Positions 1 through 37,821 of a stretch of 37,821 nucleotides of DNA are shown here, in pieces. The notes below the pieces were generated by a model, which was not told where the DNA came from, did no database searches, and saw only the letters and a list, made by a program, of their open reading frames with translations. The stretch is from Coriobacteriia bacterium (GTDB taxonomy: Bacteria > Actinomycetota > Coriobacteriia > Coriobacteriales > Eggerthellaceae): the NCBI GenBank assembly GCA_030526515.1, contig JAUNCQ010000019.1, positions 1 through 37,821 on the forward strand, in the 5' to 3' direction. A program made the translations under genes and the position numbers. Position 1 is the stretch's first letter, and each line of letters starts with the position of its first letter.

Positions 1-1108
1 ACACGCGGCTGCACAGGTTGCCCCAGGTGTTGGCCAGGTCGGCGTTGTACACCTGCGTCATGCGCTCGATGCTGATGTTGCCGTCGGCGCCGAAGCGGAC
101 GTCGCTCATGAAGTAGTAGCGATAGGCGTCCACGCCGTAGATCTTCACCAGGTCGGCGGGCTTCATGCCGTTGCCCTTGGACTTGGACATCTTTTCGCCA
201 CCCACCAGCAGGAAGCCGTGGCCGAAGACCGTGCTGGTGACGGGCATGCCGGCAGCCATGAGCATGGCCGGCCAGATCACGCAGTGGAAGCGGGTGATGT
301 CCTTGCCCACGAAGTGGTACTGCATGGGCCAGCGGGACTCGAACTCGCCGGCGCGGTCGTCGTCGTTGCCGTAGCCGATGCCGGTCAGGTAGGCCAGCAG
401 CGCGTCAGCCCACACGTAGCACACGTGGCCTTCGTCGAAGGGCAGCGGCACGCCCCAGTCGAAGGTGGAGCGGGAGATGGACAGGTCCTGCAGGCCGCTC
501 TTGACGAAGGTGACGATCTCGTTCTTGCGGGTCTCGGGGCGGATGAACTCGGGATGCTCCTCGTAGAACTTCAGCAGCGGCTCCTGGAACTCGCTCAGCT
601 TGAAGAACCAGTTCTCCTCGCCGGAGCTCATGCGGCGCACGGGGCGCTTGCAGTCGGGGCACACGAACTCGCCGTCGTCGTTCTTCTCCAGGTCGGACTC
701 GGCGTAGTAGGTCTCCTCGTGGACGCAGTACCAGCCCTCGTAGGCGCTCTTGTACAGATAGCCCTTGTCATACAGGTCGGTCCAGAACTTCTGGACGGAC
801 ACGGTCTGACGGTCGCTGGAGGTGCGGACGAAATCCGTGTAGGTGATGTCGAGCATGTCCCACACGTCCTTGAAGGCCGGCACCATGCTGTCGCACCATT
901 CCTGCGGGGTCATGCCGTTCTTTTCGGCGGTTTCGGCCACCTTCTGGCCATGCTCGTCCATGCCGGTGACGAAGGCCACGTCGTAGCCGTTCATGCGCTG
1001 GTAGCGAGCCACGGTGTCGGCGGCGATGGTGGTGTAGGCGGTGCCCAGGTGCGGCGCCGCGTTCACGTAGTAGATCGGGGTGGTAATAGAGTAGGTACCC
1101 TTGGACAT
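1..1108 (-). CDS. metG: Methionyl-tRNA synthetase, N-terminal part (runs off the window)
   Basis: Class I aminoacyl-tRNA synthetase that charges tRNA-Met in the cytoplasm. About 369 N-terminal residues are visible, starting MSKGTYSITTPIYYVNAAPH. The HIGH-type signature is seen as PHLGTAYTT near residue 18 and the KMSKS loop as GGEKMSKSKGN near residue 310. Between them lies the connective insertion with a zinc-knuckle-like stretch (YCVHEET, then VCPDCKRPV). The first half of the knuckle has Cys-Val-His where relatives usually have two cysteines, so metal ligation may differ. The anticodon-binding C-terminus is outside the window. The start is the ATG at 1108. A purine-rich GGAAAGAGGAAA stretch lies just upstream. 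It is the first gene of its visible strand and is not obviously co-transcribed with the gene at 1328. Confidence 0.95.
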   Translation of the reverse strand, partial: MSKGTYSITTPIYYVNAAPHLGTAYTTIAADTVARYQRMNGYDVAFVTGMDEHGQKVAETAEKNGMTPQEWCDSMVPAFKDVWDMLDITYTDFVRTSSDRQTVSVQKFWTDLYDKGYLYKSAYEGWYCVHEETYYAESDLEKNDDGEFVCPDCKRPVRRMSSGEENWFFKLSEFQEPLLKFYEEHPEFIRPETRKNEIVTFVKSGLQDLSISRSTFDWGVPLPFDEGHVCYVWADALLAYLTGIGYGNDDDRAGEFESRWPMQYHFVGKDITRFHCVIWPAMLMAAGMPVTSTVFGHGFLLVGGEKMSKSKGNGMKPADLVKIYGVDAYRYYFMSDVRFGADGNISIERMTQVYNADLANTWGNLCSRV

Positions 1109-1143
1109 GCTGTTTCCTCTTTCCGGCTTGGCGGCCAATGACA

Positions 1144-1200
1144 CCGCCCGCCTTGAACGCCCCGGCCCTTGCGGGCGGGTCTTGTACATAAGCGTTCAAG
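1144..1200 (-). promoter_or_regulatory. metG leader with two interleaved inverted repeats
   Basis: CTTGAACGC (1152-1160) is a perfect inverted repeat of GCGTTCAAG (1192-1200). CCGCCCGC (1144-1151) pairs with GCGGGCGG (1171-1178). The two stems interleave, so they would form either a pseudoknot or two alternative folds in the 5' leader of metG. I see no T-box core sequence. A regulatory role is an inference. Confidence 0.4.
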
Positions 1201-1327
1201 AGTTTACCACGTGAACAGACCTTTTGGGCGAAAGCGAGCCCACGGAGCGGGGCGCGCCGAGCCAGGCTGCAGGCTGGGTCCAACGCGCGGCCAGGCTGAG
1301 CCCACGGCACGGGGCTTTCGCCCTGCC

Positions 1328-2452
1328 CTAGCGGGCCTCCTCCAGCAGGCGGCGCAGGTTCCGGACGAAGCGGCTGCGGTCCTGGTCCGTGAAGGCGCTG
1401 GGCCCCTGGGTGCGGCCGCCGGCGCGGCGGACCTTCTTTTCCTCGTGGCGGATGAACAGCGCCGAGTCGATGGTCGCGCGGTCGTACACGCGTCCCCGCA
1501 CGCCGATGGCCGCCGCGCCGCGTCCCAGCGCCATGGCGGCCAGGCCAATGTCCTGGGTGACCACCACGTCGCCGGCCTGCAGGCAGGTCACGATCTGGAA
1601 GTCCGCCGAATCCGCCCCCACCACCGACGTGGACGTGGCTGCCCAGAAGCCGCGGCGGGCATGGGCGGGGTCGCGCGGATCATCCGGGCGCAGGTGCTTT
1701 TCCAGGTTCTGGGTGGTGTTGCCCGCCAGCAGCACGGGCACGCCGGCGCGCCGGGCCTCGGCCAGGCATTCGCGGGTCACGGGGCAGGCATCGGCGTCCA
1801 CCACCAGCAGCGGGCCGGCCGGGTGCGCAAACGGCTCCGCCAGCCGGGCGGTGTGGAGCGCGGTGTACGTGGGGCCATCGGACGAAAGCTCCGATCGGAA
1901 CAGCGTCACGGTCTCTACCCGGCCCTCGTCCACGTAGGGCTCCTCCAGGGCCGCCAGGCCCTCTGCAGCAGACGGCCCTTCCGAGCTTGCCAGCCCCCCT
2001 GAGCCCGTCAGCTCCCCTGAGCCTGCCAGCTCCCCTGAGCCCAAGCCGGCCAGCGGGGCGCGGCGCATCAGGGTCACGTGGGCGCGGAAGTCCTTGCGGT
2101 CGAAGTCCACCTCCGCCGCTTCCAGCTCAACGCGAACCGCCGCCGCCAGGGCGTCGAAGCCGGAAGCATCCGCGAACCCCTGCCACAGCACGGCGTTTTC
2201 CGGGGGGCCGAAGGTTCCGTAGTCGTCCAGCGCCACGTCGAAGGCCGGCTGCGACTCCGCCGCCCGATCCACCGCGGCCACCGCCGCAGGCACCCGCTCA
2301 TCCGGCACGTCCCCCAGAAACGCCAGGGTCACGTGGAGGGTCTCCGGCCGCACGGGCCGACCGCCGGGCAAGGCGGCAACCAGGTCCGCCAGGTTGTCCT
2401 CCAGCGCACCGCGCACGTCTTCCGGCAGGTCCGCCGATATGAACAGCCGCAT
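1328..2452 (-). CDS. Fused RNA 2',3'-cyclic phosphodiesterase (ThpR) and UPF0178/YaiI protein
   Basis: This 374-residue protein joins two families normally encoded separately. Residues 1-210 are a 2H phosphoesterase of the ThpR (2'-5' RNA ligase) family, with both catalytic HxT motifs visible: HVTLAFLG at residue 40 and HVTLMRR at residue 125. Residues about 214-374 match the UPF0178 (YaiI/YqxD, DUF188) family, with the VDADACP signature near 218, VVTQDIGLAA, and a C-terminal TQGPSAFTDQDRSRFVRNL stretch. A Gly/Ser/Glu-rich insert at residues 136-172 lies inside the ThpR half and is encoded by 18-bp repeats. ThpR enzymes open cyclic phosphates on RNA ends. UPF0178 has no established function but resembles PIN-like folds, so the fusion suggests RNA end processing (inference). 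The start at 2452 was preferred over the upstream 2560 because GGAAGGGGGA sits just before it and the ThpR fold begins there. Confidence 0.88.
   Translation of the reverse strand: MRLFISADLPEDVRGALEDNLADLVAALPGGRPVRPETLHVTLAFLGDVPDERVPAAVAAVDRAAESQPAFDVALDDYGTFGPPENAVLWQGFADASGFDALAAAVRVELEAAEVDFDRKDFRAHVTLMRRAPLAGLGSGELAGSGELTGSGGLASSEGPSAAEGLAALEEPYVDEGRVETVTLFRSELSSDGPTYTALHTARLAEPFAHPAGPLLVVDADACPVTRECLAEARRAGVPVLLAGNTTQNLEKHLRPDDPRDPAHARRGFWAATSTSVVGADSADFQIVTCLQAGDVVVTQDIGLAAMALGRGAAAIGVRGRVYDRATIDSALFIRHEEKKVRRAGGRTQGPSAFTDQDRSRFVRNLRRLLEEAR
1991..2041 (-). repeat. Three tandem 18-bp repeats coding for the ThpR linker
   Basis: CAGCCCCCCTGAGCC (1991-2005) recurs as CAGCTCCCCTGAGCC at 2009-2023 and 2027-2041, an exact 18-bp period. 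It encodes the repeated hexapeptide GSGELA/GSGELT/GSGGLA. Such repeats can change copy number without shifting frame, so the linker length may vary between strains. Confidence 0.8.
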
Positions 2453-2545
2453 GTTTCGTCCCCCTTCCCCAGGTCGTCGCCGGGCGCCTGGCTCCAGCCG
2501 CCCGGAACCGCCCGCACCGCGGGCCGCACGGCGCCGGGTCACGCA

Positions 2546-2878
2546 GCGCCCAAAACGCACGGCCCTTGCACAACAGCCGACAACCCGCTAACCCGTCTAA
2601 ACCGCATGGCGCGCAACTTGCACGGCTGTTGTAGAACAGCCGTCACTTCGCAAACCGGCCCGACCGCCTAGCGCCCAAAACGCACGGCCCTCGCACAACA
2701 GGCGCGCGTTTTGTCCCAGAGCACTCGCTCGCCAGACGTTTCTTTCGCCCCATGTAGAACAGCCGCATGGGTTTTGGCAAAATCGCGATTTTCACTTCGT
2801 CCATTCTAGAACAGCCGTTCATTTTGAGGACGAAAGGGGCCCTCGGGACGAAAACCGTCGACTGTTCTACAACAGCCG
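2546..2878. repeat. Intergenic cluster of AACAGCCG repeats and a 30-bp direct repeat
   Basis: The gap from 2453 to 3101 holds no convincing gene. AACAGCCG occurs at 2572, 2635, 2758, 2810 and 2871, and inverted (CGGCTGTT) at 2623. The inverted pair 2623-2642 is a perfect hairpin, CGGCTGTTGTAGAACAGCCG. The copy at 2758 is flanked by CCCATG (2749) and CATGGG (2766). Separately, 2546-2575 and 2671-2700 are direct repeats of 30 bp differing at one base (GCGCCCAAAACGCACGGCCC at the left end). Function unknown. Confidence 0.75.
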
Positions 2879-2998
2879 CACGGTTTGCGCGAGCCCGGCC
2901 GAGGCGCGGCTTGGGCGCGACTGGGGCGCGAGCCAGCTGGAGCGCGGACGGGGCGTGGCTGGGGCGCAGGCCAGCCACAGCCCAGCGGGCCAACCCCA

Positions 2999-3041
2999 CA
3001 CAAACGAAAGGCCGCCCTCGCGACAACGCGCGGGGGCGGCC
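2999..3041 (-). terminator. Rho-independent terminator after the metallo-beta-lactamase gene
   Basis: On the minus strand GGCCGCCC (3041-3034) and GGGCGGCC (3017-3010) form a GC-rich stem, with further CGCG pairs inside, followed by TTTCGTTTGTG. Confidence 0.75.
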
Positions 3042-3101
3042 TGCAGGATGGCTATCCGGAACGGACGACGTGGCCCGGCCGGAAGGATGTTTCGTCCCGA
3101 A

Positions 3102-4826
3102 CTACTTGACCTTCTTGATGATGCGGCCGTACTTGTTGGTCTTGTACACGTGGGAGCCGATCTTGACCATGCCCTTGTTCTTCTTCCAGTAGGTCTCGGC
3201 GTCGGACCACAGCACGCCGTTGGCGTTGACCGCGTACTTGTAGGAGCCGTACTTCACCACGGCCCACTTGGCGCTGGAGGAGTAGCGGATGCCGTTGCTC
3301 TTGAAGTAGAAGCGATGGTACTTGCCCGTCACGTCCTTCAGCTTGGACTTGTACGGGCCCACGGCCATGCGGCCGGTGGAGGTGAAGTAGCGATAGTACT
3401 TCTTGCCGCTGGTCCTCTGCTTGGTGCCGGTGCTGTTGTAGACCTGCCAGCCGTTCCAGGCGTGGCCGGACTTGGTGCTGTAGAAGCCGTGCTCGCGGGC
3501 GCCGCCGGTGCCCAGATAGTAGCGGTAGCTGCCGATTTTCTGCACGCCGGTCTTGGGCTTGCTGTTGACCAGGTAGTAGGAGTCCGCGGCGGTGCGGTTG
3601 CCACCGGAGGTGGAGTTGATGCCCATGACCTTGGTCCAGCCCTTCAGGCGCTCGGAGTCGGACCACTGGCCGTTTTCGTTGGAGTCCTTGTACAGGGTCA
3701 CGCCGCCGTTGCCGTCCACCTTCATGCCGAAGGAGTGCCACACGTTCTTATTGGGGTCAACGCCCACGGTGTACACGAAGCCGTACTTCTGCACGCGCTT
3801 CAAGGCGTTGATCATGGGGTTGGCCTTGCGGGTCTCGCCGTCAGAGGACTTGCTGGCATAGTTGGCCTTGTTGAAGGCCATGTTCTCGCAGATGGTCCAC
3901 TGGGGCTTCACGGCGTCGATGAACTTTTCGGAATTGGAGGTGTCGATGCCGTGATGGTTCAGCTTCAGGATGTCGGCGCGCAGCTGGCTGCCGTACTTGG
4001 CCACCAGGGCCAGCTCCTCGGTGTACTCGATGTCGCCGCAGGTCAGGAACTTGGTGGTCTTGCCGTTGGCGCCCTGGGCCGTGAACATGGTGGTCAGGGA
4101 GTAGTTGTTGATGTAGTGGCCCATGCGGCGGTCCAGCGTGGTGTCGCCGCCGTACGTCCAGGCGCGGGCGGACGTGGCCTTGTCCGGGCCGCAGGTGGTG
4201 GCGTCATAGTAGCCGGGGGTCTTGGTGTTGACCGGGCCCAGCACATTGCCGGTCACGGCGCCCACCTGCAGGGTGTCGCCCACGCTCAGCGGGATCATGA
4301 TGCAGTTGGGGTTGGTGTTCCTCACCCAGCCGGTCAGCTTGTCAATGCGGGTCTGGACGGTAGCGCCCTCCTTGGGAGCCCAGTCCTTGCCGTACTTGGC
4401 ATCCGGGTAGTACAGGCGCTCGATCTGGAACTCGGGCACCGGTGCGCCGTCCTCGTTCAGCTTGGTGGCGTTGGCAATAGCCTCCACGCCGTCCATGTGG
4501 TCCGGGTGCACGTGGCTCACGTAGATGCTCAGGCGCTCGACGCCCACCTTGCGCAGGTAGTTCACCAGGTCGTTGGAGCACCAACCCTGGCCGGTGTCCA
4601 TGAGCAGGTACTCACCGTTGGACTCCATGAGCACCGCGTCGCCGAACTCAGCAGCCTCGCGATCGGCGGGGTCGTACTCGGTCACGCCGCCGCCCTTGGA
4701 CAGGTAGATGCTGTACAGGCTCATGCCGTCCTGGGTGACGGACGCCTGGGCGGTACCGGCCAGGCCCAGCGTGGCGCCGGCGGCAAGGGCCGCGGTCAGC
4801 GCAGCGGTCAGAAGTCGCTTCCTCAT
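3102..4826 (-). CDS. Exported ComEC-like metallo-beta-lactamase-fold hydrolase with C-terminal wall-binding-type repeats
   Basis: A 574-residue secreted protein. Residues 1-28 are a classical signal peptide (MRKRLL, Ala/Leu-rich core, cleavage after AQA). The mature N-terminal half is a metallo-beta-lactamase fold, with the metal motif HVHPDH at 105-110 and later GDIEYTEE and KLNHHGIDTS. This arrangement resembles the hydrolase domain of ComEC/Rec2 rather than beta-lactamases. The last 200 residues are rich in Tyr, Gly, Trp and Lys (SYRYYLG, HAWNGWQVYN, GKYHRFYFKSNG, KYGRIIKKVK), like degenerate cell-wall-binding repeats, and would hold it at the surface. Its substrate could be a nucleic acid or another phosphodiester (inference). 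The start at 4826 follows AAGGAG and gives an intact signal peptide. An upstream in-frame start would bury it. Confidence 0.85.
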   Translation of the reverse strand: MRKRLLTAALTAALAAGATLGLAGTAQASVTQDGMSLYSIYLSKGGGVTEYDPADREAAEFGDAVLMESNGEYLLMDTGQGWCSNDLVNYLRKVGVERLSIYVSHVHPDHMDGVEAIANATKLNEDGAPVPEFQIERLYYPDAKYGKDWAPKEGATVQTRIDKLTGWVRNTNPNCIMIPLSVGDTLQVGAVTGNVLGPVNTKTPGYYDATTCGPDKATSARAWTYGGDTTLDRRMGHYINNYSLTTMFTAQGANGKTTKFLTCGDIEYTEELALVAKYGSQLRADILKLNHHGIDTSNSEKFIDAVKPQWTICENMAFNKANYASKSSDGETRKANPMINALKRVQKYGFVYTVGVDPNKNVWHSFGMKVDGNGGVTLYKDSNENGQWSDSERLKGWTKVMGINSTSGGNRTAADSYYLVNSKPKTGVQKIGSYRYYLGTGGAREHGFYSTKSGHAWNGWQVYNSTGTKQRTSGKKYYRYFTSTGRMAVGPYKSKLKDVTGKYHRFYFKSNGIRYSSSAKWAVVKYGSYKYAVNANGVLWSDAETYWKKNKGMVKIGSHVYKTNKYGRIIKKVK

Positions 4827-4856
4827 GGGTGTTCTCCTTACTTTAGGTTCGACACC

Positions 4857-4862
4857 AATATA
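4857..4862 (-). promoter_or_regulatory. Possible -10 element (TATATT) of the metallo-beta-lactamase gene
   Basis: TATATT on the minus strand lies 30 bp before the start codon, in the only AT-rich patch upstream. I see no good -35 box at the expected spacing. Confidence 0.35.
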
Positions 4863-4924
4863 CAATGCCTACGCACAGGACGCGGGCATTGTTAGCTTTT
4901 CGTAATCTTTACCGAGCATAATCA

Positions 4925-5007
4925 GGACGAAAGCCCCGGCAATCGCCGACGGACGCCATCAACCACGGAGTCGCAAGCCGCAGAACCAGGGGACGAAAGC
5001 CCCGGCA
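4925..5007. repeat. Two copies of a 17-bp repeat
   Basis: GGACGAAAGCCCCGGCA occurs at 4925-4941 and 4991-5007, exactly 66 bp apart, in the gap downstream of the coiled-coil gene. Each copy contains the GGRCGAAA word that is frequent across the window. Read on minus, each ends in CCGGGGCTTTCG and could act as a weak terminator. Confidence 0.7.
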
Positions 5008-5053
5008 GCCACCACCGGGCCGCGAGCTCCCTTTCGCCCCGAAGCTCCTTGGC

Positions 5054-6373
5054 CTAGATCTTGGCCATCTCCGACACGCAGGTGTTGTACCAGTGCACCC
5101 AGTTGGGCGGGCAGTACTTGCGGGCCGCCGCCTGGGTCACCGTGTAGCCGTAGCCGCGGGACAGGCCGCCCACGTGGGCATCGATGGCCTCCTCCCAGCT
5201 GGCCCAGCCGGTGTGGCCCCAGCCCCACGCGTTGTGGGGGCGGAAACAGAAGCGGCCCTTGGTGCTTTCCACGCAGCTGATGGCCGGGGACCAGCGGGGG
5301 TCAACGCCGTAGTCCCAGGCTTTGGCGGCGAAGACCTTGCCGTAGCCGCCCAGGGGGGCATCGCCCAGGTAGGCGTCGATGCGGGGCGCCCACTTCTTCA
5401 CGAAGGCGGCCTTGCTGGTGGACCAGTCGGCGCCGTCGGCAGTGGGAGCCTTCACGGACTCGTCCTTGGGAGCGGGGTCCTTGGCCAGGCTGGAGCTTTC
5501 GTTGGCATCGCCCTGGCCGGCGGGGCTGGCGGCGTCAGCTTCGGCCTGGGCGCGCTCGGCCTCCTCCTGGGCCTTGCGGGCGGCTTCCTCGGCAGCCTTC
5601 TTGGCAGCGGCCTCCTTGGCCTTCTTGGCCTCTTCCTGGGCCTTCTTGGCGGCCTCGGCCTCACGGCGCTGCTGCTCCGCGGCGGCCGCCTGGGCTGCCT
5701 GACGGGCCTCCTGGGCAACGGCCAGCGCCTCCTGGGCGGCGGCCTTGTCCTGTTCGGCTTCCGCCTTCTGGTCCTTCAGGTCCTTCTGGGTCTGCTCCAG
5801 CTCCTGCTGCAGCGTGGACAGGCGACGGATGTTGGCCAGGTTGCGCTCCTGCACGTGATTCAGGTACTGCAGGTTGGTGAAGAAGGAGCCCAGGTCCTTG
5901 GAGCTCAGCACCACGTCAAGCAGGCCCAGTCCGTCCTGCTGCATCTTGTACATGGCGGCAAAGGCCTGGTTGGAGGCCTCCTGCTGAGCGGGGATCTCCT
6001 CTTCCAGCTCGTCGATGCGCTGGGAGTTGGCCTTGATCTTGGCTTGGACTTCGTCCACCTTCTGCTGGGCCTGCTCGTAGTCGGCGGCCGACTTCTCAAT
6101 GGCCTCCTGGGCAGCGGCCATTTCCGCCAGCGCCTGCTCGGAGGCAGCGGCGGACTCCTGCTGCTCCTTCTTGGCGGCGGCCAGGTCGTCCTTGGGATCG
6201 GCCAGGGCCGCGGTGGGCAGGGCCAGGGCGCAGGCCAGCGTCACGGACAGGGCTGCGGCTGCCAAGCGACGGGCAGCCGCAGCCGTGCGGGTCGCAGGCC
6301 GGATCGCGGCCGCGCGCGCCTGATGCGCTGCAGTCGCAGGTAGTGCGTTTAGGGTGCGTTTTGAATTATCCAT
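5054..6373 (-). CDS. Exported coiled-coil protein with lysozyme-like C-terminal domain
   Basis: A 439-residue secreted protein, probably a cell-wall hydrolase or hydrolase activator. An unusually long Ala/Arg-rich leader ends in a signal peptide with cleavage near residue 58 (AALA/DP). Residues 60-280 are heptad-rich coiled coil, first PcsB/CwlO-like (DELEEEIPAQQEASNQAFAA) and then a highly charged Ala/Lys/Glu stretch. A Ser/Pro/Asp-rich linker (281-318) leads to a C-terminal domain (320-439). That domain contains ISCVESTKGRFCF with Glu369 as a candidate catalytic acid, and NAWGWGH, reminiscent of glucosaminidase or transglycosylase folds. In PcsB-type proteins the coiled coil restrains a hydrolase and couples it to FtsEX. 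No ftsEX is visible here. The start follows a TATAAT by only nine bases with no ribosome binding site, so the message may be leaderless. Confidence 0.8.
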   Translation of the reverse strand: MDNSKRTLNALPATAAHQARAAAIRPATRTAAAARRLAAAALSVTLACALALPTAALADPKDDLAAAKKEQQESAAASEQALAEMAAAQEAIEKSAADYEQAQQKVDEVQAKIKANSQRIDELEEEIPAQQEASNQAFAAMYKMQQDGLGLLDVVLSSKDLGSFFTNLQYLNHVQERNLANIRRLSTLQQELEQTQKDLKDQKAEAEQDKAAAQEALAVAQEARQAAQAAAAEQQRREAEAAKKAQEEAKKAKEAAAKKAAEEAARKAQEEAERAQAEADAASPAGQGDANESSSLAKDPAPKDESVKAPTADGADWSTSKAAFVKKWAPRIDAYLGDAPLGGYGKVFAAKAWDYGVDPRWSPAISCVESTKGRFCFRPHNAWGWGHTGWASWEEAIDAHVGGLSRGYGYTVTQAAARKYCPPNWVHWYNTCVSEMAKI

Positions 6374-6382
6374 AGTCCGCTC

Positions 6383-6388
6383 ATTATA
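6383..6388 (-). promoter_or_regulatory. Consensus -10 box (TATAAT) immediately before the coiled-coil gene
   Basis: A perfect TATAAT on minus ends nine bases before the ATG at 6373. Transcription from it would start about 3 bases before the start codon. No strong -35 hexamer is seen 16-18 bp upstream. Confidence 0.55.
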
Positions 6389-6559
6389 GACGGCACCCCG
6401 CGCAGGACGCCAGGCGGCCCGTCACGCCACGAAAACGCCACACGAGCGGCAGCAGGTCGGCCGAGCACGGCCCAGATTCCAGCCGCACCGGCCTCGCGCG
6501 CAGACCGCGCCAACCGGACCGCGCCGGTCGCCAGGCCGCAACAGGCGTCCGCCGCTCCC

Positions 6560-7438
6560 CTATCCGCGGGCAGCGCGCACGGCCTCCACGCAGGCGCGGG
6601 CCACGGCCGGGCGGTTCATGCTGTACAGATGCAGGCCGTCCACGCCATGGGCATCCAGGTCCACCAGCTGCTGGGCGGCGTACTCCACGCCAGCCTTCAG
6701 CAGGTCGTCCTCGGAGTCCTCGTACTTGGCCAGCAGCTTGATGATGGGGCTGGGCAGGCTGGCGCCGCACAGGAACACCATGCGCTGGATCTGGCTCTTG
6801 CTCATGAACGGCATGATGCCGCAGTCGATGGGCGCCGTCACGCCGGCCTTGTGGGCATCCTCCAGGAAGCGGTACAGCACGTCGTTGCTGAAGAACAGCT
6901 GCGTCACGAAGAAGTCCGCGCCCGCGTCCTGCTTGGCCTTCAGGTGACGGATGTTGTCCTGCGGATCCAGGCAGTCCACGTGACCCTCCGGATACGCCGC
7001 GGCAGCCACCGTGAAGCCGGCCTCCTTCAGCCGCGGGATCAGGTCAACCGCCAGCTTGAAGGGCCCGGGCTGCGCGCCCTCCACCAGGTCGCCGCGAAGC
7101 GCCAGCACCGTGGAGATATCACGCGCCTTCAGGTCCGCGATCACCTCGGCCAGTGACTCCTCCGTGGCGCCGATGCAGGTCACATGCGCCATGCCCCGCA
7201 CGCCGAACTCCTCCTGGATCATGGAAACGGTCCGCGCCGTGGCGTTGGGCGACTTGCCCGCCAGGCTGCTGCCGCCAGCGGAGCAGGTCACGCTGATGTA
7301 GCTGGGGTCCAGCACCGCCAGGCCGCCTGCGACCTCGCGCGCCTGGTCAAGGGTCAGGTCGCCCTTGGGCGGGAAGATCTCGAAGGAAATGGGGGCTTTC
7401 TTTCGTCCTTGGTTGAAAGAATCCACGATGCTGGTCAT
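6560..7438 (-). CDS. metF: 5,10-methylenetetrahydrofolate reductase
   Basis: A 292-residue FAD-dependent enzyme reducing methylene-THF to methyl-THF, the methyl donor for methionine synthesis and for folate-based C1 pathways. The family pattern is clear: SFEIFPPKG near the N-terminus, ISVTCSAGG, HVTCIGAT, VLALRGD, AAAYPEGH, and DFFVTQLFFSND with GIMPFMS near the C-terminus. It is full length without a C-terminal regulatory extension. The start is supported by AGGAGCA just upstream. It lies downstream of metA and metY on the same strand, with a 78-bp gap that contains GGGCGAAATATACGCCC, a short GC-armed inverted repeat around an AT core. This is either the metA 3' end structure or an operator. 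Confidence 0.95.
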   Translation of the reverse strand: MTSIVDSFNQGRKKAPISFEIFPPKGDLTLDQAREVAGGLAVLDPSYISVTCSAGGSSLAGKSPNATARTVSMIQEEFGVRGMAHVTCIGATEESLAEVIADLKARDISTVLALRGDLVEGAQPGPFKLAVDLIPRLKEAGFTVAAAAYPEGHVDCLDPQDNIRHLKAKQDAGADFFVTQLFFSNDVLYRFLEDAHKAGVTAPIDCGIMPFMSKSQIQRMVFLCGASLPSPIIKLLAKYEDSEDDLLKAGVEYAAQQLVDLDAHGVDGLHLYSMNRPAVARACVEAVRAARG

Positions 7439-7516
7439 GTTGCTCCTTAGGTCAGTTCATGTTCTTGGGGCGAAATATACGCCCGTCATGGGGTCGGCCG
7501 CGTCAAGTCGCAGCGA

Positions 7517-8437
7517 TTATACGCCCGCCTGGGTGATGTCGTAGGGGGTGGTCTGGTAGACGTAGTAGTTCAGCCAGTTGGTGTAGAGCAGCTGGGCGTG
7601 GCTGCGCCAGTTGTTCCGCGGAGTGCGGGTGGGGTCGTCGTCGGGATAGTAGTTCACCGGCAGCGCGGTCTCCATGCCCTTGGCCTTGTCGCGGTCGTAC
7701 TCGGCGGCCAGCGTGTCGGCGTCGTACTCGGGGTGGCCGAACACGAAGAAGTGGCGGCTGTCGGTGCTCTTCACCACGTAGGCACCGGCCTCCGGGCTCT
7801 GGGCAATCAGCTCCAGCCGCGGGTCAGCGGCCAGGGCGTCCCCGTTCACCTGGGTGTAGCGGGAATGCGGTGCCCAGAACCGGTCGTTGAACCCGCGGAC
7901 CAACGGGCTGGAGGGCTTGATCACGTCGTGGGCGAAAACGCCGAACACCTTCTGCGGCAGCTCCTCCTTGGGCACTCCGTAGTGGTAGTAGATGCCCGCC
8001 TGGGCGCCCCAGCAGATGTGGAGCGTGGAGTGCACGTGGCTCTTGGACCACTCCATGATCTGGCACAGCTCGTCCCAGTAGTCCACGTCCGCGAACTCCA
8101 GCCGCTCCACCGGCGCGCCGGTGATGATCAGGCCGTCGTAGTGCTCGTCCCGCACGTCGTCGAAGGTGCGGTAGAACTGCTCCAGGTGCTGCTGGGACAC
8201 GTTCTGCGCGTCATGGGTGACGGTCTGCAGCAGGTCGACCTGGATCTGCAGCGGCGTGTTGGACAGCATGCGCATGATCTGGGTTTCCGTCTTGATCTTG
8301 GTGGGCATCAGGTTCAGCAGCAGCACCCGCAGGGGGCGGATGTCCTGATGGATGGCCCGATGCTCGGTCATGACGAAGATGTTTTCGGCCTCCAGCTGAC
8401 TGGTCGCGGGCAGGTCCTCGGGAATGCGGATGGGCAT
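7517..8437 (-). CDS. metAA: Homoserine O-acetyltransferase (MetA family, acetyl type)
   Basis: A 306-residue MetA-family acyltransferase that activates homoserine for methionine synthesis. The catalytic cysteine is Cys142 in LHICWGAQAG, and HPEYD near 240 carries the conserved His and Glu. At position 111 the residue is Glu (GLIITGAPVERLEF). The succinyl-CoA-using E. coli enzyme has Gly there, and Glu111 is the published marker of acetyl-CoA preference in this family. This, plus the adjacent O-acetylhomoserine sulfhydrylase gene, supports acetyltransferase activity despite the common annotation as succinyltransferase. The start MPIRIPEDLPATSQL matches family N-termini. It is separated by 102 bp from metY and is likely part of the same methionine unit. 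Confidence 0.95.
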   Translation of the reverse strand: MPIRIPEDLPATSQLEAENIFVMTEHRAIHQDIRPLRVLLLNLMPTKIKTETQIMRMLSNTPLQIQVDLLQTVTHDAQNVSQQHLEQFYRTFDDVRDEHYDGLIITGAPVERLEFADVDYWDELCQIMEWSKSHVHSTLHICWGAQAGIYYHYGVPKEELPQKVFGVFAHDVIKPSSPLVRGFNDRFWAPHSRYTQVNGDALAADPRLELIAQSPEAGAYVVKSTDSRHFFVFGHPEYDADTLAAEYDRDKAKGMETALPVNYYPDDDPTRTPRNNWRSHAQLLYTNWLNYYVYQTTPYDITQAGV

Positions 8438-8539
8438 GGCCGGCCTTTCTGGTCGGGGTTCCTACGGTTACAGGACAACCGCCCGGCCTGCGTTCCCCCA
8501 GGTCAGGCGGCTGTTGGCGAAGCAGCGGCTCCCGGGCGG

Positions 8540-9826
8540 CTACACGGCCGCGAAGCCGCGCTCCAGGTCGGCGATGATGTCATCGATGTGCTCGGTGCCA
8601 ATGGACAGGCGGATGGTGCTCTGGGAAATGCCCACGTCCGCCAGCTCATCATCGGTCAGCTGGGAATGGGTGGTGGTCGCCGGGTGGATGACCAGGCTCT
8701 TCACGTCGGCCACGTTGGCCAGCAGCGAGAAGATCTTCAGGTTGTCGATGAACCGGAAGGCCTCCTCACGGCCGCCCTGCACCTCGAAGGTGAAGATGGA
8801 CGCGCCGCCGTTGGGGAAGTAGCGCTGGTACAGCTCGTGGTCGGGGTGGTCCGGCAGCGACGGGTGGCTGACGCTCTTTACCTTCGGGTGGCCGGACAGG
8901 TACTCGACCACCTTCTGAGTGTTTTCCGCGTGACGCTCCAGGCGCAGGGACAGGGTTTCGGTTCCCTGGAGGAGCAGCCATGCGGCAAAGGGCGAAATGC
9001 ACGCGCCGGTGTCGCGCAGCAGGATGGCGCGGATGTAGGTGACGAAGGCCGCGGGGCCCGCCGCCTCGGTGAAGCGCACGCCGTGGTAGCTGGGGTTGGG
9101 CTCGCTGATCCACGGGAAGCGGCCGGATGCGGCCCAGTCGAAGGTGCCGCCGTCCACGATCACGCCGCCCAGGGTGGTGCCGTGGCCGCCGATGAACTTG
9201 GTGGCGGAGTGGACCACGATGTCGGCGCCGTGCTCGATGGGACGGATCAGGTACGGGGTGCCGAAGGTGTTGTCGATCACCAGCGGCAGGCCGTGGTCAT
9301 GGGCGATCTTGGCAATGGCGTCGATGTCGGGGATGTCGGCGCCGGGGTTGCCCAGGGTCTCCAGGTAGACGGCCTTGGTGTTTTCCTTGATGGCGCCTTC
9401 GACCTCGGCCAGGTCATGGGCGTCCACGAAGGTTGCCTCCAGGCCGTACTGGGTCAGGGTGTGGGCCAGCAGGTTGGAGGTGCCACCGTAGATGGTCTTC
9501 TGGGCCACGATGTGCTCGCCGGCCTGGGCCAGCGCCAGCAGCGTGTAGGTGATGGCGGCAGCACCGGATGCCACGGCCAGGCCGGCAACGCCGCCCTCCA
9601 ACGCGGCGATGCGCTCCTCGAACACGCCCTGGGTGGAGTTGGTCAGGCGGCCGTAGATGTTGCCGGAGTCCGACAGGTCGAAGCGGGCCGCCGCGTGCTC
9701 GGCGTTGTGGAACACGTAGGACGTGGTGGCGTAGATCGGCACCGCGCGGGAGTCGGTGGCCGGATCGGGCTGCTCCTGTCCCACGTGCAGGGCCAGGGTT
9801 TCGAACTTGTAGTCGGAGGTGCTCAT
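8540..9826 (-). CDS. metY: O-acetylhomoserine sulfhydrylase
   Basis: A 428-residue PLP enzyme of the Cys/Met metabolism family that makes homocysteine from O-acetylhomoserine and sulfide. It starts KFETLALHVGQEQPDPATDS, the typical MetY N-terminus. The PLP lysine is Lys210 in VVHSATKFIGGHG, with VIDNTFGTPYLIRP just before. The length fits MetY (about 430) rather than MetB or MetC (about 380-400). It is the first gene of the minus-strand methionine group (metY, metA, metF), reading away from a 400-bp AT-rich divergent region. The start is preceded by GAAAGGATCCCCC, a moderate ribosome binding site. Confidence 0.95.
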   Translation of the reverse strand: MSTSDYKFETLALHVGQEQPDPATDSRAVPIYATTSYVFHNAEHAAARFDLSDSGNIYGRLTNSTQGVFEERIAALEGGVAGLAVASGAAAITYTLLALAQAGEHIVAQKTIYGGTSNLLAHTLTQYGLEATFVDAHDLAEVEGAIKENTKAVYLETLGNPGADIPDIDAIAKIAHDHGLPLVIDNTFGTPYLIRPIEHGADIVVHSATKFIGGHGTTLGGVIVDGGTFDWAASGRFPWISEPNPSYHGVRFTEAAGPAAFVTYIRAILLRDTGACISPFAAWLLLQGTETLSLRLERHAENTQKVVEYLSGHPKVKSVSHPSLPDHPDHELYQRYFPNGGASIFTFEVQGGREEAFRFIDNLKIFSLLANVADVKSLVIHPATTTHSQLTDDELADVGISQSTIRLSIGTEHIDDIIADLERGFAAV

Positions 9827-9944
9827 GGGGGATCCTTTCGGAGTGATTTCGGTTCGTGGGGAACACTCTACGCGGGAGAACCTACCCCTTCAATAGGATT
9901 CGTTTTCAAGTATCTGCCACCTAGTTATCAAAATCATTTATATC

Positions 9945-10099
9945 AATATGCCGAAATATGCCCAGCGTATCCGATAGCAACGCATATTTCGTCCCCTTAC
10001 GGCAGCTATGGCGCAGCCTGCTCTGCCGCCCGGAGCCCCATGTCCAGCGCCCGATTCCGCACGCCTCTTTCGCCCGACATATTGACGAAACCCAATATG
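9945..10099. promoter_or_regulatory. AT-rich divergent control region between metY and the radical SAM gene
   Basis: The 398-bp gap 9827-10224 is much richer in A and T than its surroundings. It holds a perfect 10-bp inverted repeat, CGAAATATGC (9952-9961) and GCATATTTCG (9982-9991), and a 7-bp one, CATATTG (10078-10084) and CAATATG (10093-10099). CAATATG also occurs at 9944-9950. A plus-strand promoter candidate is TTGACG (10083-10088) with a 17-bp spacer to TTATCC (10106-10111). A second -10-like sequence, TATACT, occurs near 10142. Five ATATTG/AATATG half-sites suggest operators for one regulator (inference). I see no SAM riboswitch fold. Confidence 0.5.
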
Positions 10100-10224
10100 A
10101 GACTTTATCCAATACTAACGCATTCAAACTATTCGAACCGTTATACTATCTACCAGGCGCTCATCAGCGCAAATTCCCGGTCGGGGCCCGTCCGGCCGGG
10201 TCCACCACAGGAAGGAGACCCTCC

Positions 10225-11274
10225 ATGCCCCGCATCAACCCCGAAGTCCAGGCAATCATCGACCGCGCGTTCGACGGCGTGGCCGCCACCCAGGAAGAGT
10301 GCGTGCAGCTGCTGAAGCTGGACCCCCACTCCCCCGAGGCCTGCGCCCTGCGCGGCGCCGCCGACGGCCTGGTCCGCTCCCGCACCGGCAACGCGGCCGT
10401 GCTCTTCGCCCAGATCGGCGTGAGCTGCCACCCCTGCCCGGCCAACTGCAGCTTCTGCTCCTTCGCCCAGGACTACACGCAGATGCAGGCCTTCACCATG
10501 TCTGACGAGGACATCGTGGCCGCAACCAAGAGCTTCACCCAGGACGGCGACCTGTTCGGCCTGTGGATCATGGCCATGGCCGACTACGACGTGGACGAGT
10601 ACTGCCGCGTCATCCGTCTGGTGCGCGAGGCCGCGCCGGCGCAGACCAACATCTACTCCAACGTGGGCGACAGCTCCCTGGAGGACTTCCTGAAGATGAA
10701 GGAGGCCGGCATCACCGGCGTCTACCACATCTGCCGCCTGGGCGAAGGCAAGGTCACGCGCCTGCAGCCGGAGGACCGCAAGCAGACCATCCAGAACGCC
10801 ATCGACGCGGGCCTGGTGGTGCTGAACGCCGTGGAGCCTATCGGCCCCGAGCACACCGCCGAGGAGCTGGCCGAGCAAATCATGGTCATGAAGGCGCAGA
10901 ACCCCATCCAGACCGGCGTCATGAAGCGCATCAACGTGCCCGGCACGCCCTTCGAGGGCACCGGCGAGATCAACCACTACCGCCTGAGCCAGATCGCGGC
11001 CGTGCAGTGCCTGGCCCTGGCTGACATGGAGACGCTGCCGTGGATCGGCCATCACGAGCCCTGTGAGGCCTGCTACGTTTCCGGCACCAACATGATCACC
11101 GCGGAAACCGGCGTCAACCCGCGCGATACCGCCGAGGACACCTCCACCGCCCGCGGCATGGACCTGACCGACTGCCGCCGCATGCTGTTCGAAGCCGGCT
11201 TCACCAAGCTGGCCAAGGGCGACGGCACCCTGGTCGACCTGGACGAAGCCTACATCCAGGCCCACATCCACTAG
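10225..11274 (+). CDS. BioB-like radical SAM protein of unknown function
   Basis: A 349-residue radical SAM protein. The cluster motif is CPANCSFC (CxxxCxxC, near residues 72-79), followed by FAQDYTQMQ. The overall layout and the later NVPGTPFEGTG, HHEPCEACYVSGTNMITAETG and FEAGFTKL segments resemble the BioB/ThiH/HydE group with a BATS-type C-terminus. It is not biotin synthase: the YNHNLDT substrate motif is replaced by YHICRLGEG, and no other biotin gene is nearby. It stands divergent from metY and alone on its strand, with a terminator 46 bp after the stop. Its place next to methionine genes could reflect demand for SAM or a sulfur-related reaction (inference). The start was chosen because GGAAGGAGACCCTCC precedes ATG at 10225. 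The reading frame is open further upstream, but that part has no coding character. Confidence 0.85.
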   Translation: MPRINPEVQAIIDRAFDGVAATQEECVQLLKLDPHSPEACALRGAADGLVRSRTGNAAVLFAQIGVSCHPCPANCSFCSFAQDYTQMQAFTMSDEDIVAATKSFTQDGDLFGLWIMAMADYDVDEYCRVIRLVREAAPAQTNIYSNVGDSSLEDFLKMKEAGITGVYHICRLGEGKVTRLQPEDRKQTIQNAIDAGLVVLNAVEPIGPEHTAEELAEQIMVMKAQNPIQTGVMKRINVPGTPFEGTGEINHYRLSQIAAVQCLALADMETLPWIGHHEPCEACYVSGTNMITAETGVNPRDTAEDTSTARGMDLTDCRRMLFEAGFTKLAKGDGTLVDLDEAYIQAHIH

Positions 11275-11319
11275 CGCTGCCCGCGCTCAGCGCACCCGGC
11301 GCACGCAACCTGCATCACC

Positions 11320-11354
11320 GGCCCGTCGGCTCCCCGCCGGCGGGCCTTTTCTTT
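11320..11354 (+). terminator. Rho-independent terminator of the radical SAM gene
   Basis: GGCCCGTCGGC and GCCGGCGGGCC pair around TCCCC with one mismatch and are followed by TTTTCTTT. Confidence 0.8.
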
Positions 11355-11360
11355 CGCCCC

Positions 11361-14030
11361 CTACAGACCCAGGTCCGCTGCGGCGGCCACCAGCTCCTGG
11401 AAGCGGCCTACGCCGAACTTCCTGTACATGTGGGACAGATGGGACTTGACCGTGCTCTCGCTTACGCAGAGCTCCTCCGCGATCTCGGCACGACCCATGC
11501 CCGCCTGGGCCAGCTCCAGGATCTGCCGCTCCTTGCCGGTGAGGCCCACCAGCTGCGCCGCATCGCCTTCGGCCTCAAGGCGGGAAAACGCGGGGTTGCG
11601 CAGCAGCAGCTGCACGAAGCGACGACGCTCGTAGTCCGGCTTGGCGTTGGTCAGGTACACCATGAGCAGCGGGCGCACCTTTTCGGCCTGATGGGCGAAA
11701 GGAGCCACGATCTGCCGCTCCGCCGCCAGCTTCAGGCAGTCGTGCAGCAGCTTGCACGCCTTGGTCCGCTGGCCCTTCCCGAACGCCAGCAACGCCCGGT
11801 GGAGACCCAGGTCGACCTGGAACAGACCGTACCCATGCTCCTGGGCAGTCCGCTGCAGCTCCTCCAGCCTGGCGTCGGCCTGCTCGGCTCCCGAGGTAAT
11901 GGCCTGGAGCCCCTGACGAACCAGGGACGAATGGAACGTGACCGAGCGACCGGTCATGTCGAACTCTCGGTACACCTCCTCCGCGTCCTCGAAGCGACCC
12001 TGCGCGGCCTTCAGCATGGCGCGGCTCTGGAACGGCAGCATGGCCGTGCCGCGGGGGATGGCCGTCAAGCTGTACTTCACGGCGCCCATGGCCTCCAGGA
12101 GCATCTCGTCCGCCTGGTCGACCCGCCCCTCCTGAACGTACGCCCACGCACGGGCGACGCACCAGTCCAGGTACATGTCCACGTTGTAGTACCGGGAGAC
12201 CAGCGGCTTTGCCTGGTCAAGGCGACTCCCATGATTCCCTTCCACTCCCTGGACCAGGTCGATCATGACCGCCAGGGAAACGGTCGCGCCCCTGACCGGA
12301 TGGTCCGCAGGCGTCACCGTCAGCAGGCGCAGGCACGCCCGGGCCGCATCGGCCATGCTCCCCTGCTCCATGAGGGAATACGCCATCTCGTACTCGTTGA
12401 TCACGCCCATGAACCCGGCCGCGCCCGACTGGGAAAGGGACGCGAACTTCCGGTGCTGCTCCATTCCCTCCGCACAGCGCCCCTGCTGGTCAAGGGCCTC
12501 CGCCCGGCAGTTCGCAAGAATGAGGCGAAGGGGAAGCACGTTCTTCCCCCGCAGCCGCGGCTCGATGGAGCCCATGAGGCGCATGCCCTCCTCGAAGCGG
12601 CTCAGCAGGCAGAGCTTCTTCACGTCCAGCACGTCCAGCACCAGGTCCAGGTCGGCAGGGCGCTCCCCTACGGGCAGCTCCCGCAGCTGACGCTCCCAGT
12701 GGTCCATATTGTCCAGGTCGGCGGAAAGCACGTACGCCCATACCGCCATCAGGCAGAACTCCACGGAAAGGCTTCCCTGCTCAGGCACCCGCAGGAACCA
12801 CAGCAACCGCATCAGGTCGTCGATCTCGACATCAGGGCGAATGACGCGCACCAGGTCGAGCACGCTTTCCCGCTCGGTGGACAGGATCTTGTGCTTGGCA
12901 GCCGGAATCACCATGCCGTGCCGTATGAACCAGTGGGACGCCTTGGCATTCACCCGTCGGTACACATCCGGGCCCAGCAGGGATGATTGCTCCGCCAGCC
13001 ACTCGCTGAACAACGGGTGCACCAGGTAGCGGTCGCCCCGGGCATCCATGGGTGCCACGAACAAGCCGCGCTGGGAAAGCCCCTGCAGCACGGCGGGCAC
13101 ATCGTCCCGATCGAGCACGTAGCTGACGGTGCGGCAGCGCAGCACGCCGATGGACGACGTCTTGACCAGCAGGTCCTGCTCCGCTTCGCTCATACGGGCA
13201 AAGACCTCGTGCTCGAAGAAACGCCAGAAGACGTTGTCGGAACCGCTCACGTTGCGCAGCAGGCCGGGGACGTCCGCGGAGCCCGATGCATTGCGCAGGG
13301 CCATCTCCACCGCCATGGGCCAGCCCTGGGTCTTTTCGAAGAGCCGGTCCAGGTCGGCGTCGGATAGCTCCTGGACGGCGCTTTCGCCCACCGACTCCAG
13401 CAGCGCGTCACGAAGCTCGTCCCGGGTGGAGGCAAGGTCGGCGGTGCCCAGGTGAAGGGGCATCTCGGAGATTACGTGGCCTTCGAAGCTCAGGCGGCTG
13501 TACTGGGTGCGGGACGAAAGCACCACGTGCACGTCGCCGGAAAGGGCCAGCACGAAGGTCATGAGCTCGGACATGCTCACGTACCCCTCCAGCAGGTCGA
13601 AGCAATCCACGATCAGATACATCTGACCCTCCTGCAGCGCCAGGGCGCCCAGGTCGTTGGCCAGGGTGTAGATGCCCTCCAACGGCTCCATGGCCAGGTA
13701 CTCCTCCACGGAGCGCAGACCGCGGTCCCCCACGCCCCGCTCGATGGCGTGGTGCAGGTTCTGCCAGAAGCAGCGGGCATCGCGGTCGTTGCGGTCCACC
13801 GTCATCCAGGCAACCATGTTGCCGCAGGCCTCGCGCCGGTCGAACCAGTCCGTCAGCGCCGTGGTCTTGCCGTAGCCCTGAGGCGCGCTCAGGAACGTGA
13901 TGCGATGCCGCTCCGCCTGATCGAGCAGGGCCATGACGCGCTCACGCGGCTGCTTTCCCTGACGACGAATGGGAGGCATGGCCTTGGACAGAAGCGGTAC
14001 GGACGGAATTTGGCGGGCCGGCTGGGTCAT
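11361..14030 (-). CDS. MalT-like (LAL) LuxR-family transcriptional regulator
   Basis: An 889-residue large ATP-binding LuxR regulator. A P-loop (SAPQGYGKTTALTDW, Lys55) and a Walker B-like MYLIVDCFDLL define an N-terminal NTPase of the STAND type. The middle 400 residues are helical, TPR-like repeats for signal binding. The last 60 residues are a GerE/LuxR helix-turn-helix (LTGKERQILELAQAGMGRAE, then CVSESTVKSHL). In such proteins ligand and ATP drive oligomerisation on direct-repeat operators. It is the last gene of the molybdopterin oxidoreductase-ferredoxin unit, starting 17 bp after the ferredoxin stop with AAGGAGG before ATG 14030. Co-transcription with its probable target suggests autoregulation. 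The phased repeats at 17160-17220 are the obvious candidate site. Confidence 0.92.
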   Translation of the reverse strand: MTQPARQIPSVPLLSKAMPPIRRQGKQPRERVMALLDQAERHRITFLSAPQGYGKTTALTDWFDRREACGNMVAWMTVDRNDRDARCFWQNLHHAIERGVGDRGLRSVEEYLAMEPLEGIYTLANDLGALALQEGQMYLIVDCFDLLEGYVSMSELMTFVLALSGDVHVVLSSRTQYSRLSFEGHVISEMPLHLGTADLASTRDELRDALLESVGESAVQELSDADLDRLFEKTQGWPMAVEMALRNASGSADVPGLLRNVSGSDNVFWRFFEHEVFARMSEAEQDLLVKTSSIGVLRCRTVSYVLDRDDVPAVLQGLSQRGLFVAPMDARGDRYLVHPLFSEWLAEQSSLLGPDVYRRVNAKASHWFIRHGMVIPAAKHKILSTERESVLDLVRVIRPDVEIDDLMRLLWFLRVPEQGSLSVEFCLMAVWAYVLSADLDNMDHWERQLRELPVGERPADLDLVLDVLDVKKLCLLSRFEEGMRLMGSIEPRLRGKNVLPLRLILANCRAEALDQQGRCAEGMEQHRKFASLSQSGAAGFMGVINEYEMAYSLMEQGSMADAARACLRLLTVTPADHPVRGATVSLAVMIDLVQGVEGNHGSRLDQAKPLVSRYYNVDMYLDWCVARAWAYVQEGRVDQADEMLLEAMGAVKYSLTAIPRGTAMLPFQSRAMLKAAQGRFEDAEEVYREFDMTGRSVTFHSSLVRQGLQAITSGAEQADARLEELQRTAQEHGYGLFQVDLGLHRALLAFGKGQRTKACKLLHDCLKLAAERQIVAPFAHQAEKVRPLLMVYLTNAKPDYERRRFVQLLLRNPAFSRLEAEGDAAQLVGLTGKERQILELAQAGMGRAEIAEELCVSESTVKSHLSHMYRKFGVGRFQELVAAAADLGL

Positions 14031-14047
14031 GGGGTCCTCCTTGGCAA

Positions 14048-14293
14048 CTAGACGCGCAAGGACATGGTAATGCGTACCGCATGGGTTGGGCAATTCTGCA
14101 GGCAAAGCCCGCAACCCGCGCAGTTCAGCGGGTCATGGGCAAAGGCCACGGTTTTCGCCCCCTCCTTGCGCAAGGTCAGCACGTCGCCGCGCCTGCACAG
14201 CCGAATGCACTTGCCGCAACCGATGCAGTACTCGGGGTCTATGTTCACTGCGGGCTTGCTCCGGGTGAACCCGGACGGGGGTCCGTAAACCAT
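14048..14293 (-). CDS. 2[4Fe-4S] ferredoxin-like protein
   Basis: An 81-residue electron carrier with two cluster motifs: CIGCGKCIRLC (CxxCxxCxxxC) and CAGCGLCLQNCP. After the first motif the usual proline is replaced by Arg-Arg. It probably passes electrons to the molybdopterin enzyme encoded immediately upstream, and has no signal peptide, so both would act in the cytoplasm. The start is taken at 14293 (MVYGPPSG) because GGAGG lies seven bases before it, whereas the ATG at 14305 has no ribosome binding site and sits at the edge of a hairpin. The alternative would add four residues. Confidence 0.88.
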   Translation of the reverse strand: MVYGPPSGFTRSKPAVNIDPEYCIGCGKCIRLCRRGDVLTLRKEGAKTVAFAHDPLNCAGCGLCLQNCPTHAVRITMSLRV

Positions 14294-14306
14294 GATGGCC
14301 TCCATG

Positions 14307-14343
14307 CGGAAAGGGGAAGCGACCTGTGCCGCTCCCCCTTCCG
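14307..14343 (-). promoter_or_regulatory. Intercistronic hairpin between oxidoreductase and ferredoxin genes
   Basis: On minus, CGGAAGGGGGAGCG (14343-14330) pairs with CGCTTCCCCTTTCCG (14321-14307) around an 8-base loop, ending two bases before the upstream ATG at 14305. It has no following T-run. It is more likely an mRNA-processing or stoichiometry element than a full terminator (inference). Confidence 0.55.
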
Positions 14344-14384
14344 TTCCATTGAGAGAAAAAGGTAACCGTTATTCGGGCGAAAGC

Positions 14385-17048
14385 TTACTTGCCGTTAAGC
14401 TCCCAGACGCCGATCTCCTTGTAGGCGCGATCCCAGATGGTCTCGACCTCAGGGTTGTCGTAGTGCTCGATGGGCACGTTTTCGTCGGACTGGTCCGTCG
14501 GGTCGATGCACGGGTACACCTTGCACAGCAGGCCGCGAGCGTTCCAGGTGGCGGTCATGCGGTCGGCCAGCTCGGGGTCGTCGTCCACCAGCACGTTGGC
14601 GCAGCTTTCGAACACGCCCTGGCTCCACGGCTCCTCAGCCGGCAGCTCGGGGAACCACCAGCCGTGGGGAACCTGGACCATGCCCTCGGGCACGTCCCAG
14701 CCCACGTGGGCCTTCTGGCGGATGCGGCCCATGCGGGTCTCGATCCAGATCCAGTCTCCCTCGCGGATGTGCAGCTTACGAGCATCGTTGATGTGCATCC
14801 AGGTCATGGGATACGGAACCACGGAGCGGGTGCCATGGCCGGGGGTGCGCATCTCGGAGTGGTACAGCGGGGAAACGCGACCGGAAGTGGTCAGGCGCAG
14901 CGGGTACTCCTTGGCCATCTCGGGGTTGCCCAGCGGGGTCTCCGGCTCGGTGTAGGTCGGGATCGGATCGTAGCCCAGGTCCTCCAGGACGGAGCTGAAC
15001 ATCTCGGCCTTGCGGGACGGGGTTGCGAAGCCGCGGAGCTGACCGTTGGCCAGGGGCTTGGCGTACTTGTAGAACTCGGTGCCGTAGGGGAAGTAGTTGC
15101 CCATGTTGGTGGCAATCTCGCGGTTCATGTCGGGCACGCGCTCCAGGCGGTACTCGATCAGGTCCTCATAGGTATCCCAGGGCCAGTACTCCTCCTGGCC
15201 GCAGGCGCGACCCAGGGCGCTGAAGAAGTCGAAGTCCATGTGGCGGTCGTACAGGGGCTCGACGCCGCGGTCGCCGGTGACGATGAAGTCATTGGAGTCC
15301 TCGGAGGTGGTGCAGCAGGGGCGCTCCATCCAGTCAGCAGCCGGGATGATGTAGTCGGCGATTGCTGCGGTCGGGGTCTTCCAGTAATCCACCACGACCA
15401 GGAGCTCCAGGGCCTTCAGGGCCTTGTAGACGCGCTTGGTGTTAGGTGCCCAGGCCAGCGGGTTGGAGGACCAGCAGATGCAAGCGGTGACCGGGTACGG
15501 ATCCTTCTCCAGGATGGCCTTCCACATGAGGGACGGGCTGCACAGCATCTGGTGCATCATGGGACGGTTCAGGTTGAACATCTTGCGATAGCACTTGTCG
15601 ATTGCCTTGAAGCCGGGCCAGGACATGACGCGGAACTGCTCGTTGCCGATGTAGTCCTTCTGGATCTCCGGGGTCAGGACGTCTGCCAGCTCCAGCTCGG
15701 AGTCGCGGACGGGGAACTTCTTGTCGACGTCGTCCGGGTCAGCCGGCTGGCCGACGTACTCGCCGCCGGGGTTGTCGATGTTGCCGGTCAGGATACGGGC
15801 AATGGTCTTGGCAATGCCGAACTGGGAGGCGTTGATGCCGTGCTGGTCGCCGCCGCCCAGGCCCCAGCCGATGAATGCCGGGCCGTTGGTGGCGTACAGG
15901 CGAGCAGCCTCGCGGATCTTACGTGCGGGGACGTTGGAGATCTTGGAAGCGCGCTCGGGCGTCCAGTCCACGAAGCGGGCGCGGATTGCCTCGAAGGCGG
16001 TCCAGCACTCGACCTGGGAGCCGTCGGCCATGGTCACAGTCCAGGAGCCCTCGATGGTCGGGGTGACCTCGCCGTCCTGGTAGTAGCGGTTCTCATCGGA
16101 GCACCAGGTCACGAACTCGCCGTTGATTTCGTTCACTGCCAGGAAGTCCTCATGTTTGCCGCCGTTGTACTCGTCCAGGCGAACCAGCTTGCCGGTGTCC
16201 TTGCGGACCAGGAACGGAGCGTTGGACCAGTAGCGGACGAAATCGTCGTTCCACAGGCGCTCGCCGAAGATCACGTTCAGCCAGGCGAAGGAGATGGCGC
16301 AGTCAGTGCCGGGATAGGGCTGCAGCCACACGTCGGCGGTTGCAGAGCCGTCGATGCAGGTGGTGTCGACGTTGATGTACTGGGCCGGGTTGTCCTGGTT
16401 CACGTCGATGCGACCGCGCATGGTACGCCACAGCGGACCCTCGGGTGCGTAGGCTTCGGACCAGCGCTTGCCCCAGTTGACGATGGTGCCGGTATGCTCG
16501 GCGGAAACGGGCATGATAGCCTCCACCGGCCAGCCAACCATGGCCATGTTCAGGGAGTAGTTCCAGCACCAGCAGATGGTGCCTGGGTCAACCACGTTGC
16601 CCGGATTGCCGAACAGGTTGAAGAAGCGGGTGCGGGCCCACAGGTGGTCGGAGCGATAGGTGCCCTCAGAGGAGAACAGCGTCTTGGCGCCGTACTTTTC
16701 CTTCAGGGCCAGCAGCTTGGTGGAAATCTCGTCGATTGCCTGCTCCCAGGAGATCTCCTCCCAGCGATCCTCGCCCTTTTCGCCCACGCGCTTCATGCAG
16801 TGGTTGATGCGCTTGGGATGATAGTGGAACTTGATGGCCTTTTCGCCCTTGTTGCCCAGGCGGTTGCACAGGACGGTGCCCTCTTCCTCGTTGGGGCGCA
16901 TCTCGACCAGGCGGCCGGTCTTGGCGTCGACGCCGCACCATACGCCGCAGTTCATGTGGCACATAAAGCAGCGGGTACGGCGCCAGCGGATGCCGTTCTC
17001 GTCGACGGTATTGTTGGGCACGCCCAGCATGGATACTGTCTCACTCAT
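14385..17048 (-). CDS. Molybdopterin oxidoreductase of the acetylene hydratase / catechol dehydroxylase-like group
   Basis: An 887-residue bis-MGD enzyme of the DMSO reductase superfamily. The N-terminal [4Fe-4S] motif is CFMCHMNC with Cys27, Cys30 and Cys34, and Cys61 in VLCNRLG. TICWCWN near residue 150 offers a cysteine as the metal ligand. The C-terminal cofactor-binding domain has EYPLRLTTSGR, WMHINDARKL and VPHGWWFPE. Segments such as YDPIPTYTEPETPLGNPEMA and the terminal GLLCKVYPC match the layout of Pelobacter acetylene hydratase, as I recall it. The catalytic Asp13 of that enzyme (CDIN) is His31 here (CHMN), so acetylene hydration is unlikely. There is no Tat signal, so the protein is cytoplasmic. 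Catechol dehydroxylases of gut Eggerthella and Gordonibacter belong to this broad group, and the small ferredoxin and LuxR partner fit that pattern (inference). The substrate is unknown. Confidence 0.9.
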   Translation of the reverse strand: MSETVSMLGVPNNTVDENGIRWRRTRCFMCHMNCGVWCGVDAKTGRLVEMRPNEEEGTVLCNRLGNKGEKAIKFHYHPKRINHCMKRVGEKGEDRWEEISWEQAIDEISTKLLALKEKYGAKTLFSSEGTYRSDHLWARTRFFNLFGNPGNVVDPGTICWCWNYSLNMAMVGWPVEAIMPVSAEHTGTIVNWGKRWSEAYAPEGPLWRTMRGRIDVNQDNPAQYINVDTTCIDGSATADVWLQPYPGTDCAISFAWLNVIFGERLWNDDFVRYWSNAPFLVRKDTGKLVRLDEYNGGKHEDFLAVNEINGEFVTWCSDENRYYQDGEVTPTIEGSWTVTMADGSQVECWTAFEAIRARFVDWTPERASKISNVPARKIREAARLYATNGPAFIGWGLGGGDQHGINASQFGIAKTIARILTGNIDNPGGEYVGQPADPDDVDKKFPVRDSELELADVLTPEIQKDYIGNEQFRVMSWPGFKAIDKCYRKMFNLNRPMMHQMLCSPSLMWKAILEKDPYPVTACICWSSNPLAWAPNTKRVYKALKALELLVVVDYWKTPTAAIADYIIPAADWMERPCCTTSEDSNDFIVTGDRGVEPLYDRHMDFDFFSALGRACGQEEYWPWDTYEDLIEYRLERVPDMNREIATNMGNYFPYGTEFYKYAKPLANGQLRGFATPSRKAEMFSSVLEDLGYDPIPTYTEPETPLGNPEMAKEYPLRLTTSGRVSPLYHSEMRTPGHGTRSVVPYPMTWMHINDARKLHIREGDWIWIETRMGRIRQKAHVGWDVPEGMVQVPHGWWFPELPAEEPWSQGVFESCANVLVDDDPELADRMTATWNARGLLCKVYPCIDPTDQSDENVPIEHYDNPEVETIWDRAYKEIGVWELNGK

Positions 17049-17088
17049 CTTGAAGCCTCTCTTCTCAGCTCTCCCGTGATCTTTCCTT

Positions 17089-17108
17089 GGGCCCGTCTGG
17101 GTGGGCCC
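17089..17108 (-). other. GGGCCC inverted repeat in the oxidoreductase leader
   Basis: GGGCCC at 17089-17094 and 17103-17108 can pair across GTCTGGGT in the 5' leader of the oxidoreductase gene. It may be a small stability hairpin. No T-run follows. Confidence 0.4.
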
Positions 17109-17159
17109 CTCACGTCGGGAAACAGAATGAGAGAAGGCAAGGTTGCTGAAATCCGCCCT

Positions 17160-17220
17160 TTGGTTGATTTTTGGGTTTAGGTTGGTTGATGTTGGTTGAG
17201 TTTGGTTTAGCTAGGTTGAT
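17160..17220. promoter_or_regulatory. Array of TTGGTTGA-like units at 10-bp phasing (candidate operator)
   Basis: Five consecutive decamers fill 17171-17220: TTGGGTTTAG, GTTGGTTGAT, GTTGGTTGAG, TTTGGTTTAG and CTAGGTTGAT. A further TTGGTTGAT lies at 17160-17168. Repeat starts fall every 10 bp, so all copies face the same side of the helix. The array lies between the divergent oxidoreductase and trigger-factor-like genes, 110-170 bp from each start. It is G/T-rich on plus and C/A-rich on minus. A direct-repeat operator for the large LuxR protein is the favoured reading (inference). Confidence 0.65.
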
Positions 17221-17312
17221 AAGGTATGAGAAAGTCGGAGGCGGTTTTCGCCCAAAAGTCAAAGGCGCACGCGTATGATTCCTTCCGTCATCACCGAACA
17301 AGGAGGAACACC

Positions 17313-17843
17313 ATGACCGAGTCCATGCCCACCGCTCAGCTTTCGTCCTACGAACCCGCCCAGATCCACCTTGGCGCGGAGGTGCAAAAGATGTCTGCGC
17401 CCGAGCTGGAGGGTTACAAGCGCGCGCTGACCGCCATAGAGCTGGCTAAGCGCGTGACCGGCGTGATGGACCCGGCCATCTACGAGCAGGCCGCCATGGG
17501 CATCCGCAGCCAGGCCGAGGCGCAGGCCAAGGCCGCAGGGACCACCCTCATGCAGACCATGAGGGAAAACAACATTCCTTCTGCCCAGTACGACCGCATG
17601 GTCAGCATGCAGGCCATGGACATGGTGAACCAGGGTCTGGCCCTGGACGCGTGGGCGATGCACTTCCAAATCGAGCCCACGGAAGAAGACGTCATGGAGC
17701 TGCTGTCCCAGATGGCGCCTGGTGGCGAAAGGGACCTGCTTGAGCGCGCCAGCCAGGACCCGGCACAGCTGCAGGCCCTGGGCACCGCCGCCCTGCGCTA
17801 CTCCGCCAACAAGCACGCCGCCAGCGTGGCCGTGGTGGACTAG
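17313..17843 (+). CDS. Trigger factor C-terminal-domain-like protein (possible dedicated chaperone)
   Basis: A 176-residue soluble, helix-rich protein without signal peptide. The stretch GLALDAWAMHFQIEPTEEDV, followed by MELLSQMA and ALGTAALRYSANKHAASVAVV, follows the pattern of the C-terminal chaperone domain of trigger factor. The ribosome-binding and prolyl isomerase domains are absent. The preceding AEAQAKAAGTTLMQTMRENN and IPSAQYDRMVSMQAMDMVNQ also fit the arm helices. It is divergent from the molybdopterin enzyme across the phased repeat array, so a role as a folding or cofactor-insertion helper for that enzyme is attractive but unproven. The start at 17313 follows AAGGAGGAACACC. Its stop overlaps that of the convergent gene at 17840 in the sequence CTAG. 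The resemblance was judged by eye. Confidence 0.65.
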   Translation: MTESMPTAQLSSYEPAQIHLGAEVQKMSAPELEGYKRALTAIELAKRVTGVMDPAIYEQAAMGIRSQAEAQAKAAGTTLMQTMRENNIPSAQYDRMVSMQAMDMVNQGLALDAWAMHFQIEPTEEDVMELLSQMAPGGERDLLERASQDPAQLQALGTAALRYSANKHAASVAVVD

Positions 17844-18088
17844 TCGGCGCCGTCGCGATCGTCGACGCGCTCGCCGACTCCCTCACGCTCGCGACGCAGG
17901 TGCTCAAGGCGCTCCTGACGTCGGCGCTCTTCCTCCTGGGCCACCAGGTCATCCAGTTGCTGCTCGACGGTGCTCCGAATCCCGAACAGCGTCCGCGTGG
18001 ACACGCAGGGACGCACGGACTCGCCCCGGGCCTCGGAGCCCAGCACCTGCTTCATGAGCTCCCAGCGGCGCTCGAAATCGCGGTCCAT
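17840..18088 (-). CDS. Small charged hypothetical protein
   Basis: An 82-residue protein of unknown function, MDRDFERRWELMKQVLGSEA at the start and a highly charged, Arg/Glu-rich helix (QEEERRRQERLEHLRRER) at the end. It is the last of three coupled genes. The start at 18088 lies one base after the stop of the metallopeptidase gene and uses its GGGGGAGTAG end as ribosome binding site. The longer frame starting at 18115 would overlap that gene and lacks a ribosome binding site. No cysteine pairs, signal peptide or membrane segment are seen. The coupling argues that it is really translated. Confidence 0.65.
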   Translation of the reverse strand: MDRDFERRWELMKQVLGSEARGESVRPCVSTRTLFGIRSTVEQQLDDLVAQEEERRRQERLEHLRREREGVGERVDDRDGAD

Positions 18089-18089
18089 G

Positions 18090-18797
18090 CTACTCCCCCA
18101 GCTTCGCGCGGGCATCCCGATAGTTCGGCAGGCACGCCTCGACCAGCGCCCAGAACGCCGGTCCGTGCCCGCTGACCCGCAGGTGGCACAGCTCGTGAAC
18201 CACCACGTACTCCAGGCACTCCGGCGGATACAGCGCCAGCCGGATGTTCAGGCAGATTCGCCCCGTGCTCGGCTGGCAGCTCCCCCACCGGCTGGTCATG
18301 TTCCGAAACGCCAGCTTCTGGGCCCGCACGCCCAGCACCGGCTCCCACTTGGCAACCAGCGGCGGCGCAAAGGCCTTCACCAGGCGCCGCCACTCCTCGA
18401 CCTCGGCCTTGCTGGCACCGTCGGCCCGGGCCATGGTCGAGTTGAGCACCCGCTCCTGATGCTGCAGGATCCACGGCCGCTTCTGCCTCACGAACTCGAA
18501 AATCACCTGGTCAGGCGTGCCGTACGGCGCCGATACCTCGATCCGCGCATCCGGGCTGGTCACCCGCAGGTTCAGGTTCTTCACGCACTTGCGGATGACC
18601 CAGACCTCCAGGTCGTCCACGAACTCCAGCCGCGCATCGGCCGCCGCTGCAGCTCCAGAGCCACGGGACGAAACGGAGCCGCCCTGCCGTCCGCCAGCCG
18701 CCCCACGGCCGCCGCGGCTGCCGGACGCGCCGCGCCCACGGCCCCGGCCGCTGCCGGATCCCGGCCGCGCCGGCGTGGTCCACTCGGAAAACGCCAC
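18090..18797 (-). CDS. YgjP/SprT-like M48-type metallopeptidase (DUF45)
   Basis: A 235-residue protein. The C-terminal 170 residues are a YgjP-like (DUF45) zinc metallopeptidase domain with VVVHELCHLRVSGHGPAFW (HExxH plus a third ligand His downstream) near residues 200-218. Before it come PWILQHQERV and FRNMTSRWGSCQPSTGRICL, which fit the family. The first 55 residues are low-complexity Gly/Arg/Ser (GRGRGRGASGSRGGRG), perhaps nucleic-acid binding. The substrate is unknown. The start is GTG at 18797, two bases after the rsmI stop, with GGGGGAG as ribosome binding site, so translation is coupled to rsmI. Confidence 0.85.
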   Translation of the reverse strand: MAFSEWTTPARPGSGSGRGRGRGASGSRGGRGAAGGRQGGSVSSRGSGAAAAADARLEFVDDLEVWVIRKCVKNLNLRVTSPDARIEVSAPYGTPDQVIFEFVRQKRPWILQHQERVLNSTMARADGASKAEVEEWRRLVKAFAPPLVAKWEPVLGVRAQKLAFRNMTSRWGSCQPSTGRICLNIRLALYPPECLEYVVVHELCHLRVSGHGPAFWALVEACLPNYRDARAKLGE

Positions 18798-18799
18798 GG

Positions 18800-19684
18800 C
18801 TACTCCCCCGCCGCCGCGTGAGCCGCAGCCAGGGCCAGGTCGTAGGCTTCATTGCGGGGAATCCCGAACTCCTTGACCAGCGCCTTGCTCACGTCCTTGT
18901 TGCGCATGCCGCCGGCCACCAGCTCCGCGGCTCGGTCAGCCGCCGATGCCGCCGCGCACGCCGCGTCATCCGCCGCCTCGGCCTCCGACGGGCCGTCCAC
19001 CACCAGCACGATCTCGCCCTTGATGGCGCCCGCCGCCGCACGCTCCGCGAACCGGGCGTGCACGTCGGCAGCCGTCCCGCGGACAACCTCCTCATGGAGC
19101 TTGGTCAGCTCGCGGCACACGCACACCCGCCGCTTCGGGAACGCCTCGGCCAGCACGGCCAGGGACGCCACCAGACGGTTGGGGCTTTCGTAGAACAGCA
19201 GGCACGCATCCAGCGCACGCAGCGTCGCCACCACCTGCTGCTGCTCGCCGGACTTGCGGGGGAAGAACCCGTGGAAGTAGAACCGCGGGTTGGCAAAGCC
19301 GCTGGCCACATACGCCGTGGCCGCCGCCGTGGCGCCGGGCAGCACCTCCACGGGAGCGCCGGCGTCCAGCGCCGCGTCCACCAGGCGCAGGCCGGGATCG
19401 GACACGCCGGGCATGCCGGCATCGCTGCAATAGCAGATGACCTCGCCCGCCAGCACGCGCTCCACCACGGAGCCCGCGCGACCGCCGATCATGGCCTCGT
19501 CCAGACGCTCCAGCCGCTTGCTGATGCCGAACGCGGAAAGCAGCTTGCCGGTGACGCGGGTGTCCTCGGCGCACACCACGTCCGCCGCCTCCAGCGCATC
19601 CAGCGCACGCCGCGTCATGTCCCCCAGGTTCCCGATGGGCGTGGGGCAGATCACCAGCTTGCCAGCCTTGGCTCCGTTACTCAT
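18800..19684 (-). CDS. rsmI: 16S rRNA (cytidine1402-2'-O)-methyltransferase
   Basis: A 294-residue SAM-dependent methyltransferase of the tetrapyrrole methylase fold that modifies C1402 in the ribosomal P site. Family motifs are clear: KLVICPTPIGNLGDMTRRAL, VVCAEDTR, YCSDAGMPGVSDPG, VEVLPGATAAATAYVASG, FYFHGFFPRKSGE, ACLLFYESPNRL, CREL and GEIVLVV. The start is taken at 19684 because AAGGAG is 7 bases upstream. The ATG at 19690 is only one base from that site. It is the first gene of the coupled trio, and the C-terminal GE-stop supplies the next gene's ribosome binding site. Confidence 0.93.
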   Translation of the reverse strand: MSNGAKAGKLVICPTPIGNLGDMTRRALDALEAADVVCAEDTRVTGKLLSAFGISKRLERLDEAMIGGRAGSVVERVLAGEVICYCSDAGMPGVSDPGLRLVDAALDAGAPVEVLPGATAAATAYVASGFANPRFYFHGFFPRKSGEQQQVVATLRALDACLLFYESPNRLVASLAVLAEAFPKRRVCVCRELTKLHEEVVRGTAADVHARFAERAAAGAIKGEIVLVVDGPSEAEAADDAACAAASAADRAAELVAGGMRNKDVSKALVKEFGIPRNEAYDLALAAAHAAAGE

Positions 19685-19762
19685 GCACATGCTCCTTCAC
19701 CTCAGGGCGAAACCGCCGTCCGCAAGATCCACCCGCCGCGGCGCCGAACGGTGGCCGCGGCC

Positions 19763-19797
19763 TCAAAACAACAGGGCGGCCGCCTGCGCAGCCGCCC
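19763..19797 (-). terminator. Rho-independent terminator after the CoA-dehydratase activase
   Basis: On minus, GGGCGGC (19797-19791) and GCCGCCC (19780-19774) enclose a 10-base loop and are followed by TGTTGTTTTG. Confidence 0.75.
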
Positions 19798-19826
19798 CGA
19801 ATTCAATCGCTATATCACCGCGCGCC

Positions 19827-22800
19827 CTACACGCGACCCTCAGCCAAGTTGGCCTTGGCCACGCTGATCATGAGCTTGATGCGGTTGAGCTGGTTCACCT
19901 CAGACGCGCCGGGGTCGTAGTCCACCGCAACGATGTTGCTGGCCGGGTAGCGCCTGCGCAGCTCCTTGATCACCGACTTGCCCACAACATGGTTGGGCAG
20001 GCAGGCGAAGGGCTGGGCGCACACGATGTTCGGCGCACCGGTCTTGATCAGCTCCACCATCTCGGCGGTCAGCAGCCAACCCTCGCCCATGGAGTTGCAG
20101 TGGCTCAGGATGCCTTCGCAGTAAGTGGCCAGCTCGTAGATGTCCGCCGGCTCGTCGAAGCGCTTCGACGCGGCCAGGGCATCGTTGGCCGGCTTGCGCA
20201 TGCGGGCCAGGGCCTTCAGGCCCACGTTGGAGCCGATGGCGCTCTTCAGCGGCTTACCCATCTCGTGGCGCTGCAGCTCGGCGTTGACGATGCTGAACGT
20301 GAAGAACTCCATCAGGCCCGGCACCACGGCCTCGCAGCCTTCGCGCTCGATCACGTCCACCACCTGGTTGTTGGCAGTGGGATGGAACTTCACCAAGATT
20401 TCGCCCACCACGCCGACGCGGGGCTTGGTGCCCTCGTTGATCAGCGGCATGGCGTCGAACTCGCGCACGATGGCCTTGCAGGTGCGGGTGTAGTCGCCCC
20501 AGCCCAGACCGTGGGCCAGCTGCTTCTGGCAGATGCCCATCCACTTGTCGAACAGGCGCTGGGCCGCACCCGGCTCCGCCTCGTACGGGCGGGTCCGGTA
20601 CAGGCACTGCATGAGCAGGTCGCCGTAGATGATGGCGAAGATGGCCTGGATCAGCATGGCCGGGGTCATCTTGAAGCCGGGGTTGTCCTCGTCCAGGTCC
20701 TTGAAGGACAGGCTGATCACCGGCACGTGCTCCAGGCCCGCTTCCTTCAGGGCCTTGCGGATCAGGGCAATGTAGTTGGTGGCACGGCAGCCGCCGCCGG
20801 TCTGGGTGATGATCACCGCCAGCTTGTCCGTGTCATAGCGGCCGGACATGACGGCCTCCATGATCTGGCCCGTGACCAGGATGGACGGATAGCAGATGTC
20901 GTTGTTCACGTACTTCAGGCCCGCGTCCACGGCGCCGGTGTCGACGGAGGGCAGCAGCTCCAGGTTGTAGCCGTGCTTGTGGAAGATCTCGATCAGCAGG
21001 TCGAAGTGGATGGGTGCCATCTGCGGACACAGGATGGTCCAGCCCTCATCCTTCATCTTCTGGGTGTACTGGGCGCGATAGAACTCCGTGGATGCGGCGT
21101 TGCGGGTCTTGAACCGCTTGGCCACCTCGGCGGATGCCTTGTCCACGAAGGAACGCGGACCCTCGGGCACCTGGGAAGCCAGCTCCTCGACGGCGTCCAG
21201 GACCTTCTGGGCCATCTGGGCACGCAGTCCCTTGGCTTCCTCGGCCACCCCTTCCGCTACCTCTTCGGCAATGTGGACGGCGGTTTCAGCGGGCGAAACA
21301 GGCTCAGACTTGCGGGTCGGCGCCTGCTGGTCGCTTACCAGGGTCCAGCCGTTCTGGTCGTGGGTCCAGTGGCCGCCCTCCACCTGGGGGACGGTTTCCG
21401 TCTGGACGTCCACATGATCGGCCAGCTCATGGGTCTTCAGGGCCGTATCCACCCGCTTCTGGGCGTCGGCCACAATGGCGTGGGCAGCCTCCACCGCCGG
21501 GCAGGCGGAGCCGGAGGACAGGGCGGCCTCGCGCTCGGCGTCGGCCTTTTCCTCCTCCTGGTGCATCAGGGCGGCCAGCAGGGAGCGCACGCGGATGCGG
21601 GCGGCGCCCAGGTTGGACACCTCGTCGATCTTCAGGACGGTGTAGACCTTGCCGGATGCCTCCAGGATCTCCTGCACCTGGTCGGTGGTGAGGGCGTCCA
21701 GGCCGCAGCCGAAGCTGTTCAACTGGATCAGGTCCAGGTCGTCGCGTTGGGTGGCCACCTTGGCGGCGGCATACAGGCGGGTATGGTACATCCACTGGTC
21801 GACCACGCGGATGGGACGCTCCAGGGTGCCCAGGTGGGCAATGGAGTCCTCGGTCAGCACAGCCAGACCGAAGCTGGTCAGTAGCTCGGGAATGGCATGG
21901 TTGATCTCGGGGTCGTTGTGGTACGGACGGCCGGCCAGCACGATGCCGTGGGTGCCGGTCTGCTCCATCCACTCCAGGGTCTCCTCGCCCTTCACGCGCA
22001 TGGTGCGCTTGAAGTTTTCGTCCTCTTCCCAGGCCACGTCGACGGCAGCGTCGATTTCCTTCTGGGTGGGCAGGGCGTCCTTGGTGCACATGGCGTCGGC
22101 GTGGTTCTTGGTCATCTCCACGAACAGGCGCTTCTTCAGGTGCTCCTTCTGGTCGTAGGGCAGCCAGGGGTTCACGAACTTGGTGCGGGACTCCAGCAGC
22201 TCGTCGATGTTCAGGCGCAGGGACTCCGCGTAGCTGGACACGATCGGGCAGTGGTAGTGGTTGCCGGCGGTAGAGTCCTCCATGCGCTCGAAGCGGCTGC
22301 AGGGGAACCAGATGAAGTCCGGCTCCTTCTCCAGCAGGTTCATGACGTGGCCGTGGGAAAGCTTGGCCGGATAGCACACGCTCTCAGACGGCATGGACTC
22401 GATGCCTGCCTCGTAGGTGGCCTTGGTGGATGCGTCGGACACGATCACCGAGTAGCCCAGCTCCGTGAAGAAGGTGTGCCAGAACGGATAGTTCTCGTAC
22501 ATGCTCAGCGCACGGGGAATGCCCACGGTGCCACGGGGCGCGGAGTCAGCGGGCAGGCTCTGGCGGTCGAAAAGAAGCTTGCTCTTGAAGTCGTACAGGT
22601 TCGGCACGGCCTTGGCCTCGTCATGGGTGCCGGCGCCCTTTTCGCAGCGGTTGCCGGTGATGAAGCGACGATGCTTGCCGGTGACCGGGTCCTTGCCGAA
22701 GTCGTTGACCGTCAGCAGGCAGGCGTTGGAGCACATCTTGCAGCGCAGGGTCTTGTGGGTGGGCTGCAGCTCGTCCAGGGCCTGGGCGGAAAGCAGCGTG

Positions 22801-24587
22801 GTGACCTGGCCTTCCTTGGCGCGGTCGCGGGCCAGCAGCGCGGCGCCGTAGGCGCCCATGTTGCCGGCGATGTCCGGACGCACGGCGTTGACCTCGGACA
22901 GCTGCTCGAAGGCGCGCAGGACGGAGTCGTTCAGGAACGTGCCGCCCTGGACAATGACCTTGGTGCCCACGTCATGGGGGTCGCGGATCTTGATGACCTT
23001 GAACAGGGCGTTCTTGATGACGGAGATGGCCAGGCCGGCGGCAATGTCGCCCACCGTGGCACCTTCCTTCTGGGCCTGCTTCACGCGGCTGTTCATGAAC
23101 ACGGTGCAGCGGCTGCCCAGGTCAACGGGGTTTTCGGCCTTGTTGGCGGTCTTTGCGAACTCGGAAACGTCCAAGTTCAGGCCGCTGGCGAAGGACTCGA
23201 TGAAGCTGCCGCAGCCGGAGGAGCATGCCTCGTTGAGCATGATGGAGTCAATGACGCCGTCCTTCACGCGCAGGCACTTCATGTCCTGGCCGCCAATGTC
23301 CAGGATGAACTCCACGCCGGGCAGCATCTCCTGGGCGCCGCGCAGGTGGGCGACGGTCTCGATTTCGCCCGAGTCGACCTGCAGGGCCTCGAGCAGCAGG
23401 CCTTCGCCGTAGCCGGTGACGGTGGCGTGGCCGATCTGCACCTTGGGGTTGCCGTCGGCGTCAACGGGCAGCTGCTCGTACAGGGACGCCAGGGCGTGCT
23501 TGGCGCAGCCCAGCACGTCGCCCTTGTTGGAAACGTAGTGGCTCCACAGGATGCGGGCCTGCTGGTCGATCAGCGCGGCCTTGAAGGTGGTGGAGCCGGC
23601 ATCGATGCCCAGGTAGACCGTGCCCTCGGCGCTGGCCAGGTCGGCGCGCTCCACGCGCTCCTGGTCGTGGCGGGCCTTGAACTCGGCGTAGTCGGCATCG
23701 TCCTTGAACAGCGGGGGCAGGCGCACGACTTCGCTGCCCTGGACGTCGCCCAGGTTGCGCAGGCGCTCAAGCACGTCGTTCAGGGGCTCGACCTTGGCGT
23801 CGTCCGCCTTCATGCCGGCCAGCGCGCAGCCCTTGGCCACGAACAGGTGGGCGTCGTCGGGGACGATGATGTGCTCTTCGTCCAGCTCCAGGGTTTCGTA
23901 GAAGCGCTTGCGCAGCTCGGGCAGGTACTGCAGCGGGCCGCCCAGGAACGCCACATGGCCGCGGATGGGTCGGCCGCAGGCCAGGCCGGAGATGGTCTGG
24001 GTCACCACGGACTGGAAGATGGAGGCGGCAATGTCCTCGCGCTTGGCGCCTTCGTTCAGCAGCGGCTGCACGTCCGTCTTGGCGAACACGCCGCAGCGGC
24101 TGGCAATGGGATAGATGGTGGTGTGGCTCTTGGCCAGCTCGTTCAGACCGCCGGCGTCGGTGTTCAGCAGGGCCGCCATCTGGTCGATGAACGCACCGGT
24201 GCCGCCGGCGCAGGTGCCGTTCATGCGCTGCTCGATGCCGTTGTCGAAGTAGATGATCTTGGCGTCTTCGCCGCCCAGCTCAATGGCCACGTCGGTCTTG
24301 GGGATGAAGCTTTCCACCGCCGTCTTGGACGCAATGACCTCCTGGATGAAGCTCAGGCCCAGCCACTGGGCAAGCAGCAGGCCGCCGGAGCCGGTGATGG
24401 CAATGGTCATGGGCTGGTCGCCGTACTCGACGGCTGCTTCGCCCAGCACTTCGATGATGGTGGCGCGCACGTCCGCATGATGGCGTCGGTACACCGCATA
24501 GTGCACCTGACGCTGCTCATCAAGGATGGCCAGCTTCACCGTGGTGGAGCCGACGTCAATGCCGATGTGCAAGTTTTCCTGTGACAT
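19827..24587 (-). CDS. 2-hydroxyacyl-CoA dehydratase activase, giant multidomain form
   Basis: A 1586-residue protein of the BadF/HgdC activator superfamily. Two ASKHA ATPase domains are in tandem: the first starts GIDVGSTTVKLAIL (residue 9) with cluster ligands in NGTCAGGTGAFID and ASRCGVFAKTD, and the second starts GIDAGSTTFKAALI with NEACSSGCGSFIE and GSRCTVFMNS. Each pair of Cys would bind half of a [4Fe-4S] cluster, so one chain mimics the activator dimer. CKMCSNACLL follows, then DUF2229-type and HgdB-like domains up to the C-terminus. Such proteins use ATP to push low-potential electrons into a dehydratase or reductase. The partner is not encoded here. The length fits, or slightly exceeds, the usual 1400-1500. 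It is monocistronic: a promoter-like TATAAT lies upstream and a terminator downstream. Confidence 0.88.
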   Translation of the reverse strand: MSQENLHIGIDVGSTTVKLAILDEQRQVHYAVYRRHHADVRATIIEVLGEAAVEYGDQPMTIAITGSGGLLLAQWLGLSFIQEVIASKTAVESFIPKTDVAIELGGEDAKIIYFDNGIEQRMNGTCAGGTGAFIDQMAALLNTDAGGLNELAKSHTTIYPIASRCGVFAKTDVQPLLNEGAKREDIAASIFQSVVTQTISGLACGRPIRGHVAFLGGPLQYLPELRKRFYETLELDEEHIIVPDDAHLFVAKGCALAGMKADDAKVEPLNDVLERLRNLGDVQGSEVVRLPPLFKDDADYAEFKARHDQERVERADLASAEGTVYLGIDAGSTTFKAALIDQQARILWSHYVSNKGDVLGCAKHALASLYEQLPVDADGNPKVQIGHATVTGYGEGLLLEALQVDSGEIETVAHLRGAQEMLPGVEFILDIGGQDMKCLRVKDGVIDSIMLNEACSSGCGSFIESFASGLNLDVSEFAKTANKAENPVDLGSRCTVFMNSRVKQAQKEGATVGDIAAGLAISVIKNALFKVIKIRDPHDVGTKVIVQGGTFLNDSVLRAFEQLSEVNAVRPDIAGNMGAYGAALLARDRAKEGQVTTLLSAQALDELQPTHKTLRCKMCSNACLLTVNDFGKDPVTGKHRRFITGNRCEKGAGTHDEAKAVPNLYDFKSKLLFDRQSLPADSAPRGTVGIPRALSMYENYPFWHTFFTELGYSVIVSDASTKATYEAGIESMPSESVCYPAKLSHGHVMNLLEKEPDFIWFPCSRFERMEDSTAGNHYHCPIVSSYAESLRLNIDELLESRTKFVNPWLPYDQKEHLKKRLFVEMTKNHADAMCTKDALPTQKEIDAAVDVAWEEDENFKRTMRVKGEETLEWMEQTGTHGIVLAGRPYHNDPEINHAIPELLTSFGLAVLTEDSIAHLGTLERPIRVVDQWMYHTRLYAAAKVATQRDDLDLIQLNSFGCGLDALTTDQVQEILEASGKVYTVLKIDEVSNLGAARIRVRSLLAALMHQEEEKADAEREAALSSGSACPAVEAAHAIVADAQKRVDTALKTHELADHVDVQTETVPQVEGGHWTHDQNGWTLVSDQQAPTRKSEPVSPAETAVHIAEEVAEGVAEEAKGLRAQMAQKVLDAVEELASQVPEGPRSFVDKASAEVAKRFKTRNAASTEFYRAQYTQKMKDEGWTILCPQMAPIHFDLLIEIFHKHGYNLELLPSVDTGAVDAGLKYVNNDICYPSILVTGQIMEAVMSGRYDTDKLAVIITQTGGGCRATNYIALIRKALKEAGLEHVPVISLSFKDLDEDNPGFKMTPAMLIQAIFAIIYGDLLMQCLYRTRPYEAEPGAAQRLFDKWMGICQKQLAHGLGWGDYTRTCKAIVREFDAMPLINEGTKPRVGVVGEILVKFHPTANNQVVDVIEREGCEAVVPGLMEFFTFSIVNAELQRHEMGKPLKSAIGSNVGLKALARMRKPANDALAASKRFDEPADIYELATYCEGILSHCNSMGEGWLLTAEMVELIKTGAPNIVCAQPFACLPNHVVGKSVIKELRRRYPASNIVAVDYDPGASEVNQLNRIKLMISVAKANLAEGRV

Positions 24588-24679
24588 TCTTTCCCTTTCG
24601 CGCAGTCAGGCGTCGCCGTGGCAACTGCCCTTCCAAGCATGTCTGAAACAAACGCTAGTTCGCCATAATTATTCAAGAA

Positions 24680-24685
24680 ATTATA
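24680..24685 (-). promoter_or_regulatory. -10 box (TATAAT) of the activase gene
   Basis: A perfect TATAAT on minus, 93 bp before the start codon, in the only AT-rich patch of the gap. No clear -35 box is seen. Confidence 0.45.
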
Positions 24686-24758
24686 CCGCCTCGACCCCTC
24701 GTAGGAGCCCGCGGACAACCTACGATTTGAACAGGGTGTTGGAATTTCACAAGGCGCA

Positions 24759-24784
24759 CAAAAAGACCCGGCCGAAGCCGGGTC
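24759..24784 (-). terminator. Rho-independent terminator of the fatty acid synthesis operon
   Basis: On minus, GACCCGGC-TTCG-GCCGGGTC followed by TTTTTG: an 8-bp perfect stem with a UUCG tetraloop. It lies 240 bp after the accDA stop, beyond the repeat cluster, so the repeats are probably transcribed as the 3' UTR. Confidence 0.9.
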
Positions 24785-24859
24785 CCACAGGCCCCACGGG
24801 CCCCGTCCGCAACCGGGCCCCGCAAGCTCCACGGGCCCCATTCGCAGGCTCGGTGTTCG

Positions 24860-24970
24860 GTCGTGCGAAGTTCTTTCGCCCGCCAACCGCCAGTCGTGCG
24901 AAGTTTCCGAGTAACAGCAAACGGCCGTGCGAAGAATCCCCGGAATCCTCCGGAAAAAACTTCGCACGAC
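24860..24970. repeat. Four copies of a 13-bp repeat, three direct and one inverted
   Basis: GTCGTGCGAAGTT occurs at 24860-24872 and 24893-24905, with a two-mismatch copy at 24924-24936, and inverted as AACTTCGCACGAC at 24958-24970. Spacing is 31-34 bp start to start. In the 3' UTR of accDA the inverted copy could pair with any of the other three. The remainder of the 24588-25021 gap is GC-rich with two CACGGGCCCC copies and no gene. Confidence 0.75.
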
Positions 24971-25021
24971 CGTCTCAGAGATCAATCGTCAACGCCAGGC
25001 AAGCCGCCGGGCGCCCGCTTC

Positions 25022-27502
25022 TTAGAACTGGGCGAAACGCTCCTGGCGCTGGGCCACCAGCTCGTCCGGGCTCAGCTGGCCCAGGCGCTCCAGGGCGCCC
25101 TCCACGTACTCGCGGACGTGGGCCACGGCCTGGTCCGGGTTCTCGTGAGCCGGGCCGTCGCCTTCGGACAGGACCACGTCGGCCACGCCCAGCTGGGCCA
25201 CGTCAGCGGCGCACATGCCCATGACCTGGGCGGCCTCCGCAGCGCGGGAGCGGTCCTTCCACAGGATGGACGCAAAGCCCTCGGGCGAAAGCACCGAGTA
25301 CACGGCGTTTTCCTGGATGGCCACCTCATTGGCAACCGCCAGAGCCAGGGCGCCGCCGGAACCGCCTTCGCCCAGGAACACGCTGACCACGGGCACGCGC
25401 AGGGCGGCCATGCCGATCAGGTTGTCCGCCAGGGCGTTGCCCTGACCGCGCTCCTCAGCCTCCATGCCGCAGAACGCACCCTGGGTGTCCACCAGGCACA
25501 CGATGGGACGGCCGAACTTTTCGGCCTGGCGCATCAGGCGCAGCGCCTTGCGGTAGCCCTCCGGCTGCGGGCAGCCGAAGTTGCGCTTAATGCGGTCGTT
25601 CAGGTCCACGCCCTTCTCCTGGCCGATGACCGTCACGGGCTGGCCCGCGATCAGGCCCACGCCTGCCAGGATGGCGCCGTCGTCAGCGAACATGCGGTCG
25701 CCGTGAAGCTCGAAGAAGTCGTCGAACACGCCCTCCACGTAGGCGCGGGAGGTGGGTCGGTGCACGTTGCGGGCACGCTGGACGCACTCCCAGGCCTGGG
25801 TGCTGCCGGCCTCCCCTTCGGAGCCAAGCTTGCGGCGAAGCTTGCGGGCCGCGCGAACGGCCAGCAGGTCAGCCTGGCGCTGCTGCTCCTCGGACTCCAC
25901 CACGCCGGCGGCACGGGCCGCCTTCTTGCGATGGCCACCGGAGCCCAGGGCGCCTTCGCGCACGGACTTCACCACGCCCAGGGAGCCCAGGCGGTCGCGC
26001 AGGGCAGCCACCGGGGACGAAGGCAGGGTCACCGGCTCGAAGCCGTGCTCGGCAGCAGCGGCTGCCAGGCGCTCGGCCACGGTGCTGCCCACGCCGGATG
26101 CGCCGCGGGCGTCCTCCAGGGCGGCGTCGTCCACGTCGGTCAGGTCCTCCACGCGAGCGTGCATCATCAGGATGCGCATCAGGGCGCTGCGCATGCGCGG
26201 GCGCTCCACGATGGCATCGATCAGGCCGTGCTCCAGGGCGAACTCAGCCGTCTGGAAGCCTTCCGGCAGCTCCTGGCGGATGGTGTCGCGGATCACGCGC
26301 TGGCCGGCAAAGCCGATCAGGGCGCCGGGCTCGGACAGGATGATGTCGCCCTGCATGGCGAAGGATGCGGTCACACCGCCCGTGGTGGGGTCGGTGCACA
26401 CGGAAACGTACAGCAGGCCGGCACGGGAATGACGCTCGAAGGCGCAGCTGACCTTGGCCATCTGCATGAGCGAAACCAGGCCCTCCTGCATGCGGGCACC
26501 GCCGCTGGCGCAGAAGATGACCACCGGCAGGCGCTCCTCCGTGGCGCGGTCCACCAGGTCGCAGACCTTCTGGCCCACCACATGGCCCATGGAGCCCATC
26601 AGGAAGGCGGGCTCCATGACGCCGATCGCCACCGGCAGGCCGCCGATGCGACCGCGGCCGATGCGGATGGCCTCGTCGCAGCCGGACTTGTCACGGTTGG
26701 CCTGGAGCTTCTCCGGATAGCCCGGGAACTGCAGCGGGTCGCTTTCGGGCATGCGCTCGTCCCACTCCTGGAAGGTGCCGGGGTCCAGCACCATGTCCAG
26801 GCGCTCGGCGGAGCCGATGCGCATCAGCGTGCCGCAGCTGGGGCAGGCGTAGCCTTCGTCCTTCAGCGCAGCGGCGTCGAAGGACAGGCCGCACTTGGCG
26901 CAGCGCATCCAGCGGGCCGGGGGCAGCTGGCGGTCGTCAGGCTGGCACAGGACCCAGTCCTGGCCGAACAGGGGCAGCACCTTGTACACCTTGGCGCCCT
27001 GCTCCGCCGCACGGTGCAGGAACACCTGGTCAATGCCCAGGGTCGCGGAGTCTTCGCACAGCAGGATGGTCTGGGCGTTGATCTGGGACGCGGCGCGCAG
27101 CACGGCACAGGCGTTGCGAACCAGGGCGTCCTGGGCGCTTTCGCCCAGCTCAACCACGCCGTCGGCCACCTTGGTGGCTGCGTAGCGGCGACGGTTCTTG
27201 CCCACGCACACGTAGGCGCGCATGCCGGATGCCTGGGCCTGCTCCACCACGGTCTTGGCGGAGTCACCCTTGCCCACCACCAGCGCCGCGGGCTTCACGC
27301 CCAGGGTCGCGGAGGGCGCGGCGGAATAGGCCGCGTCGCGCAGCTCGCCGTCGTTCACCTGGGTGAACCCCCACACGCCGCCCACGTCAACAGCGTTGGG
27401 CGAAACCTCCGAACCGGCCTCCTGCGCAATGCGGGGCAGGCTGTAGCTGACGTCGGCGGGCTGGGCCTGCTGCTGGCCGTAGGTGTAGTACTTTTCCGCC
27501 AT
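25022..27502 (-). CDS. accDA: Acetyl-CoA carboxylase carboxyltransferase, fused beta and alpha subunits (AccD-AccA) with extra N-terminal domain
   Basis: An 826-residue fusion that moves the carboxyl group from biotin to acetyl-CoA to make malonyl-CoA. Residues 201-223 are the AccD zinc ribbon (Cys201, Cys204, Cys220, Cys223), followed by the AccD crotonase fold (VVIFCASGGARMQEG, DPTTGGVTASFAM). After a charged linker near 520-560 comes AccA (FFELHGDRMFADD, GYRKALRLMRQAEKF, LGEGGSGGALAL). The first 190 residues are not part of either subunit. Residues 70-176 resemble a degenerate Biotin_carb_N domain (PAALVVGKGDSAKTVVEQAQ, then KVADGVVELG and AKVYKV). The start at 27502 is two bases after the fabZ stop. 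accB and accC are not in the window. Confidence 0.92.
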   Translation of the reverse strand: MAEKYYTYGQQQAQPADVSYSLPRIAQEAGSEVSPNAVDVGGVWGFTQVNDGELRDAAYSAAPSATLGVKPAALVVGKGDSAKTVVEQAQASGMRAYVCVGKNRRRYAATKVADGVVELGESAQDALVRNACAVLRAASQINAQTILLCEDSATLGIDQVFLHRAAEQGAKVYKVLPLFGQDWVLCQPDDRQLPPARWMRCAKCGLSFDAAALKDEGYACPSCGTLMRIGSAERLDMVLDPGTFQEWDERMPESDPLQFPGYPEKLQANRDKSGCDEAIRIGRGRIGGLPVAIGVMEPAFLMGSMGHVVGQKVCDLVDRATEERLPVVIFCASGGARMQEGLVSLMQMAKVSCAFERHSRAGLLYVSVCTDPTTGGVTASFAMQGDIILSEPGALIGFAGQRVIRDTIRQELPEGFQTAEFALEHGLIDAIVERPRMRSALMRILMMHARVEDLTDVDDAALEDARGASGVGSTVAERLAAAAAEHGFEPVTLPSSPVAALRDRLGSLGVVKSVREGALGSGGHRKKAARAAGVVESEEQQRQADLLAVRAARKLRRKLGSEGEAGSTQAWECVQRARNVHRPTSRAYVEGVFDDFFELHGDRMFADDGAILAGVGLIAGQPVTVIGQEKGVDLNDRIKRNFGCPQPEGYRKALRLMRQAEKFGRPIVCLVDTQGAFCGMEAEERGQGNALADNLIGMAALRVPVVSVFLGEGGSGGALALAVANEVAIQENAVYSVLSPEGFASILWKDRSRAAEAAQVMGMCAADVAQLGVADVVLSEGDGPAHENPDQAVAHVREYVEGALERLGQLSPDELVAQRQERFAQF

Positions 27503-27504
27503 GG

Positions 27505-27975
27505 CTATTCGCTTCCTTCCGCGGCACCGGCGCTGGCCGGCGCCATGACGTACTTCTGGGTCGCGGTGGCAGCCACCTGGCCGTCGACCAGCGCGGTGAC
27601 CTCGGCCACGCACATGCGGCGGCTGTTGCGGGTGATCTGGACCTGCAGGTCAAGCACGTCGCCGGGACGGACCTGGCGGCGGAACTTGGCCTTGTCGATG
27701 CCCGCGAAGAAACCCAGGTCGCCGCTGCCCGGGTTCTGGGCGAACAGGCAGAAGCAGGACGTCTGGGCCAGGGCCTCCATGATGATCACGCCCGGCAGCA
27801 CGGGATACTCCGGGAAGTGACCCTGGAACAGGGGCAGCTCGGGGTCAACGTCCAGCTGGGCGGAGCAGCTCACGCCGGGCTCGCACTCCAGCACGCGGGT
27901 CACCCACAGGAACGGGTCGCGATGAGGCAGGACCTGCTTCACGACCTCCTGGTCGCAGGGAAAGCTCAGCTCCAT
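27505..27975 (-). CDS. fabZ: 3-hydroxyacyl-ACP dehydratase
   Basis: A 156-residue hot-dog-fold enzyme removing water from 3-hydroxyacyl-ACP. The catalytic His is in LPHRDPFLWV, and the conserved GHFPEYPVLPGVIIMEALAQ carries the catalytic Glu. Length is typical. The start at 27975 is two bases after the fabF stop, in the same GGGGGAGTAGCCATGG junction seen elsewhere in the window. It sits between fabF and accDA in a tightly coupled operon. Confidence 0.95.
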   Translation of the reverse strand: MELSFPCDQEVVKQVLPHRDPFLWVTRVLECEPGVSCSAQLDVDPELPLFQGHFPEYPVLPGVIIMEALAQTSCFCLFAQNPGSGDLGFFAGIDKAKFRRQVRPGDVLDLQVQITRNSRRMCVAEVTALVDGQVAATATQKYVMAPASAGAAEGSE

Positions 27976-27977
27976 GG

Positions 27978-29279
27978 CTACTCCCCCTTCGCGCCTTCAG
28001 CCTCATAGGGCGAAATCGCCAGGCAGGCGTTGTGGCCGCCGAAGCCCAGGTTGTTGGACAGGGCCACCTTCTGGGGCAGGTTCATGATCAGGCGGCTGGC
28101 AACGTTGACGTTGGTTTCGTTATCAGACTCCACGTAGCCGCAGGTGGGCGGCACGCAGGAGTTGGCAACGGACAGCACGGTGGCAATGGCCTCAACGGCA
28201 CCGGCAGCGCCGAGCATGTGGCCCAGGGCGCCCTTCACGGAGGTGACGGGGACCTGGCGGCCCTTCTCCTCGCCGCAGAGCTTGATCAGAGCGGCGGACT
28301 CGGTCTTGTCGTTGGCCGGGGTGCTGGTGCCATGGGCGTTGAAGTGACCCAGGTCGTCGGGGGTGAAGCCACCCTCCTCCAGGGCCTGCGCCATGGCGCG
28401 GACCACGCCTTCGCCCTCCGGGTCGGGGGAGGTCATGTGATAGGCGTCGCCGGTGGAGCCGAAGCCGGTGATCTCGGCCAGGATGGTGGCGCCGCGCTCG
28501 ACGGCGTGCTCCAGGGACTCCAGGATCAGCGCGCCGGCGCCTTCGCCCGCCACGAAGCCGTTGCGGTCCTTGTCGAAGGGGCGGGAAGCTGCCTGCGGGT
28601 CCTCGGTCTTGCTCAGGGCGCCCAGGTTGGCGAAGCCGGCAATGCTCAGCGGGGTCACGGAAGCCTCCGTGCCGCCGGCCAGCATGACGTCAGCGTAGCC
28701 GTGGCGGATGCTGCGGACGGCGGAGCCGATGCAGTGGGTGCCGGTGGCGCAGGCGGTGACCACGTTCACGCACTCGCCCTTCATGCCGTAGCGGATGGCC
28801 AGGTTGCCGGCGGCCATGTTGCCGATCATGGTGGGGATCAGCAGCGGGGACACGCGCTTGGGGCCCTTTTCGGCCAAGGTGGCGCAGCCCGACTCCAGGG
28901 TGTCCATGCCGCCGATGCCGGAGCCGAAGCTCACGCCCACGCGAGCGGCGTCTTCCTTTTCCATGTCCAGGCCGGCCTGGGCAACGGCCTCGTCAGCAGC
29001 CACGATGGCGTACTGGACGAAGGAGTCGAAGCGACGGGCCTCCTTCTTGCTGATGCCGCAGGCCACGGGATCGAAGTCGGGGACCTGGCCGGCGACCTTG
29101 ATCTCGAAGTCGGTGGCGTCGAAGCGGTGAATCGGGCTGATACAGCACTTCTTCTGGGTCAGCGCATCCCACAAGGCGGTCACGCCAACGCCTGCCGGGG
29201 TCACGGCGCCCATGCCGGTGACCACCACGCGATGGGTGCCGTCGGGACGACGCAGCTCGGTTGCATTCAGGGAACTCAT
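27978..29279 (-). CDS. fabF: 3-oxoacyl-ACP synthase II
   Basis: A 433-residue condensing enzyme elongating acyl-ACP with malonyl-ACP. The Cys-His-His triad is visible: Cys in VTACATGTH, His in FNAHGTSTPAND, and His in KGALGHMLGAAG. VVVTGMGAVTPAG opens the fold, with a 16-residue lead before it, and NNLGFGGHNACL closes it. It overlaps the fabG stop by four bases (ATGA), so it is translationally coupled. Confidence 0.95.
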   Translation of the reverse strand: MSSLNATELRRPDGTHRVVVTGMGAVTPAGVGVTALWDALTQKKCCISPIHRFDATDFEIKVAGQVPDFDPVACGISKKEARRFDSFVQYAIVAADEAVAQAGLDMEKEDAARVGVSFGSGIGGMDTLESGCATLAEKGPKRVSPLLIPTMIGNMAAGNLAIRYGMKGECVNVVTACATGTHCIGSAVRSIRHGYADVMLAGGTEASVTPLSIAGFANLGALSKTEDPQAASRPFDKDRNGFVAGEGAGALILESLEHAVERGATILAEITGFGSTGDAYHMTSPDPEGEGVVRAMAQALEEGGFTPDDLGHFNAHGTSTPANDKTESAALIKLCGEEKGRQVPVTSVKGALGHMLGAAGAVEAIATVLSVANSCVPPTCGYVESDNETNVNVASRLIMNLPQKVALSNNLGFGGHNACLAISPYEAEGAKGE

Positions 29280-30040
29280 AGGGAAAGACCTCCGTCCACG
29301 CTAATGACCTGGCCGGTCACGTACGATGCCTGCTCGCTGGCCAGGAAGGCCACCACGTTGGCAATGTCCTCGGGTGCGCCCAGGCGGCCGCAGCCGATGC
29401 GCTCCTCAATGGCAGCGCGCTGCTTTTCGCCCAGGGCATCAGTCATGTCGGTTTCAATGAAGCCCGGGGCAACGGCGTTCACCGTGATGCCGCGGCTTGC
29501 CAGCTCCTTGGCCAACGCCTTGGTCAGGCCGATGATGCCGGCCTTGGAGGCGGCGTAGTTGGCCTGGCCGGCGTTGCCGTGGATGCCCACCACGGAGCTC
29601 ATGTTGATCATGCGGCCGAAGCGCTTCTTCATCATGGGGCGGGTGACTGCCTTGCAGCAGTTGAAGGCGCCCTTCAGGTTAACGGCAATGACCTGGTCGA
29701 AATCCTCTTCGGACATGCGCATGGCCAGGCCGTCGCGGGTGATGCCGGCGTTGTTGACCAGCACGTCCACGGCGCCGAACTCGTCCAGGGCAGCCTGGAC
29801 CAGGTCCTTGGCCTGGTCGGCCTGGGACACGTCGGCGGCCACGGCGATGGCGCGCACGCCGAAACGCTGCTCCAGGTCGGCGGCCAGCTCCTGGGCAACC
29901 GACAGGCTGCGCTCGGAGCTGCTGTTCACGCACACGTTCATGCCCTTGGCGGCCAGCGCCTCAGCGATGGCGCGACCGATGCCGCGGGTGGAGCCGGTGA
30001 CCACGGCGCTGCGGGTCACGGCGGCGTTTTCGCCCGTCAT
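29276..30040 (-). CDS. fabG: 3-oxoacyl-ACP reductase
   Basis: A 254-residue short-chain dehydrogenase reducing 3-oxoacyl-ACP with NADPH. TGSTRGIGRAIAEAL binds the cofactor, NNAG is present, and the catalytic Ser-Tyr-Lys are in INMSSVVG and QANYAASKAG. Length is slightly above the usual 245. It overlaps the fabD stop by one base (TAATG) and the fabF start by four. Confidence 0.95.
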   Translation of the reverse strand: MTGENAAVTRSAVVTGSTRGIGRAIAEALAAKGMNVCVNSSSERSLSVAQELAADLEQRFGVRAIAVAADVSQADQAKDLVQAALDEFGAVDVLVNNAGITRDGLAMRMSEEDFDQVIAVNLKGAFNCCKAVTRPMMKKRFGRMINMSSVVGIHGNAGQANYAASKAGIIGLTKALAKELASRGITVNAVAPGFIETDMTDALGEKQRAAIEERIGCGRLGAPEDIANVVAFLASEQASYVTGQVISVDGGLSL

Positions 30041-31464
30041 TAGGCGCTCCTTTCGTTCATGGCGGCCAGCTCGGCCTCCAGGGTGGCCTGGTCCTGCACG
30101 CAGTTGCGCTCAAGGCCGCGGTCCACGCGCTTGACCAGGTTGCTCAGGGTGCCGCCGAAGCCCACCTCGGTGAAGCGGGTGAAGCCGGCCTTCTGCAGGT
30201 ACTCCACGCTCTGGTTGAACAGCACCGGGTTGGTCAGGTGCTTGGCCAGGTGCTCCTTGGCCTGGGCGGCCGTGAGCGGGCGGGCGGTGACGTTGCAGAT
30301 CAGCGGGATCTGGGGCTCAGCGAACTCCACGGTGTCCAGGTAGGCGGCGAACTCGTCGGCAGCCTGCTGCATGAGCGGGCTGTGGAAGCCGCCGCTGGTG
30401 GCCAGGCGAGCGAAGCGCTTGCCGGCTGCGGCCCATGCCTGCTCGGCACGCTCCACGGCCTCGACTTCGCCCGAGATCACGATCTGGCCCGGGCAGTTGA
30501 AGTTGGCGGGCACCAGGACCTGGCCCTGGGCGCATTCGTCGCACAGGGCGCGGACGGATGCCTCGTCGGCCTTCAGCAGGGCGCTCATGCAGCCGGGACG
30601 CGCGTCAGCAGCGGCGCCCATGAGCTCGGAGCGCTTCTGGAGCAGGGCGAACATGGCCTCGTCGGTCAGCATGCCGCTGACGGCAAGGGCGCCCACCTGG
30701 CCCAGGCTGAAGCCCAGCACCGCGCCGGGGCGGACGCCGCGCGCCATGAGGGCGCGGGACAGGCCCACGGAAAGGGCGGCCAGAGCTGCCTGGGCGTTGC
30801 GGGTGTCGTTCAGCTCCTCAGCCGGAGCATCCGTCACCAGGTAGGCAAGGTCGCGACCCATGACCGTGCTGCCACACTCCAGCACGGCGGCCACTTCGGG
30901 AATATCGGTAAGGCCAGCGCCCATGCCGGGCTTCTGGGCACCCTGGCCGGACAGCATGAACACGGGCTGCTCGGCGTCGAACTCGATGGCTTCTTCGTCC
31001 CCGAAGGTCACCGCACGCTCGCGACGAGAGTTAGCATCCGCCATCTGGGACAGATTCCAGCAGGCCAGCGCCTCGGCCTCGGTGACCAGCTCATGGAGCA
31101 CGTCGGCCGCGGTCTTGCGCTCCTCCACCAGGGCGGCCACCTGGCCGGCCATCAGGGAGCCGTTGTCCACGTCGCCCTCCACGGCGCGGCGCAGGGAGCC
31201 TGCGTACAGGCCCTCCAGCTCGTCCGGGCTCTGGGCTGCCTGCTCGATCTTGCGGCAGTTGCGGGCGAACTTGTTCTTCAGGCCGCGGACCGGATGGCCG
31301 GTGCCGCGACCGGTAACGATGGTGTCGGAGTCCTTGGCCTTCAGCACGCGCTCCTTGTAAGCGTCGGCGATGCCGCACTCCTCCACGGTCAGGAAGCGGG
31401 TGCCGCACTGGACGCCTTCAGCACCCAGGGCCGCCGGCTGCCAGCACGGGAATCTTAACGGCAC
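30040..31464 (-). CDS. fabD: Malonyl-CoA:ACP transacylase, in frame with the C-terminal third of FabK
   Basis: FabD loads malonate on ACP. The FabD part is about 320 residues: FMLSGQGAQKPGMG, QKRSELM with the conserved Arg, FHSPLM with the catalytic His, and TEVGFGGTLSNLVKRV. The nucleophile motif, usually GHSLGE, is GFSLGQ, so the Ser is kept but its His neighbour is Phe. The frame runs unbroken upstream into the last 130 residues of FabK (GAEGVQCGTRF to GSLMAGQVAALVEE). The first possible FabD-only start is ATG 31044, which lacks a ribosome binding site. FabK and FabD therefore probably form one fused protein in intact relatives. The outermost start (GTG 31464) lies inside the damaged fabK and is unlikely to be used. 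Confidence 0.82.
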   Translation of the reverse strand: MPLRFPCWQPAALGAEGVQCGTRFLTVEECGIADAYKERVLKAKDSDTIVTGRGTGHPVRGLKNKFARNCRKIEQAAQSPDELEGLYAGSLRRAVEGDVDNGSLMAGQVAALVEERKTAADVLHELVTEAEALACWNLSQMADANSRRERAVTFGDEEAIEFDAEQPVFMLSGQGAQKPGMGAGLTDIPEVAAVLECGSTVMGRDLAYLVTDAPAEELNDTRNAQAALAALSVGLSRALMARGVRPGAVLGFSLGQVGALAVSGMLTDEAMFALLQKRSELMGAAADARPGCMSALLKADEASVRALCDECAQGQVLVPANFNCPGQIVISGEVEAVERAEQAWAAAGKRFARLATSGGFHSPLMQQAADEFAAYLDTVEFAEPQIPLICNVTARPLTAAQAKEHLAKHLTNPVLFNQSVEYLQKAGFTRFTEVGFGGTLSNLVKRVDRGLERNCVQDQATLEAELAAMNERSA

Positions 31465-31939
31465 GGCACACGGACGGAACCAGGGCCATGGTGGTCAGCT
31501 CGCCGATGTGGCCGCCGGCCTCGGTGCCCTCGGCCACGACGGCGTCGGCGCCCAGGCGCTCCATGCGAGCGGCCAGGGCGGCGGAAGCCACCACCGGCAC
31601 CACCTTGATGCCGGCTTCCTTCCACATCTTCATGTAGTTGGCGGGGCTGCCGGCGCCCGTGGTGATCACGTCAATGTCCAGCTCCACCAGCAGCTCGGCC
31701 AGCTCATCGGTCTTGGGATCCATGAGCATGACGTTTGCGCCCAGGGGCTTGGAGGTGATGGAACGGGCGATTGCCACCTGCTCGCGCACCCACTCCAGGG
31801 GAGCGCCGCCGCAGGCGATGATGCCCAGGCCGCCGGCTTCGCTGACCGCACCGGCCAGACGGCCGTCTGCGATGCGGGCCATGGCGCCCTGGAAGATGGG
31901 GTACTGGATGCCCAGCAGCTCGGTGATTCGCGTGTTCAT
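31045..31939 (-). pseudogene. fabK: Enoyl-ACP reductase II, broken by a small deletion and frameshift
   Basis: FabK is an FMN and NADH-dependent enoyl-ACP reductase of about 310 residues. Residues 1-170 read normally from ATG 31939 (MNTRITELLGIQYPIFQGAM, ACGGAPLEWV, ITTGAGSPANYMKMW, EGTEAGGHIGELTT, IPVLAAGG), then stop at 31418 after GGPGC. The continuation GAEGVQCGTRFLTVEECG lies in another frame from about 31435. Compared with FabK as known from Streptococcus, about ten residues after AAGG (the IADGxG glycine loop) are missing, and the phase change implies a loss of 3n+2 bases, probably 29 or 32. The break is in a run of GGC repeats (GCCGGCGGCC), so it is either a real microhomology deletion or an assembly error. 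Position, after acpP and before fabD, is normal for an active gene. Confidence 0.8.
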
Positions 31940-31958
31940 GTGCGTGCCGCTCCCCTGA

Positions 31959-32180
31959 TTAGCGCAGGGAGTCGATGTGAGCGACCATCTGGCCGACGGT
32001 GGTCAGACCCTCGGGCTCGCCGAAGTCGATGTCGAATGCGTCCTCGACCTCGCACATGATCTCAGTCATGTCCAGGGAGTCGATGCCCAGGTCGTCCAGG
32101 GTTGCGTCCTCGGTCACAGCAGCAGCGTCCACGTCCATGGTCTCGACCAGGATGTCGCGCAGGGTATCGATGGTAGCCAT
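31959..32180 (-). CDS. acpP: Acyl carrier protein
   Basis: A 73-residue acidic helical protein carrying the growing acyl chain. The phosphopantetheine Ser is in LGIDSLDMTEIM. The start at 32180 follows AAGGAG. The upstream in-frame alternative at 32216 would add a non-ACP leader. It is the first gene of the minus-strand fatty acid operon and lies 20 bp before fabK. Confidence 0.95.
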   Translation of the reverse strand: MATIDTLRDILVETMDVDAAAVTEDATLDDLGIDSLDMTEIMCEVEDAFDIDFGEPEGLTTVGQMVAHIDSLR

Positions 32181-32289
32181 AATGGTTCTCCTTTGTTCGG
32201 GGCACGGGGCCCTCATCTGCGGATTCCGCTCCCCCGGCCGACTTTTCCGGCGGGCTTGCGGGTCCGTTTTGACCCCTATGCCAAAATTA

Positions 32290-32369
32290 TTTTGACAATC
32301 TAAGCATTAGATTAGCCCTTTTCATTGCGTTGGCAATAGATTTGGGGCAAAATGTTTTGACAATCTAAG
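32290..32369. promoter_or_regulatory. Divergent acpP/fabH promoters with repeated operator-like element
   Basis: TTTTGACAATCTAAG occurs at 32290-32304 and 32355-32369. The first copy extends into a perfect inverted repeat, AATCTAAGCATTAGATT (32298-32314). A minus-strand promoter for acpP is TTGCCA (32336-32331), 16-bp spacer, TAATCT (32314-32309), so the inverted repeat covers its -10 box. A weaker plus-strand promoter for fabH is TTGCGT (32325-32330), 17-bp spacer, CAAAAT (32348-32353), with the second copy at its start site. A repressor binding both copies would control both directions (inference). The remainder of 32181-32289 is GC-rich leader of acpP. Confidence 0.6.
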
Positions 32370-32385
32370 TATTTTTCACAATTCA

Positions 32386-32436
32386 TCGGAGCTGCACGAA
32401 CGACTCCGACGAAGAAGGCTCGCTGCGGCTTCGGAG
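32386..32436 (+). promoter_or_regulatory. fabH leader with alternative hairpins
   Basis: TCGGAG (32386-32391) and TCGGAG (32431-32436, within CTTCGGAG) can each pair with the single CTCCGA (32404-32409). The two hairpins exclude each other. It may be an attenuator-like switch upstream of fabH (inference). Confidence 0.35.
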
Positions 32437-32508
32437 CGCACCTTCTCTTTCGCCCCCTTTATTAGAATGCAGACGGTCGGGGCGCCGTCGGTCAACCAGG
32501 AGGTTTGC

Positions 32509-33573
32509 ATGGGTTCCAGGATTTTGGGATGCGGTTCGGCGCTTCCGGCGCTGCGCGTGACCAACGATGACCTTTCCCGCGTGGTGGACACCAGCGACGA
32601 GTGGATCGCGAAGCGCACCGGCATTCGCGCACGCCACATCGCCGTGGAGGAAACTGCTACTGACCTGGGCGTTTCCGCGTGCCAGAAGGCACTGGAGGAC
32701 GCTGGCGTGGATGCGGGCCAGATTGACCTGATCGTGTGCACCACCGGCACTCCGGATGCCCTGTTCCCGTCTCAGGCCGCGCTGATCCGCGCTGGCCTGG
32801 GCGCCGTCAACGCCGTGTGCTTTGACCTGAACGCCGCCTGCGCAGGCTGCGTGTACGCTCTGACCACGGCCCACAGCCTGCTGCAGACCATGCCGGGCAT
32901 GCGTCGCGCACTAGTCGTAGGCTCCGAGCGCATGAGCCGCGCAGTCGACTGGACCGACCGTGCCACCTGCGTGCTGTTCGGCGATGGCGCCGGCGCCGTG
33001 GTGCTGGAGCGCTGCGACGACGACCAGGGCGTGCTGGCCAGCGTGCTGAAGAACGAAGACGACGTGGACGACGTGCTGCGGGCCAACAGCCTGTACGCCG
33101 GCGACTTCCCCTTCACCGCCGAGGGCGTGGCGGAGCGCACCGCCGAGCAGATTGCCGCCCAGTCCGAAGCCGGCGGCCAGACCATGGAGGAAGCGCTTGC
33201 CTCCACCACCTGCGTGGGCGATGCGCCGCTGCTGCTGATGAAGGGCCGCGAGGTGTTCAAGTTCGCCACCCGCGTCATGCCCGAGGTGCTGCAGGAGGCC
33301 TGCGACCAGGCTGGCGTTGCTGTGGAGGACCTGGCCGTGGTGATTCCGCACCAGGCAAACGAGCGCATCATCTCCTACGCTGCCAAGAAGCTGGGCCTGC
33401 CGCTGGAGCGCTTCCACATGGTCATCCAGGAAACCGGCAACACCAGCTCCGCCAGCGTGTTCATGGCGCTGGACGACGCCCGTCGCGCCGGCCGCATCCA
33501 GCCCGGCCAGCTGATCGGCATGACCGGCTTTGGCGCAGGCCTGACCGCCGGCGCCGTGGTGCTCCGCGCATAG
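32509..33573 (+). CDS. fabH: 3-oxoacyl-ACP synthase III
   Basis: A 354-residue initiation condensing enzyme that joins acetyl-CoA or a branched acyl-CoA to malonyl-ACP. The Cys-His-Asn triad is visible: Cys in DLNAACAGCVYAL, His in VIPHQANERII, and Asn in ETGNTSSASVFMAL. It is longer than the usual 310-330 by an insert near residues 195-260 (DDVDDVLRANSLYAGDFPF and after). The start at 32509 follows AGGAGGTTTGC. It is transcribed alone, divergently from the acpP operon, and ends at a strong terminator. Confidence 0.95.
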   Translation: MGSRILGCGSALPALRVTNDDLSRVVDTSDEWIAKRTGIRARHIAVEETATDLGVSACQKALEDAGVDAGQIDLIVCTTGTPDALFPSQAALIRAGLGAVNAVCFDLNAACAGCVYALTTAHSLLQTMPGMRRALVVGSERMSRAVDWTDRATCVLFGDGAGAVVLERCDDDQGVLASVLKNEDDVDDVLRANSLYAGDFPFTAEGVAERTAEQIAAQSEAGGQTMEEALASTTCVGDAPLLLMKGREVFKFATRVMPEVLQEACDQAGVAVEDLAVVIPHQANERIISYAAKKLGLPLERFHMVIQETGNTSSASVFMALDDARRAGRIQPGQLIGMTGFGAGLTAGAVVLRA

Positions 33574-33674
33574 GTCACGGCCATCCCGGGGCCGCCTTGC
33601 TCCGCTAACGCGCCTCGCAAGCACGGACCCGCCCCAAGCGCGCCCCGACGCGCCCCTACCCCACAGCGTCCCCA

Positions 33675-33708
33675 CCGCGCCCGGCCCTTCCGCCGGGCGC
33701 GGTTTTTT
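33675..33708 (+). terminator. Rho-independent terminator of fabH
   Basis: CCGCGCCCGGC and GCCGGGCGCGG pair perfectly over 11 bp around CCTTCC and are followed by TTTTTT. Confidence 0.92.
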
Positions 33709-33979
33709 GTGCTCAAGGCCGGGTCGGCGCGGCGGCCCCCACCGCGCACGGCATTCCGCGCTCACCGCCGCCCCTCGGCTCATCCCGCGGCAAAAATCAA
33801 CCATCTCCCGCAAAAAATCGCACTTGTGCACGAGCCTCATCACCGAGCCCCTCCCCTGGGCAACGGCACAGAAGCCACCACCCAGGGCACACACCCTTTC
33901 TACCTGGGAAAACGCGCTCCTTACGACCTCCCATCGATCTCGAGGACCCAGGCAGCACCCCTTCGTCGTCCCTCGAAAC

Positions 33980-34030
33980 AAAGAAATGCGCTTGTGCGCG
34001 ACCGCCAAGTCGTACACAAGCGCATTCTTT
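33980..34030. repeat. Long inverted repeat in the 940-bp gap after fabH
   Basis: AAAGAAATGCGCTTGTG (33980-33996) and CACAAGCGCATTCTTT (34015-34030) pair over 16 bp with one bulged A and an 18-base loop. Related GC(A/G)CTTGTGC words occur near 33820. The arms start and end with A and T runs, so it could act as a terminator in both directions, but no gene ends nearby. Confidence 0.7.
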
Positions 34031-34124
34031 CTCGGAGAAGCCCCTATTTCTGCCGCGAGACCCCCTCGCGCGCGCCCGAAGAAGAACCAGGCACTCGTGC
34101 AAAAATATCGCCATTCTGAATCTC

Positions 34125-34347
34125 AAATCGAAGTCGGGCGCGATTACATCCGCTGACCCGGCTCCAATCACCGAAGCAAGGCAACCAAGATCCAACGCAG
34201 CTACGCTCTGACCTGGTGTTTCTCGCAGCGCGAATCGCCCCCGCGTAAGCAACCTCGCCACAGCAGCCCGAATGGACCCATAATCCCGGCAACCCCGATC
34301 CCAAATCGAAGTCGGGCGCGAATCGCAATCGCGCCCGACTTCGATTT
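34125..34347. repeat. 19-bp repeat, one direct copy plus a perfect inverted pair
   Basis: AAATCGAAGTCGGGCGCGA occurs at 34125-34143 and 34303-34321, and inverted at 34329-34347. The last two form a perfect 19-bp stem with a 7-base loop. Identity over 19 bp between three copies is far beyond chance. The gap 33574-34511 otherwise shows no credible coding region. Confidence 0.85.
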
Positions 34348-34444
34348 CAGCAGCCAGCAGGCGCTTTTCTGACTCCGGCCACCCGACAGAAAGGCACCGG
34401 CGCCTAGGCTCCGTCGCCCGACCCCCATCGCCCGAACCCCCGGC

Positions 34445-34477
34445 AAAAGAAAAGGCTGCGCCCAAACGAGCGCAGCC
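34445..34477 (-). terminator. Rho-independent terminator of the UPF0210 gene
   Basis: On minus, GGCTGCGC (34477-34470) and GCGCAGCC (34461-34454) pair around an 8-base loop and are followed by TTTTCTTTTG. Confidence 0.88.
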
Positions 34478-34511
34478 CTCAGAATCAAAATATCGGGACC
34501 AAACCCAGCCG

Positions 34512-35876
34512 CTAGTTCTTCAACGAGTTCAGCGGGGCCGGCATACGACCGCCGCGATGGGCGAACACGTGGCCCGCGCCCTCGCGCACCGGCATGACCG
34601 GAGCGTAGCCCAGCAGGCCGCCGAACTCCAGACGATCGCCAACCTTCTTGCCAATGGCCGGGATCAGGCGGACCGCCGTGGTCTTGTTGTTGATCATGCC
34701 GATGGCGCACTCGTCGGCGATGATGCCAAAGATGGTCTCCTGGCTGATGTCGCCCGGAACGGCGATCATGTCCAGGCCCACGGAGCACACGCAGGTCATG
34801 GCCTCCAGCTTCTCCAGGGAAAGCACGCCAGCCTCGGCTGCGCGGATCATGCCCGCATCCTCGGACACCGGGATGAAGGCGCCGCTCAGGCCGCCAACGC
34901 CGGACGATGCCATGACGCCGCCCTTCTTGACCGCGTCATTGAGCATGGCCAGCGCCGCCGTGGTGCCGGGGCCGCCGCAGGTGCCCACGCCAATGGCCTC
35001 CAGGATCTCGGCCACGGAGTCACCGCGAGCCGGGGTCGGAGCCAGGCTCAGGTCCAGGATGCCCTTCTCATAGCCCAGGCGCTTGGCAGCCTCGCGGGCC
35101 ATCAGCTCGCCGGCGCGGGTGATCTTGAACGCCGTGGCCTTGATGGCCTCGGCAACGGTGGTCATGTCCGCATCCTCCGGCAGGTCAGCCAGCACGGCAC
35201 GCACCACGCCGGGGCCGGAAACGCCCACGTTGATGGTCTCAGCAGCCTCGCCGGAGCCATGGAACGCACCGGCCATGAACGGGTTGTCCTCGACGGCGTT
35301 GCAGAACACCACCAGCTTGCCTGCGCCAATGCAGTCCTTGTCGGCGGTGAGCTCGGCAGCCTTCTTGATCTGCCCGGCCATCTTCCACATGGAGTCCAGG
35401 TTCAAGCCTGCACGGGTGGAGCCCAGGTTCACACTGGAGCACACGAAATCGGTGGCAGCCAGCGCCTCGGGGATGGAGTCCATGAGCTTGTTGTCGGTAC
35501 GGGACGCACCCTTCTGCACCAGCGCGCTGAAGCCGCCCACGAAGTTAACGCCCACTTCCTTGGCAGCCTTGTCCATGGCCACCGCAATGGGGCTCAGGTC
35601 CGCAGCCTCGGTGGCGGCGCAGATCTCGGCGATCGGCGTGACGCTGATGCGCTTGTTGATGATGGGAATGCCGTACTCGCGCTCCAGCTGCTCAGCCACC
35701 GGCACCAGGCGCTCGGCCGCCGTGGTCATGCGGTCGTACACATGAGCCGCCTGCTTCTTGATGTCCGAATGGACGCAAGCGCGCAGGTTCAGGCCCAGCG
35801 TAATGGTGCGGATATCCAGGTTCTGCCTGTTGACCATAGCCAACGTCTCTTGGACTTCAGCAGGGGTAATCTGCAT
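34512..35876 (-). CDS. UPF0210 (DUF711) family protein
   Basis: A 454-residue protein matching the UPF0210/DUF711 family (usual length about 452), sometimes called PFL family because of weak similarity to pyruvate formate-lyase. Typical stretches are [94 protein letters not shown] and [10 protein letters not shown]. The biochemical role is not established. In many genomes it follows a small ACT-domain gene (UPF0237), but here the upstream neighbour is a divergent kinase and no ACT gene is visible. The start at 35876 ([12 protein letters not shown]) fits the family; the ribosome binding site is weak (AAAGG). It is monocistronic with a strong terminator. Confidence 0.88.
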
Positions 35877-36002
35877 GGGAACAGCCTTTCTTCTATCGGG
35901 AGCGCAATCGCGCATTTCGTATTCAGCCAGAATAGCAAAAACCGCCCGCTAGCGGCTAGCAATCCCCCGACTTGCACGCCCGCTCCCCCAACGGCACCGC
36001 GC

Positions 36003-36008
36003 TACAAT
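36003..36008 (+). promoter_or_regulatory. -10-like box (TACAAT) of the kinase gene
   Basis: TACAAT lies 54 bp before the GTG start in otherwise GC-rich DNA. No -35 box at 16-18 bp spacing is visible. Confidence 0.4.
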
Positions 36009-36061
36009 GTTCAGGGCGAAATCTCCGCCCGCAAGCAACCAAGCCCCAACCCGGAGGACCC

Positions 36062-37276
36062 GTGACCGACACCCTTGACGCATACCTGGCCCAACTCGAA
36101 CAGCAAAGCCAGTTGCACGTGGAATCGGTACTGCACGACTCCCCCGCCGAACGCACGGAGCTGGTCCGCAACCAAGACGGAGCCCTCCTGGTCCGCAAGA
36201 CCATCGCCCAAGACAGCGGCCTGGGCCACGCGTACCAGCTGCTGCTGAAACGCCAGCCCACCAACCCGGCTGCCCAACCCACCTGCATCCCCCGCATTCA
36301 TCAGTGCCTTTCCACGGGCGAAAGCCTGCTGGTGCTCATGGAGTACGTGCCGGGCCAGACCCTGGACGCCGTCCTGCCCGCGCCTGGCGCTGCCCGCATT
36401 GCACGCACCCGGGAGCTGTTCCCGCGCATCTGCCGCGCAGTGGAGATGCTGCACCGCTGGGGCATCATCCACCGGGACCTGAAGCCCGGCAACATCGTGG
36501 TGAACGGCGACCGCGTGGCGCTCATCGACTTCGGCATAGCCCGCACGCCCAAGACCGACGCCCGGGCCGACACCACCCGCTTCGGCACCAGCGGCTTTGC
36601 CCCGCCCGAGCAATACGGCTTCGGCCAGACCGACCAGCGCAGCGACGTGTACGCCCTGGGCATCGTCCTGGGCTTCTGCCTGACCGGCGCCACCCCCGAC
36701 CAGCTTCCCGCCGGCCAGCTCTACGAAAGCCTCCGCGGCCAGGACCGCACGCTGGACCCGTTCCTGAGCGTGATACGCCTGGCCACGCGCCCCGACCCCG
36801 ACCAGCGGTTCGGCACCGTGGCGGACCTGCGCTGGGCCTTCCGCGAAGCCGCCGCCGAGCTCGATGCGCAAACCAGCATCGCACCCGGCCCGGGCCGCGC
36901 AAACCTCGGAGCCCTCCTCCACCAAACGCCCGGCAAAAAGAAGACGAAGGCAGACTCAAAGGCGCTCAGCATCCTCCGCAACGTCATCACCATAGCCCTG
37001 CTCGTTTTTTTCGCAGCCGTCATGGTGGACTGCGCCCTGACCCCAGACGAAGGCATTGCCAACCAACCATTTCCCGTGCTCATTGCCCTGTACGGAGCAA
37101 TGTACGCAGCCATCTTCGTCCCGGCCAGCTTGCTGCCGGCAGACCTGAAGCCGTTCCAGCAGCGCTTCCCCGCCCTGGGCAAGTTCACCTTCGTCCGCCG
37201 CCTGATAGCCGTCGTTGCAGGCTCTGCCCTATGGTTCGCGCTTGCCGTCCTGGTCCTCTCGATATTCGGCAACTAG
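36062..37276 (+). CDS. Membrane-anchored Ser/Thr protein kinase
   Basis: A 404-residue kinase. Catalytic motifs are present: HRDLKPGNIVV, LIDFGIA, GTSGFAPPEQYGFGQTDQRS and SDVYALG. The N-lobe has LLVRKT supplying the ATP lysine, but the glycine-rich loop is replaced by VLHDSPAERTELV with no glycine, and the helix C Glu is not obvious. After residue 290 come a basic linker (PGKKKTKADSKAL) and three hydrophobic segments (about 305-325, 335-355 and 380-402). The kinase domain would be cytoplasmic, tethered by the C-terminus, with no extracellular PASTA domain. The start is GTG 36062, preceded by CGGAGGACCC. A partner phosphatase or FHA gene is not seen. Confidence 0.88.
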   Translation: MTDTLDAYLAQLEQQSQLHVESVLHDSPAERTELVRNQDGALLVRKTIAQDSGLGHAYQLLLKRQPTNPAAQPTCIPRIHQCLSTGESLLVLMEYVPGQTLDAVLPAPGAARIARTRELFPRICRAVEMLHRWGIIHRDLKPGNIVVNGDRVALIDFGIARTPKTDARADTTRFGTSGFAPPEQYGFGQTDQRSDVYALGIVLGFCLTGATPDQLPAGQLYESLRGQDRTLDPFLSVIRLATRPDPDQRFGTVADLRWAFREAAAELDAQTSIAPGPGRANLGALLHQTPGKKKTKADSKALSILRNVITIALLVFFAAVMVDCALTPDEGIANQPFPVLIALYGAMYAAIFVPASLLPADLKPFQQRFPALGKFTFVRRLIAVVAGSALWFALAVLVLSIFGN

Positions 37277-37327
37277 GGGACGAAAGACCCGCGCTCCCCG
37301 CCCATCGCAAAATGCAACAGGGTCCTC

Positions 37328-37359
37328 AAAAGCAAAAGGGGCCGCCCGCAGGCAGCCCC
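37328..37359 (-). terminator. Rho-independent terminator of the DUF5067-type gene
   Basis: On minus, GGGGCTGCC (37359-37351) and GGCGGCCCC (37346-37338) pair with one G-U, followed by TTTTGCTTTTG. Confidence 0.85.
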
Positions 37360-37387
37360 GAATGACACGCGCTATGCGAACGCGAAC

Positions 37388-37821
37388 TTACTTCACCTTG
37401 AAGACCTTCATGGCGACTGGCTCATCGCCCCAAAGGCCAGGAGTGATCTCCACGGTAACATTGCTGTTGTCATCGAGCTCGTAAGCCTTGGAGAAGGTCT
37501 GCTTACCGCCCTTCTTCACGTCCTTCCACTCGCCCTGGGACTCCTCGTCCGCAAGGATAGTGTCATCCAGCTCAGCATCGTTCTGGTATGCCGTGAATTC
37601 GTAATGGGCAGCAGGAGACGTCTTCTTGCCGTCAATGTTCTTGAACGTGAACGTGACCAAGACGCACTTCTTGCCCTCGTAGTCACGCTTGACCTGGCAC
37701 TTGTCAATGGACACGCCGTACTCGTCGTCCTCGTAGGAGCCGCCGATCTTCTTCTCGTCAGACTTGTCGGCCTTATCAGACTTATCGGCCAGACGGCCAA
37801 CTCCCTGAGCTTCGAGGAGCT
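37388..37821 (-). CDS. DUF5067-like domain protein, C-terminal part (runs off the window)
   Basis: The visible 143 residues are open to the window edge, so the N-terminus is missing. A Lys/Asp/Ser-rich linker (ADKSDKADKSDEKK) is followed by an immunoglobulin-like beta domain: CQVKRDYEGKKCVLVTFTFK, DAELDDTILADEE, AYELDDNSNVTVEITP and the terminal VFKVK. This layout is that of DUF5067 domains, usually found in secreted lipoproteins of anaerobic Gram-positives. A signal or lipobox would lie outside the window. Function unknown. An internal GTG at 37714 could be called as a start, but the frame and the linker continue upstream of it. Confidence 0.72.
   Translation of the reverse strand, partial: LLEAQGVGRLADKSDKADKSDEKKIGGSYEDDEYGVSIDKCQVKRDYEGKKCVLVTFTFKNIDGKKTSPAAHYEFTAYQNDAELDDTILADEESQGEWKDVKKGGKQTFSKAYELDDNSNVTVEITPGLWGDEPVAMKVFKVK

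Follow-up and report, generated by a model that had tools for sequence, protein, structure and literature searches.

Which reaction is catalyzed by a molybdenum enzyme that shares the architecture of acetylene hydratase (AH) but carries a histidine in place of a catalytic aspartate, and that is encoded next to its own ferredoxin? This question is raised by a locus in the window, by which we mean the whole stretch of 37,821 nucleotides that was analyzed; it comes from contig C73 of the 2.4-Mb draft genome of a Coriobacteriia bacterium belonging to a family (Eggerthellaceae) that includes Ellagibacter and Gordonibacter. The host is a gut bacterium and kin of urolithin-producing species. In Gordonibacter and Ellagibacter, dozens of Mo reductases set the polyphenol metabolites of a person, and most of these enzymes have no known substrate. 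The locus comprises the following features:

14385-17048, minus strand: catalytic subunit, DMSO reductase (bis-MGD Mo/W) superfamily, 887 amino acids, Tat-less (open reading frame, Pfam, fold)
16947-16970, minus strand: CFMCHMNC, residues 27-34, with [4Fe-4S] cysteines and His31 (AH Asp13); the fourth cysteine is Cys61
16572-16574, minus strand: codon of Cys159, predicted Mo/W ligand (AH Cys141; from alignment)
14048-14305, minus strand: 2[4Fe-4S] ferredoxin, 85 amino acids, predicted to supply electrons; separated by 79 bp from the catalytic gene upstream of it
11361-14030, minus strand: MalT-like LuxR-family regulator, 889 amino acids from ATG 14030, 17 bp after the ferredoxin gene
17160-17220, no strand assigned: putative operator, four exact GGTTGA copies (TCAACC on the enzyme strand) and two GGTTTA-type copies, mostly 10 bp apart
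17313-17843, plus strand: trigger-factor-like protein, C-terminal domain only, 176 amino acids, divergent

The catalytic subunit and its subfamily

The 887-amino-acid enzyme is a member of the DMSO reductase (bis-MGD) superfamily by its domains and by its fold. Its Pfam matches to PF00384 (2.3e-15) and PF01568 (5.4e-17) both pass the cut-off, and its AlphaFold model (mean pLDDT 88.3) finds the best match among solved structures in AH of Pelobacter acetylenicus (PDB 2e7z; Z 41.7, rmsd 2.0 Å over 715 residues), the second-best entry reaching a Z of 33.4. A sequence search likewise ranks AH first (294 bits versus 157). The AH-like layout claimed in a preliminary description of this DNA is thereby borne out, as is the claimed lack of a Tat signal: judged from the sequence, a hydrophobic Tat-type stretch is absent at the N-terminus of the catalytic subunit. 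Besides the fold, the enzyme has in common with AH the four iron-sulfur (FeS) cysteines and the cysteine metal ligand; Cys159 is invariant in an alignment of 36 sequences. The motif Cys27-x2-Cys30-His31-Met32-Asn33-Cys34, followed by Cys61, places CHMN where AH has CDIN, and His31 is aligned to Asp13 of AH, just as the preliminary description had read it. Two further differences from AH are the dedicated ferredoxin and an extra segment of about 75 residues (276-350), absent in AH, that can be aligned with type II enzymes, for example perchlorate reductase. AH catalyzes no net redox reaction and is not known to have such a ferredoxin partner.

Asp13 is needed for the activity of AH. The preliminary description had taken the exchange of this residue for His as the distinguishing feature of the enzyme, a claim that did not withstand a wider comparison. 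In a 97-member superfamily alignment, made up mostly of sequences from the window genome, Ellagibacter and Gordonibacter, 79 enzymes carry His at the position of His31, including all putative Eadh1-3 genes, while Asp is present in two, AH itself and one AH-like Gordonibacter protein. His31 as a novelty is thus ruled out; His is the norm of the family, and its presence instead of Asp speaks against a hydratase function without singling the enzyme out as new. The Eadh1-3 genes were assigned by eam-cluster context and not by accession matching, the marker being an amidohydrolase gene beside two Mo genes in Gordonibacter or three in Ellagibacter (PMC12771579).

The relationships of the enzyme were reconstructed in a maximum-likelihood tree (50 sequences, 732 columns, mixture model) whose dehydroxylase reference consists of the Eadh genes assigned by eam context, which stand in for Dadh, Hcdh, Cadh, Dodh and Cldh. 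The window protein groups with its relatives in a clade of their own (100/100). The Eadh-containing clade is equally well supported (100/100) and does not contain the window subfamily, which sits within a group (98/95) that also holds AH. FastTree applied to the 97 sequences gave the same picture. Joining the subfamily with the dehydroxylase clade was rejected (p-AU 0.001), and joining it with AH gave a p-AU of 0.31, the unconstrained tree setting the subfamily apart from AH and sequence L109. Judged by these sequence comparisons, the enzyme represents a separate, fully supported subfamily, an uncharacterized branch between AH and the catechol dehydroxylases. The preliminary description was right in seeking it outside any characterized clade that could be tested, and the kinship with catechol dehydroxylases that it had suggested is supported. 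The possibility that the enzyme is Eadh1, Eadh2, Eadh3 or the Gp Hcdh itself is ruled out by the clade and, for Gp Hcdh, also by length (887 versus 770 amino acids).

The predicted pocket sets the subfamily apart as well. Tyr131, Trp160 and Glu583-Asp584 are present in all 20 subfamily members aligned, and their AH counterparts are Ile113, Ile142 and Trp472-Glu473. Across the subfamily, Tyr, Trp, Gly/Ala/Ser and Glu (Tyr131, Trp160, Gly204 and Glu583 in the window enzyme) take the places of the hydrophobic ring of AH (Ile113, Ile142, Trp179, Trp472), so that both traits of AH, the Asp and the hydrophobic ring, are missing. The Eadh genes have Gly or Ala at the position of Tyr131 and Tyr at that of Trp160, and they differ at the Glu583-Asp584 site too. 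The split seen in the tree agrees with one in the FeS motif: of 46 His-bearing sequences that lack the first cysteine, 44 have an extra cysteine at +3 after the last one, whereas the window enzyme, unlike the dehydroxylase clade, keeps the classic four. The rearranged motif (first Cys missing, Cys at +3) occurs in L081, L082, L095, L096, L103 and other members of the dehydroxylase clade.

The catalytic subunit shares 91.5% of its amino acids with its Ellagibacter counterpart at only 60% identity of the fourfold sites, versus amino-acid identities of 59% for the ferredoxin and 44% for the LuxR protein in the same comparison. The subunit is under strong purifying selection, and these values argue for a chemistry that has been conserved and not newly acquired. 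Recent horizontal transfer as the source of the 92% identity is unsupported, because the fourfold sites are just 60% identical. Among 397 genomes of the order, 26 carry the subfamily. Its absence from most relatives bears on the loss in close relatives that the preliminary description had listed within its refuting conditions, but such patchiness is usual for these enzymes.

Operon structure, putative operator and neighboring genes

The genes for the enzyme, the ferredoxin and the MalT-like LuxR protein look like one minus-strand operon with gaps of 79 and 17 bp, which extends beyond the enzyme-ferredoxin pair named in the preliminary description. The ferredoxin contains eight cysteines in two CxxCxxCxxxC motifs (Pfam Fer4_7, 1e-13). 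That the enzyme has its own 2[4Fe-4S] ferredoxin, as the preliminary description held, is corroborated by its relatives: at least 24 of the 31 subfamily loci have a small eight-cysteine ferredoxin gene immediately downstream of the orthologue, a pairing that is not due to chance, and of the other seven loci at least two are truncated by a contig end. The LuxR protein matches GerE (1.2e-13) and, weakly, a MalT-type TPR domain; its start is placed at ATG 14030, which is preceded by AAGGAGG, and not at TTG 14114 of a longer reading frame. A LuxR-type gene is located near nearly all relatives of the window enzyme, and a large MalT-like one is present in 19 of the 31 loci. The LuxR proteins known to control dehydroxylases are, in contrast to the MalT-like regulator of the window, 10-12-TM proteins (PMC9734109).

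The repeat array is placed in the divergent intergenic region, upstream of the enzyme gene. Relative to the enzyme start, the TCAACC copies of the window are found at -171, -151, -141 and -119; at locus L015, whose enzyme is 88% identical, TCAAC[CT] sites occur with the identical 20/10/22 spacing (-157, -137, -127 and -105), and Ellagibacter has sites at -147, -136 and -114. Shuffled sequences contained 0.2-0.3 sites, and three to four sites arose in at most 1 of 2000 shuffles. No such array was found at the orthologous genes of Gordonibacter, where the LuxR proteins show about 25% identity. We infer that it is a putative operator for the MalT-like protein.

This gene arrangement, offered as new in the preliminary description, has precedents. 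A Tat signal is missing from Dodh and related Gordonibacter enzymes, whose gene neighbors code for a small 4Fe-4S protein and a transporter (PMC7028382); Eadh1-3 are likewise Tat-less with a small FeS partner and have, in addition, a LuxR regulator (PMC12771579). The combination of Tat-less enzyme, small ferredoxin and LuxR protein is therefore the published Gordonibacter-type layout. With the Gordonibacter-type dehydroxylases (Eadh1/2/3, Dodh, Gp Hcdh) the window enzyme also has the His and the Cys ligand in common, but it belongs to a separate clade (AU p 0.001) with a different FeS motif and exceeds the 770 residues of Gp Hcdh. The Eggerthella-type enzymes (Dadh, Hcdh, Cadh) possess a Tat signal, a ferredoxin and a membrane anchor, whereas the window enzyme has no Tat signal and no anchor gene adjoining it. 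The layout was already known, unlike the clade.

Transporters of the MFS, SLC13 or APC kind occur at many subfamily loci; a transporter gene was not seen beside the window operon. In the nearest non-Ellagibacter group, five loci (L017, L018, L029, L148, L173) hold a pair of genes for pyrogallol-hydroxytransferase-like large and small subunits (PDB 4v4c, 3.5e-112; copies 78-100% identical), and an amidase plus a transporter of the MFS or SLC13 kind are also encoded at some of the five. Residues that we take to be His144, Asp174 and Ser175 of pyrogallol hydroxytransferase are present, and Tyr404 is not kept; the neighbor is called similar only and not a true pyrogallol hydroxytransferase. These neighbors hint at a polyhydroxylated aromatic substrate. 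A homologue of the large subunit was not found in the window genome at E <= 1e-100, so that the aromatic hint comes from other species and is not evidence for the window strain. The close orthologues are from ellagic-acid-converting genera, among them those of Ellagibacter isourolithinifaciens DSM 104140 (92% identical) and Gordonibacter sp. 28C (71%).

Several small gene families accompany these loci. A MoxR-type AAA ATPase (AAA_5, 1.1e-16) and a protein that matches VWA only weakly, below the cut-off, adjoin subfamily members at L026:16-3231, L149:5246-8663 and L167:4324-7526, a pair that recalls CoxD/CoxE-type metalloenzyme maturation; at L139:17435-18859 the ATPase gene stands alone beside a subfamily member within the stretch read. 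Small zinc-ribbon proteins starting with MCF[RN]P are encoded beside Mo genes at L017:4144-4383, L018:7555-7788, L029:7531-7764, L146:15007-15342, L161:7232-7564, L162:7226-7573, L163:4253-4534 and L166:12088-12327. At five loci (e.g., L016:6734-7075 and L026:10747-11169), the Mo operon adjoins a gene for a small membrane protein that resembles PQ-loop proteins by a weak Pfam match.

A trigger-factor-like gene beside the Mo enzyme

A stripped-down trigger-factor gene next to a Mo enzyme is the unexpected feature of this locus. Its reading frame is listed from 17226, but ATG 17313, with AAGGAGG in front, is the better start. The resulting 176-amino-acid protein is 59% identical to the Ellagibacter protein encoded at the same place; the Trigger_C match of the latter is above the cut-off (5.7e-10) and that of the window protein below it (0.0022). 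Its model (pLDDT 93.8) matches trigger factors at Z 9.5-11.4, and both the ribosome-binding N domain and the PPIase domain of trigger factor are missing from it.

Trigger factor is normally single-copy (PMC11559001). We found seven matches in the window genome, five in Ellagibacter and three to seven in Gordonibacter, and a trigger-factor-like gene in 10 of the 31 subfamily loci. Full-length paralogues elsewhere in the subfamily loci lack the GFRxGKxP ribosome-binding motif of the canonical copies; other paralogues are without the PPIase or the N domain, and the C-terminal domain alone remains in the window and in Ellagibacter. Two genomes assembled as single contigs, G070 and G073, have every non-canonical copy (6/6 and 4/4, respectively) no farther than 4.2 kb from a Mo-enzyme gene. 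Their 83 and 66 Mo hits put no more than about 23% of either genome within that distance, and the chance expectation for 6/6 is about 1e-4; the two genomes share loci, and their chance figures are therefore not multiplied. The window genome (contig C8), G009 and G024 provide exceptions: each has one extra copy around which the 14-16 kb examined contained no Mo gene. Collectively, trigger-factor paralogues cluster near Mo-enzyme genes in related genomes, though not universally; of the homologues in the window genome and in the Gordonibacter genomes (L186-L201), most adjoin such genes.

A parallel is provided by PceT/RdhT, trigger-factor homologues dedicated to the reductive dehalogenases of organohalide-respiring Firmicutes (PMC8905343; PMC3306737). 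Common to both systems is a trigger-factor homologue encoded beside an anaerobic reductase; the window differs in that the partner is a Tat-less Mo enzyme and in that the protein consists of the C-terminal domain only. By analogy, the trigger-factor paralogues may mature Mo enzymes. A literature search in a limited collection, and thus weak evidence, returned no paper joining trigger factor with a catechol dehydroxylase. Dehydroxylase-clade Mo enzymes that have lost all FeS cysteines are encoded at L035:7660-9987 (window genome, contig C41) and L092:3036-5444 (Ellagibacter, contig C3), each within about 3 kb of a trigger-factor-like gene; they carry T, S, Y and N at the four Cys places (motif PPGSHPVGYG) and keep the His and the Cys metal ligand.

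Candidate reactions

We give roughly even odds (about 0.5) to the reading that the enzyme is a substrate-inducible, cytoplasmic, ferredoxin-dependent Mo (possibly W) reductase whose likeliest reaction is the dehydroxylation of a plant phenolic and not a hydration. A small molecule would enter the cell and activate the MalT-like LuxR protein, which, as the conserved footprint suggests, would bind the phased TCAAC[CT] repeats and turn on the operon and perhaps the divergent gene. Gene neighborhood and the PceT precedent suggest that the trigger-factor-derived protein may hold the apo-enzyme during cofactor insertion. By homology, electrons are predicted to pass from the 2[4Fe-4S] ferredoxin through the [4Fe-4S] cluster (Cys27/30/34/61) to the bis-MGD metal on Cys159. 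The metal would then strip oxygen from the substrate, likeliest a plant-phenolic hydroxyl, with His31, predicted to lie over the metal in a pocket that is polar, unlike that of AH, as the probable proton donor.

This reading is favored by the dedicated ferredoxin (at least 24/31 loci), the LuxR gene (19/31), the transporters at many loci, the origin of close orthologues in ellagic-acid-converting genera and the strong purifying selection on the catalytic subunit. Dehydroxylation is the leading guess because the nearest characterized reductases and the neighbors of close orthologues point there; the layout shared with Eadh1-3 and Dodh and the His found in the putative Eadh genes argue for it by analogy. 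It is not given by descent, since the window enzyme lies outside the Eadh clade, and the pocket that differs from Eadh, the possible sister relationship with AH (p 0.31) and the absence of a transporter gene beside the window operon count against it.

The same electron path could instead serve a reductase of a non-phenolic substrate (an S- or N-oxide, an unsaturated or halogenated acid) that performs no dehydroxylation. The separate clade and pocket, segment 276-350 with its alignment to type II enzymes and the varying transporter kinds (MFS, SLC13, APC) among relatives would fit, but the nearest characterized reductive relatives use phenols and pyrogallol-hydroxytransferase-like genes adjoin in five loci; we regard this alternative as rather unlikely. 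An ordinary Gordonibacter-type catechol dehydroxylase, differing in substrate only, would account for the identical layout and the identical His. We consider it improbable, however, given the position of the enzyme outside the 100/100 Eadh clade, the rejected joining of the two groups and the FeS motif, in which that clade lacks the first Cys and has one at +3. Our doubts are strongest for a hydration or another non-redox lyase reaction of the AH type, in which His31 would stand in for Asp13: the need of AH for that very residue, the replaced hydrophobic ring and the dedicated ferredoxin all speak against it, even though AH is by far the closest fold (Z 41.7 versus 33.4) and a clade of subfamily and AH is compatible with the data (p-AU 0.31).

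Going beyond the phenolic dehydroxylation that we favor, we tentatively entertain a wider proposal. The subfamily might be a separate enzyme class, reductive and with a non-catechol substrate, matured by trigger-factor-derived chaperones that, freed from the ribosome, were recruited by Coriobacteriia for Tat-less Mo reductases in place of TorD and that are reduced here to the bare substrate-binding domain. If the trigger-factor paralogues are maturases, this would partly explain the hard expression of such enzymes in standard hosts, and a co-expression recipe would follow. As this work defines one conserved, regulated subfamily in cultured species, its inducer and substrate can be found by RNA-seq.

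Elsewhere in the window (19827-24587, minus strand), a 1586-amino-acid protein, recognized by reading alone, resembles a tandem BadF/BcrA-type CoA-dehydratase activase fused to a long C-terminal part.
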